From Caldilineales bacterium (lineage in GTDB: Bacteria; Chloroflexota; Anaerolineae; J102), in NCBI GenBank assembly GCA_019695115.1, contig JAIBAP010000005.1, positions 1 through 64,000 on the forward strand: a stretch of 64,000 bases of DNA, written 5' to 3'. A program made the position numbers and the translations under genes. A model generated the notes under the pieces. The model was not told the origin of the DNA. It saw only the letters and a list, made by a program, of their open reading frames with translations, and ran no database searches. Positions within the stretch are counted from its first letter, which is position 1. Each line of letters begins with the position of its first letter. Below, one piece after another: positions 1 to 64,000 of the stretch.

Positions 1-293
1 GCCAGATGCAGGGCATGATGGGCCAGGACTTCGACCCGGCAGCCATGAACCAGATGATGGCGATGATGAGCCAGATGACCGGCATGATGGGCCGGATGCA
101 GGGCATGATGGGCCAGGCCTTCGACCCGGCAGCCATGAACCAGATGATGGCGATGATGAGTCAAATGACCGGCATGATGGGCCAGATGCAGGGCATGATG
201 GGCCAGGACTTCGACCCGGCAGCCATGAACCAGATGATGGCGATGATGAGCCAGATGACCGGCATGATGGGCCAGATGCAGGGCATGATGGGC
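1..293 (+). repeat. 90-bp tandem repeat encoding Met-rich units
   Basis: Units at 1-90, 91-180 and 181-270 differ at only a few positions; a fourth copy stops matching at about 293. The period is a multiple of three, so copy-number changes keep the frame. The array probably continues left of the window. Confidence 0.95.
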
Positions 294-695
294 GAAGGCA
301 TGCCCGGCCCCACCATGATGAATACACCCGAGGCGGGCGCTCAACCTACTCCTCACGCGGATATGACGCGATCTGCCGAAGCTGGCGCTGTGTCCGTCGA
401 CGTCACGCCCCTGAACCTTTTTCAATCCGATGCCAGCAGCCTTGACTTCGAGATCGCGTTGAATACACATTCGGTCGATCTTGGCGCCGACCTTGCACAA
501 TTGGCGGTGGTTCGAATCGATGGCCGGGAAATCGCAGCCACTGCCTGGGAACCTTCTGCGTCCGGCGGGCACCATGTCAGTGGGCTTCTTCGCTTCCCCG
601 CCCTGGCAGAAGGACCGAATTCGGTGACCTTGATCATCCGCAATCTCGCCAACGTACCGGAACGCTCCTTCACCTGGGAACTGAGCGATAACTAA
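1..695 (+). CDS. Met-rich tandem-repeat protein, 5' end outside window
   Basis: The reading frame is open at the left edge, so only the C-terminal part is visible. It starts with three full copies and one partial copy of a 30-residue unit (MQGMMGQDFDPAAMNQMMAM followed by MSQMTGMMGQ), in which Met makes up roughly a third to a half of the residues. A Pro/Thr linker follows, then a domain of about 100 residues with a conserved-looking THSVDL stretch and a GGHHVSG loop. I recognise that domain from uncharacterised bacterial proteins with a beta-rich predicted fold. Met- and His-rich segments of this kind often bind Cu(I)/Ag(I) outside the cytoplasm, so a metal-binding extracytoplasmic role is inferred, not shown. 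A signal peptide, if present, lies beyond the edge. A perfect hairpin follows the stop. Confidence 0.75.
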   Translation, partial: QMQGMMGQDFDPAAMNQMMAMMSQMTGMMGRMQGMMGQAFDPAAMNQMMAMMSQMTGMMGQMQGMMGQDFDPAAMNQMMAMMSQMTGMMGQMQGMMGEGMPGPTMMNTPEAGAQPTPHADMTRSAEAGAVSVDVTPLNLFQSDASSLDFEIALNTHSVDLGADLAQLAVVRIDGREIAATAWEPSASGGHHVSGLLRFPALAEGPNSVTLIIRNLANVPERSFTWELSDN

Positions 696-730
696 GTCCG
701 CTCGTTCTGGCAACCCCCATAGCGCACACC

Positions 731-765
731 GAAACCGGCCGCTGCCAAAAGCAGCGGCCGGTTTC
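731..765 (+). terminator. hairpin downstream of the Met-rich gene
   Basis: A perfect 15-bp stem (731-745 with 751-765) closes a 5-nt loop, 35 nt after the stop codon. There is no long T-tract after the stem, so it may act as a weak intrinsic terminator or an mRNA 3' stabiliser. Confidence 0.6.
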
Positions 766-865
766 GTCTGGCGCTGAATGCCCTGTGCCTGCATCGGCCG
801 AACCGCCGATCTTCTTCCCGGTGGCCCACCGGCTGATTTCGCCGCCTTCGCCGGTCTCATCGCGC

Positions 866-895
866 TTGCCCCCCTGCCGCGAAAAGGGTTATCAT
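866..895 (+). promoter_or_regulatory. sigma70-like promoter for the gene at 941
   Basis: TTGCCC at 866-871, an 18-nt spacer and TATCAT at 890-895 lie 46 nt before the ATG at 941. The assignment is by consensus match only. Confidence 0.4.
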
Positions 896-940
896 GGGGA
901 CGCAAACGCGACCCTGCACCATCGTGAAAGGGGGGCACCC

Positions 941-1267
941 ATGATCGCACGCATCTGGCACGGCTGGACAAGCCACGCCAACGCCGACACCTATGAGGCG
1001 CTGCTGAAAGAGGAGATCTTCGTAGGAATCCAAGAGCGACGCATCCCTGGATTCAGGCAAATCCAGCTACTGCGGCGCGAGGCCGGCGAGGAGATCGAAT
1101 TTGTGACGATCATGCTGTTCGACTCGCTGGCGGCGGTGCGCGACTTTGCCGGCGAGGACTACGAGGCGGCGGTCGTCCCGCCCGCGGCGCGGGCCGTGCT
1201 GGCTCATTTCGATGCCCGCTCGCAGCATTTCGAGGTCAGAGCCGAGCGCAGCGGGGAGGGCGTTTGA
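941..1267 (+). CDS. antibiotic biosynthesis monooxygenase-like small protein
   Basis: The 108-residue product begins MIARIWHGWT. It has the layout of dimeric alpha/beta-barrel (ABM/NIPSNAP-like) proteins: an N-terminal strand with Arg-x-Trp-His-Gly, a Tyr/Leu-rich helix, a PGF turn, a strand with 'EFVTIMLFDSLAAVRDFAG' and a His-containing C-terminal strand. Family members act as small heme- or quinol-handling monooxygenases or as structural proteins; the substrate here cannot be told. I chose the ATG at 941 over an upstream in-frame codon because a GAAAGGGGGG ribosome-binding site precedes it and the protein aligns from this Met. It ends 3 nt before the next gene, which suggests cotranscription with the LuxR-type regulator. 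Confidence 0.75.
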   Translation: MIARIWHGWTSHANADTYEALLKEEIFVGIQERRIPGFRQIQLLRREAGEEIEFVTIMLFDSLAAVRDFAGEDYEAAVVPPAARAVLAHFDARSQHFEVRAERSGEGV

Positions 1268-1270
1268 TGG

Positions 1271-4006
1271 ATGCCTGACGCGTTGTTGGCGACCAAAGTC
1301 AGCTTGCCCATCCTGCGGCGCGTCGTCGTGCCCAGGCAGAAGGTGCTCAGGCGGCTGCAGGCGGGATTCGAGGATGGGCATCTGCTCACCCTGGTTTCGG
1401 CGCCGGCGGGCTATGGCAAAACCACCGCCATCCGCCTGTGGGCCGAGGAGGCCGGCTGCCCCGTGGCCTGGGTCACTCTTGAGAAATCGGACAACGATCT
1501 CAGGCAGTTCCTCACCTACGTACTGGCCGCCCTGCAACAGGTCGAGGCCGATCTCGGCCAGGCCGCGCTGGAAGCGGTCGAGACCAGCGCCGAACTCGAC
1601 TCGCCGCGCGTCCTGCGCCTGCTGATCCACGATCTGCTCGGCCTGGAGCGGCCGCATCTGCTCGTCCTGGAAGAATATCACCTGATCGAAAACGGGGAGA
1701 TCGACCGCTTCCTCGAGGCGCTGCTCAACCAGGCCGTGGCCAACCTGCACCTGGTCATCGCCACCCGCGAGGATCCCGGCCTGCCCCTCAACCGGCTGCG
1801 GGCCAGGAATCAGCTGACCGAGATCCGGGCGGCAGACCTCAGCTTCTCACTCGACGAAGCCGGTGCGTTTTTCGCCACGGTGATGGGGATGCACCTGCCC
1901 CGGCGCGAGCTGGAAATCCTCAAGAACCGCACCGAAGGCTGGGCGGCGGGGCTGCAACTGGCGACCCTGTCGCTGAAAGAGAGCGACGACCCCACCCAAG
2001 CCGTGGAGGCGTTCCGGGGCACGCACCGCCATATTCTCGATTATCTGATCGAAGAGGTCGTGGATAGCCAACCCGAGGCGGTGCGCACCTTCCTGCGCCG
2101 CACCTCCATCCTCGATCAACTCTCCCCCTCTCTCTGCGCCGCTGTCACCGGCCAGCCAGACAGCGGCCAGACCCTGCGCTACCTGGAAGCCAACAACCTC
2201 CTTCTCGTCGCCCTCGATGCCGAGCGCACCTGGTATCGCTATCACGCCCTGTTCGGCGAACTGCTGCGAAACCAGCTCGTGCAGGTCGAGCCGGAAGAGG
2301 CGGCCGCCCTGCACGAGCGCGCCGCCGGCTGGTATCAGGCGCACGGTCTCGTGCAGAAGGCGGTCGAACATGCTTTCCAGTCCGGGAACGGTGAGGCGGC
2401 GTCGCACTTGATCGAGAAAAATGGCCTGCCGATGCTCTACCAGGGCGAAGTTGCGACCGTCGTCGGTTGGTTCGACCGCCTGCCCGAATCGCTTCTGCAC
2501 GCCTCCCCCACGCTGTGCATTGACAAGGCCTGGGCGCTGGCGTTGGTGCAACGCCAGACGCGCACGGCCGAGGTGGAGCGAGCGCTGCAGGCCGCCGCCG
2601 GCGCGCTCAGCCGGGCAGATGCAGATGAGGCGTTGCACCGATGGGTGGCCGGACACGCCGCCAGCATTCGGGCGTATCTTTTGCAGACGCCGGAGTCGGC
2701 GAGCGAAGGGCCGCAGAAGTTGATCGAAATGTCGCAGCACGCACAGCGCCTCCTGCCAGAGGGCGAGCGGGCCATCCGCAGCGTCAATGCGCTGAATATC
2801 GGCCATGCCTATGCCACGCTGGCCGATCTGCCGGCGGCGGAGCGGGCGTTCCAGCAGGCGTTCGTGGAGGGGATGGCCGGGGGCAATTTCTACGCTGCCA
2901 TCTATGGCCCCATCAACCTGGCTGGCCTCGCTCTGGTCAAAGGCCAATTGCAGGACGCCTTGCAGTTGTGCGAGGCGAACATCGTCCGCTTCAACCGGTT
3001 GTTGGCCGGGCAGCGCTTCCCACCCATCGGCGCCCTGCACATCGTCGAAGGCAGCATCCTCCTGGAAGAAAACCGCCTGGCCGAGGCAGAGGAGGAACTG
3101 GCGCACGGCCTCAGCCTCATCCGTTGGACGGGTGAGTACGAGGCCTATGTGCAAGCGCACGCGGCCCTGGCGCGGCTGAGGTGTTCTCACGGCGACCGGG
3201 CAGGGATGTTGGATCACCTGCGCACGCTGGCAGAGACCCGGCCGGAGGTGGCCGGGTATGCGCAGGCGTTGCGCCACCGTTTGTCGGCGCACAGTGGCGC
3301 GCCTGACCGAACCGGGCTCGAAGAGGCGCGGCGCTGGCTGGCGCAGCCGGGCATCCGCTTCGATGGTCTGGCCGATGTCGCCGGCGTCGACCCGCTGCGC
3401 CGCATTCATTTTCAGACCCACCTGTGCGCCGCCCACACGTTGGCCCGGCTGGCGGCGCGCGCCGTCCCGGCCGAGCCGGTGACGAATGCACACGCCTATC
3501 TGGCCCGCCAGCAGAAGTTCGCCGAGACCCACGGGTTGGCCGGCTGGCTGATCGAGATCGGACTGGCGCGGGCGCTGCTCTATCAGGCCGAAGGCAAAAT
3601 CGAGGAGGCGCGGCGCACGCTGCGCCCGGCGTTGGCTGCGGCGGCGCCGCGGGGCTATGTCCGCCTCTTCCTGGACGAGGCCGATCTTCTGCGCCCCTTG
3701 CTGGACGCACCGGCGCTGCGCCGCCAGGACCCCGACCTGTCTGCTTTTGTCCAGCGCCTGCTGGAGGCGATGCCAGGGGCGCCCGCCCGGAGCACGATTG
3801 CCCTGGTGGAGCAGGAGCGGCTGAGTGACCGCGAGCTGGAGGTGTTGAGCCTCCTGGCCGCGGGGCACAGTTACAAGGAGATCGGTGAGCAGCTCTTCCT
3901 CAGCCTCAACACCGTGCAGTTCCATGTCAAGAACGTTTACGGTAAGTTGGCGGTCAACAAGCGGGGACACGCCATCGAGAAGGCCAGGGCGATGGACCTG
4001 ATCTGA
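1271..4006 (+). CDS. MalT-like LuxR-family ATP-dependent transcriptional regulator (LAL)
   Basis: The 911-residue protein has the architecture of large ATP-binding LuxR (LAL/MalT) regulators. A STAND-type NTPase has its Walker A at residues about 42-52 (LVSAPAGYGKT) and a probable Walker B in 'HLLVLEEYHLI'. A winged-helix segment and a long alpha-helical TPR-like region fill the middle. A LuxR-type HTH occupies the last 65 residues, with LSDRELEVLSLLAAGHS and a recognition helix around LSLNTVQFHVKNVYGKL. Family members assemble on ligand and ATP binding and activate nearby operons; the ligand is unknown. It lies 3 nt after the ABM-like gene and just before a strong terminator, so those two genes look like one unit. 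Confidence 0.93.
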   Translation: MPDALLATKVSLPILRRVVVPRQKVLRRLQAGFEDGHLLTLVSAPAGYGKTTAIRLWAEEAGCPVAWVTLEKSDNDLRQFLTYVLAALQQVEADLGQAALEAVETSAELDSPRVLRLLIHDLLGLERPHLLVLEEYHLIENGEIDRFLEALLNQAVANLHLVIATREDPGLPLNRLRARNQLTEIRAADLSFSLDEAGAFFATVMGMHLPRRELEILKNRTEGWAAGLQLATLSLKESDDPTQAVEAFRGTHRHILDYLIEEVVDSQPEAVRTFLRRTSILDQLSPSLCAAVTGQPDSGQTLRYLEANNLLLVALDAERTWYRYHALFGELLRNQLVQVEPEEAAALHERAAGWYQAHGLVQKAVEHAFQSGNGEAASHLIEKNGLPMLYQGEVATVVGWFDRLPESLLHASPTLCIDKAWALALVQRQTRTAEVERALQAAAGALSRADADEALHRWVAGHAASIRAYLLQTPESASEGPQKLIEMSQHAQRLLPEGERAIRSVNALNIGHAYATLADLPAAERAFQQAFVEGMAGGNFYAAIYGPINLAGLALVKGQLQDALQLCEANIVRFNRLLAGQRFPPIGALHIVEGSILLEENRLAEAEEELAHGLSLIRWTGEYEAYVQAHAALARLRCSHGDRAGMLDHLRTLAETRPEVAGYAQALRHRLSAHSGAPDRTGLEEARRWLAQPGIRFDGLADVAGVDPLRRIHFQTHLCAAHTLARLAARAVPAEPVTNAHAYLARQQKFAETHGLAGWLIEIGLARALLYQAEGKIEEARRTLRPALAAAAPRGYVRLFLDEADLLRPLLDAPALRRQDPDLSAFVQRLLEAMPGAPARSTIALVEQERLSDRELEVLSLLAAGHSYKEIGEQLFLSLNTVQFHVKNVYGKLAVNKRGHAIEKARAMDLI

Positions 4007-4063
4007 GTCCGGCCACAAGCCCCACATTCTCGCTGGTCCGAGAACCACATCATTGCCTGCGCG

Positions 4064-4094
4064 AGAACCACATGAATATGTGGTTCTTTTTTTT
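4064..4094 (+). terminator. Rho-independent terminator
   Basis: AGAACCACAT at 4064-4073 pairs perfectly with ATGTGGTTCT at 4078-4087 across a 4-nt loop and runs into a T-tract (4088-4094). A direct repeat of the left arm (CGAGAACCACAT) sits at 4039-4050 and could compete for the right arm. Confidence 0.92.
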
Positions 4095-4250
4095 GTGCGC
4101 GCTCATAGAATGCAGATCAAATAGTCCCGCCAGACGCAACGAAGGCGGGACAAGCCTCGAAGACAAACCGTCCTTTCATCCATTCTTCTGGCGCGACAGC
4201 GTCCTGCTGCCGGCCACAAACAACACCGTATCACGAAGGAGATGCAAACC

Positions 4251-4967
4251 ATGACCACCGGGCGTTCTTTGATCGTTCTCATCCTTTTCATCACCGTCCT
4301 GCTCAGCGGCTGCAATCCCACGCTGAAGGTGGGCGCCTTGCAGACCGAGTCGCAGACGGTCGCACGGGGCGACGCCGAATCGGTGCGGGTCGAGATCAAC
4401 TTTGGCGCCGGCGACCTGCATGTGCAGAGCGGCGCCGAGCAGCTGATGCAAGCCGATTTCACCTACAACGTCGCTCGTCTGCAGCCGCAAGTGCAGTACA
4501 CGGCCGGCACGCTTTCTGTGCGGCAGCCCGAGGTTCCGGGGATGCCAACCCTGGGCAGCATCACCGACTTCCGCAACGAGTGGAACCTGCGCCTGTCCGA
4601 CCAGACGCCGCTGGACATGCGGTTGGACATCGGGGCCGGGAACAGCGATCTGCAGCTGGCTGGCCTGCCGTTGACCCGGCTCGATGTCAAGCTGGGCGCA
4701 GGGACGAGCACGCTCGACCTGAACGGCGCCTGGGCGCACGACCTGGCCGTGGCCGTGGACAGCGGCGCCGCCAACATCACCGTGCAACTGCCCAAAGATG
4801 TGGGTGTGCGCGTCGAGGTGGAAGCCGGCCCCACCGTCGTCGACGCTCCGGGCCTGACCAAGAACGGCAATGTCTACACCAACGCCGCCTTCGGCGTCGC
4901 GGATGTGACGCTGAACATCAAGATGGACGCCGGCATCGGCTGGATCAATCTGGATGTCGTCGAGTAG
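4251..4967 (+). CDS. DUF4097-like (toast-rack) lipoprotein
   Basis: The 238-residue product has a lipoprotein signal: a hydrophobic core and lipobox VLLSGC, with the lipidated Cys near residue 19. The mature part is Gly/Asp/Leu-rich beta repeat sequence (INFGAGDLHVQSG, DIGAGNSDLQLAG, KLGAGTSTLDLNG, DSGAANITVQL). This is the turn pattern of the right-handed beta-prism found in DUF4097 and LiaF-type proteins. Such proteins sit at the envelope, often near stress or two-component genes; no precise function can be assigned. The ATG at 4251 is preferred to 4242 because AAGGAG (4236-4241) is then correctly spaced. A 12-bp hairpin separates it from the next gene. Confidence 0.8.
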   Translation: MTTGRSLIVLILFITVLLSGCNPTLKVGALQTESQTVARGDAESVRVEINFGAGDLHVQSGAEQLMQADFTYNVARLQPQVQYTAGTLSVRQPEVPGMPTLGSITDFRNEWNLRLSDQTPLDMRLDIGAGNSDLQLAGLPLTRLDVKLGAGTSTLDLNGAWAHDLAVAVDSGAANITVQLPKDVGVRVEVEAGPTVVDAPGLTKNGNVYTNAAFGVADVTLNIKMDAGIGWINLDVVE

Positions 4968-4980
4968 TCGATAAGATCGC

Positions 4981-5014
4981 GAGCGGAAGTTCGGCTGCGG
5001 CTGAACTTCCGCTC
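4981..5014 (+). other. 12-bp perfect hairpin between lipoprotein and serine hydrolase genes
   Basis: GAGCGGAAGTTC (4981-4992) pairs with GAACTTCCGCTC (5003-5014), ending 6 nt before the GAGAGGAGGG ribosome-binding site of the next gene. There is no T-tract. It could be an attenuator, a processing site or a partial terminator. Confidence 0.6.
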
Positions 5015-5037
5015 TCCCACGAGAGGAGGGATTCAGG

Positions 5038-7034
5038 ATGGATCGCAAGACTATGCGGATGACCGAAGGATCCAAGACGGCGATGGTGGCGCTGCTGTTG
5101 GCGCTGCTGCTGTCGGCGATCATGCCGGCTCTGGCTCGAGCCTCTGGGGCTGCACCGGGCGAACGGGCGCTGGCGGCGCCATCGTCTGGCCCGACCGACC
5201 CCGCCGAGCTGGAGGCTTTCCTGGATGGCTTTTTCGCCAGGAACATGGCGGAGCACCACATCGCCGGCGCCGCCATCGCTGTGGTCAAGGATGGCAGGCT
5301 ATTCTTCCGCAAAGGCTATGGTTACGCCGACGTGGAGAACAAGATCCCCGTTGACCCCGATCAGACGATCTTTCGCACGGGCTCGGTCGGCAAGAACTTC
5401 ACCTGGACGGCGGTGATGCAGCTCGTCGAACAGGGCAAACTCGATCTGAACGCCGATGTCAACACCTACCTCGACTTTCGCCTTCCCGACACGTATCCGC
5501 AACCGATCACGTTGAAGCATTTGCTGACTCACACGTCGGGGATCGAAGACCGCTGGATCGGAAGTCTGGCGGCGGATGCCGGCGAACTGATCCCGGCGCG
5601 CGCTTGGCTGGTCGCGAATTTCCCGGGACGCGTGCGTCCTCCCGGAGAAGCGGCGGGTTACTCGAATTACAACGCCATGCTGGCGGGATACATTGTGGCG
5701 CAGGTGTCGGGCGAGCCGTATGACCAGTACATCCAGAATCACATCTTCGACCCGCTGGGCATGACGCACTCCACCGTGCAGCCGCACATGCCGGAAAACC
5801 TGCAACCGTATGCCGCCAAGAGCTACACGTATGTGGATGGCGCTTTCCAGCCCTTCCCCGATTACTTCGCTCAGCCTGCGGTGCTGCCATCGGGATTCCA
5901 TCAAGCCAGCGTGACCGACATGGCGCGTTTTATGATCGCGCGCCTCGAAGGCGGCTTCTACGGCGACGCCTCCACCGAGATGCGCATCCTGGAGGAAAGC
6001 ACTGCACAGGAAATGCTGACCACCCTGTACACTCCCGACCCGCGCCTGAAAGGAACCGCCTACGGCTTGTTCGATCTCAGCGACAACGGACAATGGGCGC
6101 TTGGGCATGAAGGGTATGCGCCGGTGATGGCGAGTCAATTGTTGCTTCTGCCCGATCAGCATCTGGGCATCTATGTGGTTTACAACGGCCTCGAAGCCAG
6201 AGACGCCAAGCTGACGACTCAACACACTGGATTCCAGCGAGCGTTTTTCGACCATTACTATCCCGCGGCTGCGTCCACTCCCTTACAACCCAAAGCGGAA
6301 TTTGCCCGGCAAACCGAACGGTTCACAGGTTTTTATCGAGACGCCGTCAGCCACTCCACCACCCCTGAAAAAGCCATGTCCCTCTTCGGCGCGCTTGCGA
6401 TCCGTGACGGAGGCGATGGGACGCTGGTGGTTCCCATGGGGGAAGGGCTGGAGCTGCGCTTTGTGGAGGTGGAGCCGCTCTACTTCCATCAGGTGGATGG
6501 GCCGTACTCCATGTTCTTTGGCGAGGACAGCGAGGGCCGTATCACGCACATGTTCACCGACTTCGTGCCCGAATCTGGCTTCATCAGGCTGGGCTGGTAC
6601 GAAGCGCCTGGTTTCAACTTGATGCTGGCTTTGGTCTGCGTGCTGATGTTCCTGTCCATGCTCCTCGTGGCGTTGATCCGCGCGCTGCGGAATCGCCGCG
6701 CTGGCGGCGACCAAAATCCCGCGGCGCGCATCGCCAATTGGATCAGCGTGGGCATCTGCGCCCTGAACCTGCTGTTCATCGTTGGCATCGCGCTGTGGTT
6801 CCGCCCCATGCACCCGTCGGAGTTGCACGACATTCCACGAATCGTCGAGATCGTGATGGTGTTTGGCGTTCTGGCGGCGCTGTTGACGCTCGCTGCGCTG
6901 CTCTGCACCGTGTTGGCATGGAAGAACCGCTATTGGGGCGCGCCTATCGTGCCTATTACACGCTGGCAACGGTCGCCGCGGTCGCCTTCGTCTGGTTCCT
7001 GCATTACTGGAACTGGCTGGGCTGGCGGTATTAG
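5038..7034 (+). CDS. serine hydrolase (beta-lactamase class C fold) with C-terminal membrane segments, frameshifted
   Basis: The N-terminal hydrophobic segment is followed by a penicillin-binding-protein/class C beta-lactamase domain: catalytic SxxK (SVGK in TGSVGKNF), YSN (GYSNYNAML) and HEG (GHEGYAP). After it come a small beta domain and four hydrophobic helices (for example LMLALVCVLMFLSMLLVALI). The starting frame runs past 6935 into a meaningless tail that overlaps the next gene. In the -1 frame, the family's expected ending (YYTLATVAAVAFVWFLHYWN) continues to a TAG at 7032-7034, just before the next ribosome-binding site. A single G missing from the GGGG run near 6935-6938 explains this. 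It is either a real indel that damages the last helix or a sequence error. Substrates of these hydrolases range from peptides to esters. Confidence 0.8.
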
Positions 7035-7054
7035 TGAGACAAACGGAGGAAGCC

Positions 7055-8164
7055 ATGAAGAAGCAATTGCGAGTCTGGTTGGCGATGGTGATCCTGGCAG
7101 CGGCGCTGCTGACAGGCTGCCAGGGCGCCGCGCCGAACACGGACGACCATGCAGAGGAGCAGGCCGTCCTGCAGACCCTCCTGGACAAGGAAGTGAGCAA
7201 GCAGGGCGTCCCCGGCATGGTCATGGCGGTGCGATTGGCGGACGGCGCCGTCATCTGGGCTTCGTCGGGCGTCACCCGGCCGGCGGGGGACGAGCGTTGG
7301 CAGGCTGACACCCGCTCCGCCATCGCCAGCGTGACCAAGACCTTCACGGCGGTGGTCGTGATGCAACTGGTGCAAGAGGGCAAACTCAGTCTGGACGACC
7401 CCGTGGCGACCTGGTTCCCCGACCAGCCCAATGGCGAGAAGATCACGGTGCGCATGTTGCTGTCCCACACCAGCGGCCTGCCCGACTTTGCGGTCCGATT
7501 CGGGATGGATCCCCAGTATTGGACGAAGGCCTGGACGCCGGCCGAGCTGGTCGCCGAAGCGAACAAGATCAAACCACTGGGCCAGCCCGGCAGCAGCCCG
7601 GCGCACTACGCCAACACCAACTACTTCCTGCTCGGCATGATCATCGAAAAGGTGACCGGCGCCACCTGGGCGCACGAGGTGGAGACCCGCATCATTCAGC
7701 CGCTCGGCCTGAAGAACACGGACTTCTTGCACGAAGGCATCTGGAACGAGGACATGCTGCCCGGCTTCATCAAGACCGCCGACGGCCTGCAAGGGCCAGC
7801 CGACCTGCCCTGGTATCCGCACAGCTCCACCGCCTGGGCCGCCGGGGGCGTCGTGTCCACCGTTTCCGACCTCATGACCTTTGTCTGCGCCCTGGTGGAT
7901 GGCAAGCTGCTGTCGCCCGAGACGCTGGCCGTGATGACTGAGCCGGTGGCCAGCGGCGATGGGCGCCTCTGGGCCTTGGGTGGCGGGATCCTCGGCGTCG
8001 CCGGTCACAAAGGGTTCGGCATGGGCGGCGATTCGGTGGGCTACCACGCCTTCATCGTCGCCATGCTCGATAGCAAACTCGCCGTCACGGCGCTGGCGAA
8101 CGCCGACGGCAGCGATGTCATTTCGCCAAGCATGGCTGTCCTGCAGTCCATGACCCCACAGTAG
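7055..8164 (+). CDS. serine hydrolase, beta-lactamase class C family lipoprotein
   Basis: The 369-residue protein has a lipoprotein signal (LLTGC, Cys near residue 23) and a full class C-type fold: SVTK as the SxxK nucleophile motif, YANTNY as the YxN motif, and GHKGFGMGG in the KTG/HxG position. It should therefore be an exported, lipid-anchored esterase or D-aminopeptidase-like enzyme. A true beta-lactamase is less likely, because these multi-copy hydrolases of Chloroflexota rarely are. The ATG at 7055 has GGAGGA 4 nt upstream; the GTG at 7034 lacks a site and overlaps the preceding stop. It follows another member of the same family, so the two probably arose by old duplication. Confidence 0.88.
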   Translation: MKKQLRVWLAMVILAAALLTGCQGAAPNTDDHAEEQAVLQTLLDKEVSKQGVPGMVMAVRLADGAVIWASSGVTRPAGDERWQADTRSAIASVTKTFTAVVVMQLVQEGKLSLDDPVATWFPDQPNGEKITVRMLLSHTSGLPDFAVRFGMDPQYWTKAWTPAELVAEANKIKPLGQPGSSPAHYANTNYFLLGMIIEKVTGATWAHEVETRIIQPLGLKNTDFLHEGIWNEDMLPGFIKTADGLQGPADLPWYPHSSTAWAAGGVVSTVSDLMTFVCALVDGKLLSPETLAVMTEPVASGDGRLWALGGGILGVAGHKGFGMGGDSVGYHAFIVAMLDSKLAVTALANADGSDVISPSMAVLQSMTPQ

Positions 8165-8184
8165 TCTGAAAGGAGAAGAATCAA

Positions 8185-9075
8185 ATGTCTGCAACTGTCA
8201 AAAAGTACCCTGCATTGGCTCTGCTTGTCCTGGCCATGATCTTCGCCGCAGCGCCGGCGCTGGCCGTGGGCGTCGGCTGGCTGCCCCCGGCAGCTTCGCA
8301 ACTTGTGGCGCTGAGCGCCAGCCTGGCGGGTGTCGTACTCGTTTTGATCGAAGGGCGCAAGGGCGGCCTGCGCGAACTGCTCGGCCGGGCCTTGATCTGG
8401 CGGGTCGGCGCGCAGTGGTGGGCCGTCGCCCTGTTCTTCATGGTTGTCCCGGCTGTGGCCACCCTGTACCTATACCACTGGCTGGGCGGCCCCGCCGTGG
8501 ATTGGAGCGGGCTTCAGCCGTTGTATACCGCCATCCCCAGTTTCTTTATTCTCACGATTTTCGCCGGAGTCGGTGAGGAGTTTGGTTGGAGAGGGTTTCT
8601 TCTGCCCAGGCTGCAAACCCGCCACAACGCCTTGGTTTCGGGCCTGATCGTGGGCGTGGCCTGGGCCACCTGGCATATCCCCCTGTTCTTCGTCAAGGGA
8701 ACCATGCAGTACGAACTGCAATTGCAGGGTGGAGCGCTCCTTGCCATTCTCGGTTACTCGGCGTGGATAATCGCCCATTCGATCCAGTTCACCTGGCTCT
8801 TTAACAACACAAGAGGCAGTGTGTTGATGGCGGCGGTTTTGCATGGGGCAACCAATGCCTGGTCTGGCTACTTTGGTATGAACAAGCTCCCCTTCGATGG
8901 GATTCTCACGCTCTCAGCCGTGTCGGTGGTGATCAGCATCGTCATCGTGGCGCTGGCCGGCGCGGCGAACCTCTCCCGCAGCCAGGTGCGCAATGTGCTC
9001 GCACTTGCAGATGGGCAGCCTGATGCGCCCCGGTCGTCAGCGGAAGGAGTCGCGCAAGCGGCAGGCTCTCGCTAA
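8185..9075 (+). CDS. CPBP-family intramembrane metalloprotease (CAAX/Abi)
   Basis: The 296-residue polytopic membrane protein shows the CPBP family signatures: EExxxR (GEEFGWRGFLLPRLQ) in one helix, a second motif with His (WATWHIPLFF), and a third His/Asn site (AVLHGATNAW). These residues form the intramembrane glutamate/metal site of Rce1-like proteases. Bacterial members process peptides or give self-immunity to bacteriocins; no substrate is evident. AGGAGA (8170-8175) precedes the ATG with normal spacing, and only 20 nt separate it from the serine hydrolase gene, consistent with one transcript. Confidence 0.88.
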   Translation: MSATVKKYPALALLVLAMIFAAAPALAVGVGWLPPAASQLVALSASLAGVVLVLIEGRKGGLRELLGRALIWRVGAQWWAVALFFMVVPAVATLYLYHWLGGPAVDWSGLQPLYTAIPSFFILTIFAGVGEEFGWRGFLLPRLQTRHNALVSGLIVGVAWATWHIPLFFVKGTMQYELQLQGGALLAILGYSAWIIAHSIQFTWLFNNTRGSVLMAAVLHGATNAWSGYFGMNKLPFDGILTLSAVSVVISIVIVALAGAANLSRSQVRNVLALADGQPDAPRSSAEGVAQAAGSR

Positions 9076-9224
9076 GAATGCTGTTCTGGCGAACTGTTCA
9101 GGCGCCAGGCGCTTGCGGCCGATTTGCAGGTCGCAGAGCCACCGACCAGGCCGGAGCCAACGTCGATGCGAACGCCCGGCGCCTGAGGTTGAACGGTTAC
9201 GCGTGAATTTGAAAAGGAGCGTCT

Positions 9225-9476
9225 ATGCCGCAATCCATTGGCTTGAATTCGCAAAACCGCTACGAGATCAAGATTTACGGTCAGGCCGACGATTCCTGGC
9301 TGGGCTGGTTTGGGCAAGCCGATGTCCGCGCCGAAATGTTGGCGGATGGCGCTCAGGTCAGTATGATCTCGAACGTTGTCATGGATCAGGCCGGGCTGGT
9401 CGGCCTGATCCGGCGACTGCACGGACTTGGAATCGTACTGCTGTCTATCCGTCAGGTTGACAAGGAGACTCTATGA
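9225..9476 (+). CDS. small conserved protein of unknown function
   Basis: The 83-residue product begins MPQSIGLN and contains a YEIKIYGQADDSWLGWF stretch followed by a Gln/Ala/Leu helix (MDQAGLVGLIRRLHGLGI). I recognise this as a small protein type common in Chloroflexota and some Cyanobacteria, often encoded beside transporters; its function is not known. The start is supported by AAAAGGAGC 7-13 nt upstream. Its stop overlaps the next ATG (ATGA at 9473-9476), so translation of the MFS exporter is probably coupled to it. Confidence 0.75.
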   Translation: MPQSIGLNSQNRYEIKIYGQADDSWLGWFGQADVRAEMLADGAQVSMISNVVMDQAGLVGLIRRLHGLGIVLLSIRQVDKETL

Positions 9477-10765
9477 GCGAAGCACTTTCACACGCGCAGA
9501 CACCCGCCGTGACCAAAACCACCCCCGCCAACGTGCTGCGCAACCGCAACTTCCGCCTGCTGTGGATCGGCGAAGGCGTCTCGCTGCTCGGCGACCAGTT
9601 CTACCTGATTGCCCTGCCCTGGCTGGTGCTGGCGCTGACCGGCAACGCGCTGGCGGTGGGGACCGTGCTGGCGATGGCGGGCATCCCGCGGGCGTTGTTC
9701 ATGCTCGTCGGCGGGGCGCTGAGCGACCGCTTCACCCCGCGCCGGCTGATGATCTACTCCAACCTGGCGCGCATGATCCTCACCGGTCTGCTGGCGGCGC
9801 TGGCGGCGACGAACGCCATCCAGTTGTGGATGCTGTACGTCTCCGCCCTGCTCTTCGGCTTCGTGGATGCGTTCTTCTTCCCGGCGCAGACCTCGATCGT
9901 GCCGAAGCTGTTGGAGAAGGAGCAGTTGCCGGCGGGCAACGCCCTGATTCAAGGCACGGCGCAGTTGAGCATGTTCCTCGGCCCGCTGGCCGCGGGCGCG
10001 GTCATCGCGTTGCTCGACCGCGGCGCGTCGGGTTCCACGGCCGGCATCGCCCTGGCCTTCGGGCTGGATTCGCTCTCGTTCATCGCCTCCCTGGCGGCGC
10101 TGAGCCTGATGCGCATCCAGAACGGGCAGGCGGGCGCCGGGCGCGCCGCAGGCGGCGTCCTCGACTCGATTCGGGCGGGGCTGCGCTACGTTTGGAACGA
10201 CTCGACATTGCGTATCGTTTTCCCCATCACCCTGGGCATCAACATCCTCATCAACGGGCCGTTTGCGGTCGGCATCCCCGTGCTGGCACGGACGCGCTTC
10301 ACCGAGGGCGCGGCGGCGTTCGGCCTGATCATGTCGCTGTTCGGCGGCGGCGCGCTGCTGGGCACCGTACTGGCGGGCGCCCTGCCCAAACTGCCGGGAA
10401 AATGGCTCGGCACGGTTTCGCTGAGCGTCATCAGCCTGATGGGGGTTGGGCTGGCGGCCATCGGCCTCACTTCGACCCTCTACTTTGCCGCCGGGGTCGC
10501 CCTGGTCATGGGCGTCGCCAACGGCTACGCCAACATCAACCTGATCACCTGGCTGCAACGGAAGGTCGCGCCCGAAATGACGGGGCGGGTCATGAGCCTG
10601 GTGATGTTTGCGGCGGTCGGGCTGAACCCGATCTCGAACGCGTTGGCCGGCGCGCTGATCGGCCTCAACCTGACCGTCCTGCTCGTTGGCGCGGGGATGC
10701 TGATGACGATCTTCACGCTCTCCGCCGCGTTCAGCCGTCCGGTGCGGGCGGGGTTGGAACCATGA
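9473..10765 (+). CDS. MFS transporter (MFS_3/macrolide-efflux type)
   Basis: The 430-residue protein has about 12 hydrophobic segments in two six-helix halves. The first starts at LRNRNFRLLWIGEGVSLLGD, the usual opening of the MFS_3/MefA-like group, and the loop between helices 2 and 3 carries GGALSDRFTPRRLM, the MFS motif A. It most likely exports a hydrophobic compound by proton antiport. It overlaps the small protein upstream by 4 bp and converges with the TPR regulator gene, whose stop lies 31 nt away. AAGGAG at 9462-9467 supports the start. Confidence 0.9.
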   Translation: MSEALSHAQTPAVTKTTPANVLRNRNFRLLWIGEGVSLLGDQFYLIALPWLVLALTGNALAVGTVLAMAGIPRALFMLVGGALSDRFTPRRLMIYSNLARMILTGLLAALAATNAIQLWMLYVSALLFGFVDAFFFPAQTSIVPKLLEKEQLPAGNALIQGTAQLSMFLGPLAAGAVIALLDRGASGSTAGIALAFGLDSLSFIASLAALSLMRIQNGQAGAGRAAGGVLDSIRAGLRYVWNDSTLRIVFPITLGINILINGPFAVGIPVLARTRFTEGAAAFGLIMSLFGGGALLGTVLAGALPKLPGKWLGTVSLSVISLMGVGLAAIGLTSTLYFAAGVALVMGVANGYANINLITWLQRKVAPEMTGRVMSLVMFAAVGLNPISNALAGALIGLNLTVLLVGAGMLMTIFTLSAAFSRPVRAGLEP

Positions 10766-10796
10766 CAACCTACGACCCGCAGACGCCGCAGAGCTA

Positions 10797-13700
10797 TTAC
10801 GACGCTTTCCATGCGGAAAGCTGTCGGAGCGCTGCGAGCGCTCCGACAGCTGCGACCGCTGACAACTCCACCCGCTCGACCTCCGCCCGCGCCAGGGGCA
10901 GCGAGGCGCGCAGGGCCTCGGCCTCGGCCAGCAGGCGAATGGCCTCCTCCTCCCCCGCCCAGGGGCCAGGCTCGGAGCCAGAAGGGAGGGCGCCGGGAGC
11001 AGGCGCGTGGGCGAGATGCCAGGCAGCAAGCCCCTCCAGCAGGGAAGGGGTGGAGTGGCGGTTGTTGACTTCTTGTTGCAGGGCCAACCCATCCTGGAAA
11101 TGGCCGCGGGCGGCGTCGAGATCGCCGCGCCTCAGAGCAACCCGGCCCCAGACATCCATGGCGCCCGCCGCCGCGATCTTGTCGCCCACCTCCGTCAGTG
11201 TAGCCGCCGCTTCGTGGGCGGTGGCTTCGGCGGCGGGCAGATCACCCACCGCCAGCAGTTGGCGCGCCAACACGGCCAGGGCCAGGCCCAGGCAGCTGCG
11301 ATCCTCCAGATGGCGGAAGGCGGCCACACTCTGGCGGGCGGCATCCAGCGCCTGCGCCCTCTCGCCCTGGTTGGCCGCGGCCTGGCTCAGGGTGCGCAGG
11401 GCCGTAGCGATGCCATGCGTGTCCTCCAGAGTGCGATACACGGCCAGGCTGTCTTCGGCGCGAGCGCGGGAGGCGCGGTAATCGCGGCGCCACCAGGCCA
11501 CCTCGGCCAGATTCCACAGCGCCCCGGCCACCTCCCTGTCATCGCCAACTTCCCGAAAAAGCGCCAGGCTCTCGGCATACCACTGCTCGGCCAGGGCGTA
11601 ATCGTAACGATTGAGCGCGCAGGAAGCCAGCGGCCCCAACGCCTGGCCGATCCCGCGCCGGTCTCCGATCTCCCGCCGGATAGCCAGGGCGTCGCCAAAC
11701 AGCCTCTCGGCCTCGTCGATGGCATTCTCGAAGTAGATCTTGACCATCCCCAGCATGTGAAGGCCGTTGGCAATCCCTGCTTTGTCGCCCAAAGAGCGAG
11801 CCAGCGCCAGACTTTCGTCGACGAGCCGGAGTGACAAAGGGATGTCGCCCTGGCGCGAGGCCAGCACCACGAGACCGAAGATCGCTTTGACCCGCGCCAG
11901 GGTGGGCGGCAGGGAGGCCGTCGCGGCCAGCGTTGCTTCCAGCCATTTGCGACCTTCGCTCAGATGCCCATGCGTATCCCAGTAGTCGGTCAGCGCCCCG
12001 GCCATGCGCAGACCGAAGTGCGGTTCTGCGCTCAACGACCATTCCAGCGCCGCCGCCAGGTTGTCGTGCTCGCGGGCCAGCCGGGCCATCCACTGCGCCT
12101 GCTGCGGGCCGTGCAGGGCCGGCTCGGCGGCTTCGGCCAGGGTCAGGAAGAAGCCCAGGTGCTGGTCGCGGCACGTTCCGGTCTCGTTCGTCGCCAGCAA
12201 CACTTCCAGCGCGTACTGGCGGGTGGTCTCCAACAGGCGGTAGCGGACGGCCCCGGCGCCATCGTCGGCGATAACCAGCGACTTGTCCACCAGGTGGGAC
12301 AGGAGGTCGAGGACATCGAGGGCTTCGGTTTCGAAGGCGCACACCTGCTCGGCTGCTTCCAGCGTCCAGCCGCCGACGAACACGGCCAGCCGTCGGAACA
12401 GGGTCTTCTCTGGCCCCGAAAGCAGGTTGTAGCTCCAGTCGATGAGGGCGCGCAGGGTTTGCTGGCGGGGCAAGGCCGTGCGACTGCCACCGGTCAGCAA
12501 GCGAAAACGGTCGTCCAGCCGGGCGGCGATCTGCTCGACGCTGAGCGTCTTCACCCGCGCCGCCGCCAGCTCGATGGCCAGGGGGATGCCATCCAGCCGG
12601 GCGCAGATCTGGGCGATGGCGGGGGCGTTGTCGGGCGCGGGGAGGAAGTGAGGTTGGGCAAGTGCAGCCCGGTCGGCGAACAGGCGCACGGCCTCGAAGC
12701 GGATAAACTGGTCGAGCGGCGGCAGATGGCGGGGGTCGGGCAGGGCGAGCGAGGGTAGGTGCCAGGCCATCTCACCACCCACGCCCAGGGCTTCGCGACT
12801 GGAAGCCAGGATGTGCAGTCGGGGCGCGACCGCAAGCAGGGCGGCGGTCAGACGAGCGCAGGCTTCGATTAGATGCTCGCAGTTATCCAGGATCAGGAGT
12901 GTGGTAGTCTCGGCCAACGCTTCGATCAAGGATTGCAGCGCCGGCTTGCCGGGCTGCTCGTTCAGGCGCAGGGTCAAAAGAATGGTGTGCGGGATCAGGT
13001 CGGGGTCGGACAAAGATGCAAGTTCGATGAACCAAACGCCGTCGGGAAAGGCATCGAGCAGACCGGCAGCCACCTGCAACGAGAGGCGCGTCTTCCCTGT
13101 CCCGCCCGCGCCCGTGAGTGTGACCAGACGATGGCTCTGCACCGCCCCCGTGACCTCGGCCAGCTCCGCCTCGCGACCGATGAAGCTGGTCAGTTGGGCA
13201 GGCAGGTTATGGCGGCGAGCGGCCAGCGTCTTCGGAGGCGGGAAGTCGGAGACAAGGCCCTGGATGTCGAGCTGGAAGATACGTTCGGGCCGGGGAAAAT
13301 CCTTCAGCCGGTGTTCGCCCAGGTCGCGCAGGCTCACCCCCTCCGGCAGGTCCTCGGCGGCCAGTTCTGTGGCTGCGTGCGAGAGCAAGACCTGACCGCC
13401 ATGTCCCGCCGACATCAGCCGCTGCACGCGGCTCAAGGTCAGATAGCCCTGGTATTCGCCATTGGCCTGCAGTTCGGCGCTGCCGGTGTGAATGCCCATC
13501 CGCACCCGAATGACGGCCCCCTCCCAGGCTTCGGTTTGCAGACCCCGCTGCGCCCCAACCGCCGCCGCCACCGCCGCCCTGGCGGTGTGAAAGGCGGCGC
13601 AGAACGCATCGCCGATGATTTGGAAGACATAACCGCCCTGGCCGGCGATGGCCTCCCGCAAGATGGCGTGGTGCCGCGCTCGCAGAGCCTCCCACGCCCG

Positions 13701-13826
13701 GCCGTGTTGCTGGGCCAGGCGCGTGCTACCCTCGATATCGGTAAAGAGGAAGGTGACGGAGCCGGTGGGGATCATATGAGCGGTCGGAGCGCTGCGAGCG
13801 CTCCGACCGCCTGGATCCTCAGACAT
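10797..13826 (-). CDS. adenylate/guanylate cyclase domain + NB-ARC ATPase + TPR regulator
   Basis: The roughly 1009-residue protein starts with a class III cyclase domain: FLFTDIEGST carries the first metal Asp near residue 30, and GDAFCAAF the second part of the active site. An NB-ARC/STAND ATPase follows (P-loop LTGAGGTGKTRL near residue 238, LLILDNCEHL as Walker B), then a long TPR region. Proteins with this layout are large signal-integrating regulators; cyclase activity here is unproven. The start at 13826 has a strong CGGGGGAGGA site 4 nt upstream and overlaps the end of the FmdE-like gene by 8 bp. Alternatives are 13850 (no site) and 13775. Both ends of the coding region are made of a hairpin-forming palindrome. 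Confidence 0.88.
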   Translation of the reverse strand: MSEDPGGRSARSAPTAHMIPTGSVTFLFTDIEGSTRLAQQHGRAWEALRARHHAILREAIAGQGGYVFQIIGDAFCAAFHTARAAVAAAVGAQRGLQTEAWEGAVIRVRMGIHTGSAELQANGEYQGYLTLSRVQRLMSAGHGGQVLLSHAATELAAEDLPEGVSLRDLGEHRLKDFPRPERIFQLDIQGLVSDFPPPKTLAARRHNLPAQLTSFIGREAELAEVTGAVQSHRLVTLTGAGGTGKTRLSLQVAAGLLDAFPDGVWFIELASLSDPDLIPHTILLTLRLNEQPGKPALQSLIEALAETTTLLILDNCEHLIEACARLTAALLAVAPRLHILASSREALGVGGEMAWHLPSLALPDPRHLPPLDQFIRFEAVRLFADRAALAQPHFLPAPDNAPAIAQICARLDGIPLAIELAAARVKTLSVEQIAARLDDRFRLLTGGSRTALPRQQTLRALIDWSYNLLSGPEKTLFRRLAVFVGGWTLEAAEQVCAFETEALDVLDLLSHLVDKSLVIADDGAGAVRYRLLETTRQYALEVLLATNETGTCRDQHLGFFLTLAEAAEPALHGPQQAQWMARLAREHDNLAAALEWSLSAEPHFGLRMAGALTDYWDTHGHLSEGRKWLEATLAATASLPPTLARVKAIFGLVVLASRQGDIPLSLRLVDESLALARSLGDKAGIANGLHMLGMVKIYFENAIDEAERLFGDALAIRREIGDRRGIGQALGPLASCALNRYDYALAEQWYAESLALFREVGDDREVAGALWNLAEVAWWRRDYRASRARAEDSLAVYRTLEDTHGIATALRTLSQAAANQGERAQALDAARQSVAAFRHLEDRSCLGLALAVLARQLLAVGDLPAAEATAHEAAATLTEVGDKIAAAGAMDVWGRVALRRGDLDAARGHFQDGLALQQEVNNRHSTPSLLEGLAAWHLAHAPAPGALPSGSEPGPWAGEEEAIRLLAEAEALRASLPLARAEVERVELSAVAAVGALAALRQLSAWKAS
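10820..10850. repeat. palindromic element copy 1 (inside 3' end of regulator gene)
   Basis: A perfect 14-bp stem with loop GCG: arm core GTCGGAGCGCT at 10823-10833 and AGCGCTCCGAC at 10837-10847. The 25-nt core is identical to the copy at 13783-13807. It encodes part of the last 18 residues of the TPR regulator. Confidence 0.9.
13780..13810. repeat. palindromic element copy 2 (inside 5' end of regulator gene)
   Basis: Same 25-nt core (13783-13807) and 3-nt loop as the copy at 10820-10850. The flanking pair differs as G-C here and T-A there, so the stem is preserved. It falls within codons 5-16 of the regulator if the start is 13826. Confidence 0.9.
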
Positions 13827-14388
13827 AGTATCCTCCCCCGGCGCAGGCACGGCAAAGAGCGCGTCCTTGCACCATCACCTGGCGCTCGTTGATGATTTCC
13901 TCCCCGCACTGGGCGCACTCGACCCTCACCCCGGCCCGGCTCATGATCTCCGCCACCGACCGCGTCAGTCGTACGGGCTGAAGGCTGAGCAATTCGTCTT
14001 CTGGCATGACCTGGTAGCCATGGAGTTGGGCAAAGTAGTGCCGGGTCTCGGTGGGTGCATAGAGATGCGCCCGCTGCCGAATATCAGGCCGTGGGGCCAC
14101 CCGCACCGCCTGTTCGCTGGTCATGTCCACGAAGGTGGCGGCCACCTTGCCATAGTCCTCGATGCGCAACGACCGCTTGCCCAGGGCGCAGCCGGTGGCG
14201 GCGCTGACGCCATCGACGAAGCAGCCGTCGGTTTCGAGGATGACGAGCAGACGCAATGGCTTGCCGCTCGTCGCCGTCAGGGCCGAAACCCCCGCCAGCC
14301 CGATCCGCACCCCCAACACCTGTCGCGGGCAGAGATGGCTATGCCGGGTGGCGGAAATGTCCAGAAGATGGGGAAGAATCGGCTGCAT
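13819..14388 (-). CDS. FmdE-family protein with C-terminal zinc ribbon
   Basis: The 189-residue product matches the FmdE family (named for a protein of the tungsten formylmethanofuran dehydrogenase cluster). The N-terminal domain has the conserved SATRHSHLCPRQVLG stretch (His/His/Cys metal ligands) and ETDGCFVDGV...TGCALG. The C-terminus is a four-Cys zinc ribbon (CAQC...CRAC). In bacteria such proteins occur beside molybdoenzyme genes and are thought to bind metal and perhaps help handle the Mo/W cofactor; the exact role is unknown. Here it follows narI by 46 nt on the same strand, so a link to maturation of the nitrate reductase is a reasonable inference. Confidence 0.88.
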   Translation of the reverse strand: MQPILPHLLDISATRHSHLCPRQVLGVRIGLAGVSALTATSGKPLRLLVILETDGCFVDGVSAATGCALGKRSLRIEDYGKVAATFVDMTSEQAVRVAPRPDIRQRAHLYAPTETRHYFAQLHGYQVMPEDELLSLQPVRLTRSVAEIMSRAGVRVECAQCGEEIINERQVMVQGRALCRACAGGGYYV

Positions 14389-14434
14389 AGCTGGTCCAGG
14401 AGATGGTGCGCGGCCAGCGATGCCGGCCCAGCGG

Positions 14435-15133
14435 TCATCGCAGACCCTGATCCCGTACTTCCGGCGGCGGCCGCCGGTTCCAGATCACCACCTGGATCGG
14501 CCGCCACAGATAAGTGAGGGGATAGGTCACGATATGCACCAGCCGCGTGAAGGGGAAGAGCAAGATGATGAAGAAACCGGTCAGGAGGTGGAATTGTACC
14601 AGCCAGGGCAGGGCGGTGACATATTGGATCTGCGGCTGGAAAACCAGCAGCGACAGCAGCCACGGCACCGAAGTATGCAGATACCAGCCCGACCCCCAGC
14701 GATAGAACAGCGCAATCCAGAAGCCGATCGCCACCTGCGTCAGCAACGTGACCAGCAGCAACCAGTCCGCCGGCGTGGTGACGGCCAGTACGCGCTGGCT
14801 GCGCAGCCGCCGCACGACCAGCAACAGCATGCCCAACACCGTCATCAAGGCCAGCGCCAGCCCGGCCACCTCCAGAATGTAGAGACGAATGCGGTCAGCG
14901 AGGAGATCGCTCCAGAGCGAAGGAAAGAGCAGGGGCAGCAGATGGGCGGTGAGCAGGATGATGATGCCGTAGTGCCAGGGCACCGACCCCCAGAACAAGG
15001 TCCGGTTCTCCAGGAACTGCGAGGAGAGGCTGGAGTAGGAAAAACGGTTGTTACGATAGCGGGAGATGCCGAAAACGATGGCGACGATCACTGCCACGTA
15101 GGGAAAGACTACAAACAAGACCATGTTGAACAT
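14435..15133 (-). CDS. narI: respiratory nitrate reductase gamma subunit (cytochrome b)
   Basis: NarI anchors NarGH to the membrane, oxidises quinol and passes electrons through two b hemes. The 232-residue product, normal for the family, has five hydrophobic helices. Candidate heme ligands are His54 and His64 (PWHYGIIILLTAHLLP) and His182 and His200 (QFHLLTG...RLVHIVTYP), close to the E. coli pattern of His53/66/187/205. The ATG at 15133 was chosen because AAGGAG precedes it and the upstream in-frame codons come from a heptanucleotide repeat tract. It is the fourth gene of narGHJI. Confidence 0.94.
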   Translation of the reverse strand: MFNMVLFVVFPYVAVIVAIVFGISRYRNNRFSYSSLSSQFLENRTLFWGSVPWHYGIIILLTAHLLPLLFPSLWSDLLADRIRLYILEVAGLALALMTVLGMLLLVVRRLRSQRVLAVTTPADWLLLVTLLTQVAIGFWIALFYRWGSGWYLHTSVPWLLSLLVFQPQIQYVTALPWLVQFHLLTGFFIILLFPFTRLVHIVTYPLTYLWRPIQVVIWNRRPPPEVRDQGLR

Positions 15134-15150
15134 GGGAGCATCTCCTTGGG

Positions 15151-15227
15151 CGTGAAACGTGAGGAGTGAGGCGTGAGGCGTGAGGCGTGAAGCGTGAAAC
15201 GTGAGGCGTGAAACGTGAAATGTGAGG
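15151..15227. repeat. heptanucleotide tract, TCACGYY family (CGTGARR on the + strand)
   Basis: Eleven consecutive 7-nt units (CGTGAGG, CGTGAAA, CGTGAAG and one-base variants) fill the narJ-narI junction, just upstream of the narI ribosome-binding site. The same unit family, in the other orientation, makes the tract at 56758-56839. Confidence 0.92.
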
Positions 15228-15304
15228 TGGGGGGCGGGGGGCGGGAGAGGGGAGGCGAGGGGGAGTGGAAGGGGTCGTCGCCGTCCAGCGTCCATTGCCT
15301 ATCG

Positions 15305-15928
15305 TCAATGACAGGGCGCGGCGAAGAGGAAGTTGACCGGGTGCGAGGCCACGGGGAGGGCGAGATCGGGGGCCATGGTCAGCAGCACCTCGTACAGGGC
15401 CTGCAATAGCTGCCGGTACTCCTCTCCGGGGGGCGTCTGCTTGGGGATGGCGGGGTCGGGCGGATCATCCTCATGGTTGTGCAGCATCTGGTGCAGGGCC
15501 GGGTGCAGCCCCTCGGTGATGATCTCCTGGCACTCCTCCCAGTTCTCGTGCACGGCCAGATAGCACAGGATCACGGCCAGATGGTCGGGCAGTTCCACGC
15601 CGCAATCGACATTGTAGGGCCGGTAGCGATCCTTCAGCCCTAGCAAAAAGCTGCTGCGTTTATAGGATTCGCCAAAGAGATGGTAACCAATATAGGGATG
15701 GCAGGTGGCGTCCAGCTCGAAGACGCTGGTATAAAGCTCTTCCAGCCGGGTGAGGGGGGTGCGGGAAACGAAAGATTCGAACTCGCGCAGGGTGGCGGCG
15801 GCGGTGGGGCTGCGGTCGGCCGCCAGGGCCGCGCCCTGCGCCGCCACCCCCCGCAGATCCCCCCGCGGATAATCCAGCAGTTGGGCGAACAGATGCAACA
15901 CCTGTCCCGGTCTCATGTCGTAGTACAT
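15305..15928 (-). CDS. narJ: nitrate reductase assembly chaperone NarJ
   Basis: NarJ is a cytoplasmic chaperone of the TorD/DmsD type that holds NarG for insertion of the molybdenum cofactor; it is not part of the final enzyme. The 207-residue, all-helical product has the family's central signature ELYTSVFELDATCHPYIGYH and LPDHLAVILCYLA. It starts 2 nt after the narH stop, so translation is probably coupled. Size and position between narH and narI are typical. Confidence 0.94.
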   Translation of the reverse strand: MYYDMRPGQVLHLFAQLLDYPRGDLRGVAAQGAALAADRSPTAAATLREFESFVSRTPLTRLEELYTSVFELDATCHPYIGYHLFGESYKRSSFLLGLKDRYRPYNVDCGVELPDHLAVILCYLAVHENWEECQEIITEGLHPALHQMLHNHEDDPPDPAIPKQTPPGEEYRQLLQALYEVLLTMAPDLALPVASHPVNFLFAAPCH

Positions 15929-15930
15929 GG

Positions 15931-17448
15931 TCAGGCTCCGCGGGCGGGGGCGCGGCGGAAGCCGAAGCCGCCTTCGCGCTTTTGGGTGAAGGGATCCAGG
16001 GTCTGCTCGATGGCCACCTCGCGCGCCAGGGGCGGCACCACGAAACGCTCCTCGAAGGTGGGGCGGGCGGTGAGATGGAAGATGGCCTCCACCTCTTCTG
16101 CGTTCGTGCCGCCGACTCGCAGCGCCTCCTCCACCTCCGCCGCCGAGACATCGCCCACCATCTTGGCCCGCATGTAGATGCGCACCGCGATCAGCTTGCG
16201 ATACGCGTCCTCGACCACATCGACATTGCCGGCCGAGAAGAGGCTGGCCATGTAGCGGATGGGCATGCGCGCCTGTTCCAGCGAGCTGAGCAGCGGCGCC
16301 AGGCTGGCGCTGGCGGCGTCGGCGTTCTCATACACGCCATCCTTGATCTTGGCCAGCACCGGCAACATCGGCGGCACGTAGAAGAGCATGGGCAGGGTGC
16401 GAAACTCGGCGTGCAGGGGCAGGGCCAGCTTCCACTGCTTGACGAACTTGTACACGGGCGAATTTTGCGCTGCGGTGATCATCGCCTCGGAGATGCCGTT
16501 GGCCCGCGCTGACTCGATCACCAGCGGATGGTGAGGATTTTGGATCAGCGACCGCTGTTCGTGCACCAGGTCGGCGGCGGGGGCCGAGGCCGCCTCCTTC
16601 AGACGGTCGGCGTCGTAGAGCAACACCCCCAGGTAGCGGATGCGGCCCACGCAAGAGTGGAAGCAGGCCGGGGCCTGGCCGCTCTCCAGGCGGGGATAGC
16701 AGAGGATGCACTTCTCGGATTTGCCTGTGGACCAGTTGAAATAGGTCTTCTTGTAAGGGCAGCCCGACACGCACATGCGCCAGGCCCGGCATTTCTCCTG
16801 GCTGAGGAGGACGATGCCATCCTCGCCCCGCTTGTAGACTGCGCCGGCCGGGCAGGCAGCCACACAGCCAGGGTTGAGGCAGTGGTTGCAGATGCGCGGC
16901 AGGTAGAAGAAGACCACCCGCTCCATCTCGCCCAGCTGCTCCCGCTCCTCCTCGGTCAGCGCCTCCAGGTTGGGGTCGTTGGCCGCATAGACCGGGGAGC
17001 CGCCGTAGTCGTCGTCCCAGTTCGGGCCGGCCTCGATCTCCATGGGCTTGCCGGTGATCAGCGAGATGGCCCGGGCCGTGGGCTGGTCATCGCCCTCCGG
17101 CGCATTGAAAAGATGCTCGTAATCGTAGGTCCACGGCTCGTAATAGTCATCCACCGTCGGCAGGTAGGGGTTGAAGAAGATATTGCCCAGCCCGCCCAGC
17201 CGGCTGTGCAGCTTCAAGCGGATGTCGCTGCCCTTGCCGTTCTGCGGCTCCCAGCCGCCCTTGTACTTCTCCTGGTCCTCCCAGGTGGTGGGATAGCCGG
17301 TGCCCGGCTTGGTCTCGACATTGTTCCACCACATATACTCCGCACCCTTGCGGTCGGTCCAGATATTCTTGCAGGCGATGCTGCACGTGTGGCAACCGAT
17401 ACACTTGTCGAGATGAAAGACCATCGATACTTGCGCTCTGATATCCAT
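15931..17448 (-). CDS. narH: respiratory nitrate reductase beta subunit (Fe-S protein)
   Basis: NarH carries electrons from NarI to NarG through one [3Fe-4S] and three [4Fe-4S] clusters. The 505-residue product shows all four Cys groups: CIGCHTCSIAC near the N-terminus, CNHCLNPGCVAAC, CRAWRMCVSGC and CILCYPRLESGQAPAC. The Trp in CRAWRMC replaces a Cys, which gives the [3Fe-4S] cluster as in E. coli. The start at 17448 is 9 nt after AAGGAG; the ATG at 17454 would be only about 3 nt from it. The gene is separated from narG by a heptanucleotide repeat tract. Confidence 0.96.
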   Translation of the reverse strand: MDIRAQVSMVFHLDKCIGCHTCSIACKNIWTDRKGAEYMWWNNVETKPGTGYPTTWEDQEKYKGGWEPQNGKGSDIRLKLHSRLGGLGNIFFNPYLPTVDDYYEPWTYDYEHLFNAPEGDDQPTARAISLITGKPMEIEAGPNWDDDYGGSPVYAANDPNLEALTEEEREQLGEMERVVFFYLPRICNHCLNPGCVAACPAGAVYKRGEDGIVLLSQEKCRAWRMCVSGCPYKKTYFNWSTGKSEKCILCYPRLESGQAPACFHSCVGRIRYLGVLLYDADRLKEAASAPAADLVHEQRSLIQNPHHPLVIESARANGISEAMITAAQNSPVYKFVKQWKLALPLHAEFRTLPMLFYVPPMLPVLAKIKDGVYENADAASASLAPLLSSLEQARMPIRYMASLFSAGNVDVVEDAYRKLIAVRIYMRAKMVGDVSAAEVEEALRVGGTNAEEVEAIFHLTARPTFEERFVVPPLAREVAIEQTLDPFTQKREGGFGFRRAPARGA

Positions 17449-17467
17449 CGTCATGGCTCCTTGGGAA

Positions 17468-17551
17468 CAGTGGCCAGTATTCAGTGTTCAGTGGTCAGTA
17501 TTCAGTATTCAGTTCATTGGTCACTGATTACTGATTACTGATTACTGATTA
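17468..17551. repeat. heptanucleotide tract, CAGTNNT family, reaching into the narG stop codon
   Basis: Twelve 7-nt units: mostly CAGTNNT (CAGTATT, CAGTGTT, CAGTGGT), then four perfect CTGATTA copies. The last three bases (TTA, 17549-17551) are the complement of the TAA stop of narG. It fills nearly the whole narG-narH gap. Confidence 0.93.
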
Positions 17552-20500
17552 CCACTCTACCTTCTCCAATTTCTTGACCACGCAGTAGGTGTCGCGGGTG
17601 AAGATGCCGATCGGCCCCCAGTAATTGAAGGCGTAGGTGAACTGGGCATAGCCGCCCGCCAGTTGCAGCGGATTGATGCGGGTGCGGGTGAGGCTGTTGT
17701 GACCGCCGGCGCGGCGTCCCCCGCGCACCTGCGATTTGGGGATGTAGATCGTGCGCTCGACGGCGTGATAGTACAGACACATCCCCGACTGCACGCGGGC
17801 GCTGACGTTGGCTCGCGTCACCACCACGCCGTTGTCGTTGTACACCTCCACCCAATCGTTGTCGTTCAACCCGATCTTCTCCGCGTCCTTGTCGTTGATC
17901 CAGATCGGATCCATGCCGCGCGAGAGGGTGAGCATGCGGTGATTATCCTTGTACGTCGAGTGGATGTTCCACTTGCCATGCGGCGTGATGTAGTTGAGCA
18001 CCAGGCAGCTATCGTCCACCGGGCTGTTGACGATGTCGCCGGTCAGTCGGGGGTTGAGCCTGGGCTTGAAGGTGGGCAGATGCTCGCCAAAGTCGAGGTA
18101 GTAGAGGTGATCGACATAGAACTGCTGGCGGCCGGTGAGGGTGCGCCAGGGGATCAACCGCTCCACATTCAGGCACCAGGCGGCGTAGGCGCGGCCATCG
18201 TTGACATTCCCCGTCCAGCAGGGGCTGATCAGGGTGCGCCGCACCTGCCGGGTGAGGTCGTGGAAGGTCATGCGCACGTCGCGCACACCCTCGGCCAGAT
18301 CGACCAGGGGCACGCCCGTCACCTCCTCCTCGTGCTGGAAGGAGGCGTAGGCCACAGCGCCGTTGGTCTCCGGGGCCAGATGCAGCAAGGCATTGGCTGC
18401 GTCCAGCGCGTCCTCCAGGCTGGGGTATTTGTGGCCGTTCCACTGCACGCAGCGCAGGTGGCGGGGATCGGGCGAGCCGCCGACGGGGTTGCGCAATAGC
18501 TCATCGTACTGAACTTTGGCCGGAATATGGACGCCGTTGCCGCTGAAGCCCTTCTCGCGGGCGACGGGGCCGAGCGAGATGAACTTGTTGTACAGATTGA
18601 CGTAATCCCGCTCCACCACCCGGAAATGGGGCATGGTCTTGCCGGGGATAGGGTCGCATTCGCCCGCGGCCCAATCCAGCGGCTCGGTCTGCGCTAGCTC
18701 GTCGGAGGTGTCGTGCATCAAGGGCGCGGCCACCAGGTCGCGCACCGGCTGCGGGAAGACGCGCGGCGCCATCTCACTCACGGCTTTGGCAAAGGCCTTG
18801 AAGATCTCGTAATCGGTCTTGGCCTCCCACACCGGCGGCACCGCCTGGCCCAGCGGATGCACGAACGAGTGCAGGTCGGTGGTGTTGAGGTCGTTCTTCT
18901 CGTACCAGAAGGCGGCGGGGAGGACGATGTCGGAGTAGAGGGCCGAGGAATCCATGCGGAAGTTGAGGTCCACGACCAGATCGAACTTGCCACGCGGGGC
19001 CGGCTCGCGGAAGGTAACGCTCTTGACCTTGCCCTTGGCGTGCTCCTCGGCCACGATGTTGTCGTGCGTGCCCAGGTAGTGCCGCTGGAAGAACTCCGCC
19101 CCCTTGGCGCTGGAGGCCATGGCGTTGCCCCGCCAGATGAACCACACCCGCGGCCAGTTCTCCTCGGCATCGGGGTCGTGGACGGCGAAGTCCAGCTTGC
19201 CATCCTGCAGTTGCTGCGCCGTCCATTGCGCCACTTGCTCGCCGGTCTTGGCCCCGGCGGCGTCGGCCTCGGCCATCACCTGCAAGGGGTTGCGGTTGAA
19301 CTGCGGGTAATAGGGCATCCAGCCCAGGCGCACGGCCATCGTCTCCAGATCCATGGCGTGGCCTTTGGCCCACTTGGTTTGGGGCGGCACCGGCGCGTAG
19401 TCGGTGAAATCGCCCTCGTAGCGCCATTGGTCGCTGTTCACATAGTGCCAGGTGGGAGATTGCTGGCGGCGGGGGACAACGCCCCAGTCGTTGGCGAAGG
19501 CGAAGCTGCTCCACGGCGCCACCAGCGTCAGCTTTTCCTGGCCGACATAATGGTTCATGCCGCCGCCGTTTTTGCCGCAGCAGCCGCAGAGGATGAGGGC
19601 GGTGATGGGAGCGCGGTAGGCCAGGTTGTTGTTGTACCAGTGATTGATGCTGGCCCCAACGATGACCATCGAGCGGCCCTGGGTGGCCTCGGCCGTGCCG
19701 GCGAATTCCCGCGCCAGGCGGATGACGGTGTCGCGGCCGATGCCGGTGTACTGCTCCTGCCAGGCGGGGGTGTAGGGATGGAGGTCGTCGTAGCTCGTGG
19801 CATAGTCGCCCGACAGCCCCCGCCCGACGCCGAACTGCGCCATCAGCAGGTCGAAGGCCGTGGCCACCGCCACGCGGCCCTCGCTGGTCTCGATGTAGCG
19901 CACCGGCACCCCGCGGCGCAGGGTCTGGTTCTCGGCGAACTCGTGGTAGGCCACCGGCAGGACGTCATCGTGCTGGTCGAAGAAGGACAGGGTGGGGCTG
20001 ATCGGGCTGCCATCCTGACCGTCCTCCAGTTTGAGATTCCACTGCCCCTTCTGCGTCTGCCAACGGAAGCCGACCGTGCCCATGGGCATCTTGGGCTGGC
20101 CGCTGCCCTCGTCGATCATCAGCAGCTTCCAGTCGCCGTTCTCTTCGCCCGCGTATTTAGCCAGACGGTTGGCCCGCAGCAGTTGCCCGGCCTGATAACT
20201 GCCATCTTCGTTTTCGTGCAGTTCCACCAGGAAGGGGCCATCGGTGTAGCGGGTGACGTAATCGACGAAATAGGGCACCTGCCGCTGGACGTAGTATTCC
20301 TGCAAGATGACGTGATTGACCGCCATCCACAGCGCCGTGTCGGTGCCTGGCTTGACCGGGATCCACCAATCGGAGTATTTGGCCACCTGGCTAAGGTCGG
20401 GGGCGATGACGACGAACTTGGCGCCTTCGTGTCGCGCTTCGGCGATGAAATGCACATCGGGCGTGCGGGTCATGTTGGGATTGGAACCCATGGCGACGAT

Positions 20501-21196
20501 GTACTTGGCGTTGTACCAGTCGGCGCTCTCGCAGACATCGGTCTGGTCGCCCCAGATCTCGGGGAAGGCGTTGGGCAGGTCGGCGTACCAGTCGTAGAAG
20601 CTCATGTTGACGCCGCCGAACAGCTGCAAGAAGCGGGAGCCGGCCCCGTAGGAGAGATAGGACATGGCCGGGATGGGCGAGAAGCCGAAGACCCGGTCTG
20701 GCCCATATTTCTTGGCCGTGTAGAGGCAGGAGGCGGCGATCAATTCCAGCACCTCGTCCCATGTCACCCGGCGGAAGCCGCCCTTGCCGCGCGCCTTCTG
20801 GAAGCGCGTGCGTTTGGCCTCGTCCTCGACAATCGAGGCCCAGGCATCGACCGGGTTCTCGTGCTGCTTCCTAGCCTGCCGCCAGAGGTCGATCAGCGGG
20901 CCGCGGGCGTAGGGATATTTGACGCGGATGGGGCTGTAGACATACCAGGAGGCCGAGATGCCGCGCTGACAGCCGCGCGGCTCGTAGGGCGGCAGGTGCG
21001 GCTCCAGCAGCGGGTAATCGACCTGCTGCATTTCCCAGGTGATGACGCCATCTTTGACGTAGATCTGCCAGGAACAACCGCCGGTGCAGTTGACGCCGTG
21101 GGTCGAGCGGATGATGTTGTCGTGCTGCCAGCGGTTGCGATAGAACTCCTCCCACTGGCGAGCTTGTGGTTTGATCAGGTCCTGAATCCAGCCCAT
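17549..21196 (-). CDS. narG: respiratory nitrate reductase alpha subunit (Mo-bisPGD)
   Basis: NarG reduces nitrate to nitrite at a molybdenum bis-MGD centre. The 1215-residue product fits the family. The FS0 [4Fe-4S] ligands His33-x3-Cys37-x3-Cys41-x34-Cys76 match the E. coli spacing, and Asp202 in [10 protein letters not shown] corresponds to the Mo-ligating Asp222 of E. coli. No twin-arginine signal is visible at the N-terminus ([20 protein letters not shown]), so the active site should face the cytoplasm. It is preceded by a diheme cytochrome c gene and followed by narH, the Thermus-like arrangement. Its stop codon lies in the last unit of the heptanucleotide tract that separates it from narH. 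Confidence 0.97.
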
Positions 21197-21213
21197 GTGA
21201 GGTGCCTCCGGGG

Positions 21214-21265
21214 TAGTGGTCGGTGGTCAGTGGTCAGTAGTCAGTCATCAGTGGTCAGTCATCAG
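21214..21265. repeat. heptanucleotide tract, CAGTNNT family, reaching into the cytochrome c stop codon
   Basis: Seven units (TAGTGGT, CGGTGGT, CAGTGGT, CAGTAGT, CAGTCAT, CAGTGGT, CAGTCAT) plus CAG. The complement of the cytochrome stop (TCA, 21262-21264) is inside the final unit. It belongs to the same family as the tract at 17468-17551. Confidence 0.9.
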
Positions 21266-22110
21266 ATGCGGGCGCGTTGGACGAGGGTCTTGCGCACCGA
21301 CACCAGGCGGTTGCGCCAGTAAAAGTGGGCAGCAGCGATGAGCAAGACCATGCCCAGCAGCGAGAGGCCGGCTAACTGCCACAGCGCCTGCGGTGGGCGC
21401 TGCTGCACCGAAGCCTCCTGCATAAAGACGCGCAGGTCATCCTGCTCGGCGGGCGTCAACGGCTGCTGCGCCCACACCGCGTTCATGGTCACGGTGGGCG
21501 TGGTGTTGAGGAAGGTGGCCAGCCCGGCGTCGCCGCCATAGGTGTTGTAGGCGAAGGTGAGATCCGGCCCCAGGGCGCCGCCGCCCAAGGCGCCCAGCCC
21601 GGCGATACTGTGACAAGTCATGCAAGGAGGGCCGCCGTTGGCCAGTCGCTTGCCACCGGTGAAGAGCGCTCGCCCATGGTCGGCGTCGCCCACGCCCAAC
21701 GTCACCGCCGGCGCTGCGACTGTGGCTCCGCCCGACTTGCCCAGGTAGGCGATCAGGGCGGCGACCTCGGCCTCGGTCAGGCCTAGATTGGGCATAGGGA
21801 CGTTGTTGTTTTCGGCCAGCAATTGGGTGGCGATGGGATCGCCAGCGGCCAGTATCTTGTCGGGCTGCAAGATCCACTGCGACAACCAGGCCGGGTCGCG
21901 ACGCTGGGTCACGTCCTTCAGATCCGGCCCCACCAGTTTGCCGCCGCCGATGGTGTGGCAGGCCGTGCACTTCTGCGTGAAGATGGCCTCGCCCTCGCCG
22001 CCCGATTGGGCCGGCGGCGCCGCCTGGAGCGAGCGTGGCTGAATCAGCGCCAACAGGATCAAGCCGACCAGCGTCAGCCTCGCAACGGAACCTGGGGATT
22101 TCAGTGACAT
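21262..22110 (-). CDS. membrane-anchored diheme cytochrome c (NarC-like)
   Basis: The 282-residue protein has an N-terminal signal/anchor, two c-type heme motifs (CTACH near residue 50 and CMTCH near residue 163) and a C-terminal transmembrane helix with a basic tail. Met residues in VPMPNLG and in the second domain are candidate axial ligands. In Thermus, narC encodes a similar diheme cytochrome at the head of the nar operon that links nitrate reductase to other electron carriers; the same job is inferred here. The start at 22110 has GGAGG 8 nt upstream; the ATG at 22125 overlaps that site. It precedes narG with only a short repeat tract between. Confidence 0.9.
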   Translation of the reverse strand: MSLKSPGSVARLTLVGLILLALIQPRSLQAAPPAQSGGEGEAIFTQKCTACHTIGGGKLVGPDLKDVTQRRDPAWLSQWILQPDKILAAGDPIATQLLAENNNVPMPNLGLTEAEVAALIAYLGKSGGATVAAPAVTLGVGDADHGRALFTGGKRLANGGPPCMTCHSIAGLGALGGGALGPDLTFAYNTYGGDAGLATFLNTTPTVTMNAVWAQQPLTPAEQDDLRVFMQEASVQQRPPQALWQLAGLSLLGMVLLIAAAHFYWRNRLVSVRKTLVQRARI

Positions 22111-22136
22111 CGATCGTACCTCCATGGGGCGGATGC

Positions 22137-22493
22137 TCAGCAGCCGTGTTTCTCGTCCTCGCGAATGGCGCTGATCAGGTCGAGGCTACTGGCCGGCCAG
22201 GTTTGTGCGGCAAAGACGCGCAGCGTAGGCTGGGCCAGACCGGTCTTGATCACTCGCAGGCCAGGGAAACGCTCCATCAGCGTCGCGGTCAGGGTCATCA
22301 GGGCATTGTTGTCCGGGCGTTCGTCGGCCAGAACTACCACGTCGGGCGCGGCCTGCAGAACGGAGTCACAGGTGTTGTCGTCCAGCGCCACCGGGCCTAT
22401 CACCTCGATGTCGCCGGCGGTGTGCAACAACAACTCCAGGCTCTCGCCAAACAACGTCTTTGAGCAGACCAGGAGAACGCGACGGCTGTTCAC
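22137..22493 (-). CDS. stand-alone pseudo-receiver domain protein
   Basis: The 118-residue product looks like a single response-regulator receiver domain, with RRVLLVCSKTLFGESLELLL in place of the usual VDDHxLFREGL and APDVVVLADERPD in place of the phospho-Asp strand. The acidic pair is replaced by Cys-Ser, and the phosphorylated Asp appears shifted or lost, so phosphorylation is doubtful. There is no output domain. The start is a GTG at 22493. It is the first gene of the nar operon, 27 nt before the cytochrome c gene, so a role in sensing or assembly for nitrate respiration is inferred from position only. Confidence 0.65.
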   Translation of the reverse strand: MNSRRVLLVCSKTLFGESLELLLHTAGDIEVIGPVALDDNTCDSVLQAAPDVVVLADERPDNNALMTLTATLMERFPGLRVIKTGLAQPTLRVFAAQTWPASSLDLISAIREDEKHGC

Positions 22494-22786
22494 GGCAAAC
22501 TCTCAATCCTTGGTCGCAGGACGACTGCGAAAGCGTCGGGCGCAGTTGACTGATTTGTGGTATAGGCCCAAGAATACAGGAAGATGCCGCCCGTCGCATC
22601 CCTCTTCAAGCCGGGTGAGGAACTAATTTGGAGCGATCTTGGTGGGGCGCAGGCGCGGGTGCGAACTAGTTCTGCGGCGCCAGCGCCAAGCATGGGTCAC
22701 GACCCCCCGCCTTTCCCCTGCCCCCGATACTGCTGAGGCTCGTAGTTCTGCGCAAACCCCTGGGGGCCGCATGCGCGGCGGCCGCC
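22494..22786. other. non-coding gap upstream of the nar operon
   Basis: This stretch holds the 3' flank of the ABC exporter gene and the presumed nar operon promoter. I see neither an FNR-type palindrome (TTGAT-N4-ATCAA) nor a good sigma70 pair. No convincing ORF is present. Confidence 0.5.
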
Positions 22787-24619
22787 TCAAATCGCCTGCC
22801 CTTTGAACTGGCTCATGTACAAGTGGTGATAGAACCCGCGCTGATCCAGCAATTGCTGATGCGTGCCCGTCTCCACGATGCAGCCATCGTTGATCACCAG
22901 CACCTGATCGGCGTCGCGAATGGTGCTCAGCCGGTGGGCGATGACGAAACTCGTGCGCCCCGCCATCAACCGCAACAAGGCCTTTTGAATCCGGGCCTCG
23001 GTGCGAGTGTCGACGCTGCTGGTGGCTTCGTCAAGAATGAGAATGCCCGGATCCGCCAAAATGGCGCGGGCGATGCTCAACAACTGGCGCTGGCCCTGGC
23101 TGAGATTGCTGGCGCGCTCAGAAAGCTGGGTGTGATAACCATCCGCCAACTGGCGGATGAAATGATCGGCGTCCGCGAGGCGGGCCGCTTCCATGCATTC
23201 CTCATCGGTGGCGTCCAGACGGCCAAAGCGGATGTTTTCGAGCACGGTGTCGGCAAACAGAAACGTATCTTGCAGCACCAGCCCCAGCGCTCGCCTCAGG
23301 TCGTCCTTCTTGATGTCGCGGATGTCGACTCCATCGATGGTGATCTGCCCAGTCTGAACCTCGTAAAATCGGGTCAGCAAGTTGATAATGGTGGTCTTGC
23401 CGGCGCCGGTGGGACCCACCAGCGCCACCGTCGCGCCGGGTTTGGCTTCCAGGGTCATGTCTTTGATGATAGGCGTGCCGGGCTCGTACGCGAACCCTAC
23501 GTGTGCAAATTGCACGCGCCCGCGCAGCGCCGTCAGCGGGGCGGCGTCGGGGGCATCGCCCACTTCGGTGGCTGTGTCCAACACTTCGAACACCCGCTCC
23601 GCCCCAGCCAATGCCGCCTGGATGGCGTTGTACATGTTCGCCAGTTGGCGCAAGGGCTGGATGAAGTTCTGGCCATAGATGATGAAGGTGGCGATGATGC
23701 CCACGCTCACTAACCCGCGCAGTGCCAGCCACCCGCCCAAACTCGCCAGCACGATCACGAAGAAGTTGCCCAGCACATTGGTCAGCGGCATGAGCAGCAA
23801 AGCGTAGTTGTTGGCATAGACGCCGGCGCGAAACACCTCGGCGTTGCGCTGGCGAAAGGCTGCCGTCACCGACTCGTGGCGCCGAAAGGCCTTCACCACC
23901 TTCTGACCGCTGATCGATTCCTCCATCACGCCGTTCAGCGCCCCCAGGCTGCGCTGCAAATCGCGGAAGCCGCGACGGGTGTAGCGAGCCACAAATTCGG
24001 TGAACCAGAACATGATCGGCACCACCAGCACCGCCGCCAGCGCCAGCCACCGGTCCAACGCAAACATGGCGATGAGAATGCCGGCCAATGACAGCACGCT
24101 GGCCACCAACGTTACCACATTCTGCGACACGGCTTGATTGATGGCGTCGATGTCGTTCGTCAGACGGCTCATCAGCTCGCCGGCCGGGTTGCGGTCGAAA
24201 AAGCGCAGCGGCAACTCCTGCAGGTGCGCGAACAAGTCTTGCCGCAATTGCTTCAGCGCCCGCTGCGAGATGTCGGCCATCACCCACCCGGCAACGCCCT
24301 GAAACACATTGTTCAGCAGATAGACCGCCAGCATCAACCCGGCAAGGCGACCCAACCCGGCCAATTGCCTCGGCGCAATGTAGCGGTCGATGGCGACGCC
24401 CATCAAGTAGGGGCCGATCAACCCCAGCACGGTGTAGATCAGCACACACGCGATCACGAAAATCAACGATTTCCGGAATGCCCTGAGGTATGGCAGCAGA
24501 CGCACGAGCGCATGGCGCGGGTCTTGAGCCTTCTCGATCCGGCCCACCGCCGCCGGACGCCGCGGCTGCAACGAACTGCGCGCATCCACACCACCATGCC
24601 CCGGCAGGCGCTCCGTCAT
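22787..24619 (-). CDS. ABC exporter half-transporter, subunit with catalytic Walker B
   Basis: The 610-residue protein has six hydrophobic helices followed by one nucleotide-binding domain: Walker A GPTGAGKTT, signature NLSQGQRQL, Walker B ILILDEATSSVD with the catalytic Glu, and switch His in VIAHRLST. The signature is LSQGQ rather than LSGGQ. Together with the degenerate Walker B of the partner gene this is the pattern of heterodimeric exporters such as TM287/288 and BmrCD, which export drugs or lipids. The ATG at 24619 overlaps the partner's stop (ATGA), which couples their translation; an upstream in-frame start would lie deep inside the partner gene. Confidence 0.93.
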   Translation of the reverse strand: MTERLPGHGGVDARSSLQPRRPAAVGRIEKAQDPRHALVRLLPYLRAFRKSLIFVIACVLIYTVLGLIGPYLMGVAIDRYIAPRQLAGLGRLAGLMLAVYLLNNVFQGVAGWVMADISQRALKQLRQDLFAHLQELPLRFFDRNPAGELMSRLTNDIDAINQAVSQNVVTLVASVLSLAGILIAMFALDRWLALAAVLVVPIMFWFTEFVARYTRRGFRDLQRSLGALNGVMEESISGQKVVKAFRRHESVTAAFRQRNAEVFRAGVYANNYALLLMPLTNVLGNFFVIVLASLGGWLALRGLVSVGIIATFIIYGQNFIQPLRQLANMYNAIQAALAGAERVFEVLDTATEVGDAPDAAPLTALRGRVQFAHVGFAYEPGTPIIKDMTLEAKPGATVALVGPTGAGKTTIINLLTRFYEVQTGQITIDGVDIRDIKKDDLRRALGLVLQDTFLFADTVLENIRFGRLDATDEECMEAARLADADHFIRQLADGYHTQLSERASNLSQGQRQLLSIARAILADPGILILDEATSSVDTRTEARIQKALLRLMAGRTSFVIAHRLSTIRDADQVLVINDGCIVETGTHQQLLDQRGFYHHLYMSQFKGQAI

Positions 24620-26391
24620 GGCGCCGGCCTCCCCGCCGCTGGCCCCGGCTCGACCACCGGCCCGCTGCCGAGCTGCGACTCGTAGATCTCTTGATAGATC
24701 GGGCACGTCCGCATCAATTCCTGATGCGTCCCTTCACCAACGATGCGGCCGTCCTCCAGCACGACGATCTTGTCGGCGTTCAGCACAGTGCTGATGCGCT
24801 GCGCCACCACCAGGCTGGTGTGCTGGCCCATTTGCGCCTTGAGTGCATCCTGAATCTTGGTCTCGGTCTCCACATCCACCGAGCTCGTGCTATCATCGAG
24901 GATGAGGATGCGAGGCCGCGTGAGCAGCGCGCGGGCGATGGCAATGCGCTGCTTCTGGCCGCCCGAAAGGTTCACACCGCGCTCCTCGATGTGCGTGTCG
25001 TAGCCTTTGGGCAAGGCCAGGATGAAGTCGTGGGCCTGCGCAGCCGTGGCAGCAGCAAACACCTCTTCGTCGCTGGCATCGGGGACGCCATAGCGAATGT
25101 TGTCGCGCACGGCGCCACTGAACAACACCGTCTCTTGAGGCACGATAGCGATCTGCTGCAGCAACGAGTCTTGTTGCAGGTCGCGCACGTCGATATCGTC
25201 CACCAGCACGCGGCCCGCTGTCGTGTCGTAGAAACGCGGCACCAGGTTGACCAGCGAAGATTTGCCGGCGCCCGTCGCCCCCAAAATCGCCACCGTCTGC
25301 CCCGGCTCGACTGCCAGGCTGATCCCGCGCAGCACCGGCTCTTGCCCGTGACCATCGTAATGGAAGACCGCGCGGTCCAAGGCGATGCGGCCGAGGCTGG
25401 CCTGTGGCAAAGGCCCGGCGTTCGGGGCATCGCGGATGGCGGGAACCGTGTCGAGCACCTCGTCCACGCGCTTGGCTGAAGCGATGCCGCTGGCCCACAC
25501 GTTGGACAGCATGGTCATCAACGTCAGCGGGGTTAGCGTCGTTAACAGGTAATTGGTGAAGGCTACGATCTGCCCGACCGTCAGATCGCCGCGTGCGGCC
25601 TGCAGGCCCCCGGCCCAGATTACCACCACCAGCCCGGCATTGACGCACAGCGTCAACGCCGGCGACATCGTGGCCATGAAACGCATCACTTGCGAAGAAT
25701 AATCGGTGTAGGCCTGGTTGGCCACATCGAAGCGCTCGCCTTCGAAGTCGGCGCGCACAAAGGCTTTCACCAACCGAGCCCCGGCGATGTTCTCCTGCAA
25801 CACCGTGTTCAGCCGATCCAGCCGCTGCTGCACCGCCCGGAACAGCGGCTCCATCCGCACCACAAAGAACACGATCACGACGGATGTGATCACCAGCAAG
25901 GGGAGCATGGTCAGCGCCAGGCCGCGGCTGGTATTGAACATGAGGATGAGGCTGCCGATCATGAGCAGCGGCGCCCGCGTGCCAATGCGCAGCGAAACCT
26001 GCACGAGCCGCTGAACGGCGCTGGCATCGCTGGTGAGGCGCACCAGCAATTGGCCGGTCGTCATACGGTCCAGATCGCCGAAGGCAAAAGTCTGGATTCT
26101 TATGAAGAGGGCTTCGCGCAGATCGCGGGCCACGCTTTCGCCCACCCGCACCGAATAGAAATTATTGGCGACCGCAATGAGGGTGCTGCATATCGAGATG
26201 CCCAGCATCAACAGGCCCGTGTGGATGACCACCTGCTGATTCTGTTTGAAGATGCCCTCATCGATGATACGCTGGATCAGGCGGGGGATCGACAAGTCCA
26301 GGAACACCAATGTCGTCAGCAGCAGCAACGCCATCGCCGACGCCCGCCAATAGGGCTTCACAAACGAAAGCACACGGCGGATGTGGCTCAT
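24616..26391 (-). CDS. ABC exporter half-transporter, subunit with degenerate ATPase site
   Basis: The 591-residue protein has the six-helix exporter domain and an NBD with Walker A GATGAGKSS and signature LSGGQKQR. Walker B is ILDDSTSSVD, with Asp in place of the catalytic Glu, and the switch residue is Gln (VVAQRIST) instead of His. These are the two substitutions that mark the degenerate site of heterodimeric type IV exporters. The protein should pair with the product of the overlapping downstream gene. A sigma70-like promoter lies 183 nt upstream. Confidence 0.93.
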   Translation of the reverse strand: MSHIRRVLSFVKPYWRASAMALLLLTTLVFLDLSIPRLIQRIIDEGIFKQNQQVVIHTGLLMLGISICSTLIAVANNFYSVRVGESVARDLREALFIRIQTFAFGDLDRMTTGQLLVRLTSDASAVQRLVQVSLRIGTRAPLLMIGSLILMFNTSRGLALTMLPLLVITSVVIVFFVVRMEPLFRAVQQRLDRLNTVLQENIAGARLVKAFVRADFEGERFDVANQAYTDYSSQVMRFMATMSPALTLCVNAGLVVVIWAGGLQAARGDLTVGQIVAFTNYLLTTLTPLTLMTMLSNVWASGIASAKRVDEVLDTVPAIRDAPNAGPLPQASLGRIALDRAVFHYDGHGQEPVLRGISLAVEPGQTVAILGATGAGKSSLVNLVPRFYDTTAGRVLVDDIDVRDLQQDSLLQQIAIVPQETVLFSGAVRDNIRYGVPDASDEEVFAAATAAQAHDFILALPKGYDTHIEERGVNLSGGQKQRIAIARALLTRPRILILDDSTSSVDVETETKIQDALKAQMGQHTSLVVAQRISTVLNADKIVVLEDGRIVGEGTHQELMRTCPIYQEIYESQLGSGPVVEPGPAAGRPAP

Positions 26392-26573
26392 TTCAGCTTC
26401 GCGCGAGCAAGCCCCGCGCCCTCTGTGCCTGCCCGTTGTCGCAGAAAAGCCGTCCCGCGCACACGCCAGCCTGCCCGCGCCGTGTGCTGGCTACCGAAAG
26501 ACGAGGATTGTCGCCCGTTTTGTCAGCCGCCTGCGCAGCCGATGGCAAGTTCAATGTGGCAAACACAAAACGC

Positions 26574-26602
26574 ATTGTACGACAACCGCTGCTGGCAGCC
26601 AA
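26574..26602 (-). promoter_or_regulatory. sigma70-like promoter for the ABC exporter operon
   Basis: On the minus strand, TTGGCT (26602-26597), a 17-nt spacer and TACAAT (26579-26574). It leaves a 5' leader of about 175 nt before the ATG at 26391. Confidence 0.55.
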
Positions 26603-26821
26603 TCCTGCACAATCTCATGCACGAGCAGGCTACCGGCTCGTGCTCACCCGCAGCTTGGCCAGGCCAGCGCCCATCAGAAAGACTGCCGGCCCCGCCCCAT
26701 CAAGGCCGGCCCCGACGCACCACTGAACCTGTCGCCCGTCCACCAGCGTCTTATTTTTCGCCGGGAGGGTCAGGGCGGCGGATTAACCATCGGCAGAGGT
26801 GGTGGACGCGTTCATCGGCGG

Positions 26822-26856
26822 CTGCTGTGGGAGAGACGGCGTCTCCCCCACAGCAG
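26822..26856 (-). terminator. hairpin downstream of the giant secreted-protein gene
   Basis: A 16-bp stem with one A-C mismatch and a 3-nt loop (CTGCTGTGGGAGAGAC paired with GTCTCCCCCACAGCAG), about 100 nt beyond the stop at 26955. There is no T-tract on either side, so it is at best a weak intrinsic terminator. Confidence 0.5.
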
Positions 26857-26954
26857 GCCAGTTTCAGAGCGAGCAGCAGGGACAGAAGCGGGGCCAGGTG
26901 GACGGTCCGCTTCCTCATCTGCGTCGCCAAGCGGATGAGGAAGTGGATGCTGGT

Positions 26955-29900
26955 CTACCGCCGCAACATCATCGGCAAGTAGGTGTGAGGTTCGGCGATC
27001 ACGTTGAGCGCGGCCTCCATCTGCCGGGTCTGGCCGCCCCCTTGCGCCTGGATGTCGAAGAGGTACAGGCCCGCGGGCGTTTGTTCGCCCCAGGTCACGA
27101 TCAGGAAGGCCCGCGCCGGCGGGGTGATCGTCAGCGAGGACTGGCCCGACTCAGGGTTGGGGGTGAGACTGAGGACAGCAACGCCGTGCGGCGGGGCGCT
27201 GCCCGGCGGCAGGGTCAGCGTCACCGGCAGGTTCCAGCCATCCTGCGCGCCGAGCTGCAACTGGTAGACGGCAGTCCCGGCCTGGCCGACCAGCGCATAC
27301 TGCAACGAGGGCAGTGTGACAGGGACGAACGCCGGTTCGCGCACGGTCAGGGCCAACGCCAGTTCGTCACCGACGCGGCCATCGCTGCCGGCCACGACCA
27401 GCGGATATCCACCGCGTGGCAGCTGCCCCGTGTGAGTCAGCAACAGCGTGGTCTGGCCGCCGGGGACTACCGATGCCGGCTGGAATTGCCACTGCAACCC
27501 AGCCGGCGCCCCCAGCAGCGTCAGTTCCACCGGGTCGGCGGCTCCGTTGATGGGCGTGACCCCGATCGTTACCGAAATCGACCCGTTGGCATTAAGCACG
27601 ACGCCGGCCGGCCCGCTGAGTTGGAACGCAGGTTGCTGCGCCTGCACTTGCACGGCCAGCGTGCGCTCCACGCCGCCGCCGTTCGCCTGAATGGGCACGG
27701 CATAGAGGCCATCGGCCAGGGTGGCGACGGCAGCGATCTCGGCGTTCACCTGCACACCCGCCACCGTCGGCGTGATCACCTCCTGGCTGAAGGTGACGCT
27801 GATGCCATCGGGCAGGGGCTGGCAGGCGGATGGCGACGCCGGCGCGCCCTCGGCCAGCGCCAGCAGTTCCGCCGCCGATTCGCAGCCGGCGGTGAGCAGG
27901 ACGCTGTCGGGATAGGCGGGGTCGGTGGTGGCGAGGGTCAGGGCCACCGTGCGGGCGCTGCCAGAGCGGATGGTGGTGACGCCGGCGGGGCCGGTCAGGG
28001 TGAAGGCGGCCCCGGCCGGGGTGGCGATGACTCGCTCGGAGGTAGAGACGCGCCCGGTTTCGCTGTCCACACCCTCCAGCCAGAGGGTGTAGGTCTCTTC
28101 GGGGTTGAGGCCGGTGAAGGCATAGGCGCGGCTATCGCCGGCATCCACCTCCTGGATGGCGGCAGGCCCCAGGCCCAAGCCGGCGACCGTGGACTGCGTC
28201 TGCAACTTCAGCACGAAGCGATCCACATCCGGGTTGGGATGCCGATTCCAGGCGGCATCCAGGCGGCGATAGCCGGGGGCGAGGGTCAGGCCCGCGTTCC
28301 AGGTCGTCTGCCAGAGGTGGCTGACGGTGATCGGGGTGGCGGCATAGGCTCGATCCGGGCGGGTGCGGCCATCATCCGCCTGCATCCAGATGTGGTAGAC
28401 GCCGCTGGCCAGGTCGTTGAGATTCAGGTTGAGCTGGTGGGTGGTTGTCCCATCGATCCAGGTCGGCGAGGGGTCGGTCAACCCTTCGGCCAGGGGGAAA
28501 CCGGTGTACAGCGGCACAGTCTGCGTCTCTGTCACGCCGCCCGTGCCGGTGACGACCACCGTGGTCTGGATGGGGCCGGGGTTGGCGAAGACGCTGACCG
28601 CAGTGTTGGTCTCGGCCGACGAAAGCCGCCAGCTGAGTTGGCCGCTGTTGTCGGCGCCCGGCGCCACCGCCACATCGCTGAGCATGGTGTCGGGGATGCT
28701 GGCCGTGATGCTGAGCAAGTATTGGTCGTCGACGCCGAAATTGCCGGTGAGCGCGGCCTTCCACTCGCCCCGGGCCGGCGCGTCCACCTCGTACTGCATC
28801 TGCGTGGTCTTCTGCGCCACCATGTCGCGCACGACGTCCACCCGCGGATTGCCATCGCGCACGAGCACGGTGTAGACGACGCCCTCTTGCAGAGGGATGC
28901 TGAGCAGCAGGGTCAGCTGAGCACCCGTGGCGGCGTCGCGCACCTGCAGGTTGTAGGTTGCGGCTGCCAGCGAGATATAGTCGCTGGCCTGATGCTGCCC
29001 CACCGCCGGGGTGAGAGCGGCGCCGTTACGGATGGCCAGTTGGATCGCCCGAGTATCCGACCAGGCATGAAGCAGGCGAACACGCGCCTGGCCCAGGGCG
29101 GGCACGGAGTTGTCATCGACCCGCGCCGGGTCGGTCGCCGCCAGGGCGGCGCTGACCAGGGCGGCGATATCGGCCACCCAGAGCTGGCCGGGTGTGGCCA
29201 CCAGGGTGTAGTCCATATCCGAGGCCACATCCAGGGCCAGGGTGGACAGGGGCGCGCCCGGCGCGGTGGGGGTGATCACGGCGAATTGGTGCGAACCGGG
29301 CGGCAGCTCGGCGTACTGCGTCACGGCGCTGCCGTGGGCGTCGATGGTGTAAGGCACACCAACAAAGAGGGGAACGCCATCGGCCAGCAGGCTCAGGGTG
29401 CCGTGGTCTTGGCTGGCATGGATGAAGCGCACCCGTCCGGGCGGGGCCGCGTCCTGGCTCAGCACTGCTTGCAAGGCCGCGGGTGTGGTAGCGCCGGCGG
29501 CCTGCGCCATCTGCCCGATCAAGAAGAGGGTGTAGACGCGGCCCTCGGCCAGCGTGGTGGGAGGTAGGGTGGCCAGGGCGGTCTTGAATCCGGCCTGTTG
29601 CAGGCGCAGATCGTAGACTCCGGCATCCAGCGGCACGTAGGCGCTGGCCTCGCCGGGCGCCAGGCCGAAGAGGAAGGGCAGATCCTCGCCATTCGCCACA
29701 TCCACAGCCGGGGCGTCGGGGGCGGCATGTACGGCCCGCAGCCGGGCCTTGCCGTCCGCCGGCCGGGCGTTGTCATCCTCCAACAGGGTCAGGGTGGCCG
29801 CGCCGGCCGCGCCGGCGGCCAAAGCCGTGTGATCCACGTCGCCCGCCAGTGTCACCGTCTGCTGGAGCAGCGGGCGGGTGGCGCCGACCGGCAGGATCGT

Positions 29901-32900
29901 CAGGGTGTGCTGGCCCGCGGCCAGGCTGATGTAGGGCGTGGCCGCGGCGTAGGCGATATTGGTGAAGATGGCCGCGCCATCCACGGTTACGTTCACCGGC
30001 CCCACCCCGGCCAGGGCATACGCCAGGCGCAGCCGGGCTGGCGTCGTCACCTGCTGGGCCCAGTTTTCCGAGCAGACAGCCGGCTCGATCACCGGCCCCA
30101 CCCCCGCCCGCGAGGCAAAGGCGTTGGCCAGGAACAGCGGCTGCGAGGACGCACCCGCGGCGGCGGCCGCGGCCACGAGCTGCGGCGTCAGGTCGGCGAG
30201 GGCCTGGCCCAGCGGCGCTTTCCAGGCCCCCGGCTGGCTGAGCGCAGTCAAATCGGTGGGGCCGTTCGGCAGCTCGCTGGCCACGGTGTAGGTGCTCACC
30301 TCGGTGTAACGCACCCCCGCAGGCAGCGAGTTGGGGGTGATGCGCAGGCCGTCGGGCCGGATCAACTCCAGCCCCGGCGCGTTTCCGAAACGGGTCAGGC
30401 CGAACAGAGCCTGGCTGGCCCGGCCCAGGGTGGCCGGCACCAGCACTTCGCCGGGGGCGGTGAAGATGAGGCCGGTTTCGGCGTCGGTCCAGTCGGCGTT
30501 GGCCGCAACCAGCCCGGCACTGCGCGCAGCCGCCAGCCGTTCTTGTGCGGCCAGCACCTGGGCCGGCGTGACCAGCTTGTACTTGTCCACATCCCCGCCT
30601 ACCTTTATCGTGCCACTGGCATCCACGTAGAAGGCGGCGGTGTAGCCCAACACCGTCACTTTGCCCTTCAGCCCCCAGACGGTCGTGTTCGAAGGCGTCT
30701 TGAATTCGCCGACCTCGGCCAGGGCATTGCCCACCTTGATGTTCGATCCCGGCACCTTCACGCAGGTCTTGCAGGTCTTGACTTCCCATGGCCAACAGTT
30801 GACCCCGACATACGGCTTGCCGTTGGGGCAGCAATACCAGTTGAAGCACTCGTTGAGGATCGAGCCTTTGGTCAGCCCCACCTCCAGGGTGGCTTTGCCG
30901 GCCAGGTGGAAGCCCTTGTAATCGCTCCACGCCCACACCTCCGTCTGGCCCTTGACCACCACCACGTTGATCCAGACCTTGGCATAGAACTGGTTGGGCT
31001 TGACCCTGGCCGTGGCCCCCGCCACCGTGAAAGTGAACACCTTGACGGCGCCACTCAGCGCCAACTCGAAGGGATTGCTCACCACCGTGGCCGATCCCTT
31101 GACGCTAGCCAGGGCTACGCCGTTGAACTTCTTTCCCGCCGCGATCTCGATTCCCACCGAAACAGTGGTGCTGTTTTCGTTCAGCGTCACCTGGCCAGAG
31201 ATGCTGGTCAGGAAGAAGCCGGTGTTGCCGATGGGGATGGAGCAGCTCAGCGACAGGAAGATCTCTTTGAGTTGCAGGCCGTCGGGCGCCAGCCCTGGAT
31301 CCAGCGATGTGCTCGCCGCAGCCACCGTGGCCGGTTCGATCTCCAGCACGGCCTGGGTGTTGGCGGTGGCGTACAGCTTCACCCCCACCTGGATGCCCGA
31401 ACAGCCCACCGCCGCGCCCAGGCTGGGCATCACGAAGACGCCGTTGGCGGTGATCAGGTAGCCGTTGCCCTGCTTGACCAGCGAGCCGCTGAGTTGCAGC
31501 GTAAACCCACCCGTCTTGATGTCCGGCAGTTTGAAGCTGCCGCCGCCGATGGTGATCTTGTTGTACGTGCCAGAGGCGTCGGTCACCCGCTTGATCACGA
31601 CGTTGTTGAGTGCGATATAGCCGCCGCCGAAACCCGCCGGCAGCACCAGCTTGGCGCTGGTGATCGAGAGCGAGCCATCCGCGGCCACTACCACATTCTG
31701 CGCCGACAAGCTCAGCCCCGCCACCGACAGCGAGAAGCTGTTGATGGCGCCGCTCAATCCGCCCACGCTGTTCAGGATGATAACACCCGCGGCGCTGGCG
31801 TTGCTGCCGGGGATGCTGATCGCCACCGTGCCGGCCAGCGTTACCTTGTAGGCCGTGCCATTGTTGGTGATCTCGATCTTGGCCTTGGCCCCGGTGACGG
31901 CGAAGCCAGCGGCGCCGGCGCTGCCGATCTTGAAGTCGGGGAAGGGGATGTTGGCCACGCCGCCGCCGATGCGCAGGCCATCTTTGTTGATGGTGACATT
32001 GCTGACCGAGCCGGAGACCCCGCCCAAAGAGGATGGCAAGGCCAGCGAGGCATTGCCCACGGACAGCCCGGCGTTGCCCACGGTGGCGTTGGTCAGACCC
32101 AGGGTCAGCGTGGCGATGTTGAGGCTCAGGCTGGCGACGGTGGCGCTGAAGTTGCCGGCCGTGTCCATGCTGGCGCTGATGTTGATGTCCTTCTGGTTGC
32201 CGGGCAGGCGCACTTGCAGCTTGCCGCTGATGGCCAGGGTGTAGCCGTTGGGCGTCGTACCCACGGTTGCCACCGGGTCGGCCACGGTCAGCGGGCTGCC
32301 GCCGGCCGAGACGCCCCTTGCCAACTTCGGCCCGGAAGAGGCAGCCGTCACATTGCTGCCGCCGGGCGTGAAATTCGGCATCTTGAAGCTGACCGAGGCG
32401 AAGGAGAGACCGTCCTTGGTGATCTTGACCAGCCCCACCGAGCCGCCGGCCCCGCCCAACGCCGGCGGCAGGGTGATGGTGGCGTTCTGCACCGCTACGC
32501 CGTCTTTATCCAGGGTGGCGTTTTTCAGCGAGAGCGTGGCCCCGGCCAGATTCAGCGCCACTTCGCCGATCGTGCCGCTCAGGTTGCCCTGCGCATCGAT
32601 CTTGAAGGTGAGGGCGATCGTCTTCTGGTTGCCCGGCAGATTCATCTGCAAAGAGCCGGTGGCGGTCAGTTCGAAATGGCCGTTGGTCAGCGTCAGTTTG
32701 GCCTTGATGTTGGTGATGCTCAGTTTGCTGCCATCGCCGATCTTGATGTCGGGCAGGTTGAAGGTGGCGTTGGCCTCGTCGATGCTGAGGCTGCTCGGCG
32801 TCACCTTCAGGTTGCTGACCGCGGCGCTGAGGCCGCCCAGCAGGGCGGGCATCTGCAAGGTGACGGAGGGGGCGAGCACCCCATTGGCGCTCAACGTCGC

Positions 32901-34157
32901 CCCGCCCGGCACATTCAGGGTCGCCCCCGCCACCGGCAGACTGAAGGCTTGCAGCGCGCCGGAGGGGACGATGCCATTGGCGTTGGCGACCAGGGTGAAG
33001 TTCGCCTGCACCGGTGTGCTGATGCCGGGCGGGCTGAGCGTCAGCGCAGCCGAGCCGGTCACGGCGATGTCAGCCAGGTTGATCTGCGAAATGTTCAGCC
33101 CAGAGCCGATGGTGAAACCGGCGATCTGCGACAGCAGATAGCTGGGGTTGGCGCCCAGGCTGGCCAGACCGTCGCCGACGTTGGCGCTGAAGCTGCCGGT
33201 GAAGAGATCGATCTTCTGCCCCAGGGCTTGCAGCGCCAGGGTGACGTTGTTGACGCTGACGCTGGTGGCGTTGTAGGTCAACACATCGGCGACGCCGGTC
33301 AGCAGCAAATAATCGCCGATGACGACGCTGCCCTCCGCCCGGTAGTCGCCGCCGCCCAGATCGGTGAACTGATCGGCGGTGATCTTGACCACGCCGATCG
33401 TGCGCGTCTCGCGATTGGGCGCCAGGGTGATCGCTGCGGACACTGGCGCGGCTGCGGGCGCGGGAGGCTGCGCCGCCGGGACGAGGGACGAGGGACGATG
33501 GGTGGTAGCCTCGCGCTGAGGGGCGGCGGGGGCGCTGCCGGCGCTTGCTCGCAGGACGCTGGCTACGATGGATCGATTCAAGACCGTGAGCGCTCTCGGC
33601 TTACCGGATGCCGCCGCGGCTGGCCTCTCGGCCGGAGGCTTCGCGTCGGCTGCCATCGCCGCTGCATTGAACTCTGGCGCCGGCGCCTCCGCCAGGTACT
33701 GCAGGAAAAGCACGTTGTAGAGGCTAGGCGCGGCCGCCTCCGCCGCCGTCGTCGCCGGGGCCGGCGCCGGCGACGGCGGCGCCAGTGCAGAGGGGCTTTC
33801 CACGACCTGGCGCGTCGGCCGGAGCGCGTTCAGCGCCTCCATCGACAGGCCCAGGTAGTCCTCGATCGTCTGCTCGAACGCATCCGCGGATGCGTTCGCA
33901 GCCGCAGGTTGGTTGAGATAGGTTTCCAACGCCCGCAGCGCTGCCAGTTGCAGCCGCTGTGGATCCGCCTTGCCCACGCGGTTGAAGAATGCCTCGCGGG
34001 TCTCGTTGCCCCGCCGCTGCCAGCCTCGCGCCGGCGCTGACTGCGCCGACCCCGGTTGGTTCATGGCCGCGGCCACCGTGGGGGAGAACAACTGGGCGCT
34101 GATCAGCAGGATGACCAGCGCCTGTCGCAATGCACGTGCGATGACGGACTTCCTCAT
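26955..34157 (-). CDS. giant secreted multi-domain repeat protein (2400 residues)
   Basis: A clear signal peptide (MRKSVIARALRQALVILLIS, cleavage after AAA) is followed by a helical segment (about 45-110) and an Ala/Pro-rich linker (about 110-235). From about 240 to 1080 there are at least four related beta-rich units of 127-145 residues, each with a [LM]P-x-LGG core, a DGL turn and a PDFKIG-like end. A Cys-rich patch near 1100 (NECFNWYCCPNGKPYVGVNC) comes next. Residues about 1370-1770 carry DUF4397-like repeats (VRFIHASQD, ARLRAVHAAPDAP, ARVRLLHAWSDT). A fibronectin III-like domain lies near 1950-2060, then Ig-like domains, and the protein ends in TYLPMMLRR. The ribosome-binding site AGGAGG is 5 nt before the ATG. 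It is probably surface-attached or adhesive; no enzyme motif is visible. Confidence 0.9.
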   Translation of the reverse strand: MRKSVIARALRQALVILLISAQLFSPTVAAAMNQPGSAQSAPARGWQRRGNETREAFFNRVGKADPQRLQLAALRALETYLNQPAAANASADAFEQTIEDYLGLSMEALNALRPTRQVVESPSALAPPSPAPAPATTAAEAAAPSLYNVLFLQYLAEAPAPEFNAAAMAADAKPPAERPAAAASGKPRALTVLNRSIVASVLRASAGSAPAAPQREATTHRPSSLVPAAQPPAPAAAPVSAAITLAPNRETRTIGVVKITADQFTDLGGGDYRAEGSVVIGDYLLLTGVADVLTYNATSVSVNNVTLALQALGQKIDLFTGSFSANVGDGLASLGANPSYLLSQIAGFTIGSGLNISQINLADIAVTGSAALTLSPPGISTPVQANFTLVANANGIVPSGALQAFSLPVAGATLNVPGGATLSANGVLAPSVTLQMPALLGGLSAAVSNLKVTPSSLSIDEANATFNLPDIKIGDGSKLSITNIKAKLTLTNGHFELTATGSLQMNLPGNQKTIALTFKIDAQGNLSGTIGEVALNLAGATLSLKNATLDKDGVAVQNATITLPPALGGAGGSVGLVKITKDGLSFASVSFKMPNFTPGGSNVTAASSGPKLARGVSAGGSPLTVADPVATVGTTPNGYTLAISGKLQVRLPGNQKDINISASMDTAGNFSATVASLSLNIATLTLGLTNATVGNAGLSVGNASLALPSSLGGVSGSVSNVTINKDGLRIGGGVANIPFPDFKIGSAGAAGFAVTGAKAKIEITNNGTAYKVTLAGTVAISIPGSNASAAGVIILNSVGGLSGAINSFSLSVAGLSLSAQNVVVAADGSLSITSAKLVLPAGFGGGYIALNNVVIKRVTDASGTYNKITIGGGSFKLPDIKTGGFTLQLSGSLVKQGNGYLITANGVFVMPSLGAAVGCSGIQVGVKLYATANTQAVLEIEPATVAAASTSLDPGLAPDGLQLKEIFLSLSCSIPIGNTGFFLTSISGQVTLNENSTTVSVGIEIAAGKKFNGVALASVKGSATVVSNPFELALSGAVKVFTFTVAGATARVKPNQFYAKVWINVVVVKGQTEVWAWSDYKGFHLAGKATLEVGLTKGSILNECFNWYCCPNGKPYVGVNCWPWEVKTCKTCVKVPGSNIKVGNALAEVGEFKTPSNTTVWGLKGKVTVLGYTAAFYVDASGTIKVGGDVDKYKLVTPAQVLAAQERLAAARSAGLVAANADWTDAETGLIFTAPGEVLVPATLGRASQALFGLTRFGNAPGLELIRPDGLRITPNSLPAGVRYTEVSTYTVASELPNGPTDLTALSQPGAWKAPLGQALADLTPQLVAAAAAAGASSQPLFLANAFASRAGVGPVIEPAVCSENWAQQVTTPARLRLAYALAGVGPVNVTVDGAAIFTNIAYAAATPYISLAAGQHTLTILPVGATRPLLQQTVTLAGDVDHTALAAGAAGAATLTLLEDDNARPADGKARLRAVHAAPDAPAVDVANGEDLPFLFGLAPGEASAYVPLDAGVYDLRLQQAGFKTALATLPPTTLAEGRVYTLFLIGQMAQAAGATTPAALQAVLSQDAAPPGRVRFIHASQDHGTLSLLADGVPLFVGVPYTIDAHGSAVTQYAELPPGSHQFAVITPTAPGAPLSTLALDVASDMDYTLVATPGQLWVADIAALVSAALAATDPARVDDNSVPALGQARVRLLHAWSDTRAIQLAIRNGAALTPAVGQHQASDYISLAAATYNLQVRDAATGAQLTLLLSIPLQEGVVYTVLVRDGNPRVDVVRDMVAQKTTQMQYEVDAPARGEWKAALTGNFGVDDQYLLSITASIPDTMLSDVAVAPGADNSGQLSWRLSSAETNTAVSVFANPGPIQTTVVVTGTGGVTETQTVPLYTGFPLAEGLTDPSPTWIDGTTTHQLNLNLNDLASGVYHIWMQADDGRTRPDRAYAATPITVSHLWQTTWNAGLTLAPGYRRLDAAWNRHPNPDVDRFVLKLQTQSTVAGLGLGPAAIQEVDAGDSRAYAFTGLNPEETYTLWLEGVDSETGRVSTSERVIATPAGAAFTLTGPAGVTTIRSGSARTVALTLATTDPAYPDSVLLTAGCESAAELLALAEGAPASPSACQPLPDGISVTFSQEVITPTVAGVQVNAEIAAVATLADGLYAVPIQANGGGVERTLAVQVQAQQPAFQLSGPAGVVLNANGSISVTIGVTPINGAADPVELTLLGAPAGLQWQFQPASVVPGGQTTLLLTHTGQLPRGGYPLVVAGSDGRVGDELALALTVREPAFVPVTLPSLQYALVGQAGTAVYQLQLGAQDGWNLPVTLTLPPGSAPPHGVAVLSLTPNPESGQSSLTITPPARAFLIVTWGEQTPAGLYLFDIQAQGGGQTRQMEAALNVIAEPHTYLPMMLRR

Positions 34158-34302
34158 GACAACCTCCTGATGGTGTGATGCGTGTGAGAGCGAGGAAAGT
34201 GGAATCAGGCGGCTACGCCGCGCCCGCAGCGGATGGTGGCGCCGGGGTGCAGGACTATGGGTTTGGTGACCAGAAGGGAAAAGAAGACGGAGGCGGCGCG
34301 CT

Positions 34303-34956
34303 TCACACCAGGCCCGTACGCCGCGCCAGCTGCGCCGCCTCTTGCCGGGTGCCCACCTGCAACTTGGCCAGGATGTTGCGCATGTGGCTCTTGACAGTGT
34401 AGAGGCTGACCACCAAAGCCTCGGCGATCTCTTTGTCGCCGGCCCCGCGCGCCGCCAGCTCCAGCACCTCGCGCTCGCGCCGGGTCAAGGCAATCTCGCC
34501 TTCGAACTCATCCGGCGGCCGATGCTGGCTCAGGCGGCGGAACTCGGCCAGAACCAGGCCGGCCATGCGTGGGTTGAGGGCGGCCTCGCCGGCCAGGGCG
34601 CCGCGCACCATCGCCAGCATGTCGCGCGAACGGATGTCCTTGAGCAGATAGCCCTGGGCGCCGTTTTTCAGCGCCTGGAAGAGCTTGTCATCATCATCGC
34701 GCACGGTCAGCACCACCACCGTCGTCTGCGGCAGCGCCTGCCGGATGCGCCGCGTGGCTTCCAGGCCATCCAGCCCCGGCATCTGCACATCCATCAACAC
34801 CAGGTCGGGCTTGAGTTCAAGGGCCTTGACCACGGCCTCCAGGCCGTCGCGCGCCTCGCCCACGACCTCCATATCGGGCTGGGCAGCGAGAATGCCCGCC
34901 AGACCTTCGCGGAAGAGGGCATGGTCGTCAGCCAGAAGGACGCGCGCCCGCTGCAT
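34303..34956 (-). CDS. NarL/LuxR-type response regulator
   Basis: The 217-residue product has a receiver domain (acidic pair LLADDHALF, phospho-acceptor Asp56 in LVLMDVQMPGLDG, switch Thr in VVLTVRDDD, Lys in YLLKDI) and a C-terminal LuxR HTH (LTRREREVLELAARGAGDKE, VVSLYTVKSHMRNIL). It is the partner of the kinase encoded immediately upstream. I prefer the ATG at 34956, 4 nt past the kinase stop, to the GTG at 34974 that overlaps it. Targets are unknown; by family analogy the nar operon or the neighbouring surface-protein genes are candidates. Confidence 0.93.
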   Translation of the reverse strand: MQRARVLLADDHALFREGLAGILAAQPDMEVVGEARDGLEAVVKALELKPDLVLMDVQMPGLDGLEATRRIRQALPQTTVVVLTVRDDDDKLFQALKNGAQGYLLKDIRSRDMLAMVRGALAGEAALNPRMAGLVLAEFRRLSQHRPPDEFEGEIALTRREREVLELAARGAGDKEIAEALVVSLYTVKSHMRNILAKLQVGTRQEAAQLARRTGLV

Positions 34957-34960
34957 TGCC

Positions 34961-36901
34961 TCAGCCCCCCCCACCGGCGGCCGGCCAGACCAACCTGACC
35001 TGTGTCCCTTGCCCGAAAGCGGATTCGACCTGCAGGCTGCCGCCGATGTGCGCCGCTCGCGCCTGCATGATCTTCAATCCGAAGTGTCCCGCTGGTTCCG
35101 GGGCCGAGGGATCGAAGCCGCGGCCATCATCCTCCACAGCCAGGGCGTAATGGCCATTGACCCTTTCCAGTCGCACCACCACCGCCTGCGCCGCGGCGTG
35201 ACGGGCGGCGTTGTGCAACGCCTCACGGGTGATGTGCAGCACTTGTTCGGCCACCTCGCCTGAGCAAGCGGTCAGGGGCTGGGCTTCGGCGCCGGGCTGC
35301 CAGCGCACGATCAGACCGTGCTGGCGCTCGAAGTCGCCGGCCAGCAACTGCAAACGGGCGGCCAGGTCGGGCGCCAGCGGCGCCTCGTCCAGTAGATGGT
35401 CGATGGCGCGGCGCACCTCGTCCGTAGCCCGCCCGATGGTGGCGCGGGTCGCTTGCAGGCGCTGCAGGGCGGCTTCATCCTGCCCTGCGGCCAAAAAGTC
35501 CACCACCTGATCGGTCATCAGCCCCAGGTAGCTCAGGGTCTGACCCAGCCCGTCATGCATCTCGGCGGCGATGCGGCTGCGCTCCTCGAGGGCGGCCACG
35601 CGCTCGGCCTGAGCGTAGAGGCGGGCGTTTTCCAGGGCGATGGCGGCCGTGTTGGCCAGCTTGGCGAGCATCGCGCCGGCTTCGACGGCAAAGCGTCCCT
35701 GCTGTGGACTGCCCACGCAGAGGGCGCCGATCACACGTCGGCCATGCCGCAGCGGCGCCGCCAGGTGGCTGGCCCGGTAGGAAGGCGCCAGCATCTGGCA
35801 GCCGCCGGCGCACTGGCCGTGACCGCACACCGCCGCCCCCTCGCCGGCCAAGACGCCCAGAACGAAGTTCTGCCCGGCCGGGATGCGCTGCTCGACGATG
35901 GCCGCACCCGGCCCGCTGAGTGCGGCCAGATGCAGCCACTCCCCCTCCTCGTCGATCAAACAGAGCGAAGCTACGTCGGCGCCCAACAGGCTGTGAGCCT
36001 TTTCGGTGACCGAATCTAGAACGAGTTGCAGGTCGAGCTGCGAGGAGATTTCACGGCTGACCTGGTTGAGAGCCTCCAGCTCGCGCGTGCGCTGGGCGAC
36101 GCGATCCTCCAGGTCGGCGGTCAACTGCAGGAGTTGCGTGTGCGAGGCTTGCAGGCGAGCCCGCATCGATTCGAGGGTGCCAGAAAGCAGCGTTATTTCG
36201 TCCGGCCCTGCCACCAGCACCGGTGTGCTCAAGTCATGGGCGCCAATGCGCTCCGCCGCCAGATCGAGCTGCTGAAGCGGCCTCAGCACCGAATGACGCA
36301 CCATCCAGCCGCCAACCAGCAGGAGCAAGAGGGCGCAGGCAAGAAACGCGGCCTGCATGGCCCGCAGCCGGTTGACCTTGCGCGTGGCTGCCTCTTGATA
36401 GAGGCGCACAGCGCTCTCGGCTTCGGCCAGCAGGCGGGGCGAAAGCCGGTCGATGGCGGCGGCGCTGGCGAGACGTTCGGCGCTGCCCGGACGCGAAAGC
36501 AACAGCCGGTCGAGTTCGGCGCTGTATTCATCCCAGGCCAGCGCAACCCGGTCGAGCTGGGCTTGAAGCTGGGGGGCGGAGGCGGCGCGGATAGGGCCGG
36601 CCTCCCCCGTCGCCTGCATCACCTCGCCGCCATGACGAAGAGCGGCCAGGGTCTGCGCGAAGAGGGTGCGGGCATCTTGCAGCGATGTTGGGGCCACGGC
36701 CTCGCCGGTGCGAGATAGGTCCAGAGCCGCGCGTGTCATCTGTTGCACTAGCATCCGTTGTCGCCCGGCCAGATTGACCAGGAGGGCGTCCTGGCGATGG
36801 GCGGCCAAGGCCCAGAAAGTGATGGCCGCTGAGACGCTCACCAGCAGAAAGAAACTGAAGAAAAGCCAGACCAGGCGGTCGCGGAGACGGGAAAAGCGCA
36901 C
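34961..36901 (-). CDS. NarX-like sensor histidine kinase with Cys-rich GAF domain
   Basis: The roughly 646-residue kinase has transmembrane helix 1 (about 10-32), a periplasmic helical PilJ/NarX-type domain containing NLAGRQRMLVQQMTRAALDL (resembling the NarX P-box region), transmembrane helix 2 (about 190-210), HAMP, a coiled coil, GAF, HisKA_3 with phospho-His near 449 (AAEMHDGLGQ) and HATPase_c (EDDGRGFDPS). The GAF domain carries CGHGQCAGGC. In the longer frame, the first ATG (36946) overlaps a TATAAT box. The GTG at 36901 has AGGAG 9 nt upstream and starts MRFSRLRDRLVWLFF directly before helix 1, so I chose it. Ligand nitrate is inferred from the domain type. Confidence 0.88.
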   Translation of the reverse strand: MRFSRLRDRLVWLFFSFFLLVSVSAAITFWALAAHRQDALLVNLAGRQRMLVQQMTRAALDLSRTGEAVAPTSLQDARTLFAQTLAALRHGGEVMQATGEAGPIRAASAPQLQAQLDRVALAWDEYSAELDRLLLSRPGSAERLASAAAIDRLSPRLLAEAESAVRLYQEAATRKVNRLRAMQAAFLACALLLLLVGGWMVRHSVLRPLQQLDLAAERIGAHDLSTPVLVAGPDEITLLSGTLESMRARLQASHTQLLQLTADLEDRVAQRTRELEALNQVSREISSQLDLQLVLDSVTEKAHSLLGADVASLCLIDEEGEWLHLAALSGPGAAIVEQRIPAGQNFVLGVLAGEGAAVCGHGQCAGGCQMLAPSYRASHLAAPLRHGRRVIGALCVGSPQQGRFAVEAGAMLAKLANTAAIALENARLYAQAERVAALEERSRIAAEMHDGLGQTLSYLGLMTDQVVDFLAAGQDEAALQRLQATRATIGRATDEVRRAIDHLLDEAPLAPDLAARLQLLAGDFERQHGLIVRWQPGAEAQPLTACSGEVAEQVLHITREALHNAARHAAAQAVVVRLERVNGHYALAVEDDGRGFDPSAPEPAGHFGLKIMQARAAHIGGSLQVESAFGQGTQVRLVWPAAGGGG

Positions 36902-36944
36902 GGGCTTGAGCTCCTGTGTGGCAGACCCACGAACGATGGGGGGC

Positions 36945-36975
36945 ATTATACACAGAAGCGTGGCGAAGGCTACAA
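36945..36975 (-). promoter_or_regulatory. possible promoter of the two-component system
   Basis: A perfect TATAAT on the minus strand (36950-36945) lies 43 nt upstream of the chosen GTG. The only -35 candidate is TTGTAG (36975-36970) at a long 19-nt spacing; it overlaps the stop of the beta-helix/SGNH gene. Confidence 0.35.
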
Positions 36976-39546
36976 ATCAGGACTCGGTTCCAGCAACGGA
37001 CTGATGGCGTCGAACCAGATCTGAGCGATGGCGTCGTAGCCGGCGACGTTGGGATGGTTGCCGTCGTCGCTCAGGGTGGCGGGGTCGGTGAAGATCGTCG
37101 TGTGGTAAAAATCGACGGTGATGGCCCCGTGCTGGGCGGCCTGGTCGGCGATGGCATCGTTGTAGCGCCTCACCTGCTGCGACATGCGCTGCACCTCGGT
37201 GGCGGTGAGGCCGGGGAACGCAGCCGCTCGCATGGTCGGGTCGGCGGCCACCGGCCGCAGCGATTGGTCGTCCAGCAGGGCGATGAACACCGTGGCGCCG
37301 GCCCCGCGCAACTGGCTGAGGATGAGGCCGATGTTGGCGGTGAAGTGCTGCAAGTTCTGCGCTTCCTCCTCCACCGGCGTCTCGCCGTCGTTGGTGTACA
37401 GATACCAGAGGTCGTTGCTGCCGATCCAGACCGTGGCCAGCGCCGCCCGCCCGTTGGCCGCGGCCTGGCTCAGCAGCGTCACCGCCGGGCCGAGCTGGCT
37501 GGGCTGGCCCTCGTAGCCGTGGATGAGCATGTCCGAGTCCCGGCCCGACCTGCCGAGGTTGGTCACGGTCGAGCCGGGGCGGCGGGCCTGGAGGCGCGGG
37601 AGCAGCCGGCCCGGAAAGCCCCCGCGCCCGTAATCGTCGCCGTCGCCTTCGGTCAGGCTGTCGCCCAGCGCCGCCAGCGTCACCGGGCCGGTGGACAGGG
37701 CGGCGGTAGGCGTGGGCGATGGCGTGGCGGTGGCAGTGGGGGTGCGCGTGGCGGATGGGGCGACCGTGCGCGTGGCCGTAGGCGTGCGGGAGGGCGTGGC
37801 CGTCGGCGTCTCGGTGTGCGCCCCGCCGGCGGGGCGCAGGATCAGCGGCAGGTACATCCAGCGGGCGCTGGCCGTGGCCGTGGGGGTGACGCTGGCGGGG
37901 AGAGTAGGCGTCGGGGTGGCGGTCGGCTGGCCGGAGGCATACTCGTAGGCGCCGAGGTCGGGCTGGGCGTCGCGGGAGCGGGCGTCGAAGTCCTCTGGCG
38001 GCGCGGCACTGGCCAGGCCGGCGTCGATGGCGGGGCTGCCGGGCAGCAGGTGGGCGTCGAAGCTGTCCACCGCGGCGCTGGCCAGGCCGGGGCCGAGGCC
38101 GCAGCGGTCGTGCCCACCGGGGCAGAGATCATCCTTCACCCCGTTGACCAGCGAGTAGTCGGCGTCGAAGGGGTTGGCCGGGAAAGTCTCCTGGTAGATC
38201 AGGCAGGTGCGCTCGAAGGGCTGCAAGAAATCGGTCTGGCCCTGGAAGATGTTGTTGCGCAGCCGCGCCCGCTCGCTGCCGTTGCAGCCGCCGTAACACT
38301 CGGCCGTCACCAGGCAGTCCCCCTCGCTGGTGAGGGTGTTGTTGGTCACGGTCACTTGATCGCCTGCGGTCAGGCCCAGGGCCAGCGCGTCGCCCAGGGC
38401 GCGGCAGGCATCGACGTTGTGCGTGAACGGCTGACCCTCGAAGAAGCCGCAGTTGCCGACCAGGATCGAGTTCTCCAACACGAACGGCCCGCGGTAGTTC
38501 TTGATCTGGTTGCCGGCGTTGCCCTCGACCCGCGTGCGGCGGATGGTGATGCTGGAGCCGGGCGCGCGGATGTAGAGAAAGTCCAGGCCGTCGGAGGTGT
38601 TGTAGCGGATGAGCGAGTCCTCGATCAGCCAGCGGCCGCCGCTCTCGCCCGTGGCGAAGCCGTCGCCGTAGCCGCCGGCCGTCTGGGCCCAGCAGCCGGC
38701 CGGCTGCTGGCCGGGCCAGGTCTCGCCGCAGCCGTTCCACTCCACCGTCCAGCGGCGGAAGGTCAAGTTGCCGGCGTTGGCGTCGCCGAACTCGTCCCAC
38801 AGGTCGCCGTCCCAGCCCACCCAGCCGTTACCGGCGATGCGCACCCGCTCCACCGTCCAGTCGGTCAGCCGGCCGGCGTGGACGCCCCCCGCGGCCAGCC
38901 CGTGGATGTTCAGATCGTGGAGATAGACGTTGGCCGAGTCCTCGGCGTGCAGGCCGTAGCCGGCCCAATCGCCGTAGGGCGGGTTGTCGCGCTCGCAGGC
39001 CAGGCCGCCGGAGTGGAACTCGACGCAGCCGGAGTGGTCGGTGATCTCCAGATAGCCGATCTCCAGGTTGCTGGCGTCGGTGAGGTTGAGGATGAACCAG
39101 GGCCGCTCCGCTCCCCACAGCTCGGGCGGATGCTGGCTGTCGCCCAGGATGCGGGTGGGATGGGCTGCATCCGGGCCGCCGGGGATGGGCGACATGAGGC
39201 AATCAAAGGCGCCGCCGGCGTCGCAGGCCTCGGCGCCCGGTGCGGCGTAGCCCAGGCGGTAGCTGCCGGCGGCGATGAAGAGCGTGTCGCCGCCGGCGAT
39301 GCGCGGCGTCTCCATCGGCGGCAGGGCGCGGAAGGGGTGATCCCAGGCGCAGGGCTGGTTGACGCCGCTGCCGGGGTAGGTCGCATTCACGCGCCCGGTG
39401 CACTGCTCGGGCGAGCCACCGTCGGGGCGGATGTAGAAGGTGCCGCTCTGGGCCGCGGCTGGCGGGGGCATCGACGCCAGCCGGGCCACAACCAGTGCGG
39501 CCAGCACGGCGGTCAGGAGCAGAAAATGGTTTCGTCGGCTGAACAT
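36970..39546 (-). CDS. secreted parallel beta-helix + SGNH/GDSL hydrolase protein
   Basis: The 858-residue protein has a signal peptide. From about 35 to 530 it has a right-handed parallel beta-helix like that of polysaccharide lyases and surface proteins (RIAGNGWVGWDGDLWD, NTSDGLDFLYI, NNTLTSEGDC). Next come a Thr/Pro linker, an internal MYLPLILRP motif, and a second Thr/Pro linker. From about 619 there is an SGNH hydrolase: block I GDSLTEGDG, Gly in NLGRSGRDSD, Asn in WIGSNDLWYL and the catalytic Asp/His in DDGNHPNVAG. It should bind and deacylate a carbohydrate or ester outside the cell. AGGAGG lies 5 nt before the ATG at 39546. It follows the small surface-protein gene on the same strand. 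Confidence 0.9.
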   Translation of the reverse strand: MFSRRNHFLLLTAVLAALVVARLASMPPPAAAQSGTFYIRPDGGSPEQCTGRVNATYPGSGVNQPCAWDHPFRALPPMETPRIAGGDTLFIAAGSYRLGYAAPGAEACDAGGAFDCLMSPIPGGPDAAHPTRILGDSQHPPELWGAERPWFILNLTDASNLEIGYLEITDHSGCVEFHSGGLACERDNPPYGDWAGYGLHAEDSANVYLHDLNIHGLAAGGVHAGRLTDWTVERVRIAGNGWVGWDGDLWDEFGDANAGNLTFRRWTVEWNGCGETWPGQQPAGCWAQTAGGYGDGFATGESGGRWLIEDSLIRYNTSDGLDFLYIRAPGSSITIRRTRVEGNAGNQIKNYRGPFVLENSILVGNCGFFEGQPFTHNVDACRALGDALALGLTAGDQVTVTNNTLTSEGDCLVTAECYGGCNGSERARLRNNIFQGQTDFLQPFERTCLIYQETFPANPFDADYSLVNGVKDDLCPGGHDRCGLGPGLASAAVDSFDAHLLPGSPAIDAGLASAAPPEDFDARSRDAQPDLGAYEYASGQPTATPTPTLPASVTPTATASARWMYLPLILRPAGGAHTETPTATPSRTPTATRTVAPSATRTPTATATPSPTPTAALSTGPVTLAALGDSLTEGDGDDYGRGGFPGRLLPRLQARRPGSTVTNLGRSGRDSDMLIHGYEGQPSQLGPAVTLLSQAAANGRAALATVWIGSNDLWYLYTNDGETPVEEEAQNLQHFTANIGLILSQLRGAGATVFIALLDDQSLRPVAADPTMRAAAFPGLTATEVQRMSQQVRRYNDAIADQAAQHGAITVDFYHTTIFTDPATLSDDGNHPNVAGYDAIAQIWFDAISPLLEPSPDL

Positions 39547-39588
39547 CACTGCCTCCTGCAGGAGGAACCGCCTACCGGCGCGTCCAGG

Positions 39589-40431
39589 TCAAGGTGCGCG
39601 GCCATTCAACACCAGCGGCAGCAAAACCACGTCGGCCCAGCGGTCGCGCAGGGTGATATCGATCCCCGTCGCCGCGCTGCCCGTGCGGATGGCCACCGCA
39701 TCCGCTTCGCCGTCGCCGGTGGGATCGTACCAGCCAAATGGCTCGCCCGGTTGCGGCGGCCCCATGTCGGCGCCGAGGTCGATGAAAGCGCCAACGCGAT
39801 AGTCGCCGTCGGGTACATGGGCGATGGTGTAGACGCCCGTCCCGGCGATGACGGCGGCATGCGCCGGCGGCCCTGGATCGCCCTGGCGCCCGGCAAAGAT
39901 GACGATGTTGTGCGTCCCCGTAATCGCGCCGGTGTAGGCGATGCGGCCGCTGATGCTGCCCGCCGCTGGCGGCGATGGGTCGGTCAGGAGGATGTCCACC
40001 GCCGTAATGGCAGCGCCGGCGGTGACGGTCAGCGGGTTGAGCGCATAGCCGCCCATGGGGTCGATGGCCGGGTCGGGCGCGCCGCCAGAGTCATCGGCGT
40101 CCATGCCGGCGTAGAGGTGGTAAACCCCGGCGGTGACGGTGAGGGTGTAGGGGCCGGGGCCGCTGCGCGTCGTGGCGAGGGCCGGCGGGCCGCCCAGCGT
40201 GGTGGTGAAAGCGCCGACCCAGACCATGTGCGTGCCTGTCACCGCGCCGGCGTAGGTGATGTCGCCGCTGATCAGGGCCAGAGAAGCGGGCCGACCGGCC
40301 TCGGCCGGCGGCGAGGAGGGCCTCGCCGCCACCACCGCGACCAACAGGGCGAGCAGGAAGCCGGTGCAGGCCAGCCACAACAGCAGGCGCTTGCCGGCGG
40401 CGTTGGGGAAGGGAGAGAAGGCTTCGTTCAT
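39589..40431 (-). CDS. surface protein with two beta-sandwich repeats
   Basis: The 280-residue product has an N-terminal hydrophobic segment ([20 protein letters not shown]) and two copies of a roughly 100-residue unit that begins ISG[DR]I[TA]Y[TA]GA[VI]TGTH. Each contains a Y-x-[LI] strand and a DPMGGY or [11 protein letters not shown] loop. The pattern resembles carboxypeptidase-regulatory or prealbumin-like beta-sandwiches; I do not recognise a named family with certainty. The C-terminus is [13 protein letters not shown], a version of the LPL motif seen on its neighbours. The start overlaps the metalloprotease stop by 4 bp (ATGA). Confidence 0.75.
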
Positions 40432-43400
40432 GGCCGGCTTTTGTTGAGCAGCGGCAGCCAGACCGGATGGCCGACGAAGAAGGTGACGCTGGCAGTCCCG
40501 GCCATACCGTCGCTGTCGGTGACGGCGGCGGTGACGGTGTGCGGGCCGGCGGCAGGGGCGGGCAGGATCACTTCGGCGCCGCTGCCCAGGCCGCCAGCGA
40601 TGTCATCGCTCCAATGCAGGGCCGAGCCAGGCAGCAGGCCATCCTCGCGGTCGAAGGCGAAGCCGATCATCGCCAGCGGCTGGCCGGGCGGGAAGAACTG
40701 GTGGGGTTCGGGCTGGGAGATGACCACGCCGGGCGGTTTGCGGGCGACGGTGAAGAGGCCGCTCTCGCCCTGGCCGCTGCGCATGCCGTCGTTGGCCAGC
40801 ACACGGATGCGGGCCTGGCCGGCCGCCCCGGCCAGTGTCTCCAACTCGATGTCGTAGCCTGTCCCGGCCAGCCCGGTGGCCAGGTTGACCCAGGTGGCCC
40901 CGCCGTCGCGGCTGAACATGACCACGTAAGTCAGGGCGTCGCCGTCCTCGTCCTGGGCCGACCAACGGATCGCTCCCAGGCCGGTCGCCGGCCAGATCGC
41001 CCCGGCGGTGGGGCTGGTCACGGTCACGGTGGGCGCGTGTGCGCTCAGCACCCGGCTGAAGAGCACCGTATCGCCCTCTCTGATGGCAATGCGGGCGGCG
41101 GCAGGCCGGTCGGGCAGCAGCTGGCGGAAGGGATGGGCTTCCTCCTCCTCATTTTCATGCCGCTCCTCGTGGATGGGGTCGAAACCGCGGCTGAAGAGCA
41201 CGGTCCCGGCCGCGTCCTGGAGTTCGATGGTGTAGCGGCCGGCGTCGCTGGCCGCTGCGGGCGCGGGCCGGGCGGTGATGCGGTAGATGGGGCGCACGGT
41301 CAGGGTCGGGCTGAAGCGCCCGGCCACCAGCCAGAAGTGCTCAGGATCGCCCGCGTGCGGGCCGAGGCTGCCGGGAACCGCGGGCGAGGCCGCCGAACAG
41401 AAATCGTAGTTGTCGTACAGGGCCAGATAGTTGTGGGGCGAGATCCATTTGCCCAGGTCGAAGCCGTAGGACATCATGTCGTGGTAGTGGAGGGCGTCGG
41501 CCGCGGCCAGGCGCCTGGCAAACATGTTCCAGGTGTCGAAGCCGACGACGCCGATGCCGCCGTGGGGATAGGGCCACTCCTCCCAACCGCCGCCATCGCC
41601 CTCCCCGTGGTCGTTGCTGGCGTGTTGGCGACCCAGGTTGTGACCGATCTCGTGGATGGCGGTGTCGCGGCGGCCCTGGCGGCCCACGGCCACGCAGTCA
41701 TCCACGCGGGCGACGCCGCTCCAGGTTCCGAGCGGGTTGGCGGCGTCCACGGGGCCGAAGGGGACAGTGGTGCTGATGACGCCATAGTAGTGGCCCTCGA
41801 CCCAGCCGCAGGCCCAGAAATCATCCTCGTAGCAGACGAAGCGGTCGGCCAGGTCATCCAGGAGGTCGCTGCGGCCCTGGGCGGTGGTGAGGTTGTGGTC
41901 GGTGCGCAGGATGCGTTCGGCGTCGAGATGCACGGCCACGTCTTGCTCGTCGATGGGGTAGACCTTCTTGATTTTCTCGAACAGGTCGGTGCTGCTGACA
42001 GGGATGGCGTCGGCGTTGCCGCGGGTGTAGCGGATGCGGACGGGGTAGATTTGCAGGTAGTCGTGTTCGTGGAAGATGAGGCCGCGCTCGGTGACGCTGT
42101 TGTTGCCATTGCAGGCCGGGCATTCCTGGGCGCGGGCGGTGACGACGGCGTAGAGATCGATGCCGTCGCCGCGGGCGGCGTCGGTCCAGTCGTCGGGCAG
42201 CAGGAAATTGGCCGTGAGCTCGGCATAGTTGCGCAGTTCGGGCAGTCCCAACCCCCAGATCACGCGGCGGATGGTTGTCACCAACGGCCCGCCGGGCAGA
42301 ACCTCGCCCGTGCCGTTGTCCCACCCCACCAGCGACACCTCGATGTCTTGCAGGTGTTCGTACATGGCGTCGCCGGGGCCGATCTTGTTCAGATAAACAT
42401 AGACGCGAGCCACGGTCAGCTTGTGCGCCACCAGCGGGATGCTGTTGTCGCCCTCTTCGCAGCTGTCCAGGTTGGCGGGGTCGCCAAAGCACTGCGTGAC
42501 CTGAGTGACTTCGATGCCGGCGGCCTGCAAATCCATGTTGGACGGCTGGCGGGTGGGTGTGGGCGTGGGCGAGGGCGTGCGCGGGTAGACGTAGCCGAAG
42601 TCGGCCCCGACCACATGCTGGCCCGGCTGCGGCTGCACCAGCAGGGGGTTGCAGCAGGTGGTGCGCACCAGCGGCGCCGGCACGGTGCTCTCGTCCACGG
42701 TCACCTCATAGAGCACATCGCCCTCCAGGTCGGCGAAGAGATAGTAGCCCTCGTCGTCGCTGAACCGGGTGGCGAGGAGGTCATCGCCCCGGAACAGGTC
42801 GACGCGGACGCGGTCGATGCCATCTTCGCCAGGGTCCTGCTGCTCGTCTTCGTCCTCGTCCTCCCACACCCGGCCGGCGATGGAGGCGCGCGGGGGCGGG
42901 CCGAAGCCGAAGTCGACGTCGCGTTTGTCCTCGCCGGGCTGGGGAACTGTGGTTTGCGGGTTGCAGCAGGTGGTGAGGGTGTAGCCCGCGGGCAGGGATT
43001 GCTCCTCCACCTCCACCTGGTAGCTTTGGCTCCCCTGCAAGTGGCGGTCGAAAACGTAGCGGCCGGCGGCGTCGGTGAGGGCGGTGGCGAGGATGGCGTT
43101 CTGGCGGCGCAGGCGCAAGAAGACCTGGGGGATGCCCGGTTCTTCGCTGTCCTGCATCCCGTCCCGGTCGGCGTCCCGCCAGACGCGGCCGCCGAGGGTG
43201 GCGAGGGCGGGGGTGGGGGTCGGGGTTCCGGTAATCGCCTGGGTGGGTGTGAACGTCGGCGTCCGCGTCGGGGTGGGCGTGAACGTCGGCGTCCGCGTCG
43301 GGGTCGGCGTGAGCGTCGGCGTCCGGGTTGGCGTCCGAGTCGGCGTGGGCGTGAGCGTCGGCGTCCGGGTCGGCGTCCAGGTCGGCGATAGGGTCGGTGT

Positions 43401-44159
43401 GGGTGTGGAGGTCGCGGTACGGGTCGGCGTAAAGGTAAGTGTGGGCGTGGGGGTCGCAGTGCGGGTTGGCGTCGGCGTGCGGGTCGGCGTCGGAGTACGG
43501 GTCGGAGTACGGGTCGGCGTCGGCGTGCTGGTGGGCGTGGTGTAGTCGATCACCAGCCGCGGGCGGTTCGCAGCCAGGCTGCTCTCGCGGCTGCCAAAGC
43601 CCCGCCAACCGATCGTGCTCTCGTTCTTGCTCAGCAAGGCCAGGCCCTGGTTGGGCGACCCGTTCACCCAGGTCTGGGCCAGGGTGGTCACGTCCCAGGT
43701 GTAGTAGGCCGCTGTCTTGCCCACGCCCAGGACGTTGTTGGCCCCGGTGTAGCCCGGCTGGTTGTTCCAAGTCGCGGCCATCTCGTTCCAGGCGGCGTCG
43801 ATGCGTTTCAGTTCCACATCCAGCACCGCCGGCGCGGCCGAGGTTTGCACGAGATAGGCCTCGAAGCGGGCCTGGGTGACCGTGGCCCCGGCGGGGATGC
43901 TGCTGAGGTCGAAGCGGAACAGCGCCCGGCCCACGGCGCTGGGCGATTGGCTGCCAACGTACAGCACAACGTCGGCGCCGTAGTTCGTGGCCGGCGATGC
44001 CGAATAGACGTAGGCGTCGGCGACCGCGGGCAGGGTGATGCTGGCGGCGGGCGCGGCGACGGCGGGCGCGGCGACGGCGGGCGCGGCGACGGCGCGACGA
44101 GAAAGCGGCGCTGCCAGCAGCAGGGCCGCAAGAACAAGCAAGACGATATGATGTTTCAT
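40428..44159 (-). CDS. secreted metzincin-type metalloprotease with DNRLRE and SdrD-B domains
   Basis: The 1243-residue protein has a signal peptide; a DNRLRE-type beta domain (about 45-215; [25 protein letters not shown]); a Thr/Pro linker of over 100 residues; and two Cna/SdrD-B-like domains (about 318-530), each with a TCCNP motif. The protease domain follows, with zinc site [11 protein letters not shown] (first His near 836) and Met-turn MMSYG near 895, the metzincin arrangement. C-terminal Ig/cadherin-like domains come last ([28 protein letters not shown]), ending [13 protein letters not shown]. It probably degrades extracellular protein. I chose the ATG at 44159 because GGAGG stands 6 nt upstream and the signal peptide starts there; the longer start at 44207 overlaps that site. 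Confidence 0.9.
43215..43545 (-). repeat. short-period repeat encoding the Thr/Pro linker
   Basis: Imperfect 6- to 12-nt units on the minus strand (variants of ACCCCGACGCCG) encode TPTxTPT runs. It is coding low-complexity sequence inside the metalloprotease gene. Similar shorter runs occur at about 37685-37935 and 59505-59605. Confidence 0.85.
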
Positions 44160-44309
44160 GGTGGGCCTCCATTCGCCAGAAGCAGGGCGATCGATCAGCC
44201 CTTCCATTCAAGCACAAAACCGCTGCGCCAGGGTATCACTTTGCGATACAAAATAGGATGAATTTTGGCAAGGCCCGGCCTGGGGGTCGGCGCGAAGACC
44301 CCTCGAGAG

Positions 44310-44400
44310 GGCGGATTACTGGGATTGGCGGATTGGAGGGGATGGGCGGATTACTGGGATGAGCGGATTACTTCATGTGGGCGGATTTACGGGGATGGGT
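44310..44400. repeat. 17-nt degenerate repeat tract, copy A
   Basis: On the minus strand, units such as ATCCGCCAATCCCAGTA and ATCCGCCCATCCCCTCC repeat about five times. This is the same unit family as the tract at 51583-51830, and both tracts read in the direction of the flanking genes. Confidence 0.8.
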
Positions 44401-44431
44401 TTCAGGGGGGCGGAAGGGGTGAGGGGGTGGC

Positions 44432-45652
44432 CTACAACCTGGCCGGGATGTCGAAAACCCTGGCCCCCAGGTTCATCCCCAACCGCATCGCCGCCCGGGT
44501 GGCGCCCTCGCCCAGCCAGTAGCGCTCGAACATCACCTTCGCCCCATGCCAAAGCCGGCCGGCGCGAGGCAGGGGCACGTCCGGGTCGGGTTCGGCATAG
44601 AAATCGCCGCTGGCAAAACCGGCCTGGCCGCCGCCCATCTCGATCCAACAGTAGCCGGCGCCGTCGAACTCGGCCCGCGCCCCGCTCCCCTGGATCTCGG
44701 CGGCGATGCGCGTGGCCACCGTCTCGGCCTGCGCATGGGCAAAGACGCCCGCCTTGGGCAAAGGTTTGCCGTTGGAAAGTGTGATCGTGGCCGCATCGCC
44801 GATGACATAGACCGACTCGAAACGGGTCTGGAGGGTGCGCTTGTCTACCGGCGCCCAACCAGCCTCGTTGGCCAGCCCGGCTGCCCGCAACACCGCCGGC
44901 GGCCGATGGGGAGGGACGGCCGCCAGAAAGTCGAACGGCTCGCGCGAACCATCGGCAAAGACCAGTTCCCGCGCCTCGGCGTCGAGGCGCTGCACCTGCC
45001 GTTTGGCGTGAAAGGCGATGCCGCGGGCGCTCATCATCTGCACCACCGCCTCGCCCATGGCCGGGCCGGCCACGGGCATGGGCAGCGGCTCCGGTGTGAA
45101 CACCTCCACCCGGCTGCCGCGCTGGAGCCGGCGACGTCGCAGCGCCTCTGCCAGCAGCATGGCGGCCTCGTAGGGGGCAGCGGGGCACTTGTAGGGCAGC
45201 GACGAAACCAGGACAACGGCGCGGCCGCCCTCGAAACGCGCCAGCGCCTGCCACAGGCCGGCGGCGCCTTCCGGCGCAAAGAAGTTGTGCGCGGCTTCGC
45301 CGTAGCCGGGCATGGCCGCCGGCGCCAGCTCAGCGCCCAACGCCACCACCAGATAGTCGTAGGCCAGTTCGCGGTCACCGGCCCGGATGCGCCCTTGCTC
45401 CGGCTCGATGGCCTCGACCTCAGCCCGCACCACCTCCACGCCCGGACGCAGCAGACGCCGCAGGTCTTTGCTGATCTGGTCGGGCCGGCGCTGGCCCACC
45501 ATCACCCACAAGAGCGAGGGGGTGAAGACGTATTCGCCCCGCCTATCCACCACGATGATGCGGTGTGGCGCGGCCAACTGCCTTCGCAGGGCATTGGCTG
45601 CGACGATGCCGCCGACGCCGCCGCCCAAAATCAGGATCGTTTTAGCGGTCAT
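44432..45652 (-). CDS. SQR/NDH-2-like FAD-dependent pyridine nucleotide-disulfide oxidoreductase
   Basis: The 406-residue flavoprotein opens with an FAD-binding Rossmann motif (ILILGGGVGGIVAANAL) and has the second FAD signature near the C-terminus (VYVIGDAATI). Conserved YKCPAAPYEAAM holds a Cys comparable to that of sulfide:quinone oxidoreductase-like proteins. Such enzymes transfer electrons from sulfide or NADH to quinone at the membrane. A full set of SQR catalytic cysteines is not evident, so the substrate stays open. It ends the cluster that includes a DsrE-family sulfur protein, which favours sulfur chemistry. GGAGG precedes the ATG. Confidence 0.87.
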   Translation of the reverse strand: MTAKTILILGGGVGGIVAANALRRQLAAPHRIIVVDRRGEYVFTPSLLWVMVGQRRPDQISKDLRRLLRPGVEVVRAEVEAIEPEQGRIRAGDRELAYDYLVVALGAELAPAAMPGYGEAAHNFFAPEGAAGLWQALARFEGGRAVVLVSSLPYKCPAAPYEAAMLLAEALRRRRLQRGSRVEVFTPEPLPMPVAGPAMGEAVVQMMSARGIAFHAKRQVQRLDAEARELVFADGSREPFDFLAAVPPHRPPAVLRAAGLANEAGWAPVDKRTLQTRFESVYVIGDAATITLSNGKPLPKAGVFAHAQAETVATRIAAEIQGSGARAEFDGAGYCWIEMGGGQAGFASGDFYAEPDPDVPLPRAGRLWHGAKVMFERYWLGEGATRAAMRLGMNLGARVFDIPARL

Positions 45653-45689
45653 TGTGCCACCTCCACTGGCAGAGAGAATGAGGGCGCCA

Positions 45690-46493
45690 TCAATCAGAAC
45701 TCAATCGGGTGAGAGCAGTAGCAGCGAGGGCGATGACCTGCAAGGCGTCATGGCTGCCGCCGTCGGCGCCTTTTTCGAAATCCCCCTCGGCCACGGCCAT
45801 CTGATTGGTGATATGGGCAAAGCATACCACATCCCGGTTCCGGGCCTGGGCAAAGGCATAGAGCGCCGCCGCCTCCATCTCCACGCCCAGGATGCCCTGG
45901 CTGCGAGCAAAGTCGATGGCTGCCGCCGTCTCGCGAAAGGGTGCATCCGTCGTCCAGGCGGCCCCGATTTGCACCGGCACAGGTGCGCCGGCAAAGGCGC
46001 CCTGCAACTGCTGCTGCAGTCCAGACCGGAGGTGGCTGTAGGCGGCTGGCGGCAGATAGTGGTAGCTGGCGCCTTCGTCACGCAGCGCCCGTTCGATGAG
46101 GACGAAGTAGGGTGGGCGACCGGCCGGTGTGATCTGGCCGGCCGAGGTGATGCTGATGAGCAGCCGGCAGCCGGAGGCAAACAACTCTTCGGCCACGAGG
46201 ACGGCAAAGGAGGCGCCGACGGCATAGGGCACGAGGCCGTAATCGCGGCCATCGTGGCAGAAGGCATACAGCCGGGTGTGGTAGCAGGCCCAGTGCGGGT
46301 GTCGCTCCGCCCGGCCGGTGGCGATCAGATGCTCGGTCAGGTCGCCGTCGGGGTCGAGGATGCAGATCGGCGGGATGCCGCCGGGCGGCACGCGACGTTG
46401 TCGCCGGGCCTCGCGCAGGAGATTCTCGACCTCGAACAACGAGGGGGCGTCATAGGCCTTGTGCGCCAGGATGGGCGCTTCCTGCTCCTCCAT
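45690..46493 (-). CDS. nucleoside phosphorylase (uridine phosphorylase-like)
   Basis: The 267-residue product matches the PNP/UDP phosphorylase family: a phosphate-binding Gly-rich stretch (ISITSAGQI), TTDAPFRE, and the nucleoside-binding signature GILGVEMEAAALYAFAQ. It should cleave a nucleoside with phosphate in the cytoplasm for salvage; pyrimidine specificity is a guess from overall pattern. It starts 12 nt after the stop of the read-through DsrE-family frame. Confidence 0.9.
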   Translation of the reverse strand: MEEQEAPILAHKAYDAPSLFEVENLLREARRQRRVPPGGIPPICILDPDGDLTEHLIATGRAERHPHWACYHTRLYAFCHDGRDYGLVPYAVGASFAVLVAEELFASGCRLLISITSAGQITPAGRPPYFVLIERALRDEGASYHYLPPAAYSHLRSGLQQQLQGAFAGAPVPVQIGAAWTTDAPFRETAAAIDFARSQGILGVEMEAAALYAFAQARNRDVVCFAHITNQMAVAEGDFEKGADGGSHDALQVIALAATALTRLSSD

Positions 46494-46505
46494 GCGCCGG
46501 CGGCC

Positions 46506-46871
46506 TCAGAACACCAGCACCTGGTCGGCTGCCGCCGTCCACGCCGCCAGCAAGGCCATGTTGCCGGGTTGCACCACCGCGATGAACCACTCTGGCCCGA
46601 GCCCGCGGGCCTCCGAACAGCTCCCTCAGGTGGCCACCTGGCCCTGGCGGGCGATGGACTGCACCATGCGCTCGATGTTGTAGTAGCCATTGGGCGTCTT
46701 CTGGCCGGCCAGGGCGCAGTTGACGCCGTCGCCGACCAGGAAGACCTGCACCTTTGCCTCCGGCGACTTGGCCAGGTTCATGGCCAGACGCAGGGCATTG
46801 TAGGGGCGCTCGTTTCCGTAAGGCGCATCGTTGATGATGAAAAGATAGGTTCGTTCGCCGTCATTAGTCAT
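46506..46871 (-). CDS. DsrE/DsrF-family protein with in-frame TGA at a conserved Cys position (candidate selenoprotein)
   Basis: MTNDGERTYLFIINDAPYGN starts a typical DsrE/YchN-like fold with LVGDGVNCALAGQKTP and GYYNIERMVQSIARQG, well known in this family. The frame meets TGA at codon 82 (46628-46626), then continues in the same frame as GSCSEARGLG and, at the end, LLAAWTAAADQVLVF, the family's usual ending, to a TGA at 46506-46508. Relatives have CGxC where this gene reads TGA-GSC. So the product is either a 121-residue selenoprotein with a U-x-x-C motif or a gene broken by one base change (or misread). A compact hairpin follows the TGA. AGGAG sits 7 nt before the ATG. Without read-through the protein would stop at 81 residues. 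Confidence 0.75.
46594..46611 (-). promoter_or_regulatory. putative bacterial SECIS-like hairpin
   Basis: Starting 15 nt after the TGA, GGCCCG pairs with CGGGCC (6 GC pairs) around the loop CGGGCU. The loop begins 21 nt after the TGA and has G in its second position, within the spacing and loop rules known for bacterial SECIS elements. In GC-rich DNA such a stem can arise by chance. Confidence 0.4.
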
Positions 46872-47155
46872 ATGCAAACTCCTGGGGCCGACGAAAGGTT
46901 GCTTTCTCGATTTCGATCGGCATTCGTGGATTCGTGGCAGAAACTGAACGTCAGGCTGCCAGCAGACAGATGGCAATCTAGCATTTGTTCATCACAAGCG
47001 TTTCCGTGTTCGCAGCGAAAAACGATTCGCCCTCGACCAGGAACAAAGACAGCTTTCTTCGACTAGCGGCCAGAGCACCTGTCCTGAGCCTGTCAAAGCA
47101 ACACCCGCATTCTCGCGCCACTCACTCGCTGGCGCAACCCGGTCTTTCCGCCCGA
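46872..47155. other. intergenic region with dispersed-repeat-like motifs
   Basis: It contains a direct repeat (ATTCGTGG twice, 46923-46938) and the phrase CCTGTCCTGAGCCTGTCAAA (47080-47099), which I recognise from memory as resembling sequences dispersed in many bacterial genomes. No gene or clear promoter is seen. Confidence 0.4.
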
Positions 47156-47563
47156 CTATCCCCGCCAACGTTCGCGCAAGCCGCTGAAATGATAGACCAG
47201 CCACCCCACCACCACCAGCACCACCGTAATCTCTGGCAGCCCACGCACCCCCAGACGGAATAGGTCGAGGAGCAGCACCACCAGCGTGGCCAGGGTCAGG
47301 GCCGTTGGCAGCAACGCCCGCCAGAGCGGGAGGGTGGGCCGGCCGGGAGGCGGCGGCGGAACGGCGTAGCTGTGGTCATACCTGGCCCGCTGCGCGGGGT
47401 CAGAGAGCACGGCATAGGCTTCGTTCAACTCCTGCATGGCGGCGGCGTCGGCCCCACCCGCGGCATCGGGATGATGCTTGCGCGCCAGGCGATGGTAGGC
47501 GGCCTGGATCACCTCTGGCTCGGCCTGCGGGTGCACCTGAAGAATGAGATAGTAGTCCTTCAC
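47156..47563 (-). CDS. membrane-anchored J-domain protein
   Basis: The 135-residue protein has an N-terminal J domain of about 65 residues with the HPD motif at 31-33 (ARKHHPDAAGG). A Pro-rich linker and two hydrophobic helices follow (LLPTALTLATLVVLLLDLF and ITVVLVVVGWLVYHF). J domains stimulate Hsp70 (DnaK) ATPase; the membrane tail suggests it recruits DnaK to the inner membrane face. The start is a GTG with GGAG 8 nt upstream. It lacks the Gly/Phe and zinc domains of full DnaJ. Confidence 0.9.
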   Translation of the reverse strand: MKDYYLILQVHPQAEPEVIQAAYHRLARKHHPDAAGGADAAAMQELNEAYAVLSDPAQRARYDHSYAVPPPPPGRPTLPLWRALLPTALTLATLVVLLLDLFRLGVRGLPEITVVLVVVGWLVYHFSGLRERWRG

Positions 47564-47591
47564 ATCGCTGGCTCCGGGCGCACGGGGGGGG

Positions 47592-48437
47592 TCACAACCT
47601 GATCGTCAGGCCCTCGAAGGCTGCTGTGCAGTGCAGCCAGGGCGCATGCGCTTGCAGCCAGGCCCGCGCCTCGGTCTGGATGGCGTCGATGGCATCATCG
47701 CTGCGGTCGGGGTCGTGGTGGAAGAGGACCAGGTGTTTGACCCCGGCTGCAACCGCCAACTCCAGCACCTGCGACACCAGGCTATGGCCCCAGCCGTGAT
47801 GGGCGGGCATGTCTGCGGCCAGATATTGGGCGTCATGGATGAGCACATCCGCATCCTTGCAGAAGGCCACGAACTCATCCTGGCTGGTGACCGGTGCGCC
47901 GGGCGGGTTCAGCTCGTTATCGGTGAGATAAACGACCCGCCGCCCTTCGTTCTCCACCCGATAGCCAAAGCCGCCGCCGGGGTGGTTGAGGCCGATCCGC
48001 TCGACCTCGAAGCCCGTGCCCATGAGCAGCGGCCGTGGATCATCGAAAATAATCCGCCGCTCCGACAACAAATCGTCGATCCGCACCGGAAAGCGGTTGC
48101 CATCCATCTGCTCCACCAGGGCGCGGGCCAGGGTCTCGCCCAGGTTGGGGACGACGCAGGTCAGGCGTCGCGGCTGATAGATCGGCCCGAAGAAGGGAAA
48201 GCCCTGGATGTGGTCCCAATGGATGTGCGTCACAACCAGGTACAGATCGGCATTCGAGCTTGCCAGCATCTTGCCCAGGTTGCGAATGCCGGTGCCGGCG
48301 TCGAGGATGAGGACGGCGTCATCGCCCAAATGCAGGCTGACGCAGGCGGTGTTGCCGCCATAGCGAACCGTGTAGGGGCCGGGGACGGCGATGGCGCCGC
48401 GCACGCCCCAGAAACGTAGGGTGAGGGCTTTAGGCAT
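47592..48437 (-). CDS. MBL-fold metallo-hydrolase
   Basis: The 281-residue protein carries the metallo-beta-lactamase HxHxDH motif at 71-76 (THIHWDH), an N-terminal FWGVRGAIAVPGP typical of the PhnP/RNase Z-like branch, and later ligands in LNHPGGGFGYR, IHDAQY and HHGWGHS. It should hydrolyse a phosphodiester or related bond with two bound metals; the exact substrate is unknown. A divergent promoter region separates it from the Gfo/Idh gene. Confidence 0.9.
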   Translation of the reverse strand: MPKALTLRFWGVRGAIAVPGPYTVRYGGNTACVSLHLGDDAVLILDAGTGIRNLGKMLASSNADLYLVVTHIHWDHIQGFPFFGPIYQPRRLTCVVPNLGETLARALVEQMDGNRFPVRIDDLLSERRIIFDDPRPLLMGTGFEVERIGLNHPGGGFGYRVENEGRRVVYLTDNELNPPGAPVTSQDEFVAFCKDADVLIHDAQYLAADMPAHHGWGHSLVSQVLELAVAAGVKHLVLFHHDPDRSDDAIDAIQTEARAWLQAHAPWLHCTAAFEGLTIRL

Positions 48438-48492
48438 GATGGGTCGAGCAGATCAGAGACTGGGCAGTGGCCGCAGGGGGACGATAGGGGGA

Positions 48493-48520
48493 ATGATACT
48501 GGCAATGTCCGGTTTTGCAA
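48493..48520 (-). promoter_or_regulatory. promoter for the MBL hydrolase gene
   Basis: On the minus strand TTGCAA (48520-48515), a 16-nt spacer and TATCAT (48498-48493), 56 nt upstream of the ATG. Confidence 0.45.
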
Positions 48521-48536
48521 GCCGGGGCGCCAAGAC

Positions 48537-48566
48537 CTGACAGCTCGCGCCCCTCCATGCTACACT
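48537..48566 (+). promoter_or_regulatory. promoter for the Gfo/Idh oxidoreductase gene
   Basis: CTGACA (48537-48542), an 18-nt spacer and TACACT (48561-48566), 31 nt before the ATG at 48598. It is divergent from the MBL gene promoter. Confidence 0.5.
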
Positions 48567-48597
48567 GCCCCCATCCTCACCGCTTCGGAGAACCACC

Positions 48598-49575
48598 ATG
48601 CCGCCCATCCGTTGGGGCCTCCTCTCGACCGCCCACATCAACCGCCGCCTCATCCCCGCCATACGGGCGTCGCGGCGGGGCGAACTCGTCGCCGTCGCCA
48701 GCCGCAACCAGGCCTCGGCCGACGCCTACGCCGCCCACTGGGGCATCCCCCGCGCCTTCGGCTCCTACCAGGCCCTGCTCGACTCCACCGCCATCGACGC
48801 CGTCTACATCAGCCTACCCAACCACCTGCACAGTGAATGGGCGATCAAAGCCCTGGCAAGCGGCAAGCACGTGCTCTGCGAAAAGCCCTTCGCCCTCAGC
48901 CTGGAGGAAGCCGACCGCATGATCGCCGCCGCCGCCGGCTCTGGCTGCGTGCTGGCCGAGGCCTTCATGTACCGGCATCACCCGCAGATGAAGGCGCTGG
49001 GCGAGTGGGTGCGCAAGGGGCGCATCGGCGAGGTGGCCCTGCTGCGGGCGGTCTTCAACTTCACCCTCACCGACGCCGGCAACATCCGCCTACAACCTGA
49101 GACCGGCGGCGGCGCCCTCTGGGATATCGGCATCTACCCGGTCAGCTTTGCCCAATACGTGATGGGCGGGCCGCCCGTGCGCGTGACGGCCGAACAGCGC
49201 CGGGGCGAGACCGGGGTCGATGTCGTCTTTGCCGGGCAGATGGCCTACGCCAACGGCGGCATCGCCCAGATCTCCGCCTCGTTCCGCAGCCCCTTCTACA
49301 GCCTGGCCGAAGTCTACGGCTCGCTCGGCCGGCTCACCCTCAACCGGCCCTTCGTCCTCGGCTCTGACGGCGTCGAACGCCAGCTCCTCTTCCACCCCAA
49401 CGAAGGCCCACCCCAACCCATCCCCTTCCCCGACCGCGAGCTCTACAGCTGCGAAATCGAGGACTTCCACGACGCCATCCTCACCGGCGCCGCACCCTAT
49501 CTCAGCCTCGCCGAAACCAGAAACCACGTCGCCACCGTCCTGGCGCTGTATCAGGCCGCGCGAGGAGAGACATAG
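48598..49575 (+). CDS. Gfo/Idh/MocA-family NAD(P)-dependent oxidoreductase
   Basis: The 325-residue enzyme has an N-terminal Rossmann domain (IRWGLLSTAHINRRLIPAI) and the family's EKP motif in the stretch HVLCEKPFALSLEEADRMI, with the Lys in the active site. Its C-terminal half is an alpha/beta dimerisation and substrate domain (ETGGGALWDIGIYPVSFAQY, with the Asp/Gly/Tyr pattern of the substrate site). Members oxidise or reduce sugars, inositols or related alcohols; the specific substrate cannot be read here. It is first in a + strand run that includes kynurenine genes and a class II aldolase. Confidence 0.92.
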   Translation: MPPIRWGLLSTAHINRRLIPAIRASRRGELVAVASRNQASADAYAAHWGIPRAFGSYQALLDSTAIDAVYISLPNHLHSEWAIKALASGKHVLCEKPFALSLEEADRMIAAAAGSGCVLAEAFMYRHHPQMKALGEWVRKGRIGEVALLRAVFNFTLTDAGNIRLQPETGGGALWDIGIYPVSFAQYVMGGPPVRVTAEQRRGETGVDVVFAGQMAYANGGIAQISASFRSPFYSLAEVYGSLGRLTLNRPFVLGSDGVERQLLFHPNEGPPQPIPFPDRELYSCEIEDFHDAILTGAAPYLSLAETRNHVATVLALYQAARGET

Positions 49576-49635
49576 GCAGGGAGAGTGGGCATTCCGGCGC
49601 TCCCCCCCCCCAACCACCATTCCTCCCCCACTGCC

Positions 49636-50280
49636 ATGAACCCGATCGACATCTCCCGCACCCTCCACCCCGGCATCGCCGTCTGGCCCGGTGATGCGCG
49701 CTTCCATCTCAGCCGCAGCGTCACCATCGCCGGCGGCGACGCCGTCAACCTCAGCACCCTCACCCTCAGCGCCCATACCGGCGCCCATGTCGACGCCCCC
49801 TATCACTTCGACGATGCCGGCGTCACCATCGAATACGCCCATCTTGACCTCTACTGGGGTCTGGCCCAGGTCGTCAGCGTGGCCAAGACCACCGGCCCGC
49901 TCTTCCCCGCCGACCTCGGACATGCCGACCTGCGCCGCGCCCCCCGGCTGCTGGTGCACTCTGCTGCCAGCCATGCCGACCCCACGCTCTTCCACCGCGA
50001 CTTCGTCTATCCCAGCCCCGAGCTTGCCGACTACCTGGGCGCGCTGGGCATCCTCCTCTACGGCGCCGACGCGCCCTCGATGGACGAACCCGACAGCAAG
50101 ACCCTGCCCGGCCATCACGCCCTCAAGCGCAACCACATCGCCATCCTCGAGGGCCTCGACCTCAGCCATGCCCCTGACGGCGTCTACGAACTGGTCGCTC
50201 TGCCGCTCAAGATCGGCAACGGCGACGGCAGCCCGGTGCGCGCGGCCCTGCGCCCGCTCCACCCCGCACCGCCAGCGTAG
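49636..50280 (+). CDS. kynB: kynurenine formamidase (cyclase family)
   Basis: The 214-residue product has the KynB metal-binding signature HTGAHVDAPYH (His47, His51, Asp53, His57) and the opening IDISRTLHPGIAVWPGD characteristic of the family. KynB hydrolyses N-formylkynurenine to kynurenine. Being 18 nt upstream of kynureninase strongly supports this over other members of the wider cyclase family. The ATG at 49636 is chosen because homologous sequence begins there; the upstream in-frame extension is low-complexity. Confidence 0.9.
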   Translation: MNPIDISRTLHPGIAVWPGDARFHLSRSVTIAGGDAVNLSTLTLSAHTGAHVDAPYHFDDAGVTIEYAHLDLYWGLAQVVSVAKTTGPLFPADLGHADLRRAPRLLVHSAASHADPTLFHRDFVYPSPELADYLGALGILLYGADAPSMDEPDSKTLPGHHALKRNHIAILEGLDLSHAPDGVYELVALPLKIGNGDGSPVRAALRPLHPAPPA

Positions 50281-50298
50281 GCGCACGGCCCCGCCGTT

Positions 50299-51567
50299 AT
50301 GTCCACCCTTCGCGACGCCGCCCTCGCCCACCGCCTGGACGCCGACGACCCCCTGGCGGCCTACCGCGCCCGCTTCGTCGTCGCCGACCCCCGGCTCATC
50401 TACCTGGATGGCAACTCGTTGGGCAGGCTGCCGAGAGCGACGGCGGCCCTGGCTGAGCGCGTGGTGCAGGAGCAGTGGGGTGAGCGGCTCATCCGCGGCT
50501 GGAGCGAGGGCTGGATGGAGTTGCCGGGCCGGGTGGGGGCCAAGATCGCTCGACTGATCGGCGCGCAGGCTGACGAAGTCATCGTCGCCGACTCCACCTC
50601 GGTCAACCTGTTCAAGCTGGCGGCGGCGGCCCTGGCCGCCCAACCCGGACGCCGCCGCATCCTCAGCGACGACCTGCAATTCCCCTCGGACCTCTACATC
50701 CTTCAGGGTTTGGTCGCATGGATGGGGCAGGGCCACCGGCTCGAGATCGCCCCCTCGCCCGACGGCATCCACGGCCCCGCCGAGACCCTCCTCCACCGTC
50801 TCGATAGCGATGTGGCCCTGGTCGTCCTCTCGCTCACCGCCTTCAAGAGCGCCTACACCTACGACCTGGCGGCGCTGACGGCAGCCGCACACCGGGTCGG
50901 GGCGCTCATCCTCTGGGATCTCAGCCATGCCGCCGGCGCGCTGCCGGTGGAACTCAACGCTGCTGGCGCCGACCTGGCCGTAGGCTGCACCTACAAGTAC
51001 CTGAACGGCGGGCCGGGCGCGCCCGCCTTTCTCTTCGTCCGCCGCGACCTGCAAGACCACCTGGCCAACCCCATCAGCGGCTGGATGGGCCGCGCCCGGC
51101 CTTTCGAGTTCGCCCTCGACTACCACCCTGCCCCCGGCCTGGCCCGCTTCCTCAGCGGCACCCCGGCCATCCTCTCCCTGGCCCCGGTCGAGGCGGGCGT
51201 CGATCTGCTGTTGGAGGCAGGGATGGCGGCGGTGCGGGCCAAATCGGTTCGCCAGACCGACTATCTGATCGAACTCTGGCAGACGATGCTGGCCCCGCTT
51301 GGCTACAGCCTCAACTCCCCGCGCCAGGCCGAGCGTCGCGGCTCGCATCTGGCGCTGGGCCACCCCGACGGCTGGCGCATCGCCCAGGCGCTGATCCACG
51401 ACCTGGGTGTGCTGCCCGACTTCCGCGCCCCCGACAACATCCGCCTGGGCGTGACCCCGCTCTACACCACCTTCACCGAGCTTCACACCGCCGCCCTGGC
51501 CCTGCACGATGCCATCAGCGAGCGCCATTTCGAGCGATTCCCCGCCGCACCCAACCATATCACCTGA
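50299..51567 (+). CDS. kynU: kynureninase
   Basis: The 422-residue PLP enzyme cleaves kynurenine to anthranilate and alanine. It shows YLDGNSLGRLP near the start, the PLP-contacting LWDLSHAAGALPVEL, the Schiff-base Lys near 233 in CTYKYLNGGPG, and the C-terminal IRLGVTPLYTTFTEL, all family signatures. Together with kynB this gives two of the three steps from tryptophan to anthranilate; no tryptophan dioxygenase gene is present in the window. It ends 15 nt before a 17-nt repeat tract. Confidence 0.95.
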   Translation: MSTLRDAALAHRLDADDPLAAYRARFVVADPRLIYLDGNSLGRLPRATAALAERVVQEQWGERLIRGWSEGWMELPGRVGAKIARLIGAQADEVIVADSTSVNLFKLAAAALAAQPGRRRILSDDLQFPSDLYILQGLVAWMGQGHRLEIAPSPDGIHGPAETLLHRLDSDVALVVLSLTAFKSAYTYDLAALTAAAHRVGALILWDLSHAAGALPVELNAAGADLAVGCTYKYLNGGPGAPAFLFVRRDLQDHLANPISGWMGRARPFEFALDYHPAPGLARFLSGTPAILSLAPVEAGVDLLLEAGMAAVRAKSVRQTDYLIELWQTMLAPLGYSLNSPRQAERRGSHLALGHPDGWRIAQALIHDLGVLPDFRAPDNIRLGVTPLYTTFTELHTAALALHDAISERHFERFPAAPNHIT

Positions 51568-51582
51568 GCAGCCGACTGCCTC

Positions 51583-51830
51583 CGCCCCATCCGCCCATCC
51601 CAGCCATCCGCCCATCTCCCCCATCCGCCCATCCCAGTAATCCGCCCATCTCCCCCCCATCCGCCCATCTCCCCCCAATCCGCCCATCCCAGCCATCCGC
51701 CCATCTCCCCAATCCGCCCATCCCAGTAATCCGCCCATCTCCCCAATCCGCCCATCTCCCCAATCCGCCCATCTCCCCAATCCGCCCATCTCCCCAATCC
51801 GCCCATCCCAGTAATCCGCCCATCCCCCCA
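51583..51830. repeat. 17-nt degenerate repeat tract, copy B
   Basis: About 14 units of CCGCCCAT followed by either CCCAG(TA/CC)AT or CTCCCCAAT, some with two extra C. It fills the kynU-MFS gap. Copy A is at 44310-44400 near the SQR-like gene. Confidence 0.93.
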
Positions 51831-51849
51831 CCCGTGGCCCTGACAGACC

Positions 51850-53145
51850 ATGAACAGATACCGCGCCCACTGGTTCTACAGCATCATCCCGCAGCGCATC
51901 GGCGCCGGCAGCACCATCAGCCTGCCGCCGCTGTTCATCACCGAGGTGCTGCACGGGACGGTGGGGCAGGTGGGACTTGCCAGCTCACTCACCAGCGCCG
52001 CCGGTGTACCGGCGGCCGTAGCCTGGGGCTGGCTGAGCGACCGCTTTGGCTCGCGCAAGCTCTACCTGGCGCTTGGCTGCCTGGGCTTCGGCCTACCGAC
52101 GCTACTGATGGCCTTCAGCCGCGATGTGGCCGCTTTTCTGGCGCTCACCATCCTCATGGGGGCGCTCGGCGTGGCCGGGACGCCGGTCAGCAGCACCCTG
52201 ATCATGGACACGACACCCAAAGGCGAGTGGGACGATGCCTTCGGGCGCTTCAACCAGGTGACGGGGTGGGGGATGGTGGTGGGCCGGGCGGTAGGGCTGA
52301 CCTGGATCAGCTATCTCACCCTGCGGCTGGGCAACGAGTCGGCGCAGCGCTCGCTCTGGCTGCTGAGCGGCCTCCTGGGTTGCGCCGGCGCCCTGGGCGT
52401 GTGGGTCATGGTCCCGCGCCTGCACCGGGCCAAACCAGCCGCCTTCCGCTGGCAAGACACCGCCCGCAGCTGGCGCGGCCAGCGGCCTGGCCGCGTCCTG
52501 CGCGGCGTGGGCGGCCGCCTGGCCGCGCTGGCGCCATCTCGCTTCCGCTGGCGCGAGCCGTTGGGCGCCTACTACCTGGCCAGCCTGGCCCTGTTCACCG
52601 CTTCGGTGTTCGCCTACACCCCCTTTGCCGTCTGGCAGCGGCAGGACCTGGGCAACAGCACCGCCATGGTCTTCTTCGTGGGCATGGTCAACAGCATCGC
52701 CGCCACCTTCAGCTACCGTTGGGTGGGGAGACGCTCGGCCGCGCGCGGCAGCCTGGGCGTGCAGATCAGCGCCGTGGCCTTGCGCATCGTCGTCTTTGGC
52801 GGCTTCGCCCTGCTCTCACTCCTCAGCCTGCACGGACTGGCCGGGTCGGCGGCCCTGGTGGTCTTCCAGGCCATCAGCGGCTTCAGTTGGGCGGGCATCG
52901 CTGTGGCCGGTAACACCACCGTCGCCCACCTGGCCCCCCAAGGCAGCGAAGGGGCGGCGGTGGGGGCCTACAACTCATTCATCAGCGTCGGCGCCATCGT
53001 CGGCGCCCTGGCCAGCGGCTATGTGGCGCAGTGGACGGGCTTCGCTTTCGTCTTCCTCTTGGGCGCAGTGGGCATGGCGGTCACGGCCCTCTTGCTCATC
53101 CTCGTTCGCCGTCAGGCCCACCGCCGCCACATCGAACACCTGTAG
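51850..53145 (+). CDS. MFS transporter
   Basis: The 431-residue protein has about 12 hydrophobic helices. The loop between helices 2 and 3 reads GWLSDRFGSRKLY, the MFS motif A, and YRAHWFYSIIPQRIGAGSTI opens the protein. It is a secondary carrier of unknown substrate. Its position between kynU and the aldolase gene suggests a role with the same catabolic set (uptake or export of an aromatic or hydroxy acid), which is inference. It starts 20 nt after the repeat tract; no strong ribosome-binding site is visible. Confidence 0.88.
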   Translation: MNRYRAHWFYSIIPQRIGAGSTISLPPLFITEVLHGTVGQVGLASSLTSAAGVPAAVAWGWLSDRFGSRKLYLALGCLGFGLPTLLMAFSRDVAAFLALTILMGALGVAGTPVSSTLIMDTTPKGEWDDAFGRFNQVTGWGMVVGRAVGLTWISYLTLRLGNESAQRSLWLLSGLLGCAGALGVWVMVPRLHRAKPAAFRWQDTARSWRGQRPGRVLRGVGGRLAALAPSRFRWREPLGAYYLASLALFTASVFAYTPFAVWQRQDLGNSTAMVFFVGMVNSIAATFSYRWVGRRSAARGSLGVQISAVALRIVVFGGFALLSLLSLHGLAGSAALVVFQAISGFSWAGIAVAGNTTVAHLAPQGSEGAAVGAYNSFISVGAIVGALASGYVAQWTGFAFVFLLGAVGMAVTALLLILVRRQAHRRHIEHL

Positions 53146-53159
53146 AAAGGACGATCCCC

Positions 53160-53933
53160 ATGACCCTCATCCGGCACAGCGGCCAACACGGTGGCCCCGA
53201 ACACCGCCGAACCGAACAGGAATGGCGCCAGGAAATCAGCCAGGTCTGCAAACTGATGTGGCAGAAGGACCTGGTGGCTGCCACCGATGGCAATGTCAGC
53301 GCCCGGCTTGGCCCCGACCGCTTCCTGGTCACGCCCAGCGGCTTCTCGAAGGCATTCATCGAACCGGAACACCTGCTGATGATCGGCTGGGATGCCGAAC
53401 CCGTCGGCCCCCGCTTTGGCGTCGGCCGCTCCCTGCGCGTCTCCAGCGAGATCCTCCTCCATCTCGAAGCCTATCGCCGCCGGCCCGACATCGCCGCCGT
53501 CGTCCATGCGCACCCCCCCACCGCCGTGGCCCTCTCGATTGCCGGCGTCTCACTCGCCCGCTGTGTCCTGCCCGAGGTGGTGATGGGGCTGGGGCTGATC
53601 CCCACCACGGCCTATGCCACCCCGGCCTCGATCGAGGGCGCCCAGGTCATCGCCGGGCTGATCGAGTCCTACGACGCCCTCATCCTCCAGCGGCACGGCA
53701 GCGTCACCGTCGGCAAGACCGCCCTCGACGCCTACTTCAAGCTCGAGAAGCTGGAGCATGCCGCCATCATCACCCGAACCATCCTGCAATTGGGTGGCGA
53801 GACGCCGCTGCCGCCCGCCGAAACGGCCAAATTGGTGGAGTGGCGGGCGGCCAGCGGGCTGTTGCGGGGAAGCCAGGCCGATGATCTCTGCGACGTGTGC
53901 GGCGTCTGCCACGTGAGGCCGCCGAACAGCTGA
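53160..53933 (+). CDS. class II aldolase/adducin-family protein
   Basis: The 257-residue product matches fuculose-phosphate-type aldolases: the N-terminal TDGNVSARLGPDRFLVTPSG holds the substrate-phosphate loop, HAHPP gives zinc ligands (near 127-129) and the third ligand is likely in LQRHGSVTVGKT. It should split or form a C-C bond in a phosphorylated or carboxylated sugar. The tail (LCDVCGVCHVRPPNS) adds three Cys and one His outside the normal fold. The ATG at 53160 follows AAAGGA (53147-53152), 14 nt after the MFS stop; the upstream in-frame extension lies inside the MFS gene. Confidence 0.9.
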   Translation: MTLIRHSGQHGGPEHRRTEQEWRQEISQVCKLMWQKDLVAATDGNVSARLGPDRFLVTPSGFSKAFIEPEHLLMIGWDAEPVGPRFGVGRSLRVSSEILLHLEAYRRRPDIAAVVHAHPPTAVALSIAGVSLARCVLPEVVMGLGLIPTTAYATPASIEGAQVIAGLIESYDALILQRHGSVTVGKTALDAYFKLEKLEHAAIITRTILQLGGETPLPPAETAKLVEWRAASGLLRGSQADDLCDVCGVCHVRPPNS

Positions 53934-54011
53934 ATCGTCGCAATCGAGAGCGGAGTCAGCACCCCCAGGTGCGGGTGAACCTGCTGACGCCGCAGCAAGT
54001 GGCGAGTGGCA

Positions 54012-55526
<1,515 letters not shown>

Positions 55527-55566
55527 GGTCGGTTTGGGAGAGGATGCGGCTGGTCGGCGCCGGGGG

Positions 55567-56655
55567 TCAGAGCATCGCCATCCGCCCGGCGATGGTGTCC
55601 AGGAGATGGTGGAAGGATTGGGCGAAGGACTTGACGCCCGCCGTCTGTAAAGCGGCCGTCACACTGGCGAAGTCGATGCCGAGCGCGGCGAGGGCGTCGA
55701 TCTGCGCCTGAGCTTCGTCGACGCCAGCATCCACCGTTCGCCCAAGCTGGCCGTGATCGAACGTCGCCTCAACCGTGGCCAGGGGGAGGGTATTGACGGT
55801 GTGCGGGCCGATGAGGTTGTCCACATAGAGCAGATCGGGATAGGCCGGATTCTTGGTGCTGGTGCTGGCCCACAAAGGCCGCTGGTAGCGGGCGCCCCGG
55901 GCGGCCAGCGCCTGCCAGCGCGGCCCCGAAAAGACTTCGCCGAAACGCCGATAGGCCAGTTTGGCGTTGGCGATAGCGATCTTGCCCAGAAGATCGGTGT
56001 TTCCGGCCGCAGCCAGTTGCTTATCGACGACGCCATCGATGCGGCTGACGAAGAACGAGGCCACCGATGCCACCCGGGCCGGGTCGCCGCCCCGGCCGAC
56101 GAAGTCCTCCAGACCCTCGATATAGGCAAAAGCGACGGCGTCGTAGTGCGCCAGCGAGAACATAAGCGTGGCATTGATGTTGATGCCTTCGCCGATCAGG
56201 TCGCGGATGGCGACGACGCCGGCGGGCGTAGCCGGGACTTTGACCATGATGTTGGGCCGGCCCAGCGAGGCCCACAAGCGCTGCGCTTCGGCGACGGTGC
56301 TGGCGGCGTCGTCGGCCAGGTCGGGGTTGACCTCGATGCTGGCCAGGCCATCGGCGCCGCCGCTGGCCTCATAAAGGGGGCGGAGGGCGTCGGCTGCCGC
56401 CCCCACATCCGCCTGCGAAATGGCGTCATAGGCGGCAAAGGCGGTCGCAGCGGTCTGGCGGCGCCGGGTCAGGTCTTGATCGTAGGACGTGCTGCCGCTG
56501 ATGGCCTGGTCGAAGATGGTGGGGTTCGAGGTCAGGCCCCGCAGTCCCTGATCGATCAGCCGCGCCAGTTGGCCGGAGGTCAGCAAGTCGCGGCTAATGT
56601 AGTCCAGCCAGATCGACTGGCCGTAATGGTTGAAAAGGTCGTGAAGTTTGGTCAT
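55567..56655 (-). CDS. tal: transaldolase
   Basis: The 362-residue product moves a three-carbon unit between sugar phosphates in the pentose phosphate pathway. It has the N-terminal family motif GLRGLTSNPTIF and the Schiff-base Lys near residue 138 in NIMVKVPATPAGV, plus INATLMFSLAHY and SFFVSRIDGVVD. The length fits the longer actinobacterial/cyanobacterial-type Tal. The start at 56655 is where homology begins; the upstream extension runs into the repeat-bearing junction. Confidence 0.96.
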   Translation of the reverse strand: MTKLHDLFNHYGQSIWLDYISRDLLTSGQLARLIDQGLRGLTSNPTIFDQAISGSTSYDQDLTRRRQTAATAFAAYDAISQADVGAAADALRPLYEASGGADGLASIEVNPDLADDAASTVAEAQRLWASLGRPNIMVKVPATPAGVVAIRDLIGEGININATLMFSLAHYDAVAFAYIEGLEDFVGRGGDPARVASVASFFVSRIDGVVDKQLAAAGNTDLLGKIAIANAKLAYRRFGEVFSGPRWQALAARGARYQRPLWASTSTKNPAYPDLLYVDNLIGPHTVNTLPLATVEATFDHGQLGRTVDAGVDEAQAQIDALAALGIDFASVTAALQTAGVKSFAQSFHHLLDTIAGRMAML

Positions 56656-56757
56656 GTCCGGGAATCCTGGGTACAGAGCGGTGTGCGTTAGCAGCGAACA
56701 GCAGCTTGATAATGTCTGGCGTGGTCTTGAAACGCCAACCACGAAAGCCGAGAACCC

Positions 56758-56839
56758 TCACGTCTCACGTTTCACGCTTCACGTTTCACGTCTCACGTTT
56801 CACGCTTCACGTCTCACGTTTCACGCTTCACGTCTCACG
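56758..56839. repeat. heptanucleotide tract, TCACGYY family, reaching into the pgl stop codon
   Basis: Eleven 7-nt units (TCACGTC, TCACGTT, TCACGCT) plus TCACG. The final TCA (56835-56837) is the complement of the pgl TGA stop. It fills much of the pgl-tal junction and is related to the tract at 15151-15227. Confidence 0.94.
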
Positions 56840-57584
56840 CCCCCATCGCCTTATCAGCGAACTGTATCGGCGGCGTATCCAGCAGCCAGCGCAGGCGGCC
56901 ACGGGTGGGGCGGACGAGCGCCGCCGGCAGCAGGGGAGGCGACGGCTGGGCGGCGAAGATCTGCGCCAGCGCCGGGGCTTTGTCTGGCCCCGACACCAGA
57001 AAGATGACTTCGGCGGCGCGATTGAGCACCGGCAGGGTGAGGGTGAGGCGATGGTGGGGCGGGTTGGGCGCCCAGGCGGTTGTCACCAGCGCCCGGCGTT
57101 CGTCGAGCGCGGGCGAGCCGGGGAAGAGCGAAGCGGTGTGTCCGTCCGCGCCCATGCCCAACATGATCAGGTCGAAGCGAGGCCGTCCGCGCTTGCCGAG
57201 GCCAAAGACATGGCGCAGTTCGTCCTCATACTGGCGGGCCGCCGCCTCCCTGTCCTCCATCTCGGCGTGTATGCGATGGATGTGTTGCACGGGCAAGCGC
57301 CCCAGCAGGAGGTGATAGGCCACGCCGAAGTTACTTTCGTGGTGGTCGGGCGGCACACAGCGCTCATCCACCCACCAGACATGGCAGTGCGCCCACGGCG
57401 CCTGCGCCTGCCACTCTTCGGTCGCCAGCAGGCGAAACAAGGCCCGTGGGGTCGAGCCGCCCGAAAACGCCAGATGGGCCGCTCCCCGCTTCTCCACTGC
57501 CTGCCGCAGGACCTCGACCAGGCGCTGCGCCGCCGCCACTGCCAATTGGGAGCCTGGATGAACTTCGATTGCTGGGCTGCTCAT
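56835..57584 (-). CDS. pgl: 6-phosphogluconolactonase
   Basis: The 249-residue product hydrolyses the lactone made by G6PD. It has FSGGSTPRALFRLL, WWVDERCVPPDHHESNFG and LGMGADGHTASLFPGS, the signatures of the SOL/DevB family. It heads the pgl-tal-zwf unit. A good promoter ends only about 9 nt upstream, so the mRNA is probably leaderless. The stop codon falls inside the last unit of a heptanucleotide tract. Confidence 0.95.
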   Translation of the reverse strand: MSSPAIEVHPGSQLAVAAAQRLVEVLRQAVEKRGAAHLAFSGGSTPRALFRLLATEEWQAQAPWAHCHVWWVDERCVPPDHHESNFGVAYHLLLGRLPVQHIHRIHAEMEDREAAARQYEDELRHVFGLGKRGRPRFDLIMLGMGADGHTASLFPGSPALDERRALVTTAWAPNPPHHRLTLTLPVLNRAAEVIFLVSGPDKAPALAQIFAAQPSPPLLPAALVRPTRGRLRWLLDTPPIQFADKAMGA

Positions 57585-57592
57585 GGTCCCGG

Positions 57593-57621
57593 ATTGTATC
57601 GCCAGTCCGGGCAGCCGTCAA
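57593..57621 (-). promoter_or_regulatory. sigma70 promoter for pgl-tal-zwf, probably leaderless
   Basis: On the minus strand TTGACG (57621-57616), a 17-nt spacer and TACAAT (57598-57593). Only 8 nt separate the -10 box from the ATG at 57584, so transcription should start at or next to the start codon. Confidence 0.7.
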
Positions 57622-57698
57622 AAGGATGACAGGGGGGCCGGAAGCCGAGGTGCGGCATGCGAGGGTGTTCTTGGGCCGGCCACTGTGCGCCGCCGGAC

Positions 57699-58616
57699 TC
57701 ATACTGCCCACAGATGTTCGGGATAGCAGCCGCGCTCGACCAGCCGTCGAACCGCCGCTTGCACGCGCGGTCTGTCTTCCTGATAGGTGACGCCGAACCA
57801 ATACTCGTCGGTCGGCAGGACTTTGACCCGCGCCACCCGCTCGCGCACCATGTCGCCGGCGATGCTGGGGAGGAGGAATTCGGCCTTGAGGGGGTTGGTC
57901 GCCAGGGCCTGGCGCAAAAAAACCGGGAAGCGCGCCGCCAGATGATCGAAAATGTTGGGGGCGAAGCCCCACATGTTCATCGACACCGGGCTGTTGGCGG
58001 CAAGGGGGACCCAGTCACTGCCGTTTTCGGTGTAGGCGACGCCCTCGGGCCGGCGTTCGATGCGCAGGCGCTCGTTCAGGTCGATGAGGTAGCCATCCTC
58101 GCCCACCTGGCAGACCCCGCGCGCCACATGTCCGTGCTCGGAGAGGGTGTTGGCAAGGACGTAGCCCACCAGGGCATAGTCATTTGGGGTTGCTGGCGTC
58201 TGGCGGAGGAAGGCGGCCAGCGACTGGAAGGCGCCGGCGCCATAGAAATCGTCGGCGTTGATCACCGCCAGCGGCCCGGCGACCGCCTCGCGGCAACAGA
58301 GGACGGCGTGACCTGTTCCCCATGGCTTGGTTCGCCCGGCCGGCAGATCGAAACCCGCCGGCAGTTCCGTCGCCTCCTGAAAGACATAGGCGACATCGAC
58401 CTGCCGCTCGATCCGCCGCCCCACCCGCTCCCGAAAGATGGCCTCGATATCGCGGCGGATGATGAAAACGACCTTGCCAAAGCCGGCCCGCCGGGCATCG
58501 AAAACCGAGTAGTCGATGATGATCTCATCGTTCGGGCCGACCGGATCGACCTGTTTGAGTCCACCATAGCGGCTGCCGATGCCGGCGGCCATGATGACCA
58601 ATGTTGGATCAGCCAT
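57699..58616 (-). CDS. sugar nucleotidyltransferase (NTP_transferase family)
   Basis: The 305-residue product begins with the nucleotide-binding MAAGIGSRYGGLKQVDPVGP, a variant of the G-x-G-x-R...K motif of sugar-1-phosphate nucleotidylyltransferases. It later has GTGHAVLCC (base contact) and INADDFYG (metal-binding Asp). It activates a sugar phosphate by joining it to an NMP; the sugar is unknown. The ATG at 58616 is preferred over the in-frame start at 58649 because AAGGAG lies just before it and the Rossmann strand starts directly. Confidence 0.88.
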   Translation of the reverse strand: MADPTLVIMAAGIGSRYGGLKQVDPVGPNDEIIIDYSVFDARRAGFGKVVFIIRRDIEAIFRERVGRRIERQVDVAYVFQEATELPAGFDLPAGRTKPWGTGHAVLCCREAVAGPLAVINADDFYGAGAFQSLAAFLRQTPATPNDYALVGYVLANTLSEHGHVARGVCQVGEDGYLIDLNERLRIERRPEGVAYTENGSDWVPLAANSPVSMNMWGFAPNIFDHLAARFPVFLRQALATNPLKAEFLLPSIAGDMVRERVARVKVLPTDEYWFGVTYQEDRPRVQAAVRRLVERGCYPEHLWAV

Positions 58617-58689
58617 GACTCCTTCCAAAGGGCGGCGGTGTACGCCCATAAGATAGCCGAAGCCCCAGGCGAGTGGCCTGGGGCCGGTG

Positions 58690-58765
58690 TGGCGCCCCCA
58701 ACGGGCTTCGAACCCGTGTCTTCAGCTTGAAAGGCTGACATCCTGGTCCACTAGACGATGGGGGC
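58690..58765 (-). tRNA. tRNA-Glu (anticodon TTC)
   Basis: Read on the minus strand, a 7-bp acceptor stem (GCCCCCA with TGGGGGC), a D-arm with GTCTAGTGGACCAGGAT, an anticodon stem-loop TCAGC-CTTTCAA-GCTGA with TTC at positions 34-36, and a T-arm with GGTTCGAAGCC form a full cloverleaf of 76 nt. The CCA end is encoded (58692-58690). Confidence 0.96.
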
Positions 58766-58790
58766 GCAAGAGGACACGAAAGCGAAGGGG

Positions 58791-58820
58791 ATTCTAGCAG
58801 AGGGTAGGGGAAAAGGGCAA
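58791..58820 (-). promoter_or_regulatory. promoter of the tRNA-Glu gene
   Basis: On the minus strand TTGCCC (58820-58815), an 18-nt spacer and TAGAAT (58796-58791), 25 nt upstream of the tRNA 5' end. Confidence 0.6.
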
Positions 58821-58906
58821 GACGGAGCAACGACAACGAGAGGAGGACGAAGGTGGCCGGCGACGCCATCCCCCGGTCGCCCTCAACCGGGGGATGGCGC
58901 TTCCTG

Positions 58907-60847
58907 TCAACGCTGGAGGATGCCGGGCAGGTCGGCCGGCGCCTCGGGTTTGGGCAGGGCCGGCGCGGGTTCGCCCTCGGCCTCGTCGATGGCGTCGATG
59001 GCATCGCTGCCGGAGCATTGGCTGCCGCCGGTGATGGCAACGTCATCGACGAAGAAGTTGCTGATCAGCGAGTAGTCAGAGACGACCTGGAACATCAGCC
59101 GGATCGTCTTGCCGGCATAGTTGCTGAGGTCGAACGAACGCTTGACCCAGCCGTTGGTGACCTTGCTGTAGCAGAGGTCGTACTTTCTGAGCGTCTTGGT
59201 GACGCCGTTGGCTGTCACCTTCACATAGCCGGAGTCGTAGCCGCAGAAGTCCTGCGACTCCAGCCGCTGCCAGAAGGTGAGGACGGCCGTTTGGCCCGCC
59301 GGCAGGGCAATGCTGTTCTGGAAGACGCGCGAGTCCTCATTGTCGCCACCACCCAACCAGACGGCGTAGTTGCCGCCGTGCGGGTTCAGGCTGGCGCCGC
59401 AGGTGGCCGTGTTGCAGATCAGGGTGTAGCCGTGGGTCGAAGTCTGTGACCAGTTCTGCGCGCCGGCCTCGTAGTCGCCGTTGAGCACGCGGTTGGTGCA
59501 CGAGCCGGGTACGGGGGTGGGGGTGAGCGTGGGGGTGCGGGTGGGTGTGGGCGATGGCCCCGGCGTGCGGGTGGGCGTGGGGGTGGGGGTGGGCCCGTCC
59601 AGCCCGGTGGTGTACAGCAGGCGGTTGGGCGAGCCGGAGCCAACGTTGCTCAGCTTGTTCGTGCTGGCGTTGTTGATCAGGGCGTTGGCAACCGCAGCGG
59701 GCGAAGCCGAGGGGTTGGCGGCCCGATAGAGCGCCGCCGCCCCAGCCACGTGCGGCGAAGCCATCGAGGTGCCGCTCCAGGTGTCGGTGGCGGTGTTGCT
59801 GGTGTTCACGGCCGAGGTGATGTTCTGGCCGGGGGCGAAGATGTCCAGGCAGGTGCCATAGTTCGAGAACGAAGCGCGAGCGTCGGCGCTGGTGCTAGCG
59901 CCCACGGTCAGGGCCTCGGGAGCGCGAGCAGGAGAGCCGTTGCAGGCGTTGGTGTTCTCGTTCCCAGCCGCCACCACGTGCACCACGCCAGCGTTGACCG
60001 AATTGTGCACGGCGGTGTCCAACGCCGAGGAAGCGCCGCCGCCCAGGCTCATATTGGCCACGGCTGGGTCGATGTGGTTGGCCGTCACCCAGTCGATGCC
60101 GGCGATGACGCCGGAGGTGCTGCCCGAGCCGCCACAATCGAGGACGCGCACGGGGTGCAAGGTCACACCCTTGGCCACGCCCCAGGTCGTCCCGCCCACG
60201 GTGCCCGAAACGTGCGTACCGTGTCCGTGGCAGTCATTTGTGCCATTGCCATCGGCAATAGCGGTATAGCCATTCCCAATCCGGCCGGTGAATTCGACAT
60301 GGGTGGCGCGGATGCCGGTGTCGATGATATAGACATGCACCCCGGCGCCATTGTTGGCATAGGTGTAGCGGTTGTCGAGCGGCAGATTGCGCTGATCGAT
60401 GCGGTCCAGGCCCCAGGTGGCCGGCGTCTGTGTGGTGACGATGCCCACTTCCCGATCCGGTTCGACGTAGCTCACCAAAGGATTGGCCGCAACCGCCGCC
60501 ACCGCTTCAGGCGAGAGGGTGGCGGCGAAGCCCTGGAGGGCGGCCTCGTAGGTGTAGTGCAGTTCGCCGCCCGCTGCGGCCACCATCTGCTGGGCCAAGG
60601 CAGCTGTGCCGGGGCCTGCTGCCTGCGCCTGGGCCGAGAACAGGGCCGCCTCATCGAAGACGACGATGTAGCGGTCGGGCAGGGGCAGAGGAGAGGGAGC
60701 GAGGTTGAAATCCGGCGGGGCGTCCGGGGTGACGCCGTCATCTGCCTGCACCGCCGCACGCGCCCATCCCAGTGCCGCCAGCGCCAGAAACAGAAAGACG
60801 AATAGGGTGATGACCTGCCGCCGCTTTGACCTGCGATTGGGGTTCAT
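58907..60847 (-). CDS. secreted subtilisin-like serine protease (S8, proteinase K branch)
   Basis: The 646-residue preproprotein has a signal segment ([20 protein letters not shown]), an I9 propeptide ([12 protein letters not shown]) and an S8A catalytic domain: Asp176 in YIIDTGI, His near 211 in GHGTHVSG and Ser near 360 in GTSMASPH. A Thr/Pro linker and a C-terminal jelly-roll-like domain ([33 protein letters not shown]) follow, ending ADLPGILQR. It acts outside the cell after self-cleavage of the propeptide. AGGAGG stands 5 nt before the ATG at 60847, which rules out the longer start at 60949. Confidence 0.95.
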
Positions 60848-60920
60848 GTACGCCTCCTGAAAGACCCATGTGGGGAAAAGGTAACGATGCCAGCGCACGG
60901 GAGCACGCTTCATCTGGCTC

Positions 60921-60949
60921 ATTGTCGCGCCGCCTGGCGATGGCGTCAA
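60921..60949 (-). promoter_or_regulatory. promoter of the subtilisin gene
   Basis: On the minus strand TTGACG (60949-60944), a 17-nt spacer and GACAAT (60926-60921), giving a leader of about 65 nt. Confidence 0.6.
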
Positions 60950-60973
60950 TATCCGATCCGAAACCGGGTGGGG

Positions 60974-61002
60974 TTGCCTTTCGGCGCCCGTTGTCGTATG
61001 AT
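60974..61002 (+). promoter_or_regulatory. promoter of the lipase-like gene
   Basis: TTGCCT (60974-60979), a 17-nt spacer and TATGAT (60997-61002), 55 nt upstream of the ATG at 61058. The subtilisin promoter faces the other way 24 nt off. Confidence 0.6.
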
Positions 61003-61057
61003 CTTGCCCGGCGTGGTTCTCACCTCGCCCAAACTCCTACCAGCTCTGGAGGTTCTC

Positions 61058-62515
61058 ATGCCGAACGCCGTCCCCCCGCACTTCATCGTCATCGTGCCCG
61101 GCTATATGGGCAGCAAACTGCGCGACCCGCAGGAGAGCGACCCCAACAAGCTGGTCTGGATCGATTTCCAGTCCATCCCGGCCAACCCACTGCGTTGGGA
61201 CGACTGGCTGAACGACTTGTTCGCCAAGCTGACCTATCCCTATCCCCTGGCGCCGGCCGGCGTCGTCGAAGAGTTGCTGGTCGTGTTGCCGTGGGCCAAG
61301 ATGGAACACTACGGCCGGCTGCTCAAATTCCTGGCCGGGCTGGGCTATCGCACCGATCCCGTCCGCTACAACGAGACCGAGCGGGATGTCTACACCTTCA
61401 GCTACGACTGGCGACAGGATAACCGTATCTCGGCCCGGCAACTGGCCGAGGCCGTGGAACGCTGGTCGCACTATCACCCCGGCGCCAAAGCCTGGCTCAT
61501 CGGCCATAGCAACGGCGGCATCGTCTCGCGCTGGTATATCGAGAAAGAGGGGGGCAAGGATCGGGTCGGGCGCAATTTCCTCATGGCCTCCCCGCTCGAC
61601 GGCGCGCCCAAGGCCATCGGCATGATCACCAAAGGGTTGGAGATGATGTTCCGTCGCGGGTTCAACGCCTTTGGCCTCAAGGAACGCAGCATCGACCTGG
61701 TGCGCAGCTTTCCCTCGCTCTACAACCTTGTGCCCATGCGCCACCCCTTCCTCACCGATGGCGCCGGGCAGACGATCGATCCTTATGTCAATCTCGATTA
61801 TCTGGCCAACGAGGAGCAGCGCCAGATGATGGCGGACGCCAAACGCTTCAACGAAGATCTGGGGACGACTTACAGCGTCGAAACGCTTTGTTTCTTCGGG
61901 CGCAAGGTCGAGACGACCACCGGCGGCGTCGTCCGCCTGGGGCCGGGCGGAAAGTGGGAGGACATCGAATGGGTGCGGACGACGGCCGGGGATGGGACGG
62001 TGCCCGAGTTCAGCGCCCTCCACCCGGGCGCCCACGAGAAATTCCCCTTCATCGCCACCCACGGCGATATCTACGTCGTTCCGCCCGTGCAGGAGTTCCT
62101 GCAATGGGAACTGCGCGACCGCTACCTGGGCGGCAGCCGCGCCAGCCTGACCACCTCCAGCTACCAGATCATCTTCGAGCCGGACAAGGATGTGTACGAT
62201 CCGGGCGAGAGCATCGGCTTGTGGACGACCATTCACACGGTCGCCGATGGGAAGCCGGTTTCACGGGCTTCGATCACGGCCAAACTGGTCTGGCGGCAAG
62301 CCCTGCCTGGCCTGGATGAACCGGGCCGAACCCCGGCCGTGCTCGAAATCGACCTGCGCGAGCGCCCCGACCAGCCCGGCCGCTACGAAGGCGTCCTGGC
62401 GGCTCCACAGCAAGAAGGCTACTACCAGATCAAGGCCAGCATCGCCATCCCGGGGCAGCGCAGCCTGGGGCTGGAGGAGTTGGTCGCGGTCGAGGGGATG
62501 CCGGCAATCAACTGA
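61058..62515 (+). CDS. alpha/beta-hydrolase (LCAT/lipase-like) with C-terminal beta domain
   Basis: The 485-residue protein starts with FIVIVPGYMGSKL (oxyanion strand-turn typical of LCAT and PGAP1-like lipases). It then has VYTFSYDWRQD and the nucleophile elbow IGHSNGGIVSRWY (Ser in GHSNG); Asp and His partners are likely in AGDGTVPEFSAL and the following His-containing loop. The last about 120 residues (YDPGESIGLWTTIHT, ASITAKLVWR) look like a macroglobulin MG2-like or Ig-like beta domain. No signal peptide is evident. It probably acts on acyl esters. The start at 61058 has GGAGG 5 nt upstream. Confidence 0.87.
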   Translation: MPNAVPPHFIVIVPGYMGSKLRDPQESDPNKLVWIDFQSIPANPLRWDDWLNDLFAKLTYPYPLAPAGVVEELLVVLPWAKMEHYGRLLKFLAGLGYRTDPVRYNETERDVYTFSYDWRQDNRISARQLAEAVERWSHYHPGAKAWLIGHSNGGIVSRWYIEKEGGKDRVGRNFLMASPLDGAPKAIGMITKGLEMMFRRGFNAFGLKERSIDLVRSFPSLYNLVPMRHPFLTDGAGQTIDPYVNLDYLANEEQRQMMADAKRFNEDLGTTYSVETLCFFGRKVETTTGGVVRLGPGGKWEDIEWVRTTAGDGTVPEFSALHPGAHEKFPFIATHGDIYVVPPVQEFLQWELRDRYLGGSRASLTTSSYQIIFEPDKDVYDPGESIGLWTTIHTVADGKPVSRASITAKLVWRQALPGLDEPGRTPAVLEIDLRERPDQPGRYEGVLAAPQQEGYYQIKASIAIPGQRSLGLEELVAVEGMPAIN

Positions 62516-62600
62516 GGCCAGCCGGCGTTGGCAACACGGCGCCGATCCGGGAGGGACGAAGGGCGGGCCAGTTGGCCGGGTGGAACGCGACTCGAAATCG

Positions 62601-64000
62601 TTATGATGCCAGTTCCGCTTCCCACCCGGCGATGTTGCGCGTCGTCGTATCGAAATTGATGCCAACAAGCATCACGCGCCTGCCGCCGGTACGATAACGT
62701 TCGGCGTATCCTCTCGCCCGAATTTGTTCCAACCCGGCCGTCGCACTCTGATTGCACTTGAATTCGAACACAAAGACCTTGTCGCTGAATTCCACCGTCA
62801 AGTCGATGCGACCGCGGTTCGTGAGCAATTCACTACTGGCATCCGCTCCCGACGTTGACAACATCAGATAGAAGATCGTGTGAAAATAGGCTTCGCTCTG
62901 TGCGGCGCTCAGGCTGTAGGGTATCGAGGCGAAAACGGCTTGCATCGTGGTGAAGAATGCCTCCATGTCCTCGTTCCGCAGATGTTGCGCTAATTGCAGC
63001 ACCATTGATCGGCTCTGCTCCTCGACTCCCTGCTCGGGTGCAAACAGAAGTGATTTCAGAAAGGAGACTTTGACTTCCTGGTTGGGATAGTCGAGGCGAT
63101 AGATGCCGTTAGAGACATCGCCGATCGTCAGATAACCGGTCTGGAATAGCAGCGCCTCAAGCCGCAGATTGTCGATCTCGAACGTGGAGAAGGCTGAGGG
63201 ATCGACTTCTAACCCCTCGATGGCAGTAAGATCCCAACGTCCCTGACGCAAAAGATTGATCAAGAAGGTGGGTGTGCCGGAGGCGAACCAGTAGTTGCCG
63301 AATTTGCGTTCGCTCAGGGCATTGAGCACCGAAAACGGGTTGTAGACCCGCACATCGCGCTCGGAAAAACGGTAGCCGTTGTATTGCAGCTCCAGGCCGG
63401 CTCTTACTTCTGCTGGCGTCCAGCCCAGATGATCGGCAAAGGCGTCCATGTCAGTAGAAAAAGACCGCTCGATTTCCTCCTGCGTGTAACCCAGCATGTC
63501 GGCATAGGCATCGTTCATGCTCAGGTCTTGAAGATTATTCAGCTCGGAGAAGATGGAAACGCGGCTGAAGCGAGAAACACCGGCCAGAAGGACGAAACGC
63601 AGGGCAGGCGAGACGGTCCCCCCCTTCAGCACGGCGAAGAAGTTGCGCAGAATGTCGCGATGGCTGCGAGCGATGGCAAGACCGTCTTCGCCTTTGCCGA
63701 GGTGGTCGATCAGGGGCTTGTCGTATTCATCGATAAGCACCACCACCGGCTGGCGCGTCCGCTGATGGAGCGCCAGGATGAGTTCTGTAAAACCGGTCAC
63801 AATCCCGGACGCATCGATCTGCACCCGGTGTTGGCGGGCAATCCTCCGCAGACTGAAGGCAAGCCCACGCTCCAGGTTTGGCGGTGAGTCATGCTCGATC
63901 TCGTTGAAGTCGAGGAGAATGACCGGATGACTCTGCCAATCCCACTCCCCCTGTTCGGCAATCCAAAGCCCCTCGAATAGCTCTCGACGCCCCTCGAACA
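62601..64000 (-). CDS. AAA-ATPase-like/PD-(D/E)XK nuclease family protein, N-terminus outside window
   Basis: The frame stays open to the right edge, so the N-terminus with its Walker A is missing. Visible parts: FEGLWIAEQGEWDW and PVILLDFNEI at the edge, a Walker B (VVLIDEYDKPLID), LLAGVSRFSRVSIFSELNNL, and at the C-terminus a PD-(D/E)XK-like nuclease fold (RGRIDLTVEFSDKVFVFEFK). This two-domain family (AAA-ATPase-like plus DUF1703) is widespread and often multi-copy. It is suspected to be a mobile or defence-related nuclease, but its biological role is unknown. Base composition is less GC-rich than its neighbours, which fits recent arrival. It converges with the lipase-like gene. Confidence 0.9.
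   Translation of the reverse strand, partial: FEGRRELFEGLWIAEQGEWDWQSHPVILLDFNEIEHDSPPNLERGLAFSLRRIARQHRVQIDASGIVTGFTELILALHQRTRQPVVVLIDEYDKPLIDHLGKGEDGLAIARSHRDILRNFFAVLKGGTVSPALRFVLLAGVSRFSRVSIFSELNNLQDLSMNDAYADMLGYTQEEIERSFSTDMDAFADHLGWTPAEVRAGLELQYNGYRFSERDVRVYNPFSVLNALSERKFGNYWFASGTPTFLINLLRQGRWDLTAIEGLEVDPSAFSTFEIDNLRLEALLFQTGYLTIGDVSNGIYRLDYPNQEVKVSFLKSLLFAPEQGVEEQSRSMVLQLAQHLRNEDMEAFFTTMQAVFASIPYSLSAAQSEAYFHTIFYLMLSTSGADASSELLTNRGRIDLTVEFSDKVFVFEFKCNQSATAGLEQIRARGYAERYRTGGRRVMLVGINFDTTTRNIAGWEAELAS

Follow-up and report, generated by a model that had tools for sequence, protein, structure and literature searches.

Structure of the locus

The window analyzed here, a stretch of 64,000 nucleotides, carries a DsrE-like gene, a phosphorylase-like gene and a gene encoding an SQR-like flavoprotein in this order (Table 1). 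The reading frame of the DsrE gene involves a TGA at codon 82, continues for 39 more codons and finishes with the C-terminal end that is usual for the family (AAWTAAADQVLVF). The residues surrounding this TGA read U82-G-S-C85-SEARG. Both the frame and the U82-x-x-C85 reading had been described in the original prediction, and our analysis reproduced them. The ATG is preceded by the sequence CAGGAG a few nucleotides upstream. A sigma-70-like promoter was sought upstream of the gene and none was found.

Table 1. Location of the DsrE-like gene, its sequence elements and its downstream neighbors in the window
Feature	Position	Strand	Details
DsrE/YchN-like gene (predicted selenoprotein)	46506..46871	minus	121 aa, predicted Sec at codon 82; TGA stop 46508-46506
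In-frame TGA, predicted Sec82 of U82-x-x-C85	46626..46628	minus	codon 82 in relatives: TGA 38 loci, Cys 73, TAA/TAG 0
Predicted bacterial SECIS hairpin	46594..46611	minus	6 bp GC stem, loop CGGGCU; comparative data and published model
Phosphorylase-superfamily (PNP_UDP_1) gene	45690..46493	minus	PF01048, E 1.2e-25; directly downstream of the DsrE gene
SQR-like FAD oxidoreductase (Pyr_redox_2/FCSD_central)	44432..45652	minus	domain matches; candidate partner

The PF02635 model matched residues 9-121 across the TGA (E 2.7e-19, 69.9 bits with a cut-off of 22.7), and thus the gene combines the two features by which DsrE-like selenoproteins are defined (PF02635, UxxC). When the NCBIfam models were applied to the protein, none of them scored above its own cut-off and, for this reason, standard annotation is likely to call the gene truncated. 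An assignment as TusD or TusC equivalog was rejected, since the scores were far below the cut-offs (30.3 vs. 89.25 bits for TIGR03012/TusD, 24 vs. 94 bits for TusC). An AlphaFold model calculated from 33 homologs reached a pLDDT of 94, and its best matches in the PDB were YchN (TM 0.87/0.90), DsrEFH and TusBCD. E. coli YchN (1jx7) aligned collinearly with the DsrE protein from end to end and carries a Cys at the TGA position.

Elsewhere in the window, we observed a tandem array at 51581-51830 (17-bp unit TCCCCCCAATCCGCCCA, about 14.5 copies), which is located between a kynureninase-like and an MFS-like gene. Similar units (GGGCGGATTACTGGGAT) are present at 44309-44399. The region 40428-44207 encodes a large protein that looks secreted and has low-complexity linkers rich in Thr and Pro, which are encoded by short-period repeats (43254-43526).

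Codon 82 and the selenocysteine machinery

Translation of a TGA as selenocysteine involves a dedicated machinery, and the genome to which the window belongs (G000, 5.99 Mb, with a completeness of 100% as judged from marker counts) was searched for its four components, as the original prediction had suggested. Here, we found a tRNA-Sec with a UCA anticodon (73 bits), SelA (553 bits), SelB (307 bits, or 335 bits when a C-terminal part in the same frame was included) and SelD (353 bits), the gene of which itself involves one in-frame TGA. Most of the relatives tested carry the same set. A strong tRNA-Sec was detected in 27 of the 32 genomes with the Sec form and in 10 of the 23 genomes carrying only the Cys form (p=0.003). 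The five Sec-form genomes in which no strong tRNA-Sec was seen are possibly incomplete MAGs.

To define the identity of codon 82 in related genes, homologs were collected in searches that did not use this codon as selection criterion. In the initial set of relatives, TGA was present at codon 82 (or its decayed equivalent) in four homologs that are intact or nearly so, and Cys in two. The wider search yielded TGA in 38 distinct loci (plus one decayed copy) and TGC or TGT in 73, which confirmed the anticipated Cys at this position, and neither TAA nor TAG was found at codon 82 in any of these TGA and Cys loci. All plasmid relatives of the gene were less than 60% identical. In a tree of 110 sequences from these searches, which is based on an alignment of 122 columns and has weak deep forks, 36 Sec sequences formed a single clade (100/97) and almost all of them are named Chloroflexota. 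A few sequences of the tree belong to MAGs that are assigned by name to other phyla (L059, L060, L064), and these may be binning errors or transfers. The remaining Sec sequence (L116, 4001-4342) originates from Zixibacteria RBG-1, a genome with a strong tRNA-Sec (70 bits). It has its TGA at codon 82 as well but is placed within a Cys clade, and two changes of the Sec/Cys label are therefore required on the tree. As judged from these sequences, the Chloroflexota Sec clade and the Zixibacteria Sec form apparently arose independently. Two further loci deserve mention. In one Anaerolinea-like MAG (G470), a Sec form coexists with a Cys form of a different clade (L071 and L109). In the Sec-DsrE gene of Anaerolineae bacterium UTCFX1 (L070, about 3986-4351), an extra stop is present about eight codons ahead of the usual end, with decay or an assembly error as possible causes.

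When the window's gene was compared with the two relatives closest to it (84% and 79% identity), dN/dS values of 0.17 and 0.12 were obtained outside the SECIS region, and the codons past the TGA were conserved as well. According to these comparisons, the protein is under purifying selection across the TGA. Within the same genus, the copy of G001 (L013 1400-1900, G001:C130) is decayed: its start region is out of frame, Cys85 is replaced by Tyr and codon 111 is a TAG, whereas the SECIS hairpin is still perfect. This copy represents a selenoprotein loss in progress and, because of this decay, the gene must be considered dispensable in the genus, although it appears to be functional in the window's genome.

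The original prediction had named a TGC/TGT to TGA mutation or a base-call error as alternative explanation, and it had considered decayed relatives as a potential argument against a selenoprotein. A nonsense mutation or sequencing error that converted a Cys gene into a pseudogene would be compatible with the state of the G001 copy, and the one same-genus relative in which we found the gene did turn out to carry a decayed copy. The window's gene, however, is intact and exhibits low dN/dS before as well as after the TGA, the genome carries the Sec machinery and the hairpin described below is maintained by covariation. A base-call error is ruled out, since 38 loci of independent assemblies show TGA at this very codon, with conserved coding sequence downstream. 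For these reasons, we consider a pseudogene extremely improbable.

The hairpin downstream of the TGA

The original prediction had placed a GC hairpin 15 nt after the TGA, and such a structure (GGCCCG-CGGGCU-CGGGCC) does start at the 15th nucleotide past this codon. The published bSECIS model asks for a loop of 3-9 nt, a stem of 4-16 bp, a G at loop position 1 or 2, a spacing of 16-37 nt and an MFE of -7.5 or lower (PMC13188914). The hairpin complies with all of these constraints, with a stem of 6 bp, a loop of 6 nt that has its G at position 2, a spacing of 20 nt between TGA and loop, and -10.8 kcal/mol. When our own implementation of the model was applied to the window, which has a GC content of 66%, 213 of the 1632 TGA trinucleotides (13%) passed. 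Because of this background the hairpin alone is weak evidence, and we rejected it as proof on its own.

Its significance comes from the comparative data. The model was passed by 32 of the 39 TGA genes, always with a spacing of 20 or 21, but only by 9 of the 73 Cys genes, in which the spacings were mostly scattered. In the TGA genes, a mean of 5.59 of the 6 pairs was formed, compared with mostly 0-3 in the Cys genes. Synonymous-codon nulls yielded 3.35 ± 0.16 pairs with gene-wide codon usage and 3.98 ± 0.15 with regional codons, so that pairing in the TGA genes was 10 SD or more above the level of these shuffles. When the helix was slid by one column, pairing dropped from 95% to 52-57%, and over all slid helices it ranged between 9% and 57%. 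We also counted 19 double-sided changes vs. 7.1 ± 1.8 in shuffled data, a difference that is inflated by the kinship of the sequences, and therefore the weight rests on the synonymous-codon and Cys-gene controls. Two covarying pairs account for most of these 19 cells (C-G to U-A 11 times, G-C to A-U 6 times). Inspection of the Zixibacteria gene by eye suggested a possible shifted 5-bp hairpin (CUCGU-GGUCU-ACGAG), which did not pass the energy threshold.

UGA is the leakiest of the stop codons and, in principle, a short product that ends by design at codon 81 could be intended, or ordinary suppression could place some other amino acid at the UGA. A truncated product would lack the catalytic Cys pair and the C-terminal strand, both of which are under selection. 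Suppression explains neither why Cys is the sole alternative at codon 82 nor why a covarying hairpin is nearly confined to the TGA genes, and we regard both scenarios as very improbable. Taken together, the presence of the Sec machinery, the UGA/Cys exchange at codon 82, the conserved SECIS hairpin and the selection past the TGA support the candidate selenoprotein proposed originally and, on this comparative basis, TGA82 is almost certainly read as selenocysteine. SelB together with Sec-tRNA-Sec would decode UGA82, assisted by the hairpin, the loop of which is located 20 nt past this codon.

Neighboring genes and relation to known systems

The original prediction had described an SQR-like flavoprotein as neighbor of the DsrE gene. 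This gene is indeed part of the locus but it is not the immediate neighbor, since the nucleoside-phosphorylase-like gene is located in between. No match to the latter was found near the other Sec loci, and it must be considered a feature of this locus. SQR-like genes of the same group adjoin Sec-DsrE within 3 kb in 8 of the 38 loci, the window's included. Genes for ArsR or ArsR-rhodanese proteins are present within 3 kb in 15 of the 38 Sec loci and often end just upstream of Sec-DsrE, although no ArsR gene is found next to the window's own DsrE gene; rhodanese-metallo-beta-lactamase genes occur in 3 of the 38. For the Cys-form loci, which come from many phyla, the corresponding numbers within 3 kb are 50/73 (ArsR type) and 33/73 (SQR type, where the search also takes distant homologs of about 30% identity in several loci). 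As flank lengths vary among the loci, all these fractions are lower bounds and do not provide a fair comparison of Sec and Cys forms. Within the available flanks, about half of the Sec loci have none of the named sulfur neighbors. An obligate partnership with the orthologs of the window's SQR-like protein was not supported, since three genomes (G003, G005, G449) carry Sec-DsrE without a close SQR ortholog. No close ortholog of the window's SQR-like gene was found in G001.

The fold and the neighborhood provide the support for a function as sulfane-sulfur carrier. Sec82-x-x-Cys85 would constitute the active site of a small, cytoplasmic and probably homo-oligomeric carrier. Sulfane sulfur originating from sulfide oxidation might be taken over as perselenide/persulfide on Sec82 and might then be passed on or be released as H2S via a Sec82-Cys85 selenenylsulfide. 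Since the family adjoins ArsR/ArsR-rhodanese regulators, SQR-like flavoproteins and rhodanese/metallo-beta-lactamase proteins, handling of sulfane sulfur is the likeliest job, and we consider a role of Sec82/Cys85 in sulfide oxidation reasonably probable. A selenoprotein with a different job, a general redox protein acting on thiols, peroxides or metal(loid)s, is the less likely option. UxxC is indeed similar to the redox motif of thioredoxin type, ArsR regulators may respond to metals as well and several Sec loci lack sulfur neighbors, but the fold and the relatives are those of sulfur-relay proteins and the frequencies of ArsR-type and SQR-like neighbors given above argue against it. With regard to the sulfane-sulfur role, we tentatively suggest a more specific scenario, in which Chloroflexota employ a selenium-based carrier that works with an SQR-like flavoprotein via a perselenide relay, and in which Sec took the place of Cys on at least two occasions among YchN-type DsrE proteins of ArsR/rhodanese/SQR loci.

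The SQR-like protein of the window resembles the type III SQR selenoprotein subtype (NF049943) over 362 positions (230 bits). It differs from this subtype in scoring far below the cut-off of 525 bits and in having a frame without TGA, and a reading as second selenoprotein is therefore not supported. The closest solved structure of the DsrE protein is YchN (37% identity, TM 0.87-0.90), which has its Cys-x-x-Cys at the same place, but carries Cys where the DsrE protein would carry Sec. We know of no function assigned to YchN itself, and a literature search on this question yielded nothing specific. TusBCD and DsrEFH have the fold and the superfamily in common with our protein and relay sulfur via a conserved Cys. 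In contrast to our locus, they are encoded by a heterohexamer gene set, which is absent beside the DsrE gene, and the protein scores below the TusD/TusC cut-offs.

DsrE-like selenoproteins have been known since the mid-2000s and the gene described here is a new member of this family. Its published members include a UxxC protein of Desulfovibrio vulgaris, the single species in a 2006 genome survey (PMC1794560), together with two Sargasso Sea sequences (PMC1088965) and 19 sequences ('DsrE 2') of the GOS survey (PMC2398784), which agrees with the metagenome surveys mentioned in the original prediction. The family is also included in recent reviews (PMC9312934, PMC13188914). The portions of this literature available to us make no mention of a Chloroflexota clade, a second origin, a decaying copy or an association with ArsR and SQR. 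Our data add a well-supported Chloroflexota branch to the family, show a second Cys/Sec exchange as well as ongoing loss and, with the sulfide-handling neighbors common to Sec and Cys forms, provide a functional lead. As far as the published descriptions extend, the known members and the gene described here have PF02635, UxxC, Cys homologs and a bacterial SECIS just past the UGA in common, a likeness of family and motif, whereas our gene differs from them in its place in a Chloroflexota branch of 36 sequences.
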